Source: Symbiodinium sp. CCMP2592
Lineage: Eukaryota; Sar; Dinophyceae; Suessiales; Symbiodiniaceae
Reading direction: 5' to 3'
Assembly: GCA_905221615.1 (NCBI GenBank)
Contig: CAJNDT010000966.1
Span: 1-64,000, forward strand
DNA: 64,000 nt
Part shown: in pieces, positions 1-64,000 of the stretch
Layout: the number at the start of each line of letters is the position of its first letter
How positions within the stretch are numbered: position 1 is the first letter of the stretch
Translations under genes and position numbers: made by a program
The notes under the pieces: model-generated
Database searches by the model: none
The model's input: the letters and a program-made list of their open reading frames with translations, nothing else
Told to the model about the DNA's origin: nothing

Positions 1-1150
1 ATCAAGAATAGAATAGACCAAAATATTCAAATCATTTCGTGTCCCTGTTACTATGAAGAAAACTGACCCTCAAACGACCATACAGCACCATTGGGGCCTA
101 AATAATAATTATCATAATTCTAGAGGTTCCTTTTCATAGAAATAGCTTAATAAGTCCCAAAATCCTAGATCTCTATATTATAATATCTTTATAGATTCCT
201 TCTAGTGATCCTTATCGACTCCTTTATATGAATCTTATTCACGCCCAACGAGCTTCTTTTTACGCGCCTTGCGCCAAGGTCGATATATTGAAATTTTGGA
301 GTGATATTTGCCAAAAATATATATTATTCGATAATCTTTCGTTAATCATAAGCGCTTGATGCCTCGAGCATATATCTCACCAGCGTTTATTAGGTAAGCT
401 CATATAATAGCGTAATGAAAGATTTACGCTAGATCATGAATCAAGAATCGAGTTGGTCTATCTCTCAAGAGCGTGCTATCAAATCTTAGATAGAATAAAT
501 AAGAATTCATCTATCTATTTTATATAAAATTTTTCAAATTCCTCTAAAAACTCTATTTATAATCCTCGAATTAGACATACTTACTTATCAATAAATATCA
601 TAACCTCGAGATTTCTCAAATAATTTTCAAAAATATCTTAGAATACATTTTCTTTTGATTCTATATGAACGATATAAATAATATATGAATACGTCGAAGA
701 AAGAATTAATTCTCGAACAATCAATATAATCGTATTTCCTATTCGATCAATTAATAGAAGAAAATATCTTATAATCTTCCTATCCCATACCAATAAAATA
801 ATAAAATCAAGTATTCCTCCTATCGACGCTCATTATCATAAATATTTATTCAAGAGATATATCAATAGCAACAAATCAAAAGTAAGCATTCTCCATACCA
901 TATAGAGAAAGTAGAACTAAAATTCTTATTCACCTTCATAATAATACTTCCTATCCGCCAATTAGACAGTAGTTGAAGAACCAGTTTACCAGATGCTATA
1001 AAACATACAGACTCGCTTGAATCCTATACGATACATAAAAATGTCGCGCGATATATAATAAATCCGTCCCTTAATTTCATCGTATCTATAATCTTCCCAT
1101 GCTAGTATATTATCACGATATCAACGCAAATTTATTTCGCAGACCTCGTG
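1..1150. other. AT-rich segment of foreign composition
   Basis: This stretch is strongly AT-rich, holds no TTTAGGG-like repeats, no palindromic elements and no open frame over about 60 codons, in sharp contrast to the rest. It could be a decayed mobile element, an AT-rich isochore or a mis-joined piece of assembly. I could not assign any gene to it. Confidence 0.5.
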
Positions 1151-1224
1151 ACATATGTTTAGAATTAGTCGGAAGTTTCGAGAACTTGCTCGGAGAATGG
1201 GACCACGTCTTCCATCGCTCCTAA

Positions 1225-1421
1225 CCGCCCCGGAAACCTGCCGGAAACCGGAACCTCCCCGGAACCCTCCCAGCCGGAACCGCCCCGGAAAACAAGCCCG
1301 TTGCGGAACCGCCCCGGAACCTGCAGGAACCCATTGCGGAACCGTCCCCGAAATTGCGAGAACCCATTACAGAACCTGCCGGAACCCATGGACCTGCCAG
1401 AGCCCTGCCCCAAACCTCCGG
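1225..1421. repeat. GC-rich degenerate CGGAACC repeat
   Basis: A run of loosely repeated CCGGAACC / GCCCCGGAACC words, read on the plus strand as proline-rich and arginine-rich frames, embedded in AT-rich flanks and followed by an acidic stretch and a TA run. It may be a low-complexity coding linker of a decayed element or simply a satellite. Confidence 0.5.
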
Positions 1422-1453
1422 ATGAAGACACCATAGATAATGTTGAAGAAAAT

Positions 1454-1475
1454 GATATATATATATATATATATA
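1454..1475. repeat. (TA)n microsatellite
   Basis: About ten TA units directly after the GC-rich block. Confidence 0.9.
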
Positions 1476-1855
1476 CACATATTTTTCTCACAATCGTTCT
1501 ATGATCACTATTTCATCATTCAAAATAAATAATCATCTCTATCAGCATTTCGGACCCTGAATATTAATCAGAACCTGAAGCTGGGTGGCAGGTCAAGCAG
1601 AAGTGTTGGTGTTTGAAATTTAGGTCAAAGAAAATATTGATAAATGCATCCGAAGGGAAAGATATCCCTGCTTCAACATGCTGAGGGTTCAGGACTGTAG
1701 GGGTTTCGGGTTTGCGGATTTTCGGTGTTTTAAGGGTTTACCCGAAGGCTCCGAAAGGGGTCATGGGCTTTCTGGGGGAAGGGTTTGGGCTTTGGGGGCT
1801 AAGGTTTGGGATCTCACAACGAGGGTCCAGGAGCCTCAGGGTAGGGTTTATGTCC

Positions 1856-2010
1856 CGGCATCGATTGTCAAAGCGCGGTTTTACTGGGCGCGCCAGCGGT
1901 CTTCTGTGGTCGTCCCCAAAGCAGGTTTCTCCCCATGTGCCGTCATTCTTCGGCATAAGACTCGGAACAAGGAGCAGACCAGCCCTCATTGCCATCGAGC
2001 CAGTATGTAG
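1856..2010 (+). CDS. candidate exon, unknown protein
   Basis: Open plus-strand frame of about 50 codons ending at a TAG, with mixed but C/G-biased third positions (peptide begins VKARFYWARQRSSVVV) after a telomere-like GGTTTAGGG-rich stretch. No start codon and no family recognised; likely a terminal exon. Confidence 0.35.
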
Positions 2011-2134
2011 TTTAGTTGTTTCGGGTTTGGGTTCCCCCGAATGTACTTGGATTCGGGTCTGCTCCTTGCTGGACCCACAAAATCATGCCATCCCAGGATT
2101 TCTCCTTCCGGTCTCTGTAGAAACAGAGTTTGCA

Positions 2135-2552
2135 GATACCCGAAGAAAAGCAAACTCACCTCACAAGTCGGAGCGAGTCGTGCCCGGGATGGATTGTCTG
2201 CGTCGCGGAGGCCCCGGAATGTCAAACCCCCTACACGCCAGTCGAAACCTAAGCCCGAAGGCTCGAGGATGCATCACCCAGAGATCCCAGTATCCCTTAA
2301 TTAGGGAATATACCTTAAACCATAATGATATTAAGGCCCTCATAATTTAAGGTATATTCCTTAATTAGGGAATATACCTTAAACCATCTCATAGTTTAAG
2401 GTATATTCCTTAATTAGGGAATATACCTTAAACCATAATGATATCAAGGCCCCTATAATTTAAGGTATATTCCTTAATTAAGGGATATTGGGATCTCTGG
2501 GCAGAAGCCTCTAGGACCCTTACTCTCTCGAACAAGGTCTCTGTACTCTTGA
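2135..2552 (+). CDS. candidate two-exon coding piece split by IE-B element
   Basis: The upstream part (2135-2276) reads a basic, Ser/Arg/Pro-rich peptide up to codons ATG CAT CA. The IE-B palindrome follows. A CA dinucleotide stands on both sides (2275-2276 and 2502-2503); excising the element with one CA continues the frame as CAG AAG CCT for 17 codons to a TGA at 2550-2552. The joined frame is evidence, not proof, that the palindrome is spliced. Product unknown. Confidence 0.35.
2277..2503. mobile_element. IE-B palindromic element with internal duplications
   Basis: Terminal inverted repeat CCAGAGATCCCAGTATCCC / GGGATATTGGGATCTCTGG. The interior repeats the unit TTAATTAGGGAATATACC several times, so the element is about twice the length of its relatives at 3633 and 17928. 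Confidence 0.85.
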
Positions 2553-2937
2553 TACGGCACCCCCAGTTTACGAAACCCCAAAAGAGACACTTTCTTGGAC
2601 AAGGACCATGTAAAACCACAAGGGCTATGTAAGTTATTGCCAATCCTTGCCAAGCCCGAAAACTGAACCTGAGCCCTAAGCCATAAACCTTTTAGTACGA
2701 CCAAGCAGACCGAGCTGCTTCGAGACATGTATAAAGCTATGCGCAGTGCAGGCTCGAGTGGCTCAGAAAGAGTCAGTTTAGGGTTTGGGGATTTAGGTGC
2801 ATCTTGGTGCGTCGTATCAAAGCGTTGTACCTGAAGCCTTAAACTCAGTCTCCTTACGCTCCATATGAGATTATGAGAGTCTCAGAAGATGAGGGGCTCG
2901 GGTATAGAACACCAAGTTACAGGATCCTTCTTTAAGG

Positions 2938-3013
2938 ATGCCGAAATCAGCTTCACCAAGTTGTGAAAAACCCGCGATGTTCTTATACGCAGATACCGAT
3001 TATGACTTGTAAC
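2938..3013 (+). CDS. possible very short coding piece
   Basis: ATG followed by 23 codons with ordinary composition and a TAA. It is small enough to be chance; listed because it lies outside repeats. Confidence 0.12.
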
Positions 3014-3208
3014 TTCCTTCAGGGCTACTGGTATATCGCAAAGTGCAGGGCCTCCCTGCAAAGCCCTCTGAGAATTTCAAAAAAACTTCTCAACCAAAGT
3101 CCGCAGACTGCGGGTGCTGTGCGCGAACTTCACCTAGAGCCCAACAAGTTATAGGGAGTATACGGAGAGTATCGTAAAGGAATGGGTCAGCCGTAGCATT
3201 TGGACTTG

Positions 3209-3282
3209 TGTCAGTACATGCCCACATCCAGAGCAATGCCCCGAATCCTTGAAAGTGCCGGCGCCATGTCCTCAAACTGAAG
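3209..3282 (-). CDS. candidate terminal exon
   Basis: Minus-strand frame reading FEDMAPALSRIRGIALDVGM followed by Tyr and TGA. It has C/G-rich third positions and sits between unique sequence and degenerate repeats. No homologue recognised. Confidence 0.25.
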
Positions 3283-3355
3283 CCTGGCAGAAAACGGATC
3301 TAGTGCGCGGGCTCTCTCTAAGGGTTCACGGTTCCTTCAAGAGTTCACATATCGC

Positions 3356-3868
3356 AGGGGGTCCTTTCAAGCTTCATTGACGGGGCCATGGGACTGAAGA
3401 TGTTGTGTTTCGGGCTAAGCCCCGGTAAGATTTCGGATGGCAAAACTTTGCAAACTTTGGAACTGCGGGGTGTACGGTTGATGATATAAATCCTTCATTA
3501 CCTTAAGGACCCTAAACTATGAGAATTATGGTATATTCCTTATTGTGGGTAATGCAGAAGTTATATCATCAACCGTATCAAACGAACAAGTTGCCTGTGA
3601 ACAAAATACGACACCAGTTGAAGCCTGCTCACCTAGAGATCCCAATACCTCCTAACTAAGGAATTTAGCTTAGCTCATCATACTAAGGCCCCTATATTTT
3701 GAGGTATATTCCTGAATTAAGTGATATTGGGATCTCTGGGTACCAAGCTGTCAGCCTCGCCAAGAATCAATCCCTGGCAAAACATCCCTGCGAAGACCCC
3801 ACGCATCTGGGACTCCGCATACGTCTGGTGCTGCATTTATGTGCATATCTACAGTCATTTCTATATAG
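3356..3868 (+). CDS. candidate three-exon coding piece interrupted by IE-A and IE-B
   Basis: Exon 1 (about 3356-3474) follows a CGCAG acceptor-like site and reads GVLSSFIDGAMGLKMLCFGL onward. The IE-A element 3475-3577 is flanked by TA (3473-3474, 3576-3577); excision joins CGG GGT GTA to TCA AAC GAA without breaking the frame. Exon 2 runs to 3632, where AC (3631-3632 and 3742-3743) flanks an IE-B element. The second join reads TCA CCA AGC and stays open for 42 codons to TAG at 3866-3868. Two independent joins in one frame make this one of the better candidate genes. Product unknown; the C-terminal part is Ser/Pro/Arg-rich. Confidence 0.5.
3475..3577. mobile_element. IE-A palindromic element, intron-like
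   Basis: 103 nt with ends CGGTTGATGATATAAATCC / GATATAACTTCTGCATTACC (inverted) and a TA duplication. The core contains ACCCTAAACTATGAGAATTATGG, the family hallmark. Confidence 0.85.
3633..3743. mobile_element. IE-B palindromic element, intron-like
   Basis: 111 nt, ends CTAGAGATCCCAATA / TATTGGGATCTCTGGG, flanked by an AC duplication. More diverged than the copies at 2277 and 17928. Confidence 0.8.
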
Positions 3869-4047
3869 TTGTTTATTACACCTTCTTCTGTCACGACTCC
3901 TCCTTCGGCCTTCCTGTACACAAAATGCATGTACATGTCTTTGGTCAGTTCCGGATATTTCCACGATGCATGTGCGTCTACATGTGCGGCTTCAATCCAC
4001 ACCCCTGCATTTTAATGTTGTGTGGGAGTCATGTTCGAGACATCATT

Positions 4048-4108
4048 ACGGTGAATGGTATAAATCCTGCATTACTTTCATGACCCTAGGCTATGTTAAT
4101 TATGACAG
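4048..4108. mobile_element. truncated IE-A element
   Basis: Matches the left half of IE-A (GGTATAAATCCTGCATTAC, then CCTAGGCTATG) but the right terminal repeat is missing. Confidence 0.5.
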
Positions 4109-4152
4109 GGCTCCAATTCCCTATACCCGGAAAATACCTTAAGGGTAGAAAA

Positions 4153-4254
4153 GGGGTACTACAAGGTTACTATAAGGTTACTAGAAAGGTTACCATACGG
4201 GTACTGTAAAGTTACTATAAAGGTTACTACAAGGGTACTACAATGGGTACTATA
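4153..4254. repeat. degenerate GGTTACTATAA tandem repeat
   Basis: About eight irregular copies of a 12-14 base word (GGTTACTATAA / GGGTACTACAA). Confidence 0.8.
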
Positions 4255-4360
4255 TCCACCGAAATATCAACCTCGAACCCTAGAAGCACGCCCTGGCTTA
4301 CCGGAGCTGCCGCTGCAGCTTCTGGTCGTAGGTTTGCAAAGGCGTCTTCGAGATGACCTG

Positions 4361-4492
4361 GAATTGCCAGGTGCATGGTAAATAGGAATATATAAGGTAA
4401 TATAGTATACCGACCATAGTATAACCCAATATCATATTATAACATAACATTAGAAAGTAAAATAGAATAGCATGATATACTATTGGCAATTC
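4361..4492. mobile_element. unclassified element with GAATTGCCA ends
   Basis: GAATTGCCAG at the left and TTGGCAATTC at the right form a 9 of 10 inverted repeat around an AT-rich interior. Confidence 0.5.
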
Positions 4493-4670
4493 AAACCGCC
4501 ATGTTCGGATTGTGTTCGTCGTTTGCATCACCAACGTTTGCCTCAGCAACAGTCACCAACCGTTTAATCATTGTGTCAGTCGTTTGCAGCATGACACGAG
4601 GACTCAACAAGGAAGTGCTGAAAAGAAGCACCTGTAAACCGCACTTTCAATCTCCTGCGTATGTTACCGG

Positions 4671-4755
4671 TTAGTGGGCTCTTTCAGACATCAAAGCCCT
4701 GTAATGAAGGAACATGCCTGCTCTGATAGAGGGGTCCTCAACATGACGTAGAACA
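4671..4755 (-). CDS. candidate terminal exon
   Basis: Minus-strand frame VLRHVEDPSIRAGMFLHYRA, then LMSERAH and a TAA. It follows CCC TAA-type repeat DNA upstream (on its own strand). Unknown product. Confidence 0.3.
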
Positions 4756-4986
4756 CCCAAACCCCTAAACCCTGAGCGTAAGCTTGAGACATGGAGTTCG
4801 CCCTCCGAGTACGTAGCTAAACGGAGTTGGGTTGAGGGCTTTGGGGTGAGCGACTCTCGCCGGACCCTTTGCACCAATGTGCGACATGGGCATGGGTTTA
4901 CAGAAATTGTTAGGAGTCCGGGTGCCGATAAATTTTGACAGCAAGTCTTGAGCAAATTGTCCTTTTCCACCTGGCTTACCGTGCAG

Positions 4987-5250
4987 TAAACCCTAAACCC
5001 CTAAACCCCTAAACCGGGGGGGGGGGGAGGGGCCCGGCCTGGGCCGGTTTTTGGCACGTGGGCGAGGAGAAATCGGTAAGGGCTTTTTCGTGCCGATAGC
5101 TTTTGACCAATCCGGACTCGGAAGTCGGGCTACGAGCCGGGTTTAGAGGTTTTGGGGTTTAGGGGTTTAGGGTTTGGGGTTTAGGGGTTTAGGGTTTGGG
5201 GTTTAGGGGTTTAGGGTTTGGGGTTTAGGGGTTTAGGGGTTCAGGGTATT
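4987..5250. repeat. telomere-like TTTAGGG / TTTGGGG cluster
   Basis: CCCTAAA units at 4987-5015 and a longer GGGTTTAGGGGTTTAGGG(TTTGGGG) run at 5140-5250. Both orientations occur within 300 bp, with a G run at 5018-5030. Confidence 0.85.
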
Positions 5251-6213
5251 CTGTTTGCTCTGGTGCTGTTTGGTTGGGGCTCTTGAATTCCTTTTTTTGT
5301 GTGTTCTCGGCAAGTTGTGCGAGCATCTTCCATAGCAGGGTCCGCACGGTGGCGTCTGTGGTGTGCTACCCTCTGGGGCCTTTGGAGAATCCCTGGTCCC
5401 TTCTACGAGACGGATCGCTAAGGCTGGAGTGGGCTGACTGGACTGGCCAACAAAGACACGCAAGTTCTATTGATTTCATTCTTGAGGGGTTACGGTTTAG
5501 GGATACTTCTGAAAAGCCTAGGCTGCAAGAACTGAAATCCCTGACCACTCAAGGAATCTGTAGATTGGAATGCCCTGTACACGCCCTAGTCCGGCATAGG
5601 CTTCGAGTAATCGCCAAAACAACTCTCCGTTCTTGACCTTCCTAAAAGCTACAACCCGACTCGCCTTGCAATACCTTCTAAGCCTGGTTGCCCAATATCC
5701 TAGGGGAACTAAAGTAACGAAAGGCTAAGTTGTGGGATTATATAGCCATTACAAGGCGAAGAGGATATCTACTACTAGGCAAGACTCTCAGCTCTACAAT
5801 TGTCTACACGCTGCTCGCCCCGGAAGTCTTTCTGAAACCCACTCGCCCTGCAATTCAGACGTTTTGACCATATTCATACCCGCAAACCCACCCTGCACTC
5901 TACAAGCCCGAACCCGACAAGCACAGAAGTTGTATGTTGGGCGGTCAGGTTGCGCATGCTTTGTTAATAGCTTTTCGACCGCAGCATTCGCTTAATAGAA
6001 AAGCGTCAGTCGTATTTATCTAAATTCAAAACTTTCCTTCTATCTTTATGGAGCTTTCGGCACTGAGCAACTTTTCCAAAACTCCTCACGTGATTAGAAC
6101 ATTTTTGAGCTGATCCGGGCAGGGTAGGGACCCGGACAAAACCCAACACCACTCGGGACCAGATCCTTGATCCCTAAACGGCCCGAAAGGATGCCCCCTC
6201 GTCCCGTATGCTT
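5251..6213. other. unique sequence, no convincing gene
   Basis: A plus frame at 5274-5636 is open for 120 codons, but its minus complement is also open over much of it and neither resembles a known family. Nothing else supported here. Confidence 0.3.
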
Positions 6214-6326
6214 TGCCGACAACCCAGTAACCTAGCCATAAAAAGGGCTCCCTTTTTGGTATTAGGTAACTTTATAAGGAACCTAGGACTACAAAAAGAG
6301 AATAAGGGTACTACTGGGCATCCTAG
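6214..6326. mobile_element. IE-F element
   Basis: Core AAAAAGGGCTCCCTTTTTGGTATT...GGAACCTAGGACTAC and right end GGGCATCCTAG match the copies at 7269, 50703 and 61383; the left end is decayed (CGACAACCCAGTAACC). Confidence 0.8.
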
Positions 6327-6339
6327 TCAAAAGCATCAA

Positions 6340-6485
6340 CCACCAGGAGGTTTTGGCCAAGGCACGCTGCTGGCACCCTTGGCCTTGACAGCTCCGAGTC
6401 CGCCAAAGAGGCGATGGTAGAGTTTCGGAGGGAGCTCCTCCTCAGTTCGACGGCGGATTTAGGAGTCAGTGTTTCGGATTTACGG
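6340..6485 (+). CDS. candidate exon, frame uncertain
   Basis: Directly downstream of an IE-F element. One plus frame reads HAAGTLGLDSSESAKEAMVE and continues as FRRELLLSS; a second plus frame is also open to a TAG at 6418-6420. The first has more typical composition. Confidence 0.3.
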
Positions 6486-6686
6486 TAATGAGGATGTCGG
6501 TGATAATGATGATGCTGTTGCTTTTCTTGTTGCTGTTGCTGCCATGGTTGTCGTCACGAACAAGGGATAAGACACTCACGTCCCACAAAAACAACAGCGC
6601 TTGAAACCACACACACGCTGAATGCCAAGCAGGCAGCAGCACGACTAATGACGCGTGCGCGCCGAGTGGCATCCAGCAAATCGGCT

Positions 6687-6798
6687 TCACCAACACGATG
6701 TCTCAAGGCCTATCATGGGAAGAAGCAGATTTTCGTCTCGGCACTCGATACCCGCAAACACATATACAGACTCGTCAAGGTTGAAGCGCACGAAACAC
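6687..6798 (-). CDS. candidate terminal exon
   Basis: After a TTTTTAG acceptor-like site the minus strand reads CFVRFNLDESVYVFAGIECR and continues to a TGA at 6687-6689. Plus-strand frames over the same bases are also open, so the strand is a judgement from composition. Confidence 0.3.
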
Positions 6799-7255
6799 CT
6801 AAAAAGTTCGTACATGCTGAACAACTTCGAGTGGACAAACCAGGCCTGTTCCAGGCCACGGAGATTGCTGATGCCTTTTGCTGCGGCTGTCCGAACGAAG
6901 CCTCCGGAGATGGTTTCTGCAGAATGCTGTGGTGCTGCGGGGCTAGCTTAGTGTCCAAAGCGGGGCTAGCAGGAAAGTGCATCTGGGACCCTGGGCGGCT
7001 TGTTCAACAGTCGCAACCTTGGACATGAAGTGGCGCACACACAAAACTCCCCGAATGGACCAAAAAGTCCCAAGCCTAGACCATAAGCCCGCAAGTGGAC
7101 CTAAAACCCCGCCCTAAACTAATCGCAACCCTAAAAAACAAAACCTACACTTGAACCCAAAAGCAGATCCAAAATCCCGAAATGAAAACCTAACCTCAGT
7201 GCCCGAGCCCAAAATCGTAAAGTATAGTATAATATGGCATAGTACAGTCAGTTAG

Positions 7256-7495
7256 TCATATAGTATGGCTAGGATACCCAGTAACCTAAGAATAAAAAGG
7301 CCTCTCTTTTTGGTATTGGGTAACTTTATAAGGAACCTAGGACTACAAAAAGGGAATAAGGGTACTACTGGGCATCCTAGGATGGCATAGTAGAGTACAG
7401 CGGACCAGAAGCCCCGAGGTCGGGAAGCCTTGGGCCGCCTCGATCAGCTGCTCCGGCGCAGGCTCGGAGGCGTAGGTGATCCTGCGAACTTGCTT
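7256..7495 (-). CDS. candidate coding piece interrupted by IE-F
   Basis: The exon 7386-7495 reads KQVRRITYASEPAPEQLIEA and onward, ending exactly where an IE-A/IE-P7 composite begins on its 5' side. ATGG flanks the IE-F element (7265-7268 and 7382-7385); removing the element with one copy gives TGC CAT ACT ATA TGA on the minus strand. Unknown product. Confidence 0.4.
7269..7385. mobile_element. IE-F element, intron-like
   Basis: Ends CTAGGATACCCAGTAACC / GGGCATCCTAG, 4 nt direct repeat ATGG. Nearly identical in its core to the copies at 50703 and 61383. Confidence 0.85.
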
Positions 7496-7686
7496 CGGTT
7501 GATGATATAAATCCTGGGGTTCCTTTAAAGGGAGCTATAAGGGGACCTTGAAGGGGGCTCCTTTAAGGGATCCAAAAGGGGTTTCAGGTTTAGGGATATA
7601 AATCCGCGTTACCCATAATAAGGAACTTACCATAACTCCCATAGTCTAGGGTCATTAAGGTAATGCTGGATGTATATCATCAACGG
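7496..7686. mobile_element. IE-A element with nested TTTAAAGGGATC insertion
   Basis: CGGTTGATGATATAAATCC and GTATATCATCAACGG are the ends; the interior is split at 7518 by about 80 bases of CCTTTAAAGGG / GGGATCC repeats followed by a second GATATAAATCC. Confidence 0.75.
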
Positions 7687-7696
7687 TTCTCTCCCT

Positions 7697-7809
7697 GGTT
7701 CTTAGGCAGGGAATGGGCGAATGGGTTATAGGCAGTTAGGAGGTCTACTACAAAGGACCTTTAGGGACTTTCATAGGGTTCCATTACCCCACTCCCTACT
7801 AAGAACCCC
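7697..7809. mobile_element. element with GGTTCTTAGGCAGGGAATGG ends
   Basis: Imperfect inverted repeat with CCACTCCCTACTAAGAACCC, only ten bases from the preceding IE-A element; possibly related to the hairpin at 24400. Confidence 0.6.
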
Positions 7810-8204
7810 AACAAGTCTTGACGTCCTTTGCGCAACGAACATAGTCCTCAAACTCATGGTTCATGTGGGCTTAAAGGCTTTAAGGGCTTAGGTCTTTGGG
7901 ACATTAGCCATAGTGCTTCGAGGGCTTTAGCCTAGCAGGTGCAGGGATAGACAGTGTGAGCCGGTCTTGGCGATGGCATGCGATGTGATCATATATCGAC
8001 TAATACTGTTTTAGTACAATCGTTTAGGGTTTAAGAATCAGGGTCATGAGTACTAGTGTTATCGTTAATGTTATTGATTCCAACTCTCCTTATTATGTAA
8101 AACGCCATTTGGCTCCGGCTGATGTTTTGTGTTGTTTCTCACTGCGGTTACGAGCATGAAAACCCTCTACCAGGATGAGCCTGAACTCGGCTTTGAGTTT
8201 AGGG

Positions 8205-8328
8205 TACTTGGAGGGGCACGGGGCTTAGTAAGTAAGGTTATAAGTAGGTTATGACTAGGATAACCCCGCTTAGGGGACTTATAACACCAATTACAACCTA
8301 CTTACTAGGTGTCATGATCCTCTAAGTA
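8205..8328. mobile_element. IE-C element
   Basis: TACTTGGAGGGGCACGGGGC / GTCATGATCCTCTAAGTA ends with the GGACTTATAAC...ACCTACTTACTA interior typical of IE-C. Confidence 0.85.
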
Positions 8329-8887
8329 GGGCATTCCAAGCGATCACCAAAAAAGTGACACTTGTAGCAGCAGTTGTAGAGACACAAGCATCCACTGCAA
8401 ACAGCAGCCACTGTCGAAACGACAATAGGAATGACAAGAGCAACAGTGGCACCGCCAGATTACCACTGCTCCGTAGCTAGAGGAAGGCTTGTAGCATCGG
8501 TGCGAACTAAGCTATTGTGCATTGCCAACGGCTGTTGGGCAAATGGTTGCACACTTTTGCTTCCACCGGCAAAGAGAAACATTTGGCAACAGACACGTGA
8601 GATAGTCTGGCCGTGGCACAAGCTGCATGATCAAACAAGTAGCCTTAACCTCAACCCTCGTTCGGCTGTTATATGCCGTGAACTAAACAGCAGTCAGAAA
8701 AATGCCGGCCACGAAACCACTGAAAAAACACACTCACGGCTCTTCTTCTTTTTCTGCTGTTCCCAGCTACAAATACTCAAACCCTAACCGCTAAGGCCCT
8801 AAGGCCTGAACCCTGACAACATCGGCCAACCAACCCGCCAACCCGATCGCCCTGAAACCCAGGCGCCCCAAGCTGATGAACCCCCTG

Positions 8888-8933
8888 ATTTAGGGTTTAG
8901 GGGTTTAGGGGTTTAGGGTTTGGGGTTTAGGGG
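8888..8933. repeat. telomere-like TTTAGGG cluster
   Basis: Six to seven degenerate GGTTTAGGG units immediately 3' of a minus-strand candidate exon. Confidence 0.9.
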
Positions 8934-9060
8934 CTGTTTCCCAACACCCGGTCTTCTTCGGGCCGTTCCAGTAGCCACAAAGGGCAAACAGCGCAAAGGC
9001 ACCCAGCTCTGACCGCGCGAAGCCCGGGAAGACCGCCGTAAAGAACCTCTCAAGGCTTGC
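8934..9060 (-). CDS. candidate internal exon
   Basis: Open minus frame with strong C/G third-position bias reading SLERFFTAVFPGFARSELGA, then FALFALCGYWNGPKK. It sits exactly between a degenerate IE-A element (5' side) and a TTTAGGG cluster (3' side), as expected of an exon in a repeat-filled gene. Family not recognised. Confidence 0.5.
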
Positions 9061-9063
9061 TAC

Positions 9064-9161
9064 TGTTGTTGGTATAAATCCTGCATTACCTTAAGGACCC
9101 TAAACTATGGCCACTATGGTATATTTCCTTATAATGGGTAGTGCAGGATTCTGTCCATCAG
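9064..9161. mobile_element. degenerate IE-A element
   Basis: GGTATAAATCCTGCATTACC...CCCTAAACTATGG core retained; right end decayed. Confidence 0.7.
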
Positions 9162-9575
9162 CACTAGGTCTTTGTTGTTCAGCGTCATATCGTGATTCGA
9201 CCAATTATGACTCCCGCCAGGTCCCGCGATCTTACAAGCGCACCCACTTGAAAGCCTTCCGGCGTATTCAACTCGATTGGGCAGCTCTGTCTACGAACCT
9301 TCGACTGAACGCAGCGGTTTAGGGTTCAGGGCTTTGGGGGTTTGGGATTTAGGGGTTATGTCCAAAGTTCCACCCGCTGTGGACCCGAAACCCTCAACTC
9401 CACGAGGTTGAGTTTAAATGACCCCCACCACTCCCCAGAAGCGCAACTACCTACGTATCATAGTGACTGTCTTTGGACGCCATGTAAGCCCCATAGCCGT
9501 TTCGAGTATGGTAACACTTACATAGTTACCCATTATATGGAGGCAAGACGGCCCCTAAACCCAAAACTTCCCTGA

Positions 9576-9576
9576 A

Positions 9577-9611
<35 letters not shown>

Positions 9612-9625
9612 CATACATACATATA
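9576..9625. repeat. (CT)n(AT)n(CATA)n microsatellite
   Basis: Three adjoining simple repeats. Confidence 0.95.
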
Positions 9626-9628
9626 GAG

Positions 9629-9752
9629 GCAAGAAAGCCTTTCCCAAAGCCAAGGTGCATGAAGCGGACTTCTCGGTCAACTTCCGAGAGGCCGTCGTGG
9701 CTCCCACAGCGGACGACCCTCCCACAGCGCTGCCTGAGCTCCAGGGGTTTCT
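9629..9752. CDS. candidate exon, strand unresolved
   Basis: GC-rich island open on both strands: plus reads GKKAFPKAKVHEADFSVNFR onward, minus reads PLELRQRCGRVVRCGSHDGL onward. Both have C/G-rich third positions. An AG precedes the plus frame. Its flanks are a microsatellite and a TTTAGGG cluster. Confidence 0.4.
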
Positions 9753-9754
9753 AG

Positions 9755-9792
9755 CTCATGGTTTAGGTTTAGGGTTTCGGGTTTAGGGTTGG
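9755..9792. repeat. telomere-like TTTAGGG cluster
   Basis: GGTTTAGGTTTAGGGTTTCGGGTTTAGGG. Confidence 0.85.
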
Positions 9793-9889
9793 GATAGGAT
9801 TAAAAATCAAATTTTTTGTTCCTTATTAGGTTTAGGTTCTAGTTTAGGTACCCATAAACATGTAAAATGGTACCCAACTATGACAAAGG
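9791..9889. mobile_element. dispersed element, copy 1
   Basis: Shares TAGGATTAAA...CCTTATT(A/G)GGTTT...GTACCCATAAA.ATGTAAA..G.TACCCA.CTATG.CAAAG with 44925-45010. No clear long terminal inverted repeat. Confidence 0.75.
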
Positions 9890-10116
9890 CTAAAGTTTAG
9901 GGTTTAGGGCCAGGATTTGAGACCGGTTAAGACAGAAGCATGCAGAGTGAGACCAGGATTCTGGGATTTGCTATACTATACGTATGACTAAGGGATCAGG
10001 GTTCAAGTCCAAAGCTCGAGGCTTGATGGGCCTTGAGTCGTGGCATATCCTGAAAGCTCAACCTTGAACCTGAAAAAGTTTCAACTTGAGTTCCCTGACA
10101 GCTTAACTCCCAAGCC

Positions 10117-10275
10117 CTAACTCCGAAACTCCTGAAGAAAAAACTTCTCAGCTCGCCGCTTGTAGTCGGGAAAGCGCTTCGGGACGTCCAAAAAGACGGC
10201 CAAGCGGACGGCCCTGAGTTCGATGCCCTCGCCGCCCTTCTCAGTCTCTAGGATCCTCGGCTCCAGAAATCGAGA
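10117..10275 (-). CDS. candidate exon
   Basis: Minus frame RFLEPRILETEKGGEGIELR, RAVRLAVFLDVPKRFPDYKR and on to a TAG at 10117-10119. Codon third positions are mostly C or G. An AG stands at the upstream edge next to the TTTAAAGG repeat block. Charged, helical-looking; family unknown. Confidence 0.45.
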   Translation of the reverse strand, partial: SRFLEPRILETEKGGEGIELRAVRLAVFLDVPKRFPDYKRRAEKFFLQEFRS

Positions 10276-10276
10276 G

Positions 10277-10384
10277 CTTCCTTTAGAAAGGGGTCAAAGG
10301 GTTCCTTTAACGGGATCTATAAGGGTACTATATAAAGAACGGGACTATAGGGCTCTTTTAAAGGGATCTATAAGGGTACTCCAA
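10277..10384. repeat. CCTTTAAAGGGATCTATAAGGG repeat block
   Basis: Several copies of the 20-30 base word TTTAAAGGGATCTATAAGGG that recurs all over the window. Confidence 0.85.
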
Positions 10385-10936
10385 GGATTTAGGGTTTAGA
10401 GGCTACGACCCTCATAAGAAGGTTACTGTTTTCCTACTATTCGGTTGGAAATACGGGGACCCGAAAATACAAAGGGCAAAAGGGTACTACTCAGGAACCT
10501 AGCTTATTTTGTAGGTTTCTTTCATCAGGAGTTGGAAGGGTTTTGGGATCCTCTTAGTGGGCTCCCTTTTTGATGTTCTGGGAAACTCAACTCCTAAAAA
10601 AAAGGGGTTCCTAAGGGTATACGGACCTTACTCTTTAAACATGTTCTCAGGGATTTACCAAAGCGTGCTTATATAGAGACTATAGCGCACCTTCCTGGTT
10701 TTGGAAGTTCCTCGCCATTCCTCTCAGGGTACCAGCTTTTTTTTATACTACAAAACGTTAGTAGTAGGGAGACCCGTGAAAGAGAAGGGGGTATAGGGGT
10801 CTGCTGGGCGACCTCAGTAGACCCCTAGGCAGTGCTTCTCCCCTCTTCTTTGCGGAGGCCTTAATATCAGAATCACAGTGCTTGTAGCAATCTTCGCAAT
10901 AAACATGAAACGAATGGCTAACAGTACGAATGGTGC

Positions 10937-10937
<1 letters not shown>

Positions 10938-10974
<37 letters not shown>

Positions 10975-10975
10975 C

Positions 10976-11036
<61 letters not shown>

Positions 11037-11069
11037 CGTGGTGGTGGTGGTAGTAGTAGTAGTAGTAGG
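10938..11069. repeat. (AGT)n microsatellite
   Basis: About 40 AGT units with a short GTGGTG interruption. The long Ser and Val frames across it are artefacts of the repeat. Confidence 0.98.
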
Positions 11070-11255
11070 AGTATTAATAAGGGTCTTATGGTCCCTCTTC
11101 AGAAGTGAAGGCTGGTTTGATACTAGGCAACGAGGCTCCGCGTGTTCTGGGGCTTTGAGGTTCAGGGTTCAGGCTTTAGGGTTTAATGGCGGTGGTAGGT
11201 AGTAAGCAGTTGTGGTGAGACCGGCACCATCACTCAGACAGTAGCCCCCTTTGAA

Positions 11256-11350
11256 GGGAGACATTTCCGAAAATAGGGGACCCTAGTATAGTACCCAAAA
11301 TAGTAGGATCCTGATTAAAAAACCCCAACATAAGGTACCACAAATTTTCC
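11256..11350. mobile_element. IE-D element
   Basis: TTTCCGAAAATAGGGGACCC...AGTAGGATCCTGATT...CCCCAACATAAGGTACC matches the IE-D consensus; the right end is diverged. Confidence 0.8.
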
Positions 11351-11480
11351 ATAAATTTGTTGACCGCCAGCCGTAGGTCTTCGCCTAAAACCTGACCACC
11401 TGGAAGCCTCCTCCTGCCTTGCCGTGGACGGTGGAGCGTTTTGTTACATCTGACATCATGCCGTGCTGCTAACCGCCACG
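11351..11480 (-). CDS. candidate exon
   Basis: Minus frame with GRRRLPGGQVLGEDLRLAVN then KF, ending at the IE-D element on its 3' side. Longer open frame extends upstream but with less typical composition. Confidence 0.3.
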
Positions 11481-11625
11481 GCTTCGTACACAGTGGCGGT
11501 TTGTCTTTTACGGTTTTGGGCTTTAGGTGGTTTGAAAACGTCATGGACATGACCACCCAAAGAATTACGGTCATTCTCCCTAGACCTGGGCCCTCAAACC
11601 CAGAAAACCGCAAGAAATCCGAAGC

Positions 11626-11826
11626 TTAAGGCGGGTCATCCACCATCCCCAAGCTCTGCAGCCTCCACCCTAGCACCCTACTTGGAGGATCATGGGACTT
11701 AGTAAGTGAGGTTTTAAGTACCTTAAGTGGGGGTTATAAGTACAGTTACCCTAATTATATCCCCAGTTACTAAGTCCCATGATCCTTTAAGTAGGCTCAT
11801 CCCTCATCCACACACTCCTAAGCCTG
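11626..11826 (-). CDS. candidate coding piece interrupted by IE-C
   Basis: TA (11679-11680 and 11792-11793) flanks the IE-C element; removal joins GAT GAG CCT AGG GTG CTA on the minus strand and stays open to TAA at 11626-11628 (VWMRDEPRVLGWRLQSLGMV). Confidence 0.3.
11681..11793. mobile_element. IE-C element, intron-like
   Basis: CTTGGAGGATCATGGGACTT / AAGTCCCATGATCCTTTAAG ends with TA duplication. Confidence 0.9.
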
Positions 11827-11900
11827 AATCTCAGCCCTCAACTCTTACCCTTCATCTCTGAACCCCTAGACTCTAAACATCTGAACCCAAAGCCCTGCTG

Positions 11901-12033
11901 CTACAGCACTCTGACGAGGCTCATGACCATGAAACGTTGGCCTGTCAAGTTCTCGCGGCTGTTGAAATCTGCCAGCTGATCGTACTCTGCCACGTTGAAA
12001 TTGTGCTTCTCTGCTTCGGCCTTCTCAACAGAG
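11901..12033 (-). CDS. candidate terminal exon
   Basis: Minus frame SVEKAEAEKHNFNVAEYDQL, then ADFNSRENLTGQRFMVMSLV and RVL, TAG at 11901-11903. The composition, charge pattern and C/G third positions make this one of the most protein-like islands. No family recognised. Confidence 0.5.
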
Positions 12034-12070
12034 GTTTAGAGCACGCTTTGAGGACTGTACAAGAGATGCT

Positions 12071-12187
12071 GGGAGGCCAAAAGGGGGGTTTAAGATTCTT
12101 GGGCTAGGGATTACTTAATATGAATTGTATTCGTGGGAACCCTAATTCATACTAAACCCCCATAGGCTAACACCCCTTTTGGCCTCC
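12071..12187. mobile_element. element with GGAGGCCAAAAGGGG ends
   Basis: GGGAGGCCAAAAGGGGGGTTTA at the left is inverted in CCCCTTTTGGCCTCC at the right. Confidence 0.8.
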
Positions 12188-12299
12188 TATGAAGAGGATC
12201 TTTAAGGGTTCAGTTTCAGGGTTCAGGACTGTTGGGCGTTTCGGGCCTTCTTGCTGTGGTCTAGAATCTTTGGGTTTTGGATGAAGGAGGGTTTTCCAT

Positions 12300-12375
12300 G
12301 TTGCCCTCGACGCTAAGCCCGAAATTTCCAAACCCCTAAACCCTTAAACCCTAAACACTGGAATCCCTAAACCCT
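12300..12375. repeat. CCCTAAA-type cluster
   Basis: Degenerate CCCTAAACCC words on the plus strand. Confidence 0.75.
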
Positions 12376-12677
12376 GAACCCTGCGGACTTCCATCCCCTC
12401 AGAGTCGCCATGCGAGGCTTAAGGGCTTTGGGTTCCTTTGGCGGGATCCAAGAGGATTCCTTAGGGATCTATAAGGGTTCTATAAGGGGTTTCGGGCTTA
12501 ATCCGGGTATAGGGTTTAGGCGTTTAGGGTCTAATCCTAGGTTTAGGGTTGAGGGGTTTAGGGTTTAAGAGACCCCATACTTTGAAACTCTTTCTTGAGA
12601 ACTCTTGGAGTTTCTGGGAAGGACGATTGCAACAGCGCAGCAAAACCTGGCGGGCCTCCAGCAAAGCGAGGCAAAAC

Positions 12678-12760
12678 CTTAAAAGGGTACCATAAGGTTC
12701 TATAGTGGGTTCCCTTTAAGGGTACCAGAGGGTTCTATAGTGGGGTTCCCTTTAAAGGAG
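12678..12760. repeat. GGTTCTATAGTGGGTTCCCTTTAAGG duplicated block
   Basis: Two tandem copies of a ~37 base unit. Confidence 0.75.
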
Positions 12761-12796
12761 CCCTCGGAACCCGATATAACCCTATTCTAATTTCTA

Positions 12797-12894
12797 AGGG
12801 GAAAAGGAGGGACCCTTAATGGGGACCCCTACCCTATAATGGGCTATTAAGGGTATATCTAGGGGTCCTTCTTCAGGGTCCCTCCTTTAACCCT
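12797..12894. mobile_element. element with AGGGGAAAAGGAGGGACCCT ends
   Basis: Inverted against AGGGTCCCTCCTTTAACCCT; about 98 bases. Confidence 0.75.
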
Positions 12895-12988
12895 AGTCCA
12901 CTTGCGGCCCCTACTGCCGGGCCTCCAGCAAAGCGAGCAAGGCTCTGTAGCCGTTGCGGCGCTCCACCATGATCATGCCTTAAAGTCT

Positions 12989-13220
12989 TACTTAAAGGAT
13001 CATGGGACTTAGTAACTAGGAGTAACTATACCTACAATTACTCATAAACTTAAAGGATCATGGGACTTAGTAACTAGGAGTAACTATACCTACAATTACT
13101 CATAAACTTAAAGGATCATGGGGCTTAGTAACTAGGGTTGTAAAGAAGGTAACTATACCTACAAGTACTTATAGCCCCACTTAAGGTACTTATAACCATA
13201 CTTACTAAGTCCCATTATCA
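12989..13220. mobile_element. IE-C element with internal 58 bp tandem triplication
   Basis: CTTAAAGGATCATGGGACTT starts at 12991, 13049 and 13107, exactly 58 bases apart; one right arm (ACTTACTAAGTCCCATTATC) closes the element. Outer flanks share a further imperfect inverted repeat (GCCTTAAAGTCTTA / TTAGAGTCTTAGG is direct-like). Confidence 0.85.
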
Positions 13221-13244
13221 TGGCTTAGAGTCTTAGGCTTAGTC

Positions 13245-13374
13245 AGGCTTTAGGGTTACTTAGGGTTTAGGGATTTAGGATTTAAGGATTTGGGGTTTAG
13301 GGTTTTAGGGTTTAGGGGACTAGGGTTCTAGAAATTAGGGTTTAGGGATAAGGTTTAGGGTCAGGGTTTAGGGA
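13245..13374. repeat. telomere-like TTTAGGG cluster
   Basis: Long run of GGGTTTAGGG, GGATTTAGG and GGGTTTTAGGG variants. Confidence 0.9.
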
Positions 13375-13614
13375 CATTGTGTACCGTCGAGTACCATTGC
13401 TGATTTCTAGGATATAAGTGTTCTTACTCTTTGACTGTGGCTATGAGCACGAGCTGTCCATAATTTGTCTTACTACCGACAGCACTGCGCTGGCTAATAT
13501 CATGCCTCGCCCTAAACCCTAAACCTGAAGGCCAGAAGCCTTAAACCCCTAAACCCAAACCCACAATTCCAAAACATCCGAACCCAAAGCCTGCCTGCCC
13601 AAACCTAGAAGCCT

Positions 13615-13656
13615 TAGGGTTTAGGGTTTAGGGTTTTGGGTTTAGGGTTTTGGGTT
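13615..13656. repeat. telomere-like TTTAGGG cluster
   Basis: Six near-perfect TTTAGGG / TTTTGGG units. Confidence 0.9.
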
Positions 13657-13874
13657 CTCGTCTTCCAAGGCTTGTCGACCAAAGAGACCCCTAAATCCTA
13701 AACTCTCTGTCGGGAAGACGTTTCTTGGGAGGTCTCGGCTGTGCTCTACACCTTTTGGAGTCTTACTCTTTAAAGCTTAGGCTTAGGGTTTAGGTTTTAG
13801 GGCGTAGGGCTTACGGCTTCGGGTTGAAGCCTTTTTAAATTCAGGCTAACTTTTTGCGCGGGTTAAAGTGCAGG

Positions 13875-14061
13875 GTTCAAGCCTTGCCGTACCAACTTAC
13901 TACTCTGGGGCCTTTCGCGCCCTTTGAAAAATGTTAGTATACATAGGGTCCTTACAAACCCAATGACGAAAATATTCAAGTAACCCAAAGGCCTACCCAC
14001 TACTCTGCTTGGCCTCTGTTGCACAGAGGGCTTTCAAGCTCAGGCTGTCCCATGGCTGGAT
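13875..14061 (+). CDS. candidate coding piece interrupted by IE-G
   Basis: Left part reads VQALPYQL. A 9 nt direct repeat ACTACTCTG stands at 13899-13907 and 13999-14007, exactly 100 bases apart. Removing one copy plus the element continues as TTLLGLCCTEGFQAQAVPWL. A GCAG acceptor-like site precedes the frame. Confidence 0.4.
13908..14007. mobile_element. IE-G element, intron-like
   Basis: GGGCCTTTCGCGCCCTTTGAAAAATG...AAAGGCCTACCC; same family as the fourth intron (52611) of paralogue 3 and the copies at 18190 and 31033. Confidence 0.7.
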
Positions 14062-14130
14062 GGTTTAGGGTTCATGGTTTAGGATGGTTTAGGGGTTTAG
14101 GGTTCAGGGGTTCAGTTTAAGGGTTAAGGG
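14062..14130. repeat. telomere-like TTTAGGG cluster
   Basis: Degenerate GGTTTAGGGTTCAGGGG units. Confidence 0.85.
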
Positions 14131-14998
14131 TTTATGTTGCAGGATTGCGTGTACGCTAATTTCAGGAATACAGCTTTCATTGTATGGAGCTTCTTGTTCC
14201 GATTCAAGGTCTATTCAATAGCATATTCCTACATTGAGAGTTGTTTGCCCCTCCGGGCAAAGGTTTGTCAGCACACTATTTGTTTGAAGTCGCGACCCTG
14301 ACTCAACAAGCACGCTGTTGTGACGGGTGGCTCTTCTGCTTCTTCTTCGCAGCTTCCACCACTGCCCGCAGCGCTGCTGTGAACTTTGGGCGGCTGCTGG
14401 GGTCAGTCAGCAGCGTCTCCTTCGTGCAGCAATGTTCAACACGTGGCAGCGAAGTGCGTTCTGGCTCATCTTGTATTGTGTTTCATTCGGTTATATTCCT
14501 TTTTAATCAAGTCTATACTGTATTCTATATTACTCAGTCATATTCTACTTGGGCCACTAGGGTGTATGGTGGGGGCCTCGAGCCATGAACAAGCAAGACA
14601 TGCGAGGCACCTCGCAGAAAATGCTGTGTATCATGGCTCAACAGCAATCAAGTCGGATGGCCTAGGAAAGGACTAGAAGGGTGACCAGCACAACCTGACT
14701 TCGGGCCTTCAGGAAGCTGTCTGAGTCTCATCTGGTTGCAGGACTCATATTGTTGTTGCAAACAGAGGTTCAAAGGGGCCGAACTGCAAATCCACAAAAG
14801 CGAACTAGTGCTTTTCTGTACTATTGCAATGCCAAGCTCCGTTTAAGGAATCATGTGAGGCTCCTGCATCGCGAGCCTCCACTTTAATTCATGCCAAGCA
14901 TGACAAAAGCCCCGCAAATCATCCTAAACCCTAAACCCTCACCCTCAGAGTTCGTCTTCAGGTGTGCCTGCAAGCATCATACGGAGCCCGAGAAAACT
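14131..14998. other. unique sequence, no supported gene
   Basis: A 115-codon plus frame at 14241-14588 is rich in Phe/Ser/Cys and is not convincing as a protein; a second frame overlaps it. Nothing else is supported. Confidence 0.3.
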
Positions 14999-15098
14999 AC
15001 GGTTGATGATATAAATCTTGCATTACACATAATCAGGAACATACCATAATTCCATAGTTTAGGTTCCGAAGGTAAAGCAGGATTTACATCATCAACCG
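14999..15098. mobile_element. IE-A element
   Basis: Ends ACGGTTGATGATATAAATC / GATTTACATCATCAACCG, about 100 bases, inverted core relative to 3475. Confidence 0.9.
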
Positions 15099-16146
15099 GA
15101 GGTTGTTCACGGTTCATGAAACCCAGAGATCGAAGCTCGGAGCCCCAACCGGAGAACCTTGCGCCCTTCCTTGCAGCTCGCATTTCCGGAAGAGTTGGCA
15201 AAGACGTACATGTTGGTGTAGTTCGCTAGGCTGTCCTCACAGAACTCCCCAGAGTCGGCTTAAAAGGGCGATGGTCCACATAAAAAATTTCCTTGTAAGC
15301 CTGTACCGGTGATCCGGTCATATACATGACTGCGATACAACCAATCGTGCGGTATTGCTTCGACTTGCACGGTGTTCTTGTTGCACTCAAGGTGATAACG
15401 GTCTTGGTTGTGTAAACCCTCAAAGCCAAATTGCCAGGGCAGATCTAGCGGACTGAACGGTTAATGGTTAGACTAGGTTACGCTTTACACGCATTCGGGA
15501 ACCCGTAGGAGCAAGAAACCAATTCTTCGGGTGCCTATGTTAGATCTAAGGGCCGTGAGTCTCTGAGTAAGCTTGAACAGCTTAACCGGTACGATGCCAG
15601 CATCAAATTCTCGTCCTCCGGTTTGCCTTCATGCTCGAGGCGGATGGCCTGATAGACATACCTTGGCCACCGAGTCTGAGAATCGCTGCAAGCCTAGAAG
15701 TAGGGCATCGTGTGTGCGTCAGGCATTTACTTACATGCATGCCTATGTGCACGCTTACACGAAGATACGCACGATGTATGAGCGGTTACAATGCCACAAA
15801 AAGCTTATCTTTCCGACTCTACCACTAAGAAAACCCTGAACTCCAACCGATATACGAGCGATTACAATGCCCAACAAGCTTATCTTTCCGACACTATTAA
15901 GACAAACCCCAAACTCTAAAACCCTAAGCCCCGTTTGGGTAACCTTTCCGAATCTATTACCACAGGTAAGATACTCAAGTAGCAAGCACGGCTGAGCGAC
16001 TAGGAAGATCAGAACTCGGGTCTTCACCAAATCTTGAGGCTGACAGCTAGCACAGAAATATTATCGAGGCCTTGATATTTAGAACAGGGTTTCGAGGGTT
16101 TCTTGACCGGATTCCGTTAAGGGTCACCCTTAGGGTTGTGCACTGT
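15099..16146. other. unique sequence with weak coding traces
   Basis: A minus frame upstream of the IE-A element (15099-15201, ARFSGWGSELRSLGFMNREQ) looks protein-like but meets a stop when the element is removed. Two near copies of a 55-60 base unit (GCGATTACAATGCC...AAGCTTATCTTTCCGAC) occur at 15783-15830 and 15858-15900. Confidence 0.3.
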
Positions 16147-16241
16147 GGGGGCCTTAACAATCAGAATAGGGCTTTAGGGTATATTATACCATACTTATAA
16201 TCATGACACCCAGAATATTATTGGTAAGTATTTGGCCCCTA
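16147..16241. mobile_element. IE-E element
   Basis: GGGGGCCTTAACAATCAGAATAGGG...TAAGTATTTGGCCCC; family ends are GGCC-based. Confidence 0.8.
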
Positions 16242-16342
16242 GAGTAGATGCATGTGGCTGCTTTCTCAGTGTTTCGCTGGCACTATCCCCAGTAGTGGGC
16301 TCCGAGTTACGGCCGTGCTCCCTCTCTCTCAGTTGCGGGTCG

Positions 16343-16472
16343 GTGGACTCAGTAAGTAGGTTTAGGGTTTAGGGTTTAGACCAAAACTTACAAGTGCCAT
16401 AGCCCCAATTAGAATGCCACTTAGGGCACTCACAACGCTACTTACTGCCGACTCATTGAGTCCCATACCTCC
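16343..16472. mobile_element. diverged IE-C element carrying TTTAGGG units
   Basis: GGACTCAGTAAGTAGG / CTTACTGCCGACTCATTGAGTCC with three TTTAGGG units inside the left arm. Confidence 0.65.
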
Positions 16473-16682
16473 ATTATAAAATCCCCTTATCGATACCTTT
16501 AAGGAGCCGTGTAAGGAATCCTGCTAAGTCTGCCGGCCCTCCAAGTGGACTTGTGACAAGTTGCCGGACCAACGAGATTCCGGAAAGCTCCACTTCTGTC
16601 ACCACAGCCTTCTGCACCTCCTCCGAGTAGATTCCATCTGCCTCAATGCGGCGGTAGAAACATTGAAACGCAAATTACTGCG

Positions 16683-16745
16683 CCATACTATAAAAATATA
16701 CGCTATTATACTATGACATAATAGTCTGTACTATACTATACTGTA
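16683..16745. repeat. ATACTATA-rich stretch
   Basis: Degenerate TATACTA repeats. Confidence 0.6.
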
Positions 16746-16992
16746 CTGAGACCATGCAGCAAGCAACCAACACAAGCTCTGCGTGCAGGCAAGGCAGCAC
16801 ATGGCGCAGGGCTTTGTCGAGGGAAGGATTGCCCACGCTTGTGGTGGGAAGATAGGAAGCCCTCATCGGTCAGGTGCTTGTTGCAGTCACCTTTCCTGCT
16901 CGGGTTGCGGTTCTACGGTTTTCTCTCTTTTGTTGAATCGGATTTAGGGTTAAAGGCTTCGGGGGCCGTCAGGGGCACATTCTCCTGATGTG

Positions 16993-17390
16993 TTAGTTCA
17001 AGACTGCTACTGCATCTGGTCTCAGCCGGACGCTCCTCAGTGTTCTTGACTCTTGAACACAGGCATCATATGCTTCTCCGTCGATTTCAACAAAGTCTTT
17101 AAACATCTTCGGTGCCAGATTCTGATGCACATCCGTGTTCTCGTTGTAGATGGCCGGTTCTCCAGGGACTATCGGTATTCTCGAGAAGTAGCTGGGTCCG
17201 CGACTAGCAATGGCAAGTCGAACTAACACGGGCTACGACTTGCAAGCACAACATTCCCTGTCATATGTTCGACAGAACCTGTGGCATTTTTGCCATCCAG
17301 CAGCCTTTTGGCTGTATCAGGAAGACCGAACCACATAAATGCAATGCGAATGAGATGTAGGAACCCACGGCTACTCTGACTCTTGCATTG
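16993..17390 (-). CDS. candidate coding region with apparent frame change
   Basis: The 3' part (16993-17229) reads PSYFSRIPIVPGEPAIYNEN, then TDVHQNLAPKMFKDFVEIDG and ends with a TAA at 16993-16995; very protein-like. About 150 bases further upstream another minus frame reads FLHLIRIAFMWFGLPDTAKR and on. The two frames differ by one, around 17215-17240 where a short GCAAGTCG hairpin lies. Either a small non-canonical intron or a pseudogene. Family not recognised. Confidence 0.4.
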
Positions 17391-17550
17391 CGTTGAACCC
17401 TACCCTGGACCCTAAGGCCTCAAACTGCCGCAAAACCGACTTGAAGTTCCCAAGCCCCGTCCTCGTCGCTCACAACCACATCTAACACCCGTCTAAAAGC
17501 CAACAGCTTCTCTTCAAACCTTAAGCCCCCGAGCTTTAAACGTTAAATTA

Positions 17551-17640
17551 AATCCCTAAACACCTCAACCCTAAACTCTCATTCCCGAAACCCTAAAACC
17601 CTAAAACCCATCAAACACCCCCAAACCCCTACAGTACACC
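17551..17640. repeat. CCCTAAA-type cluster
   Basis: Degenerate AAACCCTAAAACCC words. Confidence 0.85.
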
Positions 17641-17734
17641 CATGAGCCGAGGCTCACAACGTCCAGGAGCATCCTCGGGTCCGTTGCAGCATCGGCCTCC
17701 ATGGACCCGGTGCAGCTGACGAAGACGGAGCCTT

Positions 17735-17915
17735 AAAAGGCTGTTTTGGGTTTAGGGGTTGGGGCTTTTTTTGGTTTAGTGTTTAGTGGCTTAGGGTTTG
17801 TATGTTTCTTTGTGGGTCGGGGGGGGCGGTTTGGGGTATAGGGGTTTTGGATGCTTAGAGCTGTTTCGGGTTCAGGGTTTCGGGGTTTGCTGTTTCGGGG
17901 TCGAGGGTTTAGGCT
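17735..17915. repeat. degenerate GGTTTAGGG cluster
   Basis: TTTAGGGG, TTTAGTGG, TTTCGGGG variants with a GGGGGGG run. Confidence 0.7.
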
Positions 17916-17927
17916 GTAAAGTTCATG

Positions 17928-18036
17928 CCCAGAGACTCCAATATCCCTTAATTAAGGAACATACCTTAAAACATATTAAGGATCCTACTATAATTTAAGG
18001 CATATTCCTTAATTAAGGGATATTGGAGTCTCTGGG
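17928..18036. mobile_element. IE-B element
   Basis: CCCAGAGACTCCAATATCCC / GGGATATTGGAGTCTCTGGG, a near-perfect 20-base terminal inverted repeat. Confidence 0.92.
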
Positions 18037-18169
18037 TGAAACCGCGGGTTCGTGTTTAGGGGGAGTTCAAGCCCTACGGCTAATGTGTTGTTGGGCTTTG
18101 AAATCGAGAGGAACCGGCTGTCGGTTTGAGGGGAGAAGACGCAATGAAAGGATAACCCTAAAGCCTAAG

Positions 18170-18410
18170 TCATGAAACCGATACCCTAAACTGGGTTGGC
18201 CTTTAAACACCCTGAAAAGTATTTATATATAGGGTTCCTTATAAACCCAATCAGGAAAATACAAAATGTCCCAAAATCCAACCTAGTAAGTTCCAAATCA
18301 ACGACAATGACACCGGTTGTAACATCCGGTGCTTCACTCTCCCCTTCTAGCAAATCACGGATTAGGTTCGACCTTGGAGCTGTCTTTGTGGGTGAGGGGG
18401 CGGGCCGAAT
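18170..18410 (-). CDS. candidate coding piece interrupted by IE-G
   Basis: Upstream exon 18290-18410 reads SNLIRDLLEGESEAPDVTTG, then VIVVDLEL. TAA (plus strand, 18187-18189 and 18287-18289) flanks the element; the join reads GAA CTT AGG GTA TCG GTT TCA TGA, ending at 18170. Joined length is 47 codons with no internal stop. Product unknown. Confidence 0.45.
18190..18289. mobile_element. IE-G element, intron-like
   Basis: 100 nt. CTGGGTTGGCCTTT / AAATCCAACCTAG ends, core AGGGTTCCTTATAAACCCAAT, 3 nt TAA direct repeat. Confidence 0.8.
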
Positions 18411-18608
18411 CAGAGAGGCTCAGCTCTACATACCTTAAAGAAGAAGAAACGAGTTTAAGCTTCATAAAGCATATAGATTAATAAAGGTGTTCATAGTGTA
18501 AGGGTGTAGGGCCCCTGCTCGTACGGGTCATGCGGTCGTCAACGTACTGGCACATGGTAGCATGTTGTCGTGTCTGTCGGGCTTTGAGAACATGGTCGGG
18601 GTATGATG

Positions 18609-18758
18609 CTAAGAGGTTGGGCCACGACTGTAGTTCACAGGAGTTTTACGGTAGACAAAGACCCAAACAATGCGGCCAACACGTAGTGCTGAGGAAGGGC
18701 CCTTCGCCTTCTGGACGTACTCGCGCAACTGGTTCAGCTGCTGCTCGTAGATCCTCAG
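18609..18758 (-). CDS. candidate exon, possibly retroelement-derived
   Basis: Minus frame of 49 codons, LRIYEQQLNQLREYVQKAKG then PSSALRVGRIVWVFVYRKTP, TAG at 18609-18611, starting just after an ACGTAG acceptor-like site. The string RVGRIVWVFVYRK resembles the beta-strand region at the C-terminus of retroelement integrases in general shape only; I cannot confirm the family. Confidence 0.35.
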   Translation of the reverse strand: MRIYEQQLNQLREYVQKAKGPSSALRVGRIVWVFVYRKTPVNYSRGPTS

Positions 18759-19156
18759 CTACGTTGCAGCGGCGACCATCGAGATCTATTCTTGTTTGGT
18801 CGTGCACCGATCAGTACGCTCTTGACTAGATAAGATAGGAAACCAAAACGCCCAAGCACCTACAACAAACCACAACGTCCTCCAAAGAGGTTCAGAGGAC
18901 TAGACCCTAAACCCCAAACCCACCCTAAACCCTACACCCTATCATATTTATTATGAGAAAAAGACTTCCACTTCAGAGGAGCATCTTGTTCGGACGGGTG
19001 AGATGGTGGCCTTCGTCCATAACAATCACCTTCTGACCTTGCAGTGCTCGCCGTATGTTGGGCATGCTAGGCTTTAGGTGTAAGGTCTTTGGGCACCAAG
19101 GTTCGTGCCCAGAGTCTTCCCTTCGAATTCAGACGTCATGCCGTGGCCTACGGGCC

Positions 19157-19264
19157 TACTACTACCAGCTCAGTTGATCTCAACCAATTCGGGTCAAGTC
19201 CGTCTGTATCACTCTCACGACGGTTCTGAAGTCACAACCGTCATTCTTGCTGAAGTATTGAACA
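19157..19264 (+). CDS. candidate exon
   Basis: Plus frame QLISTNSGQVRLYHSHDGSE, then VTTVILAEVLNT, ending at an IE-G-like left end (CTAGGTTGGCCC). The right half of that element is truncated, so no join could be tested. Confidence 0.35.
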
Positions 19265-19340
19265 CTAGGTTGGCCCTTTAAAGCCTCTGAAAAACATCGT
19301 AAATAGGGTCCTATTTATTAACCTCAATAAGGGAAAATAT
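19265..19340. mobile_element. truncated IE-G element
   Basis: CTAGGTTGGCCCTTTAAAG...AATAGGGTCCT...CAATAAGGGAAAATAT; right terminal repeat not found. Confidence 0.65.
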
Positions 19341-20155
19341 ATACTAATAACAGACTTCGTGGCTTACCAAAGTCTCCTCCAAGCCGCTGTAAGGGTTTGG
19401 GTCGCTGGGGTTGAATCCCACTTTGAAGATGCAGCCGCGCGGAAGACCATCGACTACCTGTTTGGGGGTAGAGGGCGGGGGAGGAAGCTGCTTCCCAGAC
19501 ACTAAACCCAAAACCCCTAATTCCGAAACCCTATTCAATGGGTTAGGGTTTACAGTGGGTTCTGGCGTTTAGGGCTTTCCGGTTGAGGCATCTTCAGGGT
19601 TTGGGGTCTGTGGGAGAGTGGGAGTTTATCGAACCACCTCATTTCAGGGTGGCCCTGAGAAAGGCCATTTTTCTTGCCTGTCTTGTCATCTAACGAGTAG
19701 CATTACTTTTAGCGCCGACATCATAGCTACCCTCAATAAGATGCCGCTTCTCTCATCGCAGCAGCAGCGTTCCCGGCAGCCCTGAATGCCAAATGCACCT
19801 CTGCAGCGCGGCCGCCGGCAGAAGTAAAGCGGTAAGCGCGCAAGGGTGCGGCAGGCGGGTGCACGTCCTCGGAGTCGTGCTCAGGGTTCAGGGTTCACGC
19901 TTTAGGGTTTAGGGGCTCAGGGTGATCAGCACTCCAGCTTCAGTCTATGTGTACAGCGAACGGTGAACGACTCGGAGCGCGCGAATGATCGTAACACAGC
20001 AATAACGAGGCTCTGGCATGCGCAGCGTGCATGAACACGAAGGTTTGTGACAGGAACCGCATCGGGCCGGGATTCAAGGTCTTTACCACTGCGGAGTTCA
20101 CCAAGCAAGATTAACCGCGATGTCTCCGCTGCGTTTGGGGTGCGTGGGAATTTTG
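19341..20155. other. unique sequence, no convincing gene
   Basis: Short open frames on both strands, a small TTTAGGG patch at 19890-19920, and nothing that reads clearly as coding. Confidence 0.3.
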
Positions 20156-20159
20156 GCGC

Positions 20160-20427
20160 ACTTTTAGAACTTTTAGAACTTCTAGAACTTTTAGAACTTC
20201 TAGAACTTTCAGAACTTTTAGAACTTCTAGAACTTCTAGAAATTTTAAAACTTTTAGAACTTCTAGAACTTTAAGAACTTCTAGAACGTTTACAACTTTT
20301 AGAACTTTTATGAACTTTTAGAACTTTTAGAACTTCTAGAACTTTTTAGAACTTTTAGAACTTTTAGAACTTTTGGAACTTTTAGAACTTTTCGAACTTT
20401 TAGAACCTTTGGAACTTTTAGAACTTT
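20160..20427. repeat. GAACTTTTA minisatellite, block 1
   Basis: About 27 copies of the 9-10 base word AGAACTTTT / AGAACTTCT. Long Leu/Glu frames here are artefacts. Confidence 0.97.
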
Positions 20428-20682
20428 GTATACATACACATATGTGCATGTATGTATGTATGTATAGATATACATACATGTACACATAAAAACACTTACA
20501 GTATAATTATACATAAACAAAAAACACAAACACATACATGTACATATCACTACATATATATCTGGACATACACACACATATGTGTATATATACAGGTGTG
20601 TGTATACATTTACATAGATATATACATACATCGACATGAAATATGTATTGTATGTCTGTAAATATATGTGGGAAATATGTAT
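20428..20682. repeat. (ACATAT/TGTATG)n microsatellite, copy 1
   Basis: Mixed CATA, TGTA and ATAC tracts. It is repeated with few changes at 20931-21180. Confidence 0.9.
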
Positions 20683-21287
20683 TGTATGTCTGTAGATATA
20701 TGTGGGGGGCTTCGGGCGTGTTTGGTGCAGCCTTGCTTCCTGAAAGGTGTTTGCTCTGATGATGTCTGTGTATGGTTCCGCAGTTTGAACCCTTCTGGAA
20801 TTTTTAAAACTTTTAGAACTTCTAGAACTTTAAGAACTTCTAGAACTTTTAGAACTTTGGAAACTTTTCGAACTTTTCGAAGTTTTCGAAGTTTTCGAAC
20901 TTTTCGAAGTTTTCGAACTTTTAGAACTTTGTATACATACACATATGTGCATGTATGTATGTATGTATTTATGTATGTATGTATAGATATACATACATAC
21001 ATACATACACACACTTGCAATACAAATATACGTAAGCAAAAAAGACACAAACACATACATGTACATATCACTACATATATATCTGGACATACACACACAT
21101 AGGTGTACATATACAGGTGTGTGTATATATTTACATAGTTATATACATACATCGACATGAAATATGTATTGTATGTCTGTAGATATATGTGGGGGGGCTT
21201 CGGGCGTGTTTGGTGCAGCCTTGCTTCCTGAAAGGTGTTTGCTCTGATGATGTCTGTGTATGGTTCCGCAGTTTGAACCCTTCTGGA
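20683..21287. repeat. higher-order ~0.5 kb repeat unit
   Basis: GTGGGGGGCTTCGGGCGTGTTTGGTGCAGCC...CCGCAGTTTGAACCC occurs at about 20700-20790 and again at about 21190-21280; between the copies lie a second GAACTT block (20795-20930) and a second TGTATG block. Distances between matching points are 503-521 bases. Confidence 0.85.
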
Positions 21288-21912
21288 ATTTTTAGAACTT
21301 TTAGAACTTTTAGAACTTATAGAACTTCCAGAACTTTTAGAACTTTGAGAACGTTTAGAACTTTTGGAACTTTTAGAACTTTTAGAACTTTCAGAACTTT
21401 TAGAACTTCAAGAACTTTTACAACCGGGTGAAGGTTACTAGAACTTTTACAGCTTTTAGAACTTTTCGAACTTTTAGAACTTCTAGATGTTTTACAATTT
21501 GAGAACTTTTATAACTTTTAGAACTTGTGGAACTTGTAGAACTTTTCGAACTTTTAGAACTCTTAGAACTTTCAGACCTTTTGGAACTTTTCGAACTTTT
21601 AGAACTTTTCGAACTTTTAGAACGTTTGGAACTTTTGGTATTTTTAGAACTTTTAGAACCTGTAGATCCTTTGGAACCTTTAGAGTTTGAAAGGTTTAAA
21701 ATTATAAAAGTTCTAAAAGTTCTGAAAGTTCTAAAAATTCCAAAAATTCTAAAAGTTCGAAAAGTTCTAAAAGTTCCGCAGTTTGAACCCTTTTGGAATT
21801 TTTAGAATTTTTAGAACTTTTAGAACTTCTAGAACTGTTAGAACTTGTAGAACTTCTCTAGAACTTCTAGAACTTTTAGAACTGTTAGAACTTCTGGAAC
21901 TTGTACAACTTT
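21288..21912. repeat. GAACTTTTA minisatellite, blocks 3-4
   Basis: AGAACTTTT copies on the plus strand; from 21700 to 21780 the orientation flips (AAAAGTTCTAAAAGTTC) and then flips back, an inversion inside the array. Confidence 0.95.
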
Positions 21913-22020
21913 TTCGACCCTTTAGCTGCTGAAACGCCCACGCGCCCCAAATGCAGGGAAGACGTTCCCACGCGCCCCAAATGCAGTCAACCCGATTAAC
22001 CACGGCGCGTCTCAGGTCCA

Positions 22021-22120
22021 GGTGATAGCGAGGATGACGATGATGACCCCACCATGTTGCTGGTGATGGTAGAGCACGCGATCATGGTGTTTGCACTTTG
22101 TCACCGTTCTCGGGGTGGAG
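22021..22120 (+). CDS. candidate exon
   Basis: After a GTCCAG acceptor-like site the plus strand reads GDSEDDDDDPTMLLVMVEHA then IMVFALCHRSRGGDF. It ends in a T-rich element (next entry). Acidic start; family unknown. Confidence 0.25.
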
Positions 22121-22161
22121 ATTTCTTTTTGACCCTTTTATTTTTTGTTTTTTGGCCCTCT

Positions 22162-22192
<31 letters not shown>

Positions 22193-22193
22193 G
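22121..22193. repeat. T-rich element followed by a 22 base G run
   Basis: TTTTTGACCCTTTTATTTTT...GGCCC reappears inverted at 24146-24200. The G run at 22172-22193 is uninterrupted. Confidence 0.85.
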
Positions 22194-22200
22194 CGGGGCT

Positions 22201-23843
22201 AGGGGTTTCGGGTTTAGGGGGGAGTTCCCTTCGTTCCCTGGTTTCGGGTTTAGGGGGGAGTTCCCTACGTTCCCATAGGAAAACTTCTAGTTTGTTTATA
22301 TTTCCCTAGTATAAAACCTATCTTGTATCTAGTTTTAAGGTGGAAAACCAGGATTTTCTCGATATGTCCATATCTACATCCATAGACCTGTATTTGTCTA
22401 TGGATGTAGATATGTTTACGCAGGAAAACAAACGAGTGAAGTTGTTTTGGGAGCATTTATCTTATTTCTCTTTATTTGGTGTTCATTGTTGTTCTTTGGT
22501 TCGTTGTCTTGGTTTTTCCTAGGAAAACCAACAATGTATAGCTTCGTAAGATTAATACCACTTTTTGAATGAGTTCCTATGAATTCTTTCGTTTTGATTC
22601 GTTTACTTGGTTTTCCACGGAAAAACAAAATTTCTTATATCTTTTCATGAGATTAACTCATTGCTTTGTTTTTGGTTCGTGTTCTAGGTGTTTCCCGGGA
22701 AAAACCAACATTTCCCACATGAGAATATGCCTCTGGTTTAGGGTTTAGGGTTTAGGGGGGGAGGGGAGTTCCCTACGTTCCCGGGTTTCGGGTTTAGGGG
22801 GGAGTTGCCTACGTTCCCATAGGAAAACTTCTAGTTTGTTTATATTTCCCTAGTATAAAACCTATCTTGTATCTAGTTTTAAGGTGGAAAACCAGGATTT
22901 TCTCGATATGTCCATATCTACATCCATAGACCTGTATTTGTCTATGGATGTAGATATGTTTACGCAGGAAAACAAACGAGTGAAGTTGTTTTGGGAGCAT
23001 TTATCTTATTTCTCTTTATTTGGTGTTCATTGTTGTTCTTTGGTTCGTTGTCTTGGTTTTTCCTAGGAAAACCAACATTGTATAGCTTCGTAAGATTAAT
23101 ACCACTTTTTGAATGAGTTCCTATGAATTCTTTCGTTTTGATTCGTTTACTTGGTTTTCCACGGAAAAACAAAATTTCTTATATCTTTTCATGAGATTAA
23201 CTCATTGCTTTGTTTTTGGTTCGTGTTCTAGGTGTTTCCCGGGAAAAACCAACATTTCCCACATGAGAATATGCCTCTGGTTTAGGGTTTAGGGTTTAGG
23301 GTTTAGGGGAGGGGAGTTCCCTACGTTCCCGGGTTTCGGGTTTAGGGGGGAGTTGCCTACGTTCCCATAGGAAAACTTCTAGTTTGTTTATATTTCCCTA
23401 GTATAAAACCTATCTTGTATCTAGTTTTAAGGTGGGAAACCAGGATTTTCTCGATATGTCCATATCTACATCCATAGACCTGTATTTGTCTATGTTTACT
23501 TCTACGTTTACGCAGGAAAACAAACGAGTGAAGTTGTTTTGGGAGCATTTATCTTATTTCTCTTTATTTGGTGTTCATTGTTTTTCTTTGGTTCGTTGTC
23601 TTGGTTTTTCCTAGGAAAACCAACATTGTATAGCTTCGTAAGATTAATACCACTTTTTGAATGAGTTCCTATGAATTCTTTCGTTTTGATTCGTTTACTT
23701 GGTTTTCCACGGAAAAACAAAATTTCTTATATCTTTTCATGAGATTAACTCATTGCTTTGTTTTTGGTTCGTTTTCTAGGTGTTTCCCGGGAAAAATCAA
23801 CATTTCCCACATGAGAATATGCCTCTGGTTTAGGGTTTAGGGT
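22201..23843. repeat. three-copy 544-548 bp tandem repeat
   Basis: The anchor CATAGGAAAACTTCTAG lies at 22274, 22818 and 23366 (544 and 548 apart). Copies are almost identical and are separated by TTTAGGG units. Each unit contains five short palindromes of the form TTTTCC(N)GGAAAA and a duplicated ATCTACATCCATAGAC / GTCTATGGATGTAGAT inverted repeat that copy 3 has partly lost. Short frames in the three copies are shadows of the repeat. Confidence 0.97.
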
Positions 23844-24025
23844 TCTCTCTGGGTTTTGCTTCTTGCTACGCATCGATGCCTCCATGCCTGTGGAAGGTGG
23901 TGCCGAGTTGCAATCCTGCGCGCGTGCTGCATCGTTGATTCATAGCTTTGATCGGGCATGGGTGACCTGCAATGCCATCAATGAAGTCCAGTGTTGCGCA
24001 GGTATCAGTGTATATACGATTACGT

Positions 24026-24133
24026 TCCTTTTTTCTTCCATCCTTCCTTTCTTGCTTCCTTCCTTGTTTGTTTTCTCCTTCCTTTCTTCCTTCCCTCCTT
24101 CCTCTCTTCCTCTCTTCCTTCCTTCCTTCCTTC
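24026..24133. repeat. (CCTT)n pyrimidine microsatellite
   Basis: CTTCC / TTCCT tract of about 108 bases, followed by A-rich DNA. Confidence 0.95.
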
Positions 24134-24145
24134 CCACGGAAGGGC

Positions 24146-24200
24146 AAACAAAAAAAAAGGGCCCAAAAAAAAAAAATAAAAGGGTCAAAAAAAATTGGGT
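24146..24200. repeat. inverted copy of the T-rich element
   Basis: AAAAGGGCCC(A)nTAAAAGGGTCAAAAA is the reverse complement of 22125-22170, so the tandem array at 22.2-23.8 kb lies between inverted copies. Confidence 0.75.
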
Positions 24201-24325
24201 CCCCCCGTTCTCGCGGTTGGCGCGAAGCTTTCCCAGGCCAGATTTCATGGGGTTCGGGGCTCGAGGCTGAGGAATGCGGACGGTGCCCTCATCACGGAGC
24301 TTCAAATGCTTACGGATCGTAAGTT
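24195..24325 (-). CDS. candidate exon
   Basis: Minus frame IRKHLKLRDEGTVRIPQPRA then PNPMKSGLGKLRANRENGGT, running into the T-rich element at its 3' end just as the plus-strand candidate at 22021 does. C/G third positions; basic; unknown family. Confidence 0.4.
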
Positions 24326-24399
24326 TCGGGACTCAAAAAACCCTAAACCCCAAAACGTCCTAAAGGTCGTGTCTCAACCGAGGATCTTCCTCAACAAAG

Positions 24400-24473
24400 C
24401 TTACCTTTGGTTAGCAGGGAATGGAGGAATGGGGTACCATTCTTCCATTCCCTACTAACCAAAGGTAAGAAAG
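24400..24473. mobile_element. near-perfect hairpin with splice-signal ends
   Basis: CTTACCTTTGGTTAGCAGGG / CCCTACTAACCAAAGGTAAG, arms of about 33 bases around GGGGTACC, flanked by AAAG (24396-24399, 24470-24473). Both ends carry GTAAG when read outward on the appropriate strand. Confidence 0.9.
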
Positions 24474-24575
24474 GGGGGCTTTGCAGTGCAGCCCGGCTAC
24501 ATCGTTGCTCGTGGAGGCCCAGAAGTTGTCCACGAAGCGGGAAGTGACCTCATGCCAAGAAGACTGACGACTAGA
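24474..24575 (-). CDS. candidate exon ending at the hairpin
   Basis: Minus frame SSWHEVTSRFVDNFWASTSN, then DVAGLHCKAP. Across the hairpin the minus strand reads FVEEDPRLRHDL, but the strict direct-repeat join is off by one base in a C run, so the continuation is uncertain. Confidence 0.35.
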
Positions 24576-24589
24576 GTGTAGGGTTTTGG

Positions 24590-24660
24590 GGTTTAGGGTT
24601 TACTTAAAGGTTTAGGGGAGTCCCATCTTTAAGGTTTGGGTGTAGGGTTTAGGGCTCTTT
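24590..24660. repeat. telomere-like TTTAGGG cluster
   Basis: GGGTTTTGGGGTTTAGGGTTTAC and further variants. Confidence 0.8.
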
Positions 24661-24766
24661 CCCTGAAGCCTCATACAAAGAAACATGGAGGTAAGAGTCC
24701 CACCTTGACCCCGGTGCCTCAAGCGGAACAGCCAGAACCACTAAGTACGACCACACGATTCAACAA

Positions 24767-25084
24767 CTACTTCCTTAAGCCCTTGAATCTTGACAGCCTG
24801 CACCTGAGATCTTTCTTCGTAACCATAACCAGGCGTGAACCACCCGAGACCTCGAAGTGACGTTCATTCTTTTCTTCTACGTTTGTCTTTCCAAGGGCCC
24901 TTTTTCCACCTTTTCTAGAGCTAAGGTAAAGGAATGTCGACCTCTCGCCGCAAAGCCTGGCCTTGCCAAGAAAGAAGGCGCGTTTCATCTCGCAAGCCTC
25001 GCGGATGGGCTTGATCAGGAACTCCTTCGCCAAGCAAGGCTGTAAAGTTTTGACCGAACCTTTTGACAGACATTCTTTATCCAC
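24767..25084 (-). CDS. candidate coding island (one or two exons)
   Basis: Open over 105 codons on the minus strand. The best part (24930-25043) follows a TTTACAG acceptor-like site and reads AKEFLIKPIREACEMKRAFF onward; a second good part (24790-24870) reads RHFEVSGGSRLVMVTKKDL before CTCAG/GTGCAGG. The segment between is Lys/Gly-rich and may be intron. Confidence 0.4.
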   Translation of the reverse strand: MDKECLSKGSVKTLQPCLAKEFLIKPIREACEMKRAFFLGKARLCGERSTFLYLSSRKGGKRALGKTNVEEKNERHFEVSGGSRLVMVTKKDLRCRLSRFKGLRK

Positions 25085-25259
25085 AATCCTAAACCCTCAC
25101 TCCTAGCCCTTCCCCTAAGTCCTCTAAATCCTCTACAAACCTCTAACCCATAAAATTGTAAAATTCCGTGACGCCTAAACTCACCGTCTCCTTGATGCCC
25201 TGCTGTAGGCTTAAGCCTCAGGCGCTAAGCTTGTTCATTCACGAGGGCTTTGGGGTGAG

Positions 25260-25731
25260 GGTTTAGGGACCCTGCATTATCTGTCAGAGGGTTTGGAAGG
25301 CTTTGTGACATTTTGCACGTTGTCTTTCTGCGGGTTTTGTGGGCACGCTTCCTGGTTTCAGGAACATGCTAACCTTCCCAGGGTCAAGGTGCTTATGTGA
25401 TGCAGACTTTTGTCTATCGGCAACAGGAGCTTCAGCAGATTGCTCGCTTTGAGCTCAGAAGAGCATCAGATATGGCTAGTTACAGCGACAATAAGAGAAA
25501 TTATTAGTAACTACTGCGATCCCCATAAGAGTAGCTCGCAATCGTTGTATTTAAAGGCTTTAGGGCTTGTCGGAATCTTCGCTTCAGAGCTTTCTGGATC
25601 TGCTTGCGGCTTTCAATCAGAATCACCCGTCTTGCAGACCACGTGCAGCTGGAGAACCACGGTTTAGGGTTTAGGGATTAGTGGTTTAGGGTTTTCGGGT
25701 TTACGAGTTTCGGGCCTAGGGCTCGGGCTAT
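25260..25731. other. unique sequence with weak plus frame
   Basis: A plus frame of 85 codons at 25410-25667 has moderate composition; no second line of support. Confidence 0.2.
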
Positions 25732-25956
25732 CTACACCACAGGGCTGTCATGCGGTGTTTGTTTTAAACCCTGCCCTCCGAAAAGGAGAAGCACAAACAC
25801 AGCATGGTTGAGGTAAAGGGTGGCATGGGCTTCAGGTGGTGGGCATACGTCCGAAATTCTAAGCCGTAAGACCTTCACGATGCCTAAGGACTTAGGTGTC
25901 ACTCCTTTTGAATCAGGTGCAAAGAAAGACCGGCAAACCCTTTGCCCCCAAACCAA
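25732..25956 (-). CDS. candidate terminal exon
   Basis: Minus frame with FFAPDSKGVTPKSLGIVKVL, then RLRISDVCPPPEAHATLYLN and onward to TAG. It begins where an IE-C element ends. Unknown product. Confidence 0.35.
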   Translation of the reverse strand: MVWGQRVCRSFFAPDSKGVTPKSLGIVKVLRLRISDVCPPPEAHATLYLNHAVFVLLLFGGQGLKQTPHDSPVV

Positions 25957-25960
25957 ACCC

Positions 25961-26060
25961 CCACTTGGAGGTTCATGAATAGTTATACGTGGAGTTCTAA
26001 GTCCACGGATATGGTTATAACTCTTGTTACCCTACTGAAAGTGCCAGAACCTCCAAGTGG
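25961..26060. mobile_element. IE-C element
   Basis: CCACTTGGAGGTTC / GAACCTCCAAGTGG ends; abuts the next element with no spacer. Confidence 0.85.
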
Positions 26061-26160
26061 GAGTTGCCGAAAATAGGGGACCCGAATATAGTACCCTAAA
26101 TAGTCGTATCCTTCTTATAAGAACCCCAATATACGGTCCCCTAATCTTCGGAAACTCCCA
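26058..26160. mobile_element. IE-D element
   Basis: GGGAGTTGCCGAAAATAGGG / CCCCTAATCTTCGGAAACTCCC; TCC CGA-type ends as in 55694. Confidence 0.9.
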
Positions 26161-26305
26161 AATACCACTGGGGCACAGGCCCTCTGCAGCTGCCCTCCGT
26201 TGCAGAGCCTGGGACTTGCCAACGCTCCAGCGCTTGAAGCGAAGGCGGCGCCAATCATCGGCATTGCCTTGGTCAAGGTACACCAGATATCCCATGAATC
26301 CCATC
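26161..26305 (-). CDS. candidate exon with possible start codon
   Basis: Minus frame MGFMGYLVYLDQGNADDWRR, then LRFKRWSVGKSQALQRRAAA and EGLCPSGIW, ending exactly at the IE-D/IE-C pair. Joining to 25732-25956 by the TGGG repeat shifts the frame by one, so the two are not proven to be one gene. Confidence 0.4.
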
Positions 26306-26639
26306 GAAAGCCCTAATTTTGAAATCCCTAAAACACCGGGAAGGCTTAAACCTAGACCCAAGCCCAAGGGGTCCTGAGGAAGAATTCTCTAAGGCACTTT
26401 CCGCAGTTTGAGGGATCTAAGAGTTTCTTTTATTGCCGGGTCTTATGGAGTTGGTCTTTGGGGCCTGCTCCTGGCTCGGACTATACGGAGTAGCATAGAG
26501 GTGTGAGCATTTTCAGACCCCGTACAGTTCCTTTAGAGCTATAGGAAAAACCTTGCTTCTCTACAAACCCAAGTCTACTGGTAAAAGGCATCGTACTCGT
26601 GCCTCACACAAGGCGGATCAGCCAGATTGCAAAAGCAAA

Positions 26640-27030
26640 CGAGGGCCTTCACCCTAAACCCTTTCAATCCCAGAGCCTGAGCCTTAAACCCGCCCTGACA
26701 TTCGGAACATCCCTGAACCCTAAGCCTGAAGCCCTCGAAGTCTGTACATCTCTGAAGTCTAAACCTAAACCCGTAAGCCCCTCAACCTTAAACCCTAAAC
26801 CCGAAGCCCCTAAACCCTAAGCCTACGCCCCACAAGGTCCAAAAGCTCCCGGCTGAGCATTCAGCGCCCAGCTACAGGCCAGTGCAGCGCTTCGTGGATG
26901 GAGATGGCAGCCTTGACTGCTTCGTTAGGGTTTGGGGTAGGGGTTTAGGGGTGTAGAGTGTAGAGGTTTGGGATTTAGGGGTTCGGGGGTTGAGCGTTTA
27001 AGGATTTTGGGGTTTATAGGGTTTAGGGTT
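26640..27030. repeat. CCCTAAA and TTTAGGG clusters in both orientations
   Basis: CCCTAAACCC words at 26650-26830 and GGTTTAGGG words at 26925-27030, facing each other around about 100 bases of unique DNA. Confidence 0.85.
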
Positions 27031-27969
27031 CAGGGTCTTGTCCCACGAGGCCTTAACCTCTGCATCTCATCCGAACATCCTCCTTCAAAATCAAGCCCTG
27101 ATAAAACCCACACGCCTCGCAGCCATAACGCCACAGAAGCCCATGGTATAGGGTTAGGGTTCAGAGTGCTGACGATGAGCATCTTGGCACTAAGCTTCCT
27201 TCTGGCTGTTCTGCGTAACATAAACCTGGTACTGCTGATGGACACAAACTTGGCATCACCCGTACTAAGGAATATATCATAATTCTCTTTGTTTAAGGGC
27301 TCAGGGTAGTGAAACACTCTGTCCTGTAGCAACTTACAGCAGCAGAACTATACGAACCCTCTACAGACTCTATAGAAAGTGTCTTATGGATCAAATAAAT
27401 ACTCTAACCCCTACGTAAATCAAAAACTCTAAACCCTCAAACCTAAACCTAAATCCTAACACCTAACTTGAGCCAGGCATCAGTAGTCGCGCCAGCGATT
27501 GGGCCACTCCCAAAGCCTAGGCTGCGAACAGAAAAAACAGACATAGCCACGGTTTATGGTTTAGGGGCCTGAAGCCCGAAACCCTAAACCCCAATTCTGC
27601 ATGGCTTGAACATGAGGGTTTAGGGTTTAGGGAGGTTTAGTAGGGAAGAGTGTTTTGCTCAAAGCAGCTCAGTTTCTTTCCATCCCGTCTTGATCCCTGT
27701 ACCCTCAACTCTGTAAGAACACTGGTTAGGCTTCACTGGCGGTTTCAACGTTCAAGGCTTCTGACGTTGGGCATTGCATTTCGACCCTAGGACTTTGCTA
27801 CTTTCTGGGTCTGGCTTAGGGTTGTGCCTGCTTGGGAGCCACACACAGAAATCGAATATAAATAGAGATACTCGGCAAACCATCCTCTGCAACATCTTCA
27901 TGCCAAACATCGTCAGGTACAGCCTCGTGTACTCCGCATACATGAGAGCGGCCATTAAACCTAAACCCT
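27031..27969. other. unique sequence and degenerate telomere-like words
   Basis: No supported gene. Scattered CCCTAAA words at 27390-27460 and 27550-27640. Confidence 0.3.
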
Positions 27970-28121
27970 ATCCCGGGACAACTGCAAACTCTTGCTCGCT
28001 CTCGGATCTTGTGTTTGTCTCCACGAACTACGCTCCCGGCAACACTGATGCTCGGATTGTGCAAAACCTGATTCCTGTCACCGCAGAGAGGACTGCGTTC
28101 CGGTGCAGCCCTGAAGATTGA
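27970..28121 (+). CDS. weak candidate exon
   Basis: Plus frame SLSDLVFVSTNYAPGNTDAR, then IVQNLIPVTAERTAF, stop TGA. The minus complement is also open. Confidence 0.22.
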
Positions 28122-28284
28122 ATGCTCCAATCGTGCTTTGACTCCTGGCCTCTGACTTCTACATGCCACCTGATGTGTCATAAAAGCAGTCCGTCCAAGA
28201 GGTCGAAACTCCCGACGCTGTCTAAAGCTCGTGCTTTCGGACTTGGGCTGGCTGTCAGGTCTAGGGTATAGGGTTTAGGGTTGT

Positions 28285-28387
28285 TGAAGGTTCCGGAGAT
28301 TTCAGGATGGAAAATAAAGGATTGGGCCATCTGTAGCATAGATTTCACCTCATACACTTCAACAATTCGCCCAAGAACTGCTGCCAC
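28285..28387 (-). CDS. candidate exon
   Basis: Minus frame VAAVLGRIVEVYEVKSMLQM, then AQSFIFHPEISGTF, running into a CCCTAAA cluster at its 3' side. Looks like an alpha/beta domain fragment; family not identified. Confidence 0.35.
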
Positions 28388-28469
28388 CTCTTAGAGGCAA
28401 GTATGGGTTTGTTGCAAAGAGGGGACTCTTCGCACTTCGAGTCTCGAGAGTTTCGAGGTCCCGATCCTG

Positions 28470-28545
28470 TAAGGGTTCCTTTAAGGGTTCAACTACAGGG
28501 TTCTATAAGAGTTCTATAAAGGTTACTCTCTGAGGGCTCCTTTAG
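28470..28545. repeat. GGTTCCTTTAAGGGTTC repeat block
   Basis: Copies of the TTTAAGGGTTCTATAAG word. Confidence 0.8.
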
Positions 28546-28753
28546 TGGCAAGCGGCGCCGAGTAGAAGTTGTCCACCACGCTGTCCTTCGGAAAAATCGC
28601 GATCTTACCACGCGGGTCGAAGTAGAAGTTGTCCATGATTCCTTGCACACTGCACGTGCAAGTCTTTGCCTCTCCCTCTTCTTCTTCTTCGTCTTCTTCG
28701 TCTTCTTCCGCTTCTTGGTAGAATTTCGGTTGCGCCACTTGCATTCTATTCAA
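28546..28753 (-). CDS. candidate exon with duplicated DNFY motif
   Basis: Minus frame starts with a Glu/Asp-rich run, then GIMDNFYFDPRGKIAIFPKD and SVVDNFYSAPLA. GTAGAAGTTGTCCA occurs at 28562 and 28622 (60 bases apart), so the two DNFY segments may be a short duplication. Unknown function. Confidence 0.4.
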
Positions 28754-28765
28754 TTGCTTTAGCGG

Positions 28766-29128
28766 TTAAGAGATGGGGTGAAGGAACTCATCACATCCTC
28801 GTAGACATTTCTGTCTTGTTGCGGCATTTTGTTCGAGGACAACCTTGTATTTATGCGCATCCAAGTCAAGTGGGGTTGAAAGCCAAGAACAGTTGATTTG
28901 GGACAAATGCGAGCGTGTCACTTCCAAAGCCAAGCTTCGAACCATGCACAAGGTCTTCCCGGATCCTGTCGGGAGCAGGCGAGAACAACTACTTGAGCAA
29001 GACAAAGCAGGCGAAGTGGGACAATGGGGGTCTTGGGGTATAGGGTTTAGTGATTCTTGGTCTGTTCCGGCCTGTGTTGTGGTCACAAAGGAGCCGCTGA
29101 ACTTTCGAGCTCCTGGGCTGTTCAGCAA
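28766..29128 (-). CDS. candidate exon with a P-loop-like string
   Basis: Minus frame of 120 codons containing LLPTGSGKTLCM, an exact Walker A / helicase motif I pattern, in the middle. No other helicase motif is visible and the plus strand is also open over part of it, so this may be chance. Confidence 0.2.
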   Translation of the reverse strand: MLNSPGARKFSGSFVTTTQAGTDQESLNPIPQDPHCPTSPALSCSSSCSRLLPTGSGKTLCMVRSLALEVTRSHLSQINCSWLSTPLDLDAHKYKVVLEQNAATRQKCLRGCDEFLHPIS

Positions 29129-29240
29129 CCCACTTCGGAAAGGGTTTAGCGGTTTGTGGGTAAGCGTTTAGGATGTAGGGTTTAGGGGTTTAGTGTTTAA
29201 GATTGGTTATACTACGTTATACAGCGCTATACTACCACAG

Positions 29241-29373
29241 GAAACCCGGAAACCAACAAAGGTCTGAGGCTCGGGTGGAGCAAGCAAGCGACCACGTTCT
29301 GCTGAGGAAGAAGCTTCGCTTCGCCCTGCGAGGGCGACGTCCAGCCGGCCAACTTCTTCAAAACCTCAGCTGA
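29241..29373 (+). CDS. candidate exon
   Basis: After a CCACAG acceptor-like site the plus strand reads KPGNQQRSEARVEQASDHVL, then LRKKLRFALRGRRPAGQLLQ, TGA at 29371. Basic, C/G third positions. Confidence 0.4.
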
Positions 29374-29550
29374 CGCCAGAGCTGGGGTTTCAGGGTTTAG
29401 GCCTTTAGTATGCTGTCTTTGTTTGAGAGGAGGGGTTCTGGTGCTTCACGCCTTTAGGCTTGTTCTTCTTTTATGCTGCTTTTGTTTGAAGGGGGCGTCT
29501 GGTCTTGTGTTTCAGGGTTTGGAGTCTTCTGCTTATCGTGTGTTTTGCAG

Positions 29551-29718
29551 GACCTGGCTTCTAGATTCCGTCACAACGGGGAGGAATAGCCGGCGATCAA
29601 GCTGCCTCTTCTGCAAATCATTCTCAACAAGAACCGAAAACAAACTCCATGTTCTCACAGACCACTGTCAAGAGAGGGTAGCTGCAGCAACAAACGTCCC
29701 AAACCTCCTCACCCTCAG
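29551..29718 (+). CDS. candidate exon with canonical-looking borders
   Basis: Preceded by TGTTTTGCAG and followed by CTCAG/GTTAAT. Reads TWLLDSVTTGRNSRRSSCLF, then CKSFSTRTENKLHVLTDHCQ. The spacing C-x2-C-x11-H-x5-H is vaguely zinc-finger-like. Unknown. Confidence 0.3.
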
Positions 29719-29879
29719 GTTAATATTCGTAGCAATGATAACAATAGCAATGCAGTAATATTCCCAAATAATCATCAACGTACTAACGAGAACAGCAATC
29801 CTTCAACTCGCGCTCGGTCCTTTGATGTGCACTGGCCTTCGCGATTACCTAGAAATACCGCGCTGGGCATAAGCAACCT

Positions 29880-30300
29880 TGCAAGCTGTGGCAACAACAC
29901 AAAACCCTGAACCGTAAACCCTAAACCCTAAACCAAAACCTTAAACTTAAACACCGCCAAGAACCCCAAATTGCGGACCCGAAGCCTCGGACACCCCAAA
30001 ATCACGTTGTAACTCCAGGAAAGATTTGGAATCCTAGTCCTAAATTTCCACAGAACCCTTGCAGAACCCTTGTACAACAAACCCCTAGGTGCCCCTGAAA
30101 GAACCCCTATAAAACCCTCAGGCCAAAGAACCCTAAGGCCCGATACAGAGCTTTCGTCCAGGCTACCTGTTGTACGCTTTCATTGAAACCCGGCTGGCCC
30201 TGTGCCGGGCTGTTGTTCCAAAGCTGGCTCGGATAGCCGTCCTGCGACCAAGGGTTTTCAAGGAGAGGGAACGCGAGGCTGCTTTACAGGGTTTAGGGTC
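29880..30300. other. CCCTAAA-rich DNA, no gene seen
   Basis: CCCTAAACC words at 29898-29940 and ACCCTTGCAGAACCC repeats at 30050-30100. Confidence 0.4.
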
Positions 30301-30981
30301 TAGGGTTTTGGGCTTCAGTGCTCAGGGGTTTACGGGAGCGAACATGTAGGTTCTGTCTTGTTTAGAACGTTCTATGAGGGTGTAATAAGGTCAATAAGTC
30401 CTGCAGCCAAGTGGCTTTGACAGTCTTACTACAAGGTATGTTTTAGTTTGTGCCTAAATTTGTTCACAGGGATTCTTTTCTAAGGATTTTAGGGTTTAGG
30501 CCCAGTGTGGGGGTTGCAAAGACAATAGTCTAGGGTGTAGGGTTCTCAGTTTGGGCATTGTGTGGTGCTCGTAGCATAGGGATACCAGAGGCCGCAAGGC
30601 TTGAGAGCTTGGAGCTCAAGGTGAGGAGAAAGTAGCACGTCAGCAAGAGCCACAGTGGGGCAACAATGGAGCACAGCTAAAGCCGCTGGATAACTTTAAC
30701 GAGTGTAAAGCACTACAAAATTGAAATCTTGGAGACCAGTAACTTCGAATCTCGGAACCCTGCACAAGAACGGCCCTCCCTTTCGGGATCCTCTATAGTG
30801 CGTACACAACTCGCTAGCTCAAGTAGAACCATTATTCAATTCATCGGAATGTCGAAAAATATTCGCATTTTTTGTAAGCTCTGCATCATCTCAATAGGGT
30901 CTCTTTAAGTTTTTTAGCATGCTTTCAACAAGGCTTAGTGCCTCAACATTTGCAATCAGACTAGAGTTTGCGGGAGTGTAT

Positions 30982-31211
30982 TTACGACTTTCTTGCTATA
31001 GCAAGGAACCCGCAAGAAACAGGAATGGTGATCTAGGTGGGGCTTTTAAAGCTTTTGAAAAATATTAGTAAAGAAGATCCTCTTTAGCCCAATAAGGGAA
31101 AATATAAAATGTCCCAAAGCTCTACCTAGTGATTCTGTAGGTCCCGACATTACCCAACAAGCGGTCCTCTGGGACGGGTGGTGCGCGCCGAGCTTTCTTG
31201 CTCTTCCTATC
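30982..31211 (-). CDS. candidate coding piece interrupted by IE-G
   Basis: After a CTCCGCAG acceptor-like site exon a reads DRKSKKARRAPPVPEDRLLG, then NVGTYR. The 5 nt repeat GTGAT (31028-31032, 31129-31133) flanks the element; the join continues ITIPVSCGFLAIARKS to TAA at 30982-30984. Joined length is exactly 43 codons including the stop. Confidence 0.45.
31033..31133. mobile_element. IE-G element, intron-like
   Basis: 101 nt; CTAGGTGGGGCTTTTAAAGC / GTCCCAAAGCTCTACCTAG ends and a 5 nt direct repeat. Confidence 0.85.
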
Positions 31212-32030
31212 CTGCGGAGGATCTCCGACAGTTCTCACGCACGAAGACTATAGTGAGCTTTTTCAGGGAACCCTAACCCCCTTTTTGTAACACCTTTAAA
31301 GGAGCCCTTTCACTGGCTTTTTGAGGGAGCTCTGATGGGCTTAGCACTGGTTTTGAAACCGAGCTTTTCAATGCAAAGCTTAATCTTACAACTGTGGCAA
31401 CGCCCAATACGTACTTGGAGACTGACACGAACTTTTTCCGACTCTTTCCTGCTTCCTGTTTCCCTGCAGATCCCACTAGTGCTCGACATGGTATCCCTGT
31501 CGGGCATCTACAGATGCAGTAAACATCTGAATGGAGCTGGTGCAAAGGCACGCACCGACTGCTGAGTGACACCTCTTTGAGCGGTCTTTCCATATGGCAC
31601 TCCGAGTACTTCAACAGCTCCACAGTGCTCTAAACCCTAAACCCCACACCATGTGCAGGTACCTAGATGAAAGGCTTGTTGATTCGATTCGCACTGAGCA
31701 AGAAGTGCTACATGATTATGGGATGATTATGCACACAGGCTTCTAGGTTTGGATACCCGCAGATACACACAACACAGCTCCCGAAGCCAACCCTCAATCC
31801 AAGCCAAACAAAGACACATACTCCAAAGGCGAATGAAAAAGGGCTTTTAATTATCATAGCAGTGTCTTGGGCTCCTTTGTAGCTTGGTTATAATAAGGAT
31901 CCCTAAGGAATAATAGTGGTGATTGTTTAGGCCTCTGTGCTAATTTCTAATCAAAACAAATGGGTGCAAACTCTGGGGACCTCCATCAGGATTCGCCTGA
32001 CCTGAGAAGAACCCTCTCAAGCCTACACTC
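31212..32030. other. unique sequence, no convincing gene
   Basis: Frames on both strands around 31273-31623 overlap each other and are not persuasive. Confidence 0.25.
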
Positions 32031-32119
32031 AGGGACCCTAGTATAGTATCCAAAATAGTAGGATCCTTGTTATATATCAGGACCCCAAAATAAGGTACCC
32101 CTGATTTTCGAAACTCCCA
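32031..32119. mobile_element. IE-D element
   Basis: GGGACCCTAGTATAGTATCC...GGACCCCAAAATAAGGTACC; left end eroded. Confidence 0.8.
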
Positions 32120-32337
32120 TATCCTAAACTTGAAACCCTAGCCTAAATTTTACACACGGTCAGACCGCAAACCGAAGATCGACTTTGAGCGCTGTTTGAC
32201 TAAAAGCACGGGTCGCTGGCGTGATACCTAGATACGGTTTAGGGTTTAGGGTTTAGGGACAATAGATATATAATAAGAACTGCTTTGGAAGCACATACAA
32301 GTCATGCTGAGTTGAGACAACTGCCTCGAATTGTCGC

Positions 32338-32681
32338 CCGAAGCCCTAAACCCCGCACTGCAAATCCTGTATCTTAAACCTGCAGTCTACGTACATCTTT
32401 CATCCTTATACCTTACACCCTGAATCCTACACCTTACATCCCCATACCCTGCATCCCAAATCCTGCCCCTCACATCCCTGTACCCTACTTCCCAGACCGA
32501 GACCCCAAAACTCCAAACCATAAACCCTCAATCCTGAACCTGCACTATATAAGCTCTAAACCCCAAACCCTAACTACGTACCAACCCCTAAACCCTCAAC
32601 CCTGAACCCTCAACTCCAGACCCCAACCCCTAAACTTTTTAAACCCCAAACCCTAAACCCCTAAAGCCTCAACCCCTGAAG
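32338..32681. repeat. long degenerate CCCTAAA / CCCTGCATCC cluster
   Basis: Over 300 bases of 7-14 base words such as ACCCTAAACCCC and TACACCTTACACCC. Confidence 0.9.
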
Positions 32682-33097
32682 CTGCGGTTGGGGGAACTAC
32701 CGTCGCACCTTGGAGTCCGGCATCTCGTCATCGCTACTGAGGGGCTCCTTGCGTGTGATACAATTGTAGGGTTTGGGGAAGATAGCCCCAAGCAGGGTGC
32801 AGCAAACTCCAACCAAAACCCGCGACACCAAACCAGCAAACTATCACCACCAACAGCTACTCGGCAAGAGGTGTTCAGAAATTCAAAACAAAAAGTGAAA
32901 AGTCTATCAAGTTCATAACCAAGTTTCTGCAGAAGCTAACAAACCCCAACAACAGCCATAAGAGTCCTATTCCTTTAGTAAGGCTACCTTTCCTCCTGTA
33001 CTTCAGGTCTAATGGAAGAAACCAGAAGCAAAACACTAAAATCTCATCCCTAAACCGTTTAAGGATGTTATTGGGAGACGTAGAACCCTCAGCCCCA

Positions 33098-34056
33098 AAC
33101 CCCTTTTGGAAAGACAAACCACCACTGAACATGATGACCAGGATGATGACGATGATGATGCCGATGGTGATTGCAACGATGGTAAACGATGGTGATGACG
33201 ATGACAATGATGATAGCAATGGCGATGGCAGTGGCGATGACGGGGCGATTTGGGAAAAGGCTGCCGGGGTGTTACTTTTTTCCCCAGACCTTTCCAAACC
33301 TCAACAAACTTGCCCCAACCTTCATAAATCATCGGCCCCACCAGCGTTTTCGGTTTCTCGTAACAATGGCTTCGATGCCCGGCTTCACAGATTAAGTTCA
33401 GATCTGCTTTTCCCAACGCAGAAAGCCCACTGCTCAACACATTGATGGCCATGATGATAGCGATGATTAAGAGCATGATGACGGCGATGATGCTATCCAT
33501 GGTGATGGTGTTGGTGACAACGATGATGATTCTAGCAATGATGATGACGGGGCGATTTGGGAAAAGGTTGCCGCGCAGGTGCTTTTTCCCCAGACCTTTC
33601 TTCGCCCGACAAACCCAAACAAACTTGCCTCAACCTTCAAAATCATCGGCCCCATCAGCGTTTTCGGCTTCTCTGGTACTAGTAACACTGTCTTTGCTGC
33701 CCGGCTTCACAGATTAAGTTCAGATCTGGTTTTCCCAACGCAGAAAGCCCACTGCTCAACACATTGATGACCATGATGATAACGATGATTAAGAGCATGA
33801 TGACGGCGATGATGCTATCCATGGTGATGGCGTTGGTGACAACGATGATGATTCTAGCAATGATGATGACGGGGCGATTTGGGAAAAGGTTGCCACGCAG
33901 GTGCTTTTTCCCCAGACCTTTCTTCGCCCGACAAACCCAAACAAACTTGCCTCAGCCTTCAAAATCATCGGCCCCATCAGCGTTTTCGGCTTCTCTGGTA
34001 CTAGTAACACTGTCTTTGCTGCCCGGCTTCACAGATTAAGTTCAGATCTGGTTTTC
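33098..34056. repeat. 322 bp tandem repeat, two full copies and one diverged
   Basis: Copies begin at 33442 and 33764 (322 apart); 33098-33441 is an older copy. Each contains a GATGATGACGATGATG tract, CGGGGCGATTTGGGAAAAGG, and a stretch ending CAGATTAAGTTCAGATCTG. The Met/Thr/Asp frames are repeat-derived. Confidence 0.95.
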
Positions 34057-34337
34057 CCAAGTTCAGGGTGGTGCTTTTGGGGGGCTTGTGCCATCTTGGT
34101 CCCAGTAGGCCTTTGGGAGAGATTTCATGTCATCTTGTTGGGCTGAAGAGGATCTTGTTTACGACTATTCAGAAGCTTTAAAGGGCTAACCAAACATTAA
34201 ACAAAGCCGAAATCAACGCCTAAAGAGGTGTAAAATCATGTACCATACTGCGGCAGTCTAGGGCCTTTACTTCTAAGGGATATTTGGTCCTAAAGGTAAG
34301 TCATGTAACGAACCCCTAAACCCCAAGCCCTAAACCC

Positions 34338-34436
34338 TACCTGTAGCCGAAAAGACCTACCTTTTTAGGGTTATTGATTATGGCTCATACTTATCGTTCC
34401 GTAAAAAGTTAGGTCTTTCGACTCGAGCCACAGGTA
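34338..34436. mobile_element. IE-I element
   Basis: TACCTGTAGCCGAAAAGACC / GGTCTTTCGACTCGAGCCACAGGTA; the right end reads CCACAG/GTAAG, an acceptor followed by a donor-like string. Confidence 0.85.
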
Positions 34437-34494
34437 AGCCCTGCGCTTAATTCCTGAAGGAAACCTAACCCCCCCGTATGGAAATCCCTAATTG

Positions 34495-34735
34495 TCAAAG
34501 GAGCCCTACACAACTTTTAAAGACACTCTTAAGTCTTACCTGTATCCCCAAACCCTACAAAATAGTAGGTTTTGACCACTTAATTAGAGGGTATAACCCT
34601 AAAAACGCTAGGCTTTTCGGATCCACAGGTAAAGGAACCCTTTCAAACCCAAATCAGCTTGGTGTTCGAAGAGCTCCTCTGGTTCCAGAGCCCCGTCGTC
34701 GGTGTCCCAATGCTCCTGCTCTTTGGGGGTTGGAG
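34495..34735 (-). CDS. candidate coding piece interrupted by IE-I
   Basis: Exon 34635-34735 reads PKEQEHWDTDDGALEPEELF, then EHQADLGLKGF. AAG (plus) at 34531-34533 and 34632-34634 flanks the element; the join gives TTC CTT AAG AGT and stays open (LKSVFKSCVGLL) to TGA at 34495-34497. Acidic, protein-like; function unknown. Confidence 0.45.
34534..34634. mobile_element. IE-I element, intron-like
   Basis: 101 nt, CTTACCTGTATCC / GGATCCACAGGTAAAG ends, AAG direct repeat. Confidence 0.85.
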
Positions 34736-34739
34736 GTAT

Positions 34740-34935
34740 AAGGGCTTTAAGGTTTAAGAGGTGTAAGGGCTTTAGGGTTTAAGAGGTGTAAGGGTTTTAG
34801 GGTTTAAGAGGTGTAAGGGTTCTAGGGTTTAGGTTTTTCTGGTTTAGGATTTGAGGTTTAGGATGTATTGGTCTAGGGGTTAAGGTCTAAGGCTTTAGGG
34901 TTTGAGGTTTGAGGTTTAGGGCTTGGGGGCTTCGG
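34740..34935. repeat. degenerate GGTTTAAGAGGTGTAAGGG / TTTAGGG cluster
   Basis: Four copies of a 26-30 base GGGTTTAAGAGGTGTAAGG unit followed by TTTAGGG variants. Confidence 0.9.
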
Positions 34936-35224
34936 GACTGCGAAGGATTGGGGTTCCATGCTTTCGGGTTTGGGGTTGATTTGAGCTTGACTTGCTTGCC
35001 CGCTAAAGCAGGACTTTGCAGGATCGCTGGGTTTTTACAGGTCGTTTTATTCTGATGGTTAGTTAAGTTGGAGGTATCTCGCTTAACAACCGAGTGTGAA
35101 GCGAATCAAAGCTGGAACAAGCTACAAAGGATATCGTGAGACATCAGAGCCTACCAACAGATGCTGCCGGACGAAACAAAGCTTCACTAGAGGAACATTG
35201 CAGTTCCTCGTCGTCATTGGACAG

Positions 35225-35320
35225 AGCAGCTGGCCCAAAGCCCTAAACCCTAAGCCCTAATCCCGAGGCCCTAAACCCTAAGCCCTAAACCCTAAGCCTT
35301 AAAACCCTAAGCCCTAAACG
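35225..35320. repeat. CCCTAAGCCCTAAA cluster
   Basis: Seven to eight AAACCCTAAGCC words. Confidence 0.9.
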
Positions 35321-35870
35321 AAAGCACGAACAACTCCGGAAGACTTAATCCTGAACTTAAGTCTTGTGCCCCAGGCTCCGGAACTGTGCAAACAGTGATA
35401 TGGACAGGTCCTGCCATGCAATGATCTCAGGTTGCAAGCGTCTCCGCAGATCGCATCTCGCCTCCTGCCGCATCCAGAGCTAAGGCTTAGGTAGGACGAT
35501 TTAAGGTCAATCTCTCGCTCCTTCCGTCTTTCTCCCTTCGCCCTCAACCCAAAACCGTAACCCCCCCAAACCCTCAAACTCTCCTCAGTTCCCCTTTATG
35601 TGATTTCGACTCTGCAGGGTCAACGCAGATCGCATTTTGCTGGTTCAGGATTCAACTTTAAGGGTTTAGGGTATGGGGATCAGGGCGGGGGTTTATTGGT
35701 TTAGGATTTGGGGGATTTCGAGTTTCTGGGGTTCGTATCGAAAGCTAAATTAGATGTCCAGGTGCTTGTAAACTCTACTTCGAGTTGCCCATGCCTATCC
35801 AGGCAACCATTCAAAAACCCGGATCCATGAGTCCTAAACCCTGAACCCCGAAACATCGATTCAGTTATAG

Positions 35871-36113
35871 GTGTTTGCGCTGGTCATGGCCTCGAAGCCG
35901 TTGATCTCCGGAGAGTTTGTAAACTCCAACCCTTCCTACATCCCAAACTTTGCTAAACCGCTCCTGGTTTCGAGTTTCGGGCTGACGTGCTTGCAAGGTT
36001 GCGGAAGCATGTGGTTTGGTAGCCGCTTACCAATCCGAACAGATCCGGAAACGCCAAAAGCACACACTCGGATGGCTAGGTGCCTCAGTCGAGTTCCGTT
36101 GAATGTTCCCTGA
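35871..36113 (+). CDS. weak candidate exon
   Basis: After TTATAG the plus strand reads VFALVMASKPLISGEFVNSN onward to TGA at 36111. Composition is ordinary; no other support. Confidence 0.2.
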   Translation: MFALVMASKPLISGEFVNSNPSYIPNFAKPLLVSSFGLTCLQGCGSMWFGSRLPIRTDPETPKAHTRMARCLSRVPLNVP

Positions 36114-36199
36114 ACGGTTTCTACAAGGGTTTAGTTTCGGGGCCCCTGGGGTGTAACTGATATGGCGGAGCTCCCGAAGGAATAAGATTAGTTGTTATT

Positions 36200-36480
36200 G
36201 AAGCCACTATACTAGATAACCCTAAACCCTAACCCCTAAACAACAAAACCCTAACCCCTAAACCCTAAGCCGTATGTAGTAAAACAGATAAGGCCATTTC
36301 GAAAGAAGAAACGGGGTCAAACTCCTGCTGCAGGTGCTCCGGCAGGCGTCCCAAAAGCTCCGTGATCGCTTGGACATTTAAAATGCCCTGACGAAGAGAA
36401 GTGGGGCTTAAGGTTCAAGGTTGAAGGGTTTAGGGTTTGGTATTTATCTTGGGTTTTAGGGTTTAGGGGTCTAGGGTATA
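36200..36480. repeat. telomere-like clusters in both orientations
   Basis: CCCTAAA words at 36205-36270 and TTTAGGG words at 36420-36475. Confidence 0.8.
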
Positions 36481-36587
36481 CCCGAGACACGTTTCTGTAC
36501 ATGGTCGCTCCATAAGTTAAGGTCTATCACGGGCTTAGGGGTTTTTGAACGTCGCTGGGACGACCACAGATTGCCAGACCTGGGGAG

Positions 36588-36680
36588 GATATAGAAAGTA
36601 GATCCGTCAACCTTAAGGCGGCTCCATAAAATTACCCTTTAGTGGTACAGGGTCACAAATTAGGGGTCTACTTTCTGGAT
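36588..36680. mobile_element. element with AGAAAGTAGATCC ends
   Basis: Inverted against GGTCTACTTTCTGGATC; about 90 bases. Confidence 0.7.
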
Positions 36681-36829
36681 CTTCCAGGTTTCTGGGTTCC
36701 TGGCTTGTAGACAGCCTTATATCTCATGAACCTCCCGCGATTTACGGTGTAGGAATGAACCCTACATCCTGAGACCCGAAACCATGAACTCTGAGTCATT
36801 CGTCTTAAACCCTAAGAAACGCCAAGCCC

Positions 36830-36933
36830 CTAGAATGCCGGGGTTCTGGACAGGACGCCCTGAGCAGGTCGAAGCAAAAGACCCCACAACTTCACCTCCA
36901 CATCCTGAGCGATCTTTAAAGCCCTGACTCCGA
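36830..36933 (-). CDS. candidate terminal exon
   Basis: Minus frame FGVRALKIAQDVEVKLWGLL, then LRPAQGVLSRTPAF, TAG at 36830-36832. It begins exactly at the end of an IE-E element. Unknown product. Confidence 0.45.
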
Positions 36934-37045
36934 ATATAGAGGCCTGAATAATTAGAACAGGGTTTTGGGGCCCTCTATACTAGAATTATGATAGGGAACC
37001 CCCAGAATAGTATAGGTATAGGTAATTATTTAGGCCCCTATATTA
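36934..37045. mobile_element. IE-E element
   Basis: TATAGAGGCCTGAATAATTAGAAC.../...GTATAGGTAATTATTTAGGCCCCTATA. Confidence 0.88.
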
Positions 37046-37964
37046 GGGGCCTTAACCCTGAAAACAGGGTTTGGATAGTGTGCTACTCTCAGTAAAACTA
37101 TACGGCGGCCAAGGAGATTCGTTGCTCAGTATTCCGAAGCTTTTTTTAGGTCCTCAACCTCAACTCCTAAATCCGAAACTCAAAGCACTAGCTGCCCAAG
37201 TTCTCGAAAGTCTTCGGTGGCCCCTGTGGAGCAGCACGGCAAGAGTAGCAAGTGCAGATTCCGGCTTCCGCAAAGCACAAGAGCATTTCGCAGGATGCTG
37301 GAGAAACGAGCCCATCATGGACAGCCTCCACATAATTCAATGTGTCTCATGGTGTGTCGACATGGCGATCATAATTAATGCTGGTGCAGTGATAATAACG
37401 ATGACCATGTCCACAGATCGCGATGACCCGTCGATGTGAAGATCGTAATGGGACAGTGCTGGCGAACATGCCGCCAGTAATCGCAATAATTACACATGCC
37501 GTCATGATACAAGCGATGCCCGTTCGACACAAATGCCATGAGCTAGGCCCAGCATAGGACACATACAACACGGAGCACTCTAAAGCTCTAAACCGCAAAC
37601 CCCGAATCCTGACACCCTGGGTCAATGCGCCTGCAAAGGGAGGGACACACCCTGCCGCACAGGTGATGCTACCGGTCTCATTATGGGAACCTCGTTCGCG
37701 TGCTTCGGGCCAAACGGCTGAGATGAGCATCTAGATGTAGCGCTTAGGTTTTAGGGCCTCCAGGTTTAGGGTCTTCGGGTTTGGGGAGTTTAAAGCTTAA
37801 AGGATGAAAGCTCGGCAAGAATGCTTGTCTGCAAAATTCGGCACTGCGCAGCAGCAACGGCAAGGCTAGAAAGACCGCTTGATCGCTCGGCCACTTGCCT
37901 GATGAATGGCGGTGCGCAAAGTATACAGTGACAAGAATAACAACGATAATAATAACACAGTTAG

Positions 37965-38399
37965 TCATAATAGTAATAATGAAACGACGTGGTGAAGCAG
38001 CTTCCTGATCTTCACAGTGCACTTGTTTCTGCAGTGCAAAGCGGTGCGTCGCCGGTGGCCGAACCTCTCCATACCAGTTGCCTTCAGCAAGCCGTCCCAT
38101 GGGATGTAGTGTGGTTTGGGGTGGTATATGGAAGCTGTTTTGACGTAGCAGGTCTTCTGACTAATCCGTATAAGCTTTCTAGTAGTCTCGTAGATAAACT
38201 CTCCATAGCTCATCCGACTAACCCAACTGACCACAACAGAGCGTCCAAGTACAAACCTCGTTGGTCAGGATGCCGGGGACTACGTAGTGGTCAAAGGTTT
38301 AACTCAGCTTACTCCTGGCAGTCAAATACCTTTTGGGGTCTTGAAGAGTTTGTGGGTTTTCTGTCGGGTTCCTTTATGCAGCAAAAAGGAGCTGAGTAA
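37965..38399. CDS. candidate coding island, strand unresolved
   Basis: Plus frame of 136 codons (includes VPWDVVWFGVVYGSCFDVAG) and a minus frame of 89 codons (includes YGEFIYETTRKLIRISQKTC) overlap. Both look protein-like; at most one is real. Confidence 0.25.
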
Positions 38400-38519
38400 A
38401 CACTGAATAGTATGGGGTAAGGGCACCGTGAAACCCAAGCAAATCAAGGACAAGTCGGTAAGTGCAGTACAAGGGCAAGAACCAGGACGCAAACCTGCCG
38501 CGCCTGAAATGCGCTTATC

Positions 38520-38740
38520 TCCAGAATAACTCTAACCCTCAAACCTTACACCAAAAACCCTGAACCCTAAATCCTAAAAGCTTAAACTCCGAAATCTAAA
38601 CCCTTAAACCCTGAACCCTGAATCCTAAAACCCTAAACCCCAAATCCTGAACCCTAAAACCTGAAGCCCTAAACTCTGAACCCTTGAACCTAAAGCCTGA
38701 ATCCGAAATCCCTAAACACTGACCCCTAACCTGAAGTTCG
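38520..38740. repeat. CCCTAAA-type cluster
   Basis: More than 200 bases of AACCCTGAACCC / CCTAAACCC words. Confidence 0.9.
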
Positions 38741-38799
38741 ACAATAGAAAAAACCTCCTCTGACTCACCCACGATCCCTCCGAGTCGGACCTCTTCTGC

Positions 38800-39000
38800 C
38801 CTTTTTAAAGGTTTCCCTTACGGGATCTATAAGGGCTCCTTTAAGGGATCCATTAGGGTTCCTTTAAGGGATCTATTAAGGCTCTGTTAAGGATGCCCGT
38901 ATCGATCCCCGCAAGGAACCCCTTTAAAGGAGTTCATGGGGGTTCCTCTAAAGGGGTCTATAAGGGTTACCATAAGGAATCTATAGTAGGGTTCTACAAT
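38800..39000. repeat. TTTAAAGGGATCTATAAGGG repeat block
   Basis: Longest block of this word in the window: eight or more copies, both orientations. Confidence 0.9.
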
Positions 39001-39222
39001 GTGGGAGGTCCGTCAGATTCGGAAAGCTCGGCTAAGGGTTAAGTTCAGGGTTTAGTGTTTGGGGTTGAATTGTAATTCAATGCCTATTGTGCATCTCGGC
39101 TGGGTTTCAGTCAGAGCTTCGGCACAGGGGAACAGGTTAAGGCATGAAGCGAAGGCGGTGGGAGCTAAATGAAATCTGTCGCTTCGGAGGGACCCAGCCG
39201 GGGGTGGCATGGCAGTTTTGTA

Positions 39223-39350
39223 TACTTGGAGGATCCTGGGAAGAAGCAAGTAGGGCTATAAGTAATCACCTTAGCTGGGCCTGTAAGAAACCATAAGTAT
39301 AGCTAATTGCCTGATTTATAACCCTACGTACTGTCCCATGATCCTTTGAG
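39223..39350. mobile_element. IE-C element
   Basis: TACTTGGAGGATCCTGGG / GTCCCATGATCCTTTGAG ends. Confidence 0.8.
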
Positions 39351-39389
39351 AAAAAGTATGCAAGGATCCCTCAAAACGAGCCCGCAACC

Positions 39390-39528
39390 TGGAAGAACCC
39401 GTCATCTCAAGCAGCATATTGTGCTGATCGAACTTGCTGCAGGCGAAGGTGGCGGCACGGAGACCATCCCCTTTTGCTTTTCAAAGCTTGCCGGGACGAG
39501 CGCATTAGGATTTGCCATGATGGTGTGA
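39390..39528 (+). CDS. weak candidate exon
   Basis: Plus frame QHIVLIELAAGEGGGTETIP, then FCFSKLAGTSALGFAMMV, TGA. It lies close downstream of an IE-C element. Confidence 0.2.
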
Positions 39529-39731
39529 AACTCCTACCAGCTAAACAAAAGCTGAACTTTCCCCCAAGGCAGCGCCTGCTAAATTTCCCGAGTGGCTGAG
39601 TACCTAGCCCAACCGAAAAGTAAGCCTTCTGTGAACCATAAAAGGCCTACACTAACAAGTTAGGCTTTTCCACCCTGGTGGGATTGCACAGGCCCCACAA
39701 GCGGTACAGGTTTACCCACTCAGCCCCTAAG

Positions 39732-41321
39732 CTACTCCAGGTCGACCGGAACAGAAACCGAGGGGAAATCTCTCTCTCGGCCATGCGTTGGCAGCTCTCT
39801 CTGCGAGGATGCTGGGAAACAGATCTCGGCTCCCTCTCCCGGGAGCCACGTGGCGACGTCCACCCCCCAGTATTCGTAGCCCTTCTTTTCCAGCCAGGCC
39901 ACTTCTGCTTTCTGGGAGTTGCCCAAGCCTTCTGAAACCGTGATAAACTCGCGCTCTGCTTCTGGGAGGGAGGCCAGGAACAAACGTCGCACTTCTCGGC
40001 TATACTGGGAGGATCCGTCGCCACGCGGCTCCTGGGAGAGATTGCCGAGGCCTGCCTCCAGCGCTTGTTGGAATTGTGGAGACTCCTCAAACAATTTCTG
40101 TTTTTCGTTTATATTCTCTCTCCGCAGGCTGTCCTCGCCTGCAGATTCGAAGCTGTCCACTTTGCCGTGGCCCACCTGGCCCTGGAAGAAATAAATCTCC
40201 AGCTGCGCACCGCTGGCGACGGCGATCTCAATGTTTTCCTTCCATTTGGTAAACCACCTGCAGCCCCACGGCTTCTGCTCCCCATAGAGCGGTGTGCACC
40301 AGCAGCTTCGCATGGGCAAGCCTTCGGCTACATCGTGCTTTCCATAATCACTGGTGCCCTCCGGGAGGAAGACGACCGCTGCACTGACCTGGCCGTCGCG
40401 GCTCTGGGAGACCAGTGACTCCCAGGCTCCTGCGTACTTCCCTGGCCAGCTGGCCACACACGGCCGCCCACGTTCGCGGATCACCGAGCCTTCGAAGCGG
40501 ATGGTCTTGTTGCTGATCTCGAACCGGGCTTTCGCCTTCTCAAATGCCAGAACCCTCCGGGATTTCGCGTCTAGCTCCGAGGGGGCAATGCCACCGCATG
40601 CCACGCAAAGGTAGCACGAGGAAGCGCAAGCGGCCCCTGGCCAAATGAGAAACGCGGTCCACCAGTGTCCTTGCAGGACGTGCAGGGCCGTCATAGCTGC
40701 CAGGGAGATCAGCGCGAGGAGCCACACCAGCCTGAACATAATGACGGTACGAGACACGTAGCTTCCAAATTCGAATTCAGAAGTTGCATCTTTGACACCC
40801 ATGGTCCCACCGCAAGCGCTGAGGCAACAACACAGCAGCACCGCCGTGCAGGCCAACATTGCGGCGTCGAAAGCACTGCCAGGTAGGGCGACCACGCACA
40901 GAATCAAGAGGGCCAGCGGAAGCACGAAGAAACATCCAATAACAAAGACATGCCCAAGCAATCCTTGAGCATCGCGCTTCTTCGCGGCAGCTGCTCGGAT
41001 CATTTCGTCCGATCGCTTCTGCGCTTCTTCGCGGCGCTTTGCCTCACGGGCAAGTTCCCGTGCCTCGGCTCGTTCGCGGCCTTTGCACCACTGCGAAAAG
41101 ACTTCAAAGTCCACCGAGGCTCGCAGGGATGCGCCTCCTTCTGCCTGGCAGCTGCCCACCTCCGTGCACTCTCGCAGCCGAACCTGGATCAAGCTCATCT
41201 TATCCGCCACTCCTTCGAAGGACTTCTGGGGATATAAGACACGCCAGTCGCCCGGGAAAAAGGCCACCTCGATGGGTGTCTGCAGGTCGTTCGTGACGGA
41301 GGCCGTGGACATGGAGGCCAT
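39732..41321 (-). CDS. paralogue 1: four-segment membrane protein with conserved C-terminal domain
   Basis: Uninterrupted 529-residue frame from the ATG shared with its paralogues. Residues 1-75 contain SVTNDLQTPIEVAF and GDW.V.YPQKS; 80-117 is a charged Arg/Glu-rich helix; hydrophobic segments lie near 121-146, 151-170, 194-215 and 221-243; the remainder (about 270-529) is a soluble-looking domain with SCWCTPLYGEQKPWGCRWFT, a Gly/Ser/Arg-rich loop and a GYEYWGVDVATWLPGEG stretch near the end. I do not recognise the family. The C-terminal domain is nearly identical in the three paralogues while the membrane part differs greatly. The frame stays open upstream of the ATG to a TTTGCAG site at 41375-41379 (GWPELPTQTRGFRSD), and paralogue 3 has a matching upstream peptide, so the true N-terminus may lie in an upstream exon. 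A large microsatellite lies just upstream. Probably a membrane protein; function unknown. Confidence 0.85.
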   Translation of the reverse strand: MASMSTASVTNDLQTPIEVAFFPGDWRVLYPQKSFEGVADKMSLIQVRLRECTEVGSCQAEGGASLRASVDFEVFSQWCKGRERAEARELAREAKRREEAQKRSDEMIRAAAAKKRDAQGLLGHVFVIGCFFVLPLALLILCVVALPGSAFDAAMLACTAVLLCCCLSACGGTMGVKDATSEFEFGSYVSRTVIMFRLVWLLALISLAAMTALHVLQGHWWTAFLIWPGAACASSCYLCVACGGIAPSELDAKSRRVLAFEKAKARFEISNKTIRFEGSVIRERGRPCVASWPGKYAGAWESLVSQSRDGQVSAAVVFLPEGTSDYGKHDVAEGLPMRSCWCTPLYGEQKPWGCRWFTKWKENIEIAVASGAQLEIYFFQGQVGHGKVDSFESAGEDSLRRENINEKQKLFEESPQFQQALEAGLGNLSQEPRGDGSSQYSREVRRLFLASLPEAEREFITVSEGLGNSQKAEVAWLEKKGYEYWGVDVATWLPGEGAEICFPASSQRELPTHGRERDFPSVSVPVDLE

Positions 41322-41374
41322 GGCGGCGTCGCTCCGAAATCCTCGCGTTTGCGTTGGGAGCTCGGGCCAGCCAC

Positions 41375-41379
41375 CTGCA
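41375..41379 (-). promoter_or_regulatory. candidate splice or trans-splice acceptor
   Basis: CTTTGCAG immediately precedes sequence conserved between paralogues 1 and 3 (GGCCCGAGCTCCC region). In a dinoflagellate such an AG could receive a spliced leader; that is inference. Confidence 0.35.
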
Positions 41380-41394
41380 AAGGAAGCATGTACA

Positions 41395-41480
41395 TATAAA
41401 CAAATAAACAAGCGCAATATAAACATATATATATATATATATATACATATATGTATATATTTATATAGATATATGTATAC
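41395..41480. repeat. (TATA/CATA)n microsatellite
   Basis: ATATACATATATGTATATAT tract directly upstream of paralogue 1. Confidence 0.95.
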
Positions 41481-41756
41481 TGTCTGTTCACACACACACA
41501 TGGATGACATGTTGCGTGTAGAAACATTGCCGAAACGCCGAAGTACCCAAAGTTGAGCTTGTGTTCCCAAGGAAGGACACCCGAAAGCAGATCCTAGCCC
41601 AGCCTTCGAGCCATGGGCATCCGGACTCCCTTGAGGGCCCATGCGCTCCTGCGGCTGTGTTGGTCCAAAGCGTATCATATACATATGGCAATACACACAT
41701 ACACAAACATATACATATACGCACATGCAAACATACTATAAATTCTTTCTCACCTT

Positions 41757-41791
41757 GTATATACATATGTATATATATATACATATGTATA

Positions 41792-41827
<36 letters not shown>

Positions 41828-41969
41828 TGTATGTATGTATGTATGTATGTATGTATGTATGTATGTATGTATGTATGTATGTATGTATGTATGTATGATG
41901 TATGTATGTATGTATGTATGTATGTATGTATATGTACATGCACATGCACATGTACATGTAGATGCACAT

Positions 41970-42007
<38 letters not shown>

Positions 42008-42105
42008 ATATGTATATGTATATGTGTATGTATGTATATGCACATATGTATATGTAAATGTATACGTATATGCACATGTACATGTTTATGTACATACACA
42101 TGTAG
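41757..42105. repeat. long (GTAT)n / (TA)n / (CATG) microsatellite
   Basis: About 25 uninterrupted GTAT units (41800-41897) flanked by ATAC, CATGCA and TA tracts. The Tyr/Ile/His and Met/Tyr/Val/Cys frames here are artefacts. Confidence 0.98.
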
Positions 42106-42499
42106 AATTCGAGTGGTACTCCTGTGGCCAGGTTTTCATGGTCGTGTAGCTGAAGCTCTCCACTAAGGAGTGCAGAATATTTGGGGAGCAGGTCTGGCAG
42201 ACCACTCACCCGAACACCACACAAGTGCGCTGTCTGTTTCTGGAACAGGTCGAACGCCGAACCCCCCAATCATGCAGACACACTCCCAGCCCTAAACTCA
42301 AACTCGAAATCCTAAAGCTCCAGACACCCCCCTAAGCCCTTTCTGCTTATAAAGCCCGATAAGACCCCACAGAACAAGCGTTGGGAGAAAGACCTGAGGG
42401 ATTCCAGTAGCGCCTTTGACAAATGACTAACACTTGGGGTTGGGGTTTCAGGGTTTCAGGGGTTGGGTGTAGGGCGTCAGGGGACATGCTGCATTACCC

Positions 42500-42546
42500 T
42501 TAATCTCTGAGACAAGCATATGACTACTGGCAGGATCAACCAGGTT
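42500..42546 (-). rRNA. 5' end fragment of an 18S (SSU) rRNA gene
   Basis: Reverse complement begins AACCTGGTTGATCCTGCCAG, then TAGTCATATGCTTGTCTCA and GAGATTAAG, the universally conserved first ~47 bases of eukaryotic SSU rRNA with one difference (CAGAG for CAAAG). Similarity stops after GATTAAG. The rest of the gene is absent, so it is a broken copy. Upstream of it on the minus strand (42547-42600) is a 12 bp hairpin, CACAAGCTACAGAACTCC / AGTTCTGTGCTTGTG, perhaps spacer sequence. Confidence 0.85.
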
Positions 42547-42669
42547 GCATCTCCACACAAGCACAGAACTTTGGAGTTCTGTAGCTTGTGCACAACCAGA
42601 CTTATTCAATAAGTCGTTAATCACCGAAAGCGATTACAAGACACTTTCACGCACAACTCAGTACGGAAT

Positions 42670-42898
42670 ATGTCTCGATTCCCACATTTTACGCCAGTAC
42701 TGATGACAAAAGCACTGCATTACCTTAGTGACCATAGACTATGGGAATTATGGTATATTCCTTACTATGTGCAATGGCGGGTTTATAATATCATTAACCG
42801 TACTGCAGGCTTTTGTCCACAGTAGTCAGCTTTTTCTGGAGCCGAAGGGACGGAAGGCCTCTCAAAAATTCCGCCACGTATGGGGGTTCAGAGTTTAG
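42670..42898 (+). CDS. candidate coding piece interrupted by IE-A
   Basis: ATG at 42670 starts MSRFPHFTPV; TA (42698-42699, 42801-42802) flanks a 103 nt IE-A element; the join CCA GTA CTG CAG continues LQAFVHSSQLFLEPKGRKAS and ends at TAG 42896-42898. Total 42 codons. It could equally be a pseudo-frame, but the length and join are exact. Confidence 0.4.
42700..42802. mobile_element. IE-A element, intron-like
   Basis: Same 103 nt length as the copy at 3475; ends are more diverged (CTGATGACAAAAGCACTGC / TATAATATCATTAACCG), core ATAGACTATGGGAATTATGG intact. Confidence 0.8.
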
Positions 42899-42941
42899 CG
42901 GTTAGGTTTCTGGGCCTTTAGGGTTTAGGGCTTGCTTTCAG

Positions 42942-43008
42942 GGGGGTTCCTTTGAAGGGAGCTGTTAGGGTTCCGTTAAAGGGGTCTATAAGGCTACTAT
43001 AAGGGGTG
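42942..43008. repeat. TTCCTTTGAAGGGA repeat block
   Basis: Copies of the TTTAAAGGGGTCTATAAGG word. Confidence 0.8.
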
Positions 43009-43068
43009 TCGGGTTTTAGGGTTTAGGGTTCGGCGTTTAAGGTTTAGGGCTGCTTACACCAGAGCTTC

Positions 43069-43153
43069 CCAAATCTCTAGCTAAACAGGTATTCCTTAAA
43101 CCACAGTGCAAATGGAATCCGTAGTTAAGGGATGTAGGAGCCTCTGAGGAATG
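43069..43153. mobile_element. degenerate IE-B element
   Basis: CAAATCTCTAGCTAAACAGGTATTCCTTAAACC...TTAAGGGATGTAGGAGCCTCTGAG keeps the outline of IE-B. Confidence 0.55.
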
Positions 43154-43253
43154 AACTTGCAGTGAGAATCACCCGAGCTAAACTTAGAAATGTGTCTTGT
43201 AGCTAAGGCTGGATGTGGCAGAGACTGCCCACCTTGAAATCCTCGACCAATGT

Positions 43254-43338
43254 AGGGGCTTTAATAGGGCCTTGGGGCCATTTGTACTAAAAGTATGCTA
43301 TTGAACCCCAAATAGTGTTGGTGGTAACTAGGGCACCC
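43254..43338. mobile_element. IE-E element
   Basis: TAGGGGCTTTAATAGGGCCTTGGGGCC...AATAGTGTTGGTGGTAACTAGGGCACC. Confidence 0.7.
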
Positions 43339-43617
43339 GTTACAGTAGCCCTTGTAGACCCCTTTAAAGGAACCCCGAATCCTAAACCCTAGAGTATCCT
43401 TCTGAAGGAACCCTTTATCAAGTCCCCGCTCCTGAAGGAGGGTCGGTTTGCGTGCCTTACGCGGTCCGCGGAGCTTTCCGCCAACCTGCAAGCATCGTCG
43501 GGTTCGTGGCTTCGTTGTTTCATGCTTAGGGTTTAGGGTTTGGGGTTTACGTAAGGTTTAGGGTTTGTATGTGTTGCTTGAACTCTAAACTCTCAAAACC
43601 CTACCCTCAAGCCTAGA

Positions 43618-43890
43618 TTGTTGTCTCATTCCGGGATGTTTGAGGGAAAGGCTCGGTGTTTCACTGAGGAGTCCTCGATTGCTAGGCTTGTTGGGCTCCC
43701 CAGCTCTCGACACATCATATCAGGAATTGATAATTTAAGTAGTGTTTGGGGAGATATCATAGTCTACGGATACTCAGAAACCCTAGGGGAGCGTATAACT
43801 AATCTGTGCAGGAAGCTTTGCGGTTTAGCTTTGGCAGGCACTAAATATCGAAAACCTGGCCACCCTATGAGCCACGACCGCCGAATTTAG
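43618..43890 (+). CDS. candidate coding island
   Basis: Plus frame of about 90 codons, SHSGMFEGKARCFTEESSIA, then RLVGLPSSRHIISGIDNLSS and onward to TAG. Balanced composition and no repeat content; no family recognised and no join testable. Confidence 0.35.
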   Translation: MLSHSGMFEGKARCFTEESSIARLVGLPSSRHIISGIDNLSSVWGDIIVYGYSETLGERITNLCRKLCGLALAGTKYRKPGHPMSHDRRI

Positions 43891-44660
43891 GGGCCTCAGT
43901 ACTTACCCCTTTTATTTTGGGGGCTCCTCTTTATAGATACAGCATAATATACCCCCAGAGATCTGTTCCGATTATCGAGGCCCGAATCGTAGACGCATGC
44001 TTGGTCGCGAACCCACAGAGCTGTTGTGGTTTGAGGGCTTACGCCCCTCGGCGTTTTACTCTCAAGCCTCAGACCTCTTCCCACCTGCATGGAGAGTAAC
44101 TTACATGCAACTTAGGGATGTGATTTATCATAGGGCGTCGGGGTAGTTTATAGTATACAATAGCGAAGTCTAAGGAATAATGGCAGGAATCATATCCTAA
44201 AGCCGAGACAGCCCACGCAACGCATCGAGAAGTAGAATCGGGTCTGGGGGTATCTTTTCGGTACAAGTATAGGGACTTGGTGAACTGGAAACTCACCCTG
44301 AACCCTGACTCCCGAAATGAACCAGAAAAACGAAAAGGCCTCGCACCGCCCAAGAAGCGTTGAGCGCCGTGCCGGTACGTGCCGCAAAGAGCGAAAGAAG
44401 CCCAGTGGCAAAGTTCCCCATCCAAAATATGAATGAGCACAAGGCTTTCAGATTCTGTCACCTTGAGGGCCAGGCCAGACTACCGCCTGAAGATAGGCTT
44501 CATGGCTTCATCGAGATGTGCTCGTGCCAGACAGCCTTGTGCGATGTGATTCTGGCAGATATTGGGGGAACATGCTGAACCCCAGTATATATTTACCTTT
44601 GGAAAAAAGTTCTTACAAACTATATGTTTCATAACACATATTCTATATTAGGAGGATGGT
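43891..44660. other. unique sequence with overlapping frames
   Basis: Around 44190-44578 frames on both strands are open (for example minus MGNFATGLLSLFAARTGTAL). No choice could be made. Confidence 0.25.
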
Positions 44661-44829
44661 AATATAAGGGCCTAAACAATCACCAATCCTACTTCGGGGT
44701 TCCTTCCTATAATTATAGTATAATGGGCCCAAAACCCTATTCTAACTATTAAGGCCCCTATACTGTGGTACCCTTATAGTAACCCTTGTAGACCCGTTTA
44801 AAGGAACCCTATTCCAATTATTAAGGCCC
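44661..44829. mobile_element. IE-E element with partial second right arm
   Basis: AATATAAGGGCCTAAACAATCAC...CCCTATTCTAACTATTAAGGCCCCTATA (to 44764), followed by a CCCTTATAGTAACCC repeat and a second CCCTATTCCAATTATTAAGGCCC. Confidence 0.8.
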
Positions 44830-44924
44830 GGCGGCGTCGAGGAAGGCCTCAGAGTCTTTATGGATGCGGCGCTGCAGGCACTAAGCGCGTTTGCTTTGAA
44901 AGGCAGGTTTACTTCATCATGGTT

Positions 44925-45010
44925 GGGGTAGGATTAAACATGTACATTCTTATTCCTTATTGGGTTTAAGTACCCATAAAGATGTAAAGCGTTACCCAGC
45001 TATGTCAAAG
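44925..45010. mobile_element. dispersed element, copy 2
   Basis: Second copy of the element at 9791. Confidence 0.75.
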
Positions 45011-45984
45011 TCGAGATTTGGGTTTGAAGGTCCAGGGCAGGTAACCAGGTTGATCCTGATGTTCATTGGCTTGGTCTGGAGAAGAACATGAAGCTACTTC
45101 CAGCCACGATCCTTACTCCCTAAACTTCCGAAAGGGTGGTTGGAGTGATTCGCAGTCTGGCTGGCTGACAGGGGGTGGTTTCGCCTGAATTATGGCGTGG
45201 GGTCTGCGGGTATTTTATGGAATCATTTATAGTGACCATAACGGGAGACTATTTCCGGCTGCATATTCTTGTTAATAATGGCATATAGGGAAGACAAGGG
45301 AAAAATTATGGTTTCGCGAACTCGGCTCGGCAATGCACGAGGTCAGAATTCGAGAACTCCCTACTTCTGACTACCACAGGTGATCTCGCGTGTGCCGTGG
45401 ACGTGGTTTAGGATTTTATGGTACTGCATGGAGATGTCATCGTTTCTGCTACCATCTGCTACCACACTACAGCTTCCAATTAGTGACGCCCCATAGTTCA
45501 CGGTTCACCCTCAGCAATGAACATTTGGATCTGGATAACTTGCAACAACTATCAGGGAAAACCACCCGCTGGCTCAGGGTTTTCGGGGTTTAAGATTTAG
45601 CCCGAAACCCTATATGAACCCTAAACGGTTAGGGTAACTCTGATGCATCTCTTGTTCGCAGCTTCATCATTCTGCTCTCGAAAGCTCGGTCTGTGCTATC
45701 ATCTTGATGCTCAAGCATACTTCGGGGCTGAGTAGCCTGGCCCAGAAAAGGCTTTAGGGTTTAGGGCTTAGCGATGAACTTTTCGACTAAAGTAGGGAAG
45801 CCGCACAAAGTTAAAGTTTACCTCCTCAGCCCCCACGGACAGTGAGGGTGAAACACCAGTCGGCACTAGCCATGTAGCAGGGTTTAGGGTTTAGGGTTCC
45901 TAAGTTGCGGGATGCATCTGATCGTCATCGGTATGCTTAGGGATGGGACATGACGAAGTCTGCAGGACATGACCGCAGAAGCCT
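45011..45984. other. intergenic DNA 3' of paralogue 2
   Basis: Mostly unique; short CCCTAAA / TTTAGGG patches at 45590-45625, 45750-45770 and 45875-45895. No gene supported. Confidence 0.35.
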
Positions 45985-47613
45985 CTAACAAGGCGGGCCG
46001 ATGGGGACACAAATTGAAGGGAAGTCATCTTGTCGACCATCCACACGAGGATTCTTCCTCGAAGATGCGTTGAAACAGATCTCCGCTCCCTCTCCCGGGA
46101 GCCACGTGGCGACGTCGACCCCCCAGTACTCGTAGCCCTTCTTTTCCAGCCAAGCCACTTCTGCTTTTTGGGAGTTTCCGAGCCCTTCTGAGGCTGTGAT
46201 AAATAGGCGCTCTGCTTCTGGGAGGGAGGCCAGGAACAAACGCCGCACTTCTCGGCTATACTGGGAGGATCCGTCGCCACGCGGCTCCTGGGAGAGATTG
46301 CCGAGGCCTGCCTCCAGCGCTTGCTGGAATTGTGCAGACTCCTCAAACTCTTTCTGTTTTTCGTTTATCTTCTCCCTCCGCAGGTTGTCCTCGCCTGCAG
46401 ATTCGAAGCTGTCCACTTTGCCGTGGCCCACCTGGTTTTGGAAGAAGTAGACCTCCAGCTGCGCACCGCTGGCGACGGCGATCTCAATGTTTTCCTTCCA
46501 TTTGGTAAACCACCTGCAGCCCCACGGCTTCTGCTCCCCGTAGAGCGGTGTGCACCAGCAGCTGCCGGGCAAGCCCTCATCTTCAGGGATGCTGTCGCAC
46601 TTGCCAAAGTCGTCCGTGCCCTCCGGGAGGAAAACGACCGCGGCACTCACCTGGCCGTCGCGGCTCTGAGAGACCAGTGACTCCCAGGCCCCTGCGTATT
46701 TCCCCGGCCAGCTGGCCACGCAAGGGCGGCCACGCGGCCAGCTGATCACCGAGCCTTCGAATCGGATCGTTCGGTTGCTAATCTCGCAGCAGGCTTCCTT
46801 AAGCTCTCGTTTCAACTCTTTCTTCTGTTCTGAGTCCAGCTCCTCCGGAAACACGATATTCAAACAGAAGAGCATGGCAAAAATAAAAACCGAAAGCCCG
46901 ACTATCCATGGCGTCCAATAGTATCCTAGTGAGGCGTGCTGAGCCGTCATAGCGCCCAAAGCCAGCAAAGCAAGGAGACATGCAAACAGGAAGGCAAGAC
47001 GGAAGAAGACTTCATACTTCCCCAAAAAGAAGGTGCTGCGGTCGTCTCCTGCAACCGAAGTATGAATATTGAATGCCCAAGTGATGCAGCAGCACAAGGG
47101 TACTGTTGCCCCGGCCAGCAGCATGGACGCAACGTCGCTCTCGGGCGGAATGACTGCGCAAACGAGAAGGAGCGCTAACAGGATTGCGACGAAAGGCCCG
47201 AGACACTTCAACGTATGCCATGCCTTTTCGTTTCGCTTCTTGGTGGCGGCTTCTTCGATCATAGTGTCAATCCGTTCCTCTGCCTCCTTGCGGCGCTTTG
47301 CCTCGCGGGCCAATTCCCGTGCCTCGGCTCTGTCGCGGCCTTTGCACCGTTGAGAAAAGGCTCCGAAGTCCACGGAAGCTTGCAAAGATGCGCCTCCTGC
47401 AGCCTCGCAGCTGCCCTTCACCTCCGGGCTTTCGCGCAGGCGAAGCTGGATCAAGGCCTCCACTTCAGACTCGGGGCCACTTGAAGTCGAAAAAGCACTC
47501 ACCTCCGTCACTCCGACGTCGCAGGACTTCTGGGGATATATGACACACCAGTCGCCATGAAAAGCCACCTCAACGGGTGTCTGGAGGTCGTTCGTGACGG
47601 ACGCCGTGGCCAT
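45985..47613 (-). CDS. paralogue 2: four-segment membrane protein with conserved C-terminal domain
   Basis: Uninterrupted frame of 542 residues from the ATG at 47611-47613, the position homologous to the start in paralogues 1 and 3 (a GTG-started extension to 47634 exists but is not conserved). Same order: VTNDLQTPVEVAFHGDWCVI near the N-terminus, an insertion (FSTSSGPESEVE) absent from the others, an Arg/Glu-rich helix, four hydrophobic segments, and the C-terminal domain with SCWCTPLYGEQKPWGCRWFT. The C-terminus (DDFPSICVPIGPPC) diverges slightly. Upstream, the GGCCGGCCCGAGCTCCCC block is conserved at nucleotide level but a frame change breaks the upstream peptide seen in paralogues 1 and 3. 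Same strand and about 4.7 kb from paralogue 1, so a tandem array. Family unknown; membrane location inferred. Confidence 0.85.
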   Translation of the reverse strand: MATASVTNDLQTPVEVAFHGDWCVIYPQKSCDVGVTEVSAFSTSSGPESEVEALIQLRLRESPEVKGSCEAAGGASLQASVDFGAFSQRCKGRDRAEARELAREAKRRKEAEERIDTMIEEAATKKRNEKAWHTLKCLGPFVAILLALLLVCAVIPPESDVASMLLAGATVPLCCCITWAFNIHTSVAGDDRSTFFLGKYEVFFRLAFLFACLLALLALGAMTAQHASLGYYWTPWIVGLSVFIFAMLFCLNIVFPEELDSEQKKELKRELKEACCEISNRTIRFEGSVISWPRGRPCVASWPGKYAGAWESLVSQSRDGQVSAAVVFLPEGTDDFGKCDSIPEDEGLPGSCWCTPLYGEQKPWGCRWFTKWKENIEIAVASGAQLEVYFFQNQVGHGKVDSFESAGEDNLRREKINEKQKEFEESAQFQQALEAGLGNLSQEPRGDGSSQYSREVRRLFLASLPEAERLFITASEGLGNSQKAEVAWLEKKGYEYWGVDVATWLPGEGAEICFNASSRKNPRVDGRQDDFPSICVPIGPPC

Positions 47614-47689
47614 GGCCTTACGCGCTCCGGACACCGTCGCCTTTGCGAGGGGAGCTCGGGCCGGCCGCCAGAATACTCAAAGTTGCAGC

Positions 47690-47783
47690 AGGTGGTAGTA
47701 ATAGTAGTAGTAGTAATCATAACAATACTAGTGGTAATGGTAGTGGTAGTGGCAGTGGTAATGGTGAAGTAGTAGTAGTAGCT
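47690..47783. repeat. (AGT/GGT)n microsatellite
   Basis: GTAGTAATAGTAGTAGTAG tract just upstream of paralogue 2. Confidence 0.95.
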
Positions 47784-48334
47784 CCGCGATGGCAGGGGCT
47801 CGAACTACGTGCCAAGGAAAAACTGAAGAAACCGTTCGCGTTTCCGAATGCATGGATCATGCACCATCGAAAAAGTCTCAACCATTCTCAGCCTAAAAGC
47901 CCTAAACCCGAAACCATATATTTAACAAGCCACAAACCCCGCTTGAAGCTTAGTTTGAACACCCGAGGCCTTCTTCTCACCGATCTTTCAGCGCCGAATG
48001 CTCCGGCACCTCTCTGCAAACATCCCAGGAAGGGCACTCCACCCCCGAACCAGATGCTTTGATGAGGCTGACAAGGTTACGAAGGGCCTTAAGTCATGAC
48101 CAGAAGCCCAAACCACCCTGCGTAAAAGCTAACGCCCTAAACTTTGGCCTTAAACCGTAAGACCCTAAACCCTAAGCCCAAGGTAATCTCAGGTGCTTTC
48201 CTCACAGAAGGGACTCGTCTTCTTTGTGCATGTTGGTGCCCCATAATAACCCTACATAGCCCTTCAAGCGTCCGGATATGTGTGGGAACAGCAAGATTCA
48301 GTGTGCTACTTGAGTAACTGGTCTTCCTGAAAGC
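47784..48334. other. unique sequence and CCCTAAA words
   Basis: No supported gene; CCCTAAACC words at 47895-47910 and 48120-48180. Confidence 0.3.
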
Positions 48335-48815
48335 ATCGTGAGCTCAATATCTTCCCTTCAGACTTTTCCTAGGGAACGAAAGGTTAGCCTTCGGGGTGCT
48401 AGGGATTACAGTGGCCCACAAAGGTTAAAGGCTACCTAGCCTACTACCAAGTAATGCTTCAGGAACCGCGTCCCCAAACCGTGCACGTTAGGATCGCGAA
48501 GCCGGAACTACCGCCCGAGCCTCCACCCCCCTCTTCTGCAAGTTATGCCTGGCAGTTCGGCACCGTCAGAGATTCTTGGGGCTGCGGCTGCTCTAATGTA
48601 GGCCCTAGTAAATTTGATTACCTATACCATTTTGGGATACCTTACTACAGTTACAGTGTAATATGATATACCCCAAAACCCTATTCTAACTATTCAGGCC
48701 CGTATATTACTTGGCTGTGCTTTGTACGAGCTCCAAACCTGTGATCTTCCTCAGCGGGGTTCAGGGACGTGTGGAGAGTCTTCTGGAACCGAAAACTGCC
48801 TCGATAAACCCTTGA
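48335..48815 (+). CDS. candidate three-exon gene piece interrupted by IE-H and IE-E
   Basis: Exon 1 reads ELNIFPSDFS; CCT (48368-48370, 48440-48442) flanks a 72 nt IE-H element and the join reads GAC TTT TCC TAC TAC CAA. Exon 2 (48443-48600) has VHVRIAKPELPPEPPPPSSA, then SYAWQFGTVRDSWGCGCSN. TA (48599-48600, 48703-48704) flanks a 104 nt IE-E element and the join reads AAT GTA TAT TAC TTG, continuing LAVLCTSSKPVIFLSGVQGR to a TGA at 48813-48815. The frame from the first join to the stop is exactly 90 codons. Two different element families drop out in one frame, which makes this the strongest non-paralogue gene model. Product unknown. Confidence 0.6.
48371..48442. mobile_element. IE-H element, intron-like
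   Basis: AGGGAACGAAAGGTTAGCC / GGTTAAAGGCTACCTAG ends. The same family makes up the first intron of paralogue 3. Confidence 0.85.
48601..48704. mobile_element. IE-E element, intron-like
   Basis: GGCCCTAGTAAATTTGATTA.../...CCCTATTCTAACTATTCAGGCCCG; TA duplication. Confidence 0.88.
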
Positions 48816-48939
48816 TTTAAAAGTCGTCCTGGGCATACCAAAACTTGAAAACTCCTGCAGCATCGCTAGAGCATTGAAGTGGTCAAGAAAAGCTCCCCAC
48901 GCTCCTAAACCCTAAACTTCCCAAAACCAAAGTCCGAAT

Positions 48940-49200
48940 TCCAAAATAGGTCTATACCATCCTCTAGCGTACTATAGCACATTCGTACCGTACATAGGTA
49001 GGTGGGTAGGTAGGATAGGTAGGATAGTATAGGATCGGACAGGATTAGGATTGGAGAGTCCAGTCTGGTATGGTGTAGTAATACTATGGTGTATAGTGTC
49101 GTATAGCAACGTACTAGTACAGTATAGTATAGTCGCTCGTCCAGTCTGTGTAGTCTATAGTCGAGTGTTTATCGTCTAGTATAGTTTGGCATAGCAGAGT
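48940..49200. repeat. degenerate TATAG / GTAGGTAGG repeats
   Basis: GGTAGGTGGGTAGGTAGG at 48998-49020 and many GTATAGTAT words. Confidence 0.75.
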
Positions 49201-49215
49201 AGAGCACAGTATACA

Positions 49216-49217
<2 letters not shown>

Positions 49218-49246
<29 letters not shown>

Positions 49247-49272
49247 AATGCATATAAATTATAAATATACAT

Positions 49273-49303
<31 letters not shown>

Positions 49304-49306
49304 TAA
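49218..49306. repeat. (TA)n microsatellite
   Basis: TA runs with CATATA interruptions. Confidence 0.95.
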
Positions 49307-49439
49307 TGGAGTCTGGTACTTTGTAGAATAAGGCTCACAACAATCGCCTTCGGCCACTTCGCAAGCGACGCAAACCGACTCTGCGCTTGGGTCGACAGCT
49401 CCTGGGCCACGGAACGCTTTGCACACAAACTCGGTCGCT

Positions 49440-49490
49440 TAAAGGGGTCCTAAAAAAGGGTCCATAAGGGATCTATAGTAGGGTTCTTGA
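49440..49490. repeat. AAAGGGATCTATAGTAGGG repeat block
   Basis: Two copies of the common word. Confidence 0.75.
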
Positions 49491-49495
49491 GTTTA

Positions 49496-49592
49496 GGGCC
49501 TTAGTAATTAGAATAGGGTTTGGGGGCCCATTTTTACTATAATTATAATAAGGGGCCCCCAAAAAACACTATAGGTGACTACAAAGGCCCCT
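49496..49592. mobile_element. IE-E element
   Basis: GGGCCTTAGTAATTAGAATAGGG...GTGACTACAAAGGCCCC. Confidence 0.88.
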
Positions 49593-49599
49593 AGATTAG

Positions 49600-49760
49600 T
49601 TTTTTTGGGGAAGGGGGGGGGTTTAGGGTTTAAGGCTTTACGGGCTTCAGGGCTTATGGCTAACAGAGCTTAAGGAGCTAGAGGCTTCAGGGCTTAGCAG
49701 TTTTAGGAGCTAAGGCTTAGGGGCCAGGGTGTAGGGCTTTAGGATGCTTTAGGGTTTAAT
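49600..49760. repeat. degenerate TTTAGGG / GCTTCAGGGCTTA cluster
   Basis: Follows a GGGGAAGGGGGGGG run; words include GGGTTTAAGGCTTTACGGGC. Confidence 0.75.
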
Positions 49761-49863
49761 GTAGGAACCTGATTAAGAAACCCTGGCCCTACAACCCCAA
49801 TATATTAGGATTCATATATAGGGAACCCTACTAAAGAGCCAAGGTTGCTTCATCAGGTTCCTA
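49761..49863. mobile_element. element with GTAGGAACCTGAT ends
   Basis: Inverted against ATCAGGTTCCTAT; 103 bases. Confidence 0.8.
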
Positions 49864-49914
49864 TATTCATCTGCCCAAGGGGAAAAAGTATGAAATGCCG
49901 AATAACTTCACTTA

Positions 49915-49970
49915 GGGGCCTTAATGATTACAATAGGGTTTAGGGTTTAGGTTTGGGATATAGGGGCCTC
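49915..49970. mobile_element. short IE-E derivative
   Basis: GGGGCCTTAATGATTACAATAGGG fused directly to TTTAGGG units and a right end ATAGGGGCCTC. Confidence 0.6.
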
Positions 49971-50447
49971 AATGTGTCGGGGTACACAAACTCTAGCATG
50001 TTTGTCATCGGACAAGGAACTGTAGACGTTACGAGGATAAAGACTTGAATTGAACCCAAAGCCCCAAAACCCTCCATCCAAAAAACAACCGAACTCGCTG
50101 CCCAAACCCCTAAACTCCCAAACCCTAAACCCTGTAACCTCCAGAACCCCTAGGCCCATTATAAAGTCTAATCAGTAGGATACGATCTTGGGTGTATTCG
50201 CTAGAGCCATAATACGGAACCTCTAAGGAACAGTATTGGGAAGCCTATGATACTACAAGTACTCGAACTACAATGAGGAACCCCTTGAAAATAGTATTCT
50301 AAGGTATTCTAGCAAGTAAGGCAAAGCCGCCTGTTTCGGAGTCAAGATGAGGGGATATAGACCCTCTCAAGAAGGTTCCTTTTCAGAGAGCCATAAGTCG
50401 GGTTAAGCAGGGCCCGCCTTTTAAGGGCTCTCCCTCATACTACCTAC

Positions 50448-50557
50448 CTATAGTCGCCGTTGTAGTTCCATTTTGTGGTTAACCAAAGCCTATATAAGAG
50501 GATCCGAACCATAAAACTGGTTAACCCCCAAAAGGAACTACAATGGATACTATGGGT
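50448..50557. mobile_element. element with CTATAGTCGCCGTTGTAGTTCC ends
   Basis: Inverted against GGAACTACAATGGATACTATGGG; a related half (ATTGTAGTTCC) sits at the window end, 63984-63994. Confidence 0.85.
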
Positions 50558-50635
50558 ATACCTAGGACAGCTTTGAGCTGTCGGGCCCCAGGTAGTCGTC
50601 TGAAAGCGAAATCGGTCAGTGCTCGGCAACTCTAA
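50558..50635 (-). CDS. candidate exon
   Basis: Minus frame ELPSTDRFRFQTTTWGPTAQ then SCPRY, running into the preceding element at its 3' side and into a CCCTAAA cluster at its 5' side. Confidence 0.35.
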
Positions 50636-50680
50636 ACCCTAAACCCTAGACCCTAAACCCTGAACCCTAAACCCGTTAAA
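50636..50680. repeat. CCCTAAA cluster
   Basis: Six CCCTAAACCCTAGA-like units. Confidence 0.9.
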
Positions 50681-50702
50681 ATCAGCCCGAGACTAGGGTG
50701 AC

Positions 50703-50814
50703 TAGGATGCCCAACAACCTAGGAATAAAAAGGGCTCCCTTGTTGGTGTTGGGTAACTTCTATAAGGAACCTAGGACTACAAAAAGGGAATAAAGGTACT
50801 ACTGGGCATCCTAG
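50703..50814. mobile_element. IE-F element
   Basis: CTAGGATGCCCAACAACCTA...GGGCATCCTAG; well conserved. Confidence 0.92.
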
Positions 50815-51132
50815 GTTAGGGTTGCAGTTTAAGGGTTTAGGGGTTCCGGTTCAAGGTTTTGGGTTTAAGGTTGTTGGCCTGTAGGCTTCAGGGCTCGGAG
50901 ACTACAATACTGCAAGAACCCGGTCATTCTCATGCAACTCTTGTTCGCAGATTCGTCTGCGCTGGTCGTAGCTCGGGTTGCGCCATCTCCTTAAAACTCG
51001 AAGACGGCGCCAGGGTGAAAGGCCAGTCAGCCAGTGGCACATGAGCCCTCGGCACGTGCGGAATGGAAGTAGGTCGGAGTCCTCTGTGCTTTTCTTGTGC
51101 AATTGTGGAGGCCACGGTCGCTATACAAATCT

Positions 51133-53441
51133 CTAGCAAGCCGGATCGATGGGAACACAAACTGAAGGGCAGTCATCCTGTGGACCACACGCTTGTGGCT
51201 TCGAAGAACTTGGGACGCAAAACTCGACTCCTTCTCCGGGGAGCCAGGTGGCGACGTCCACGGCCCAGTACTGGTAGCCCTGCTTTTCCAGCCAAGCCAC
51301 TTCGGCTTTTTGGGAGTTGCCCAAGCCTTCTGAAACCGTGATAAACTCGCGCTCTGCTTCTGGGAGGGAGGCCAGGAACAAACGTCGCACTTCTCGGCTA
51401 TACTGGGAGGATCCGTCGCCACGCGGCTCCTGGGAGAGATTGCCGAGGCCTGCCTCCAGCGCTTGCTGGAATTGTGGAGACTGCTCGAACTCTTTCTGCT
51501 TTTGGTTCACCTTCTCTCTCCGCAAGTTGCCCTCGCCTGCAGATTCGAAGCTCTCCACTTTGCCGTGGCCCACCTGGCCTTGAAAGAAGTAGACCTCCAG
51601 CTGTGCACCGCTTGCGACTGCGACCTCGATGTTTTCCTTCCATTTGGTAAACCACCTGCAGCCCCACGGCTTCCGCTCCCCGTAGAGCGGTGTGCACCAG
51701 CAGCTGCCGGGCAAGCCCTCATCTTCAGGGATGCTGTCGCACTTGCCAAAGTCGTCCGTGCCCTCCGGGAGGAAGACGACCGCGGCACTCACCTGGCCGT
51801 CGCGGCTCTGGGAGACCAGTGACTCCCAGGCCCCTGCGTACTTCCCCGGCCAGCTGGCCACGCAAGGGCGGCCGCGCGGCCAGCTGATCACCGAGCCTTC
51901 GAATCGGATCGTTCGGTTGCCTAGGTGCTTGTTAAGGGATTTAACTTAGGATATTTAATAAGGCAACCATATTATTTACTAAAGATCCCTACTATGGTAA
52001 CTTAAATTGAGTTCCTTACCTCAATAAGGTATTATGATTGTTAATATCTTATTATTCTCTATAGATCCTTACTATGGGAATTCCTCAACAAGAGCCCAGT
52101 TACTGACGTTGGTTTCGGCTGCTCTCAGCTCAAGATCCTTGATTTGCTGCTGCCCAGCGCCCAAGTCCATTGAATTGGTGTAGCCATCCCAGAAACAAAA
52201 GATCCCACAACCTAGGTTCTCGTTAAGGAATTTGATTTAAGTTACCATAGTAGGGATCTACAGTAAATAACATGGTTTCCTAATTCTGGTAACCTAATTC
52301 AACCCTTAACAAGAACCCAGGAACATCCCACAGGCCAAATGATAGTGGCGGTCCACCAGTATCCTTCCAGGGCATGTTGGGCCGTCATGGCCTGGGCTTT
52401 AGAGTAACCTTGGAGAAAACAGTATAGACTTATAGTTCATATAGGTTCCCGGTAAGTAACAGGTCCCACAAAGTATTAAAGTATCATACTCCGAAGCCCA
52501 GTGGCGGAGAAGGCCAGCAGAGCGAGGAGACCCACTAGCCGAAGGCCAACACGCGTGCAGAATCGATACTTTCCAAGTCGGAAATCGGTGTCTTCATCTT
52601 TTCCTAGGTTGGCCCTGAAAATCAGAACAACATTTCATAAACAAAAATCTTAAGTGCAATAAGAGAAATTCGCAAAATTTCCAAAAGGCCTACCTAGTTG
52701 CCAGCATAAACGCCCAGAAGGCTGATACAGCAGCACAGAGGCACGGTGGCACTGGCCAGCAGTGCGGCTGCAACGGCGCTCTCGGGTGGGATGGCCACGC
52801 AAAGAAGGATGAGGGCTAATGGGAGGCCTGAAACAATTCCGATTCGTCTAACTACATACCATGCTTCTTGATTCCGTATCTTGGTAGCGGCTTCATGGAT
52901 CATAGCATTCGTCCGCTGCTGGGCTTCTTCTCTTCTCTTTCCTTCACGGGCCAGCTCTCGTGCCTCGGCTCGGTCGCGGCCTTTGCACCGTTGTGAAAAA
53001 GCTCCGAAGTCCACGGAAACTTGCAAGGATGCGCCTCCTGAAGCATTGCAGCTGCCCGTCACCTCCGGGCTTTCGCGCAGCCGAACCTGGATCAAGGCCT
53101 CCGAAGCTTCCACAGAGCAGGACATCTTGGGATACACCACCTTCCACTCCTCACCTCAGGAGCTGAACACCCTAGCCCCCAAAAAGCTTAACCTTTCCCA
53201 ATCATGGTAGGATTTGTCGGAGCCCCAAAAGGTTAAAGGCTACCTAGTCAGCTACTAGCTACTTGTGGGGCATCATGGGGAACTAAAGGTTAACCTTTTT
53301 GGATATATAGGGATTAACTATACAGGGGCTATACTAGCGAAAAATGTTAAAGGTTACCTACTCGACTACTAGGACTAAGTCACTCCGAAATTTGACTTCC
53401 ATGGCTGCTTGCAGGTCGTTCGTGACGGAAACCGCGGCCAT
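51133..53441 (-). CDS. paralogue 3: six-exon membrane protein gene split by five introner-like elements
   Basis: Exons (minus strand): 53380-53441, 52697-53150, 52503-52607, 52323-52388, 52099-52206, 51133-51915. Joined they give 525 codons plus stop with no break, against 529 and 542 residues in paralogues 1 and 2, and the order of features is the same: SVTNDLQ start, Arg/Glu-rich helix, four hydrophobic segments, and the C-terminal domain with SCWCTPLYGERKPWGCRWF. Each intron starts and ends at a short direct repeat: TCAC, GTT, GGC, ACA, GTT (plus-strand), of which four coincide with complete codons. None has usable GT-AG ends; the only GT-AG reading of the 52.6 kb intron would create a stop. 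The C-terminal 260 residues are almost the same as in the siblings, so the gene looks functional rather than decayed, though expression is unproven. An upstream peptide (VRPELPSRMRGFRSDA) after a GTCGCAG site matches paralogue 1. Confidence 0.85.
51919..52101. mobile_element. IE-J element: intron 5 of paralogue 3
   Basis: 183 nt; direct repeat GTT (51916-51918, 52099-52101). Ends CCTAGGTGCTTGTTAAGG / CCTCAACAAGAGCCCAG. The interior holds two ATTATTTACTAAAGATCCCTACTATGG-like inverted segments. Insertion is between codons AAC and CGA. Confidence 0.92.
52210..52325. mobile_element. IE-J element: intron 4 of paralogue 3
   Basis: 116 nt; direct repeat ACA (52207-52209, 52323-52325). Ends CCTAGGTTCTCGTTAAGG / CCCTTAACAAGAACCCAGG show it is a sibling of the element at 51919, only 108 coding bases away. 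Confidence 0.92.
52392..52505. mobile_element. IE-K element: intron 3 of paralogue 3
   Basis: 114 nt; direct repeat GGC (52389-52391, 52503-52505). Ends CTGGGCTTTAGAGTA / ATACTCCGAAGCCCAG. No second copy noticed in the window. Confidence 0.88.
52611..52699. mobile_element. IE-G element: intron 2 of paralogue 3
   Basis: 89 nt; direct repeat GTT (52608-52610, 52697-52699). GGCCCTGAAAATC...GCAATAAGAGAAATTCGCAAAATTTCC...AAAAGGCCTACCTA matches the dispersed IE-G family (13908, 18190, 19265, 31033). Confidence 0.88.
53155..53383. mobile_element. tandem/nested IE-H elements: intron 1 of paralogue 3
   Basis: 229 nt; direct repeat TCAC (53151-53154, 53380-53383), phase 2. Contains two IE-H copies: CCCTAGCC..AAGCTTAACC...AAAAGGTTAAAGGCTACCTAG (53171-53250) and AACTAAAGGTTAACC...AAATGTTAAAGGTTACCTA (53281-53360). 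Confidence 0.88.
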
Positions 53442-53530
53442 GGCATCGCTCCGAAAACCTCGCATTCGCGAGGGGAGCTCGGGCCGGACACCTGCGACAG
53501 ATGAATTTCCGGAAAGCACAAAGCCTGTAC

Positions 53531-53634
53531 TATAGGGACCTTCATAATTAGACTAGGGTTTTGGGGCCCACTATACTATAGTTATCATCAAGAACCTGCA
53601 AAATAGTAATGGTCATTATTTGGGCCCCTGTATT
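53531..53634. mobile_element. IE-E element upstream of paralogue 3
   Basis: TATAGGGACCTTCATAATTAGAC...GGTCATTATTTGGGCCCCTGTA. Removing it with one TA would leave a continuous minus frame from about 53690 into the paralogue 3 start region, so it may be a further 5' intron; not supported by the siblings. Confidence 0.8.
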
Positions 53635-53639
53635 GCCGA

Positions 53640-54238
53640 TACCCGAATGCAACGGTCGCGCAGCCTCCGTAGAACGCCCGAAACCCAAAGCCGTAGAACT
53701 CTGAGCCGCCGACACCTCCTCTCACCGATCTTTCAACGGCGACGACTCCGGCACCTGTATGCAGCCATCCCTTCTTGTCATGATTAAGGTGTCTGCAGAG
53801 CAGGGAAAGCTTGCAGGCTCTTATGACGCATATTCAGTACAGCCTATGAGATTTAAGAAGTATTGCAGGGCCCACTACACAACCCAAAAGCCCAAAAACC
53901 AATTCTCTCTAGGTATGTCCAGAGTACTATAGGATGACTTAGGCTCTCTGGGAAAGGTCGCAATGTGCTCGTAAGCCCATGAACGCACCCTGGCCAGGTT
54001 TGGGGTTGGGAGCTTAGGGAAAGTTTAGGGTCTATCCCGTGCTCACAGTTTGGGAGGGTCTGTATGACTTTCAGCTTTGTTTACATCTGTCTAAAGGGTT
54101 TTCTGTAAAGTGTCCTTGTTCAAGGTTTGGGGTTTCCAGTTTTGGGTTTGGGCCACCGTTTGAGGTTCAACGTGAGGGCAGTAGGGTGTTAAAGCGTCTG
54201 TGCCTGACTTCTCCGCATGCGAAACTTGCGTGAATTCC
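53640..54238. other. unique sequence, no supported gene
   Basis: Contains a weak plus frame at 54039-54233 and a CCCAAAGCC-type patch; nothing firm. Confidence 0.3.
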
Positions 54239-54240
54239 TA

Positions 54241-54354
54241 CGGTTGATGATACAAATCCTGCATTACCCATAATAAGCCATAATACGGAATATACCATCA
54301 ATCCCATAATTTAGGGTCCTTTAAGGTAATGCAGGATTTATATCATCAACCGTA
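54241..54354. mobile_element. IE-A element
   Basis: TACGGTTGATGATACAAATCC / GGATTTATATCATCAACCGTA, the most perfect terminal repeat of the family. Confidence 0.92.
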
Positions 54355-54432
54355 CAATTGCTAATTGGTTAAACCTGTTTATGACAGTGGTATTGATCAT
54401 GATTCATGATGATGCTGCTGCTGCTGATATTG

Positions 54433-54648
54433 TGATGTTCTCCCAGTTTATGTACAAGGAAGCGGCTACTAGCAGAACATCGTCAGTGTGGGAGTTTCCT
54501 AAAACAGGGGACCCTAATATAGCACCTTAAATGGTAGGATCCTATTCACGGACCCCAAAATAAGGTACCCTAATTTTCGGAACCCCCCCCATATTTCTGT
54601 AAAGCTTGTGGGAGGAAGGCCGAAGAACTTGGACGTGGAGATCGGATG
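54433..54648 (+). CDS. candidate exon pair around an IE-D element
   Basis: Left part QFMYKEAATSRTSSV and right part ISVKLVGGRPKNLDVEIG (TGA) lie on either side of the IE-D element at 54489-54590. The direct repeat is unclear because the right arm has a C run. Confidence 0.25.
54489..54590. mobile_element. IE-D element
   Basis: TGGGAGTTTCCTAAAACAGGGGACCC...GGTACCCTAATTTTCGGAACCCCCCCCA. Confidence 0.85.
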
Positions 54649-54672
54649 ATCTACACGGTTTTCCTTCTTTTT

Positions 54673-54783
54673 CTACCTATAGAGGCTCATACCCTACCCC
54701 TGTTTATTAGTTCTATGGTTAAGACCTGGTTTACAGAAAAGTAGCTACCCTGAAAAGGGGTAGGGTATGAGCCTACAGGTAGG
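54673..54783. mobile_element. IE-I-like element with ATAGAGGCTCATACCCTACC ends
   Basis: CTACCTATAGAGGCTCATACCC / GGGTATGAGCCTACAGGTAG, over 25 bases of nearly perfect inversion; ends contain ACAGGTAG. Confidence 0.88.
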
Positions 54784-55062
54784 TTCAGGCTTGGGGGGAA
54801 ACCAACGTTCCAACTGGCTTGCTTCTACTGCATCTACCCTGGACCCTAAATAAGATCGAAACCCTAATAACCCTGCACCCACGACAATCCAACAACCTTT
54901 AAACTCAAACCATAAGCAAACCTAGAACGCAATTATGAAGGCTCTTAGGAAACAACTCGATATATACTAAAACATCACAAGACTCCAAACCCAACAACTC
55001 TAAATCAAGCAAGCAGACCACAATCGTCTTTTGCTTGGCTCTGTGAGCGCAGAAAGTGAGCG

Positions 55063-55172
55063 CAGCTGCTGCTGCGGCTGCTACTACTACTACTACTACT
55101 GCTACTACTCATGCTACTACGTACTGCTGCCAGCACCACCACCACCACCAACACCAGCACCACCACCAGCGG
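55063..55172. repeat. (CTG)/(CTA)/(CAC) trinucleotide repeats
   Basis: GCTGCTGCTGCGG, then TACTACTACTACTACTACT, then ACCACCACCACCACC. Confidence 0.95.
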
Positions 55173-55268
55173 GGGGCATCAACCGCAGAGGTCTTCGGAT
55201 CCACGTACACACGCTTTCCCAGACAATCTCACACTTGCTGACCGAGGGTTCCTTCCTCTAGGCCTTTT

Positions 55269-55436
55269 CAGGTTTAGGGTGTAGGGGTTTAGGGTTTAAG
55301 GTAAAGGAGGTTTAAGGTTTGTGGATTAGGGTTTAGGTTTTAGGGTTTAGGGCTTAGGTTGTCGGGTTTAGGAGTTTAGGGTTTAAGGCTTTGGTTGTAG
55401 GGTTTAGGGGCTTGGGGTTTAGGACTCAGGATTCGA
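55269..55436. repeat. telomere-like TTTAGGG cluster
   Basis: About 20 degenerate GGTTTAGGG units. Confidence 0.92.
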
Positions 55437-55492
55437 AGGATGGAGGAGCGCAGGGTTGAGGGTCAAAGGGGGCCTTCGACGTTACTTGGAGG

Positions 55493-55545
55493 ATCCTCAA
55501 AGGGATCTATAGGGTTCCTTAAAGGGATCTATAGGGTTTAAGGTT
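55493..55545. repeat. AAAGGGATCTATAGGGTTCC repeat block
   Basis: Three tandem copies of 21-22 bases. Confidence 0.9.
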
Positions 55546-55553
55546 TAGGGTCT

Positions 55554-55666
55554 ACTTGGAGGATCGTAGGACATAGTAAGTAAGGTTATAAGTACCTTAA
55601 GTGGGGTTATAAGTATAGTTACCCTAATCATCACCCCAGTTACTAAGTCCTATGATCCTTTAAGTA
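55554..55666. mobile_element. IE-C element
   Basis: TACTTGGAGGATCGTAGGAC / GTCCTATGATCCTTTAAGTA. Confidence 0.9.
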
Positions 55667-55828
55667 CCGAGGGTCCAGGCATGACGTCACATGGGAGTTT
55701 CCAAAAAAAGGGGACGCACATATAGTAACCTAAATAGTAGGATCCGTATTATAAGGATCCCCAAATAAGGTACCCCCAAATCTTCGGAAACTCCCATGTT
55801 GAACTTGTGAAAACCAACGCGTCTGCAC
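55667..55828 (-). CDS. candidate coding piece interrupted by IE-D
   Basis: CATG (55690-55693, 55795-55798) flanks the IE-D element; on the minus strand the join reads CAA CAT GTG ACG TCA (HVQTRWFSQVQHVTSCLDPR). It is short and bounded on both sides by other elements. Confidence 0.35.
55694..55798. mobile_element. IE-D element, intron-like
   Basis: GGGAGTTTCCAAAAAAAGGGG / CCCCCAAATCTTCGGAAACTCCC, direct repeat CATG. Confidence 0.9.
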
Positions 55829-55995
55829 GTGGGAGTTGCAGAAAACGGGGGGGACACTACGGTTGAACCCATTATAGTAGGTCGTGCACCGTAAAACCCT
55901 GAGCACGATAATTGCACCATATACAAAAACAGCGACCCTGCAAATCCTCTTGTGGAACCTTTTTATAGGACGCCTATTATGGGTCCCCAACCCAA
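55829..55995. mobile_element. disrupted IE-D element
   Basis: CACGTGGGAGTTGCAGAAAACGGGGG begins like IE-D, but the remainder matches only in patches. Confidence 0.4.
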
Positions 55996-56486
55996 AACCC
56001 GAAAATCCTTTAGATCCCTTAAAGGGACCCCTTAAACGTAGTTACCCTTATAGATCCCCTTAAAGGAACCCTAGATTTTACATCATCAGCCGTAGTTTTC
56101 TGGAGCTCCCATATATTCCAAGCCATCGAACTGGAGGAGGAGCCGAGCTATCGATTCGGCTACGTCTTGCGGGCCGGGGATTTCCTTAGTTTGGATCTGT
56201 CTCGGCTTTTTAAGTAGGAAGTGTATGTTGACAAATACAGAACTGCGACATTAATGCTTTTGACCCGAGCTTACAGCATTGTGTTAGGATTGGGACTTTC
56301 TGTGATTTTACGGCATTTTATGGCCTCTCACGAAGGCTGACTTTCTTTTTCCATGGGGTAGGTTTAGCGCTAAGGGTCTTTTGTAGGGTACTTCCTTGGC
56401 TTGGTGTCTCCACCTGCTGTTTACTCGGATTTCATAGGATAGCATAGGTGTTTGAACGAGCTTCATAGAGATAAGGTTGCAGTTCC

Positions 56487-56891
56487 TCAAAAAGACGGAC
56501 ATGGATGTTGCTTGTCGGGCTTTAACCGATGGAAAGACCCAAGAAAACTGATAATAAGTGGCAAGGTACCTTCAGCTGAAAAGGCTGTCCAGCTGAGCCA
56601 GTGTACCTTGGCGCAATTGATATGGGGCTTAGGGTTGATCAGAGAATGCTCGAAAACGTCACTTCTGTTCCAATTCCAAGGTAGCCATTCCCATTCTGGC
56701 TTGCCGTTTCTGAACAAGTCCCATACTTGGAGGGTTGGGGGACCTAGTAAGTAGGTAATAAGTAGACGTTTGAGTAACTACCCTAAATGGCATCCTAACT
56801 GGGCGTATGGTTCATATAACTCCATCAAACAACTACTTACTAAGTCCCCCGACCCTCCAAGTAGTACCCTTCCAACAACCCCAAGGCATCC
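56487..56891 (-). CDS. candidate two-exon coding piece interrupted by IE-C
   Basis: Exon a (about 56864-56891) follows a TTCACAG acceptor-like site and reads CLGVVGRV. TA (56724-56725, 56862-56863) flanks the element; the join reads GTA CTA TGG GAC TTG TTC and exon b continues DLFRNGKPEWEWLPWNWNRS, DVFEHSLINPKPHINCAKVH and onward to a stop at 56487. The Trp-rich, ordinary composition and clean join make it a good candidate; function unknown. Confidence 0.5.
56726..56863. mobile_element. IE-C element, intron-like
   Basis: 138 nt, CTTGGAGGGTTGGGGGACCT / AAGTCCCCCGACCCTCCAAG with TA duplication. Confidence 0.92.
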
Positions 56892-56914
56892 TGTGAACCT
56901 TTCTAGAAACGCCT

Positions 56915-57128
56915 TACCCAAACCCTAAACTACAAGCCCTAAACCCCAAAACCAAATACCATCATGACGAAGACGCTTAAACCCTAAACTACAAACCCTT
57001 AAATTACAAGCCCAGCATGGCGAGTGCGCTTAAAGCCTAAACTACAAACCCCAACCCCTAACTTAACGAATACCGTTAAACCCTCAACTACAAACCCTGA
57101 GCCCAACATAACGAATACCCTAAACCCT
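56915..57128. repeat. ~60 bp degenerate tandem repeat with CCCTAAACTACAAACCC
   Basis: Four or five loosely conserved units combining AAACCCTAAACTACAA with GCATGGCGA / ACATAACGAAT. Confidence 0.8.
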
Positions 57129-57217
57129 GGATCCACCAAGACACCGACCGAGGCAGAAGCGCACAGCAGCCTCCGTCTCCTGCGGGAGTCCTGAGATAAC
57201 GAAGCCTGGGCTGTTCA

Positions 57218-57345
57218 GTAGGGTTCAGAGTTTAACGTTCAGGGTTTAGGGTTGAGGGTGTAGGGTTCCGGGTTTAGGAGTTTAGGGTTTAGGGTGTAGG
57301 GTTGAGGATTTAGAGTTTAGGGTTTAGGAGTTTAGGGTTGAGGGT
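57218..57345. repeat. telomere-like TTTAGGG cluster
   Basis: GGTTTAGGGTTGAGGGTGTAGGG variants, about 17 units. Confidence 0.92.
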
Positions 57346-57494
57346 TTTACCCAGGCTGTGCAGTGACATAGTGGGGGTTTCTTCTCTAGGGCTTTGCATG
57401 TATTTCTTTTCCTGTCGGTTCTGTTGTAATAGAAACCCAGAAGCACAAGTCCAGAAGTTCCAACCTAGAAACCATTAAGCCTGAAACCCTAAAC

Positions 57495-57612
57495 CCCTTT
57501 ATAGCACCCTTTACAGGAACCCTTATAGATCCCTTTAAAAGGACCCCTTGTCCTTGGATCCCTAGGCCCATAGATCCCTTTAAGGAACCCTATAGATCCC
57601 TTTGAAAGAACC
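57495..57612. repeat. CCCTTATAGATCCCTTTAAAGG repeat block
   Basis: Five copies, reverse orientation of the block at 55493. Confidence 0.9.
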
Positions 57613-57713
57613 CAAGAAACCATTGAGGAGTAGATCTCCACCTCGGGTTTTCATCGCAGCTGCATCCGCCGCGCGCCGAAGGAGGGCATCGGCCGGCAGA
57701 ATCGACACCTAAT
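57613..57713 (-). CDS. candidate exon
   Basis: Starts right after an IE-C element at TATTAG and reads VSILPADALLRRAADAAAMK, then TRGGDLLLNG with a strong C/G third-position bias and Ala-rich helix character. It runs into the repeat block at its 3' side. Confidence 0.45.
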
Positions 57714-57714
57714 A

Positions 57715-57838
57715 TACTTGGAGGATCATGGGACTTAGAAAGCAGGTTATAATTGTGGTTATAAGTCCCCTAAGTGGGATTATCCTAATTATAACCTACT
57801 TATAACCTTACTTACTAAGTCCCATGAGCCTTCAAGTA
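57715..57838. mobile_element. IE-C element
   Basis: TACTTGGAGGATCATGGGAC / GTCCCATGAGCCTTCAAGTA. Confidence 0.92.
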
Positions 57839-57945
57839 GGGGTCTTAATAGTTAGAATTAGAATAGGGTTTTGGGCCCATTATACTATAATTATGAAAAG
57901 GAGGTTTTCAAAATAGTATAGGTAGTGTTTTAAGACCCCTATATT
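57837..57945. mobile_element. IE-E element abutting the IE-C element
   Basis: TAGGGGTCTTAATAGTTAGAAT...GGTAGTGTTTTAAGACCCCTA; shares the TA at 57837-57838 with its neighbour. Confidence 0.88.
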
Positions 57946-58096
57946 AGCGTTCAACTGCCAGGATTCCCCAGCGGCTTCTGTTCAGGAGTTCTTTCAATTT
58001 CAAGCATTCTAGAAGGGTCCTAGAAGACTTAACCCGAAATCGCAAAGTCGCTAAGCCCTAAACTTAAAGGTCCTAAACCCCAAACTGTAAGGGTTC

Positions 58097-58268
58097 TACG
58101 GTTGATGACATAAATCCTGCAAAACCTTAAGGAGCCTAAACCATGGGAATTACGGTGTATTCCTTACTCTGGGTAAGTATTTCCCTAAACTCTAAACCCT
58201 AAACCCCTTATAGATCCCTTAAAGGAGCCTCTTCAAGGTGCTCTTATAGGATTCCTATCATCAACCGT
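58097..58268. mobile_element. IE-A element with internal CCCTAAA and TTTAAAGG insertion
   Basis: TACGGTTGATGACATAAATCC and CTATCATCAACCGTA enclose, after the core, CCCTAAACCC words and CCCTTAAAGGAGCC. Confidence 0.8.
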
Positions 58269-58269
58269 A

Positions 58270-58330
58270 TCAAGCGATCCTTATTATGGGGACCTCAACA
58301 TAAGGTGCCCCTTGGTTTCGGAAACTCCTA
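58270..58330. mobile_element. truncated IE-D element
   Basis: GATCCTTATTATGGGGACC...GGTTTCGGAAACTCC; only the right half is present, directly next to the IE-A element. Confidence 0.7.
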
Positions 58331-58929
58331 TTTGGGGTTGGGCTTCTGAATGATTCAGGGCTTACCTTGGCCCCCCTAAGAACCTATATTTTCGGAGATA
58401 AAGAAACCAAAATGAGGTTCAGCAGAAAGTGAAAACGTAGGTTGTTTAGTTTTTAGGTAGGATTAAGGCTTACAGAGTTTCGGAGTTTTAAAGCCATTGA
58501 AGCTTTAGACCTTGCCTTAAGTCTTCGGGGTTTTCGTCCTGAGCTTCTCAGCACTGTGCGGTTGACGCTCGCAGTAATGCAATTCGGTAAGCCCTGAGCC
58601 ACCCTATACACGTCTTCCTCTGTAACAGTCTGTAAATTCCGAACCCCAAACCCGACGAACACCTGTCGATCCCATACAGAAACGCAAATGACAATCGCTA
58701 TTATTATAAGCCCGAAACACTGCACCCTGGACTATAACCTCCCGAACCTCTAAACCCTAATCCCTTAACCCAAAACCCCTCTATAGAACCCTTATAAATC
58801 CCATTGAAGGAACCCTTATGGATCCCTTTAAAAGAACTCCAAAACCCCTACCACTCAGATAAGTGGCTTCAGCCCCTTGGAGGATTTTTGGCCCATAGAG
58901 CCTATAGTGCTTGATCCTCGGATGTCTTC
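58331..58929. other. unique sequence, weak minus frame
   Basis: Minus frame 58453-58725 (90 codons) has moderate composition but no supporting context. TTTAAAGG words at 58783-58836. Confidence 0.25.
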
Positions 58930-59000
58930 AGGGTTTTGGGTAACTTTATATGCAACCTAGGACTACAAAAAGGCAACAAGGGTATTACTGGGCATCCTGG
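58930..59000. mobile_element. right half of an IE-F element
   Basis: TTGGGTAACTTTATATGCAACCTAGGACTAC...ACTGGGCATCCTGG. Confidence 0.75.
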
Positions 59001-59144
59001 TAGGGATGCTATCAGTATTTAGGGGTTCCTGTACCGGTTCCGTTCAAGGGATTCTGTATATTATTGTTTTGGAGGGTGCGCGCTTCCTAAGGGTGCTAAA
59101 GGGGTTCTATATGGCTACTACAAGGGTTCCTTTACTTTGTGCTC

Positions 59145-59250
59145 TTATACATATACATACAGCGCATACATAAACAAATATATAGATATATATTTGTATA
59201 ATACGATATAGTATTTGTGCATATACACATATATATATATATATATATAT

Positions 59251-59281
<31 letters not shown>

Positions 59282-59315
59282 TCTATATATACGCATAAAA
59301 ATATGATATACTTTT
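59145..59315. repeat. (TA)n / (CATA)n microsatellite
   Basis: Several TA runs; a (GT)10 tract follows at 59360-59379. Confidence 0.95.
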
Positions 59316-59639
59316 ACAGATCTAGATCGATAGCTGGTGCTTTAGGGAGGCGGAGGACGGTGTGTGTGTGTGTGTGTGTAAACAAGGCATCCTCGAACCA
59401 AAGAGTGAGTATACGCTTAAGCTTGCTGCTGAAGCTGCAGTTGGGGGGTGTGCATTTGTGCTTAGGATAGGTGTGGCTCGAAGGCTTCCAGAGGATGTGA
59501 TAGGACCCTCTAAAATTCGAAAGGCTTCTTAGCCAGAGTTTCACCTCATTAGTATTACCCGCTGAGGATCCACCGGAGCTCGCGAGCGGCAAAGAGCCCT
59601 TCCTTGGCAGCATCCAAAGTGTTTGGGGGCGTAGGCTTT

Positions 59640-59720
59640 GTTTTGGGGTTTAGGGTTTAGGCTTAGGGGCGTAAGTTTGCTTTGGGGTTTAGGGTGTAGG
59701 GCTTAGGGTTGAGGCAAGTG
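59640..59720. repeat. telomere-like TTTAGGG cluster
   Basis: GGGGTTTAGGGTTTAGGCTTAGGGGCG repeated twice. Confidence 0.88.
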
Positions 59721-59791
59721 TTTGGGGCATCGGGCGTGATTTTTCAAGGCCTTGTAAGGTTTTGTAAGGGTGTTGGCTTGAGAGGGCTTCC

Positions 59792-59864
59792 GTTTTAACT
59801 ATACCCCCCCCTTAGAACCATAACAAAAATACTATTTCTATTTTTCTCTTAGGTTAGTTAAAAC
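59792..59864. mobile_element. short element with GTTTTAACTA ends
   Basis: GTTTTAACTATACC / GGTTAGTTAAAAC, 73 bases; right arm also contains CTCTTAGGTTAG. Confidence 0.75.
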
Positions 59865-59929
59865 AAAGGAGGTCTTTGGCAAGTCGGGCTTCTGGCTCGA
59901 GGGTTTATTTCGGTTTAAGGCGACGTTTA

Positions 59930-60030
59930 GGGATCAGGGTTTGAAGCTTTTGAAGGTCTGGGGAGTCTAGGGTTTAGGGTTAAGGTTTAGGGTTTAGGGA
60001 TCAGGGTTTAGCCCGGGGTTTAGGGTTTAG
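59930..60030. repeat. telomere-like TTTAGGG cluster
   Basis: GGGTTTAGGGTTAAGGTTTAGGG units. Confidence 0.9.
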
Positions 60031-60521
60031 GTGTTTGGGAGCTTCGGGGTCTGACTTCGATGATCACTCTTCTGTTCGCGCAGATCATCCTGCAACATGC
60101 TACCCTGGAGTACATTACGTTATACTGGGCTCTCCTGCTCCACATTGGGCTATACACTGTGCCAAGCTCGGCACCACAGCTGGGCACCTATTTATAAGGT
60201 GAGCCAGGGACCCATCTTACACCTGACGAGCTTGGCAGCTGCTAACAGACAGAACCCGCCTCTATCAAAGATGGACTTCTCTGCAGAAGGCCCCGAATGC
60301 CCAGCCGGAAATCACCCCTAAGATCCCGTCCCAAAGCCCTAGAATAAGACCTTAAAGTTAAAGACGCGGGACTCCTAATCCTCATGCCGAAAGCCTTGCT
60401 GGCTCAAACTCTGAAATCCGCCACCCCTAAGAAGGAAAGCCCGAAACTCTTCAATTCGAACACCCTAGATCCCGGACCGTCCCGGCTAAATCTCTACAAA
60501 AGCTAGCCCTTTGCCGTAATA
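60031..60521. other. unique sequence, no firm gene
   Basis: A plus frame at 60097-60321 has ordinary composition but no other support. Confidence 0.25.
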
Positions 60522-60611
60522 TCAGGGCCTTGATAATTATTTATTAAAATAGGGCTTGTAGCCCTTAAACGGAACCCCCGAAATAGTGTTGGTAAGTATT
60601 CAGCTCCCTAC
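60522..60611. mobile_element. IE-E element
   Basis: CAGGGCCTTGATAATTATTTATTAAAATAGGG...GTTGGTAAGTATTCAGCTCCC; diverged. Confidence 0.7.
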
Positions 60612-60680
60612 AGCACCAACCCTAAGCCCTAGACCCTAAAACCCTAACCCCTCTCCCCTAAACCCCTAAACCCTACCAGG
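60612..60680. repeat. CCCTAAA cluster
   Basis: CCCTAAGCCCTAGACCCTAAAACCC and more. Confidence 0.85.
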
Positions 60681-60849
60681 TGCAAGCCAATCCTATACCA
60701 CCCTTAGCACCATTATAAATTTAGTCCTTTAGTATTGTCTTGGGTTTTATCTGAACAAGAATTTAAAAGTACTTCCTAAGGAGACGGTAGAAAAGGAGCC
60801 CTAAGTCTCCTTAAAGGAGCCCGAAGTCTCCGATAATCCCTAAGGAGAC

Positions 60850-60983
60850 TACTTGGAGGGCTTGGACTCAGTAACTGGTTATTTTAAGGACTTATAAGTA
60901 CCATAACCCCAATTAGGGTCCCTTTTCGGGTACTTATAAGTCTACTTCCTACCTACTTACTAAGTCCCCCGACCCTCCAAGTA
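60850..60983. mobile_element. IE-C element
   Basis: TACTTGGAGGGCTTGGACTC / AAGTCCCCCGACCCTCCAAGTA. Confidence 0.9.
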
Positions 60984-61061
60984 TAGAATCGTGGGCAGAG
61001 CTTCAAGGAAGGACCGGAGCCGCTGGTCGTCCACTCCTGGGCAACACACGAAGGGCATGTG
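60984..61061 (-). CDS. candidate exon
   Basis: Minus frame HMPFVCCPGVDDQRLRSFLE, then ALPTIL; removing the neighbouring IE-C element gives an immediate TAG, so it may be a terminal exon or the element is not spliced here. Confidence 0.3.
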
Positions 61062-61084
61062 GGTTGTTTAGGGTTCTATAGAGG

Positions 61085-61200
61085 TTCCTTTACAGGGATC
61101 CATAACGGTTCTATCGGTTTAGGGTTTAGGGTAGGGATCTATAAAGTTTAGGGTTTAGTGGTTGGTGGTGAGGGTTTGGGGGATTTGAGCGCTTTAGATT
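61085..61200. repeat. TTTAGGG and GGGATCCATAA words
   Basis: Mixed copies of both common words. Confidence 0.75.
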
Positions 61201-61256
61201 TACGGATTTGAGGGCATTGAGCTCTTGATTTGGGGGGGGGCCTAAAAAAACTGTTC

Positions 61257-61555
61257 ATGGCGTTGGCCTTTACATTGGGGCTTGGTTACTTCCGAGTGTT
61301 GTTTTCGGGAGCTGGGGCCGTTAACGACCCGGTTCCACAAGTACCGACAGCCTCTAGTCTCTCATTACTATCGACCTACAATCTAGGATGCTCAACAACC
61401 TACATATCAAAAGGGCTCCCTTTTTGGTATTTGGTAACTTTATAAGGAACCCAGGACTACAAAACGGGAATAAGGGTACTACCGGGCATCCTAGCAATCC
61501 TATGGGCAACCTGGATCCGAAAGACGGGCGGCAGCAAAGCCCTGATACTGCCTAG
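61257..61555 (+). CDS. candidate complete small gene interrupted by IE-F
   Basis: ATG at 61257 starts MALAFTLGLGYFRVLFSGAG, then AVNDPVPQVPTASSLSLLST. CAAT (61379-61382, 61495-61498) flanks a 116 nt IE-F element; the join reads ACC TAC AAT CCT ATG GGC and continues MGNLDPKDGRQQSPDTA to TAG at 61553-61555. That makes 60 codons plus stop, exactly in frame. The first 15 residues could be a signal peptide. No family recognised. Confidence 0.5.
61383..61498. mobile_element. IE-F element, intron-like
   Basis: CTAGGATGCTCAACAACC...GGGCATCCTAG with a 4 nt CAAT duplication. Confidence 0.92.
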
Positions 61556-61589
61556 CTGTAGCACCCTAAACCCCAGGCTACCAAAACCG

Positions 61590-61713
61590 TACTTGGAGGG
61601 GCAGGGGACTTAGTAAGTAGGTTATAAGTAGGGCTATAATTGGGGTAACTCCATTTAGGGTACTTATCACTCTACTTAAAAACTACTGACTAAGTCCCCT
61701 GCCCCTCCAAGTA
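61590..61713. mobile_element. IE-C element
   Basis: TACTTGGAGGGGCAGGGGAC / GTCCCCTGCCCCTCCAAGTA, a perfect 20-base terminal repeat. Confidence 0.95.
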
Positions 61714-62470
61714 AATCCTAAACCCTAAACGTCCAAGCGTCTATGTAGAGCGGTAAATTCGTGGAGGCTTTCGGAAGCCTCAAAGAAAAGGCCGATCAGA
61801 AACACAACTGTGCCTGTAATGGCTTCTGCGCTCATCTGCAATATTCATAACTTCACTCTGGATTTCCAACCAAAGCCCTACACCAATCAAGTAGTGAAGC
61901 CTCGACCCGAGTAGTTCCAAAGCCCAGGCTCGTTCTCCAAGTACCTCTAATCTTCCGACTAGCGAAGCATCATCCACCTGGTGTTAGAGTTTAAGGCTTG
62001 GGGTTCAAGAGTCTGTTGCAACGACTTCTATCTTGACTGCAACGTTCTTAACATGAAGGTTGAGTCTTCAGGATTAGTTTTGCTGTTCTTGCCTTTTCTG
62101 TTTATTCGAGATTTTGTGGCCTAACATTGCTGTTGGCCGTAGGGCGTATGAGCTTAAGCTTTTTGGGGGTGCCGGATCTTATTTGGCTTTTGAGAGCCGA
62201 GGTAAGGTGCCAGTCTCTACACTCTCACCCACCCGCACTTAAAGCCTCACAGGGATCGGGTTTTTTGGGGGGGCAGAAGAAGGGCGCAGAACCATGTGTT
62301 CAACCATCCATACAACACCTATCAGCACCCTTTCAAAACCCCACGGGTTCCAACAAACCTGTTAAACCCTAAGCCCTTCATTCCTCAACCCTCATGACCC
62401 TTTACATCCGTAAATCCCTGCACAGAATTTCGGCTTTGACCGGGCCTCGCTCTCCTGAACTTAAAGGGGT
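61714..62470. other. unique sequence, no convincing gene
   Basis: Short frames on both strands; CCCTAAA words near the edges only. Confidence 0.3.
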
Positions 62471-62553
62471 GGTTGTCAAAATTAAGGTCCCTTTTGGGGT
62501 ACCCTAAAGATTAGGTATTAGGGACCCCAAAAGGGATCCTAATTTTGACAACC
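62471..62553. mobile_element. near-perfect hairpin element
   Basis: GGTTGTCAAAATTAAGGTCC / GGATCCTAATTTTGACAACC; about 33-base arms, loop GTACCCTAAAGATTAGG. No direct repeat beyond the arms. Confidence 0.92.
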
Positions 62554-63722
62554 ACCAAATGCACACCTAACCCTTTTAACCTTAAGGAATCAGTCCTTCA
62601 TTGACTCCTTTCAGGAGCCCTTACTAAAGTTCATACAGAAACCCCAAACCCCCAACGCTCTTCAAACTCTGTAAACATCCTGTAGCACCCTACAGCCCTC
62701 CCTCGAGGGAGTTCAAAACCCTTGCATCTAGGCCCCCAAGGGACACTGGCTAGTAAAGACCACTTTGACACAATCCAGAATTGTCGCTTTGAGGAAGTAT
62801 ATGAACGGCATCGCTTTACCCTCCCTGAACTCTAATTAAACCTCAAACCCCTATAGATCCCTTTAAAGGAACCCGAAACCCTAAACCCTATAGATCCCTT
62901 TAACCCCCAGCTGAACCCTTATTGGCCTCGCTTTTCCTGCGCAGCCGCCCGGCCAGCTGCGCTGCCAGGAGCTGCGCTTCGGCTACGGCAGCCTCTGGAG
63001 GCTTGAATCAAGCTCGAGAATTCTTTTACTTTAGTTTTGGCGGGACCTTTTCCAACTGCACTAAGCTAGATAAGAAGGGTAAAGGCGGTATGAGGTTTAG
63101 GTGCGCCTTTGCAGCTCCGTTCGTAATAATCATAATACCTCGAATCGCTATTAAAATTGTCAAGGCCACATAACAGCTCCCAAGCCAATCTCAAACCGCC
63201 TCCATGCAAAACCCAAAACCCTAAACCTACTAAGGCAGGGTTTGGTCTGCTGCCTCTGCAGCTCCGTTCGGGAAGTCCTTGTCATCCAAAGCTCGAAGCA
63301 TTGGCCAGAAAGAAGGCGGCAAGGGCTCATTGGCTTCCTGAAGAGTAGGTCTCCGGGTTCAGGCTTTCAAGATGTAAATATTATAGCACCTTCAAAGTGA
63401 GCCCTAAACCCTATAAAGCCTTAAGCCACCAGGACCTAGAAAGCTGAAGCCTTTCCCTCCTACAAAAACCTTAAAGGAACAAGAAGGCAAATTGGTTTAG
63501 GGCTGAGGGTTCAAGCTTTAAACTTACTTAAGGTTTAGGGTTTTGAAACCCCCAAAGTAAGCCCACAGGACTTGTAAACCCTTAAGCTCGCAGGCCCTCC
63601 TGACCTCAACAACCCAAAACCCTCAATCCCTCAAAGAAAAGCCTAAGGAGAGCCTCAAAGCCTCGAAACCTCAAAAACCCCAAAACCATCCACCCGAAAA
63701 CTCTTCGGAAGGTATCTTTCTT
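62554..63722. other. unique DNA with CCCTAAA and TTTAAAGG words
   Basis: ATAGATCCCTTTAAAGG words at 62850-62905, CCCTAAA words near 63220, 63400 and 63540. Plus frames at 62922-63173 and 63157-63348 are weak. Confidence 0.3.
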
Positions 63723-63840
63723 GTAGGGGCAGGGGACTTGGTAAGTAGAGTTATTATAAGTTTAAGTACCCTAAATGGAGTTACCCCCAATTATAACCCT
63801 ACTTATAACCTACTTACTACGTCCCCTGCCCCTCCAAGTA
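63723..63840. mobile_element. IE-C element
   Basis: GTAGGGGCAGGGGACTTGGTAAGTAG / CTACTTACTACGTCCCCTGCCCCTCCAAGTA; the left end lacks the TTGGA seen elsewhere. Confidence 0.88.
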
Positions 63841-63930
63841 GGGTCTATGTTATGGAGAAACCCTCAGAGGGAATCTCAAGGCCTGAACCCGCAAGTCCCC
63901 AAACACCAAGAACCCTTAAACCAGACCTAT

Positions 63931-63970
63931 AGGTTTAGGGTTTAGGGTTTAGGGGTTTAGGGTTTAGGGT
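63931..63970. repeat. telomere-like TTTAGGG cluster
   Basis: Five near-perfect TTTAGGG units. Confidence 0.92.
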
Positions 63971-64000
63971 ATACTCTCCATTGTAGTTCCTTTGTTTGGT

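Follow-up and report, generated by a model that had tools for sequence, protein, structure and literature searches.

Five introner-like insertions in one of three tandem paralogues of Symbiodinium sp. CCMP2592

Structure of the locus

The window, i.e., the whole 64-kb stretch (64,000 nucleotides, C966:1-64000) of Symbiodinium sp. CCMP2592 DNA that was analyzed, contains three tandem paralogues on the minus strand, referred to here as A, B and C (Table 1). Siblings A and B were both read as single open frames, as an earlier sequence-only reading of this DNA had proposed, and alignment of the three loci bore out its observation that C carries five insertions (I1 to I5) absent from A and B. The cuts in gene C were placed at a GNNN repeat, followed by CTNNG at the element start and CNNAG at the element end, and all five insertions have the common form GNNN-CTNNG…CNNAG-GNNN. 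Each combines a GT or GC donor with an AG|G acceptor (5/5; donors GT, GC, GC, GT and GT from I1 to I5). Once all five are removed, the frame of gene C is open over 523 aa, and retention of any single insertion leads to an early stop.

Table 1. Positions of the three siblings and of the exons and insertions of gene C in the window
Feature	Position	Strand	Length	Description
Sibling A	39732..41321	minus	529 aa	single exon
Sibling B	45985..47613	minus	542 aa	single exon
Gene C	51133..53441	minus (53441→51133)	523 aa after predicted splicing	six exons and five insertions
Exon 1 of C	53384..53441	minus	58 nt	
I1	53155..53383	minus	229 nt	GT-AG; duplication GTGA/GTGA; composite; weak TIR
Exon 2 of C	52702..53154	minus	453 nt	
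I2	52604..52701	minus	98 nt	GC-AG; duplication GCAA/GAAA; TIR CTAGGTAGGCC/CTAGGTTGGCC
Exon 3 of C	52506..52603	minus	98 nt	
I3	52392..52505	minus	114 nt	GC-AG; duplication GCCA/GCCA; TIR CTGGGCTT
Exon 4 of C	52325..52391	minus	67 nt	
I4	52212..52324	minus	113 nt	GT-AG; duplication GTTC/GTTG; TIR CTGGGTTCTTGTTAAGG/CTAGGTTCTCGTTAAGG
Exon 5 of C	52104..52211	minus	108 nt	
I5	51921..52103	minus	183 nt	GT-AG; duplication GTAA/GCAA
Exon 6 of C	51133..51920	minus	788 nt	without insertion; low synonymous divergence from B

The single frame kept after removal agrees with the sequence-only reading, but the product has 523 aa and not the 525 residues proposed, and it aligns without gaps to the 523-aa protein P0001. 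From the insertion lengths given earlier (183, 116, 114, 89 and 229 nt), 183, 114 and 229 were recovered, while I2 has 98 nt and not 89, and I4 has 113 nt and not 116. The earlier boundaries of I2 and I4 were rejected because genome copies of I2 end at the 98-nt boundary and P0001 is ungapped at the joints. A CAAC repeat, the probable basis of the earlier I2 boundary, sits inside the terminal inverted repeat (TIR) of I2. The direct repeats ascribed to every insertion were present as 4-bp duplications, perfect in only two of the five (GTGA, GCCA) and matching in three of four letters in the other three; letters 2-4 match in 12 of 15 places across the five (binomial P 1.2e-5). At I5, the donor copy is GTAA while the downstream copy and the sites in A and B all read GCAA, which is consistent with a later GC to GT change of the donor. 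TIRs, likewise ascribed to all insertions, are clear in I2 to I5, and I1 has only a weak one (4/8 first letters, counted by eye).

The window was also scanned blindly for the ends CT[AG]GG…CC[CT]AG with a TIR matching in at least 9/12 positions and a 4-nt flanking repeat matching in at least 3/4. This yielded 8 hits, compared with a mean of 0.3 and a largest value of 2 in 20 dinucleotide shuffles. Half of them (4/8) are I2 to I5, and gene C occupies 3.6% of the window. Four copies of one repeat, 88-93% alike, lie at 6222-6326, 7276-7380, 50702-50814 and 61383-61494; two of these were caught by the scan, with CTAGGATGC ends and flanking repeats GTGA/GTTA and CAAT/CAAT. The stretches 20147-21925 and 22203-23844 contain short-period tandem repeats, with a 182-aa frame nearby, and three copies, 96-98% identical, of a ~540-bp repeat.

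Repeat families of the insertions

Genome searches revealed that the insertions have relatives elsewhere. For I2, the genome contains 8 further copies, of which 7 span its full length; the 7 copies that were read all end at the 98-nt boundary, with duplications matching in 4/4 letters in six and in 3/4 in one. For I3 and I4 there are at least 39 other copies each (39 among 40 scored of 783 candidates, and 39 among 40 scored of 905 candidates, respectively). Their matches begin at query positions 1-7 (one at 15), close to where the first duplication ends, and in 38/39 other copies of I3 and 27/39 of I4 they extend as far as the last base or end at it. Thirty copies of each of these two families, gene C's own copy included, were fetched. 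At least three duplication letters match in 25/30 I3 copies (perfect in 21) and in 20/30 I4 copies (perfect in 15), own copies included; out of 120 letters, 99 match for I3 and 84 for I4, against 39.9 and 41.7 with the pairing shuffled. Three of the I4 copies (L028, L029 and L031) have flanks in common and may represent one insertion.

The consensus of the I4 family approximates its own reverse complement (88/111 positions), which makes it a near-palindromic fold-back element. I5 and I1 match repeats over only part of their length. The last 98 nt of I5 (positions 86-183), which follow further sequence, are I4-family sequence in reverse orientation (88% over 99 columns), and the 5' part of I1 (up to 53249-53381) matches a repeat with at least 31 copies among the matches listed, at 86-90%. 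Distances to the family consensus are 0.227 for I2, 0.150 for I3 and 0.119 for I4.

The targets of these families differ in whether they would supply a donor. Among copies with a good duplication, own copies included, a G-initial duplication was found on the strand read in 6/20 for I4 and 3/25 for I3, and a G-initial donor is possible on either strand in 13/20 and 8/25, respectively; none of the 7 I2 copies has a G-initial upstream duplication. Since most of their copies' targets give no G-initial donor, I2 and I3 resemble general MITEs. Among the 60 copies fetched for I3 and I4, only 2 (L027 and L049) have an empty-site frame exceeding the 90th percentile of background (159 codons), and this sample therefore shows no general sign of the two families sitting in genes. 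For four I4-family copies, chosen because their empty-site frames were longer, the sequence was read through the empty site, and a Pfam scan covered three of them. The only match among the three came from L033 (duplication GCTC), whose empty-site translation matches RCC1 repeats: two RCC1 matches below the cut-off span the junction at residue 65, and RCC1_2, above the cut-off, starts at residue 71. An I4-family element (82% over 102 columns) with extra internal sequence also lies in intron 2 of the gene C relative L013, and this intron carries a perfect GTGA/GTGA duplication. By sequence, L013 intron 2 and L033 are candidates for other introns of I4-family origin.

Gene family and host protein

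The gene family has several dozen genomic loci (82 matched stretches, with 80 of 126 candidates scored), and among the best 120 of 263 homologues the named organism, where given, is always a Symbiodinium. We read 12 members besides C, namely A, B, L009-L014 and L075-L078. None of the 12 has an insertion at any of C's five sites; L076-L078 align poorly over residues 160-260 and were judged there by their open frames. Seven of the 12 are single-exon genes (A, B, L009, L010, L075, L076 and L077), including three of the four distant ones, and protein P0005 is identical over 540 residues to the frame of L010. L078 seems to be interrupted once near its 3' end by ~114 nt, the frame ending near locus base 1581 and the match resuming at ~1683. 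L011-L014 have two introns each, near C residues 60 and 90, at positions that are nearby but not all identical; the arrangement hints at repeated intron gains at preferred spots. Because the L012 model and annotated protein P0018 disagree in two residues at intron 1, the exact intron positions in these four genes were not relied on. L014 has an in-frame TAA at ~3198, before the conserved C-terminal domain, and by its sequence looks like a decaying copy.

Two database proteins bear on the filled and empty state of the sites. P0001, an independent relative, aligns to spliced C across all five joints with 478/523 residues identical. Its longest contig has 1807 nt, shorter than the 2309 nt of the filled gene, so that P0001 comes from an unfilled gene if not from a transcript, and precise removal is supported under either origin. 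P0015 (364 aa, on a 15.5-kb contig) starts with MFSALKGANPGKDED at the I2 site and then tracks C, with no inserted residues at the sites of I3, I4 and I5. The tails of I2-family copies translate in the exon 3 frame as IFQRL(Y/S/stop)RANLG, and the first 11 residues of P0015 agree in register with the tail of one such copy, L079, in 5/11 positions versus 3/11 with the end of C's exon 2 (counted by eye). If P0015 is a plain frame call on genomic DNA, this would be suggestive of a genome in which I2 is filled and I3 to I5 are empty. I2 being filled alone would fit its position as the most diverged insertion.

In a tree of 13 members from this genome, A, B and C form a group (82/92) apart from L010-L014 (92/98), with L009 beside A-B-C; the order within A-B-C is not settled, and the distant members are on long branches. 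A tree of 10 family members and 36 database proteins placed A, B, C, P0001, P0015 and P0028 in one group at 100/100, in which C pairs with P0001 (95/86) and then with P0015 (100/99), and B pairs with P0028 (100/97).

Pfam searches with A, B and the exon-6 frame of C gave nothing above the cut-off (best DUF2207_C, 16.1 bits versus 33). With NCBIfam, B reached only SLATT_1 at 15.1 bits versus a cut-off of 41, and P0001 had no match. Solved relatives of P0001 were not found (best E 0.5). Its AlphaFold2 model, with a mean pLDDT of 89.4, predicts a strand-rich N-terminal part, long helices mid-chain and a mixed C-terminal domain, and a comparison of this model with PDB folds returned no match at E < 0.001.

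Divergence among the siblings

Synonymous divergence is distributed unevenly along the genes. Over exons 1-5, dS among the siblings is 0.87-1.26, and dS/2 is 0.44 for C-B and 0.48 for C-A; over exon 6, dS/2 is 0.12 for C-B (B-C dS 0.231) and 0.20 for C-A. Between B and C, dN is 0.185 versus a dS of 0.496. Across exons 1-5, ~95 of 183 synonymous sites differ between B and C; over the initial two thirds of exon 6, ~14 of 114 do so (Fisher 1.3e-12, with rounded counts). Because synonymous differences drop so sharply there, we read exon 6 as converted between siblings: gene conversion among the tandem copies A, B and C probably took place in exon 6 and ended near the I5 site. At 46060-46778 and 51133-51920, the low exon 6 divergence, far below that of exons 1-5, forms a mosaic among the three sibling pairs. 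All five insertions fall in the half of gene C outside exon 6 (chance ~0.03).

Similarity among A, B and C begins only ~50 nt upstream of the ATG and ends near the stop codon. The regions 41216-41372, 47519-47666 and 53410-53487 mark where it begins, shortly past an AG; to judge from the sequence, the AG upstream of A and C could be a trans-splice acceptor.

Origin of the insertions

Based on these comparisons, we estimate a probability of roughly 90% that the five insertions are introners, i.e., non-autonomous, MITE-like cut-and-paste DNA transposons that landed in the coding exon of an intronless paralogue after its separation from its siblings. Each insertion is the whole of a predicted intron (5/5), its removal restores the frame, and its site is empty in A, B and 10 other loci. 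Copies from end to end at many unrelated places in the genome were found for I2, I3 and I4, and copies of a part for I5 (86-183) and I1 (5' part). The marks of transposition are present as target-site duplications and TIRs, the latter weak in I1.

A transposase supplied in trans would have inserted the elements, each insertion duplicating a 4-bp target with an initial G. The upstream target copy, beginning with GT or GC, would then become the 5' splice site, and the element's terminal CNNAG together with the G of the downstream copy would become the 3' splice site. Spliceosomal splicing would take out the element and one target copy, so that the original frame is restored. Since both ends read CTNNG…CNNAG, either orientation would be workable, and I4 and I5 show both. 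I2 is probably the oldest of the insertions, with I3 to I5 arriving later.

Gene C might instead be a pseudogene that was broken by ordinary MITEs, with nothing spliced. A G-initial donor is lacking on either strand in 17/25 I3 and 7/20 I4 copies, and in 7/7 I2 copies as judged by the upstream copy; by these counts I2 and I3, at the least, would be MITEs of a general kind and not dedicated introns, and the related copy L014 bears an early stop. Against this stand the GT or GC at all five insertions with AG|G at the far end, the exons that are all open and joined in one 523-aa frame, the excess of dS over dN (B-C 0.496 versus 0.185), and the close relative P0001, which encodes 523 aa without gaps. 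A broken, unspliced gene is therefore highly improbable. A different account of intron birth is put forward tentatively and with more doubt than confidence: general fold-back MITE families with the ends CTNGG…CCNAG may turn into introns whenever their 4-bp target starts with G on the coding strand, whichever way round they insert. Intron status would then be a property of the target, and no dedicated introner would be needed. If this is true, gene C would represent a datable series of events, I2 and then I3 to I5, in a richly invaded recipient beside two untouched siblings.

The sequence-only reading had offered either intron gain in C or loss from A and B by reverse transcription, and this pair of explanations held up, with gain favored. 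Gain is favored because all 12 other members read lack insertions at C's sites, because the repeat families of I2 to I4 occur with 4-bp duplications at other genomic sites, and because their consensus distances (0.119-0.227) are well under the dS/2 of exons 1-5 (0.48, 0.44). These distances are not below the dS/2 of exon 6 (0.20, 0.12), and were exon 6 to give the duplication's true age, the dating would no longer hold.

Loss would mean that the five introns were ancestral to all three genes, and that C kept them while A and B lost them via reverse-transcribed mRNA, by retroposition or cDNA conversion. The reuse of processed cDNAs is on record for dinoflagellates, and the resemblance among the siblings, limited to ~50 nt before the ATG through about the stop, is as for processed copies; the flanks could, however, have decayed anyway, given a dS of 0.87-1.26 in exons 1-5. 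The 3' half, homogenized and intron-free in exon 6, shows the pattern expected of partial cDNA conversion, and by exon 6 alone the insertions are not younger than the duplication, whereas by exons 1-5 they are. Loss would also need many parallel events, with 12/12 other members lacking these introns and seven of them single-exon. A spliced-leader relic is a mark of retroposition, and a 15-nt spliced-leader pattern of dinoflagellates was searched for in the 64-kb window. It gave one match (3 mismatches) against 2.87 expected by chance, and is thus no commoner than chance in the window; a decayed relic may be present at A or B. Neither such a relic nor a loss of parental introns, as expected of retroposed genes, was seen for A and B, and their single-exon state is common to L009, L010 and L075-L077. 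Loss from the siblings is accordingly quite unlikely in our view, and we retain gain in gene C.

Comparison with known systems

The origin of new spliceosomal introns is a long-standing question. The present locus offers filled and empty versions of one gene within 14 kb, in which the origin of each predicted splice site is visible, and lets five events be timed by a single paralogue clock. It is a possible test bed for why one tandem copy was invaded and its neighbors spared, and for a possible role of gene conversion in keeping introns out of the 3' half. A search of the openly licensed literature listed no title about gene C, which is no proof that none exists.

The mechanism is already published for Symbiodinium, and gene C is an unusually clear new example of it. 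In the parts of Gozashti et al. 2022 (PMC9860276, Fig. 2B legend) considered here, S. microadriaticum introners are described with a 4-bp target-site duplication (TSD), a TIR, a carried 3' splice site and a donor derived from the TSD. The insertions of gene C agree with these in the TSD, the TIRs, the element-borne 3' site and the 5' site from the duplication, and the method described there likewise compares introns in opposite orientation. The likeness is one of arrangement; unlike the cases in those parts of the paper, gene C has five insertions in one paralogue beside two uninterrupted siblings. Wider surveys set the scale. Introners in five dinoflagellate genomes are attributed to Roy et al. 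2023 (Curr Biol, as cited in PMC11453091), a genome-wide survey as it is cited there, in contrast to the single locus of gene C. GC/GA donors are given as 25-74% in Symbiodiniaceae in a passage of PMC11453091. According to the sections of PMC10522408 used here, introner elements occur in 3.2-6.3% of genes in Symbiodiniaceae and, among Suessiales isolates, in 2.5-5.7% of the tandem duplicates.

Reichman and Vize 2014 (PMC4201569) described introns gained in an otherwise intronless Symbiodinium gene family, that of the soluble peridinin-chlorophyll protein, which resembles gene C as a within-genus intron gain in a family with intronless other members. As far as the excerpted text of that paper goes, two introns occur in the long genes and one in the short, timed by the phylogeny of isolates; gene C differs from this account in that a single tandem copy has five insertions and that transposon families were identified in its own genome.
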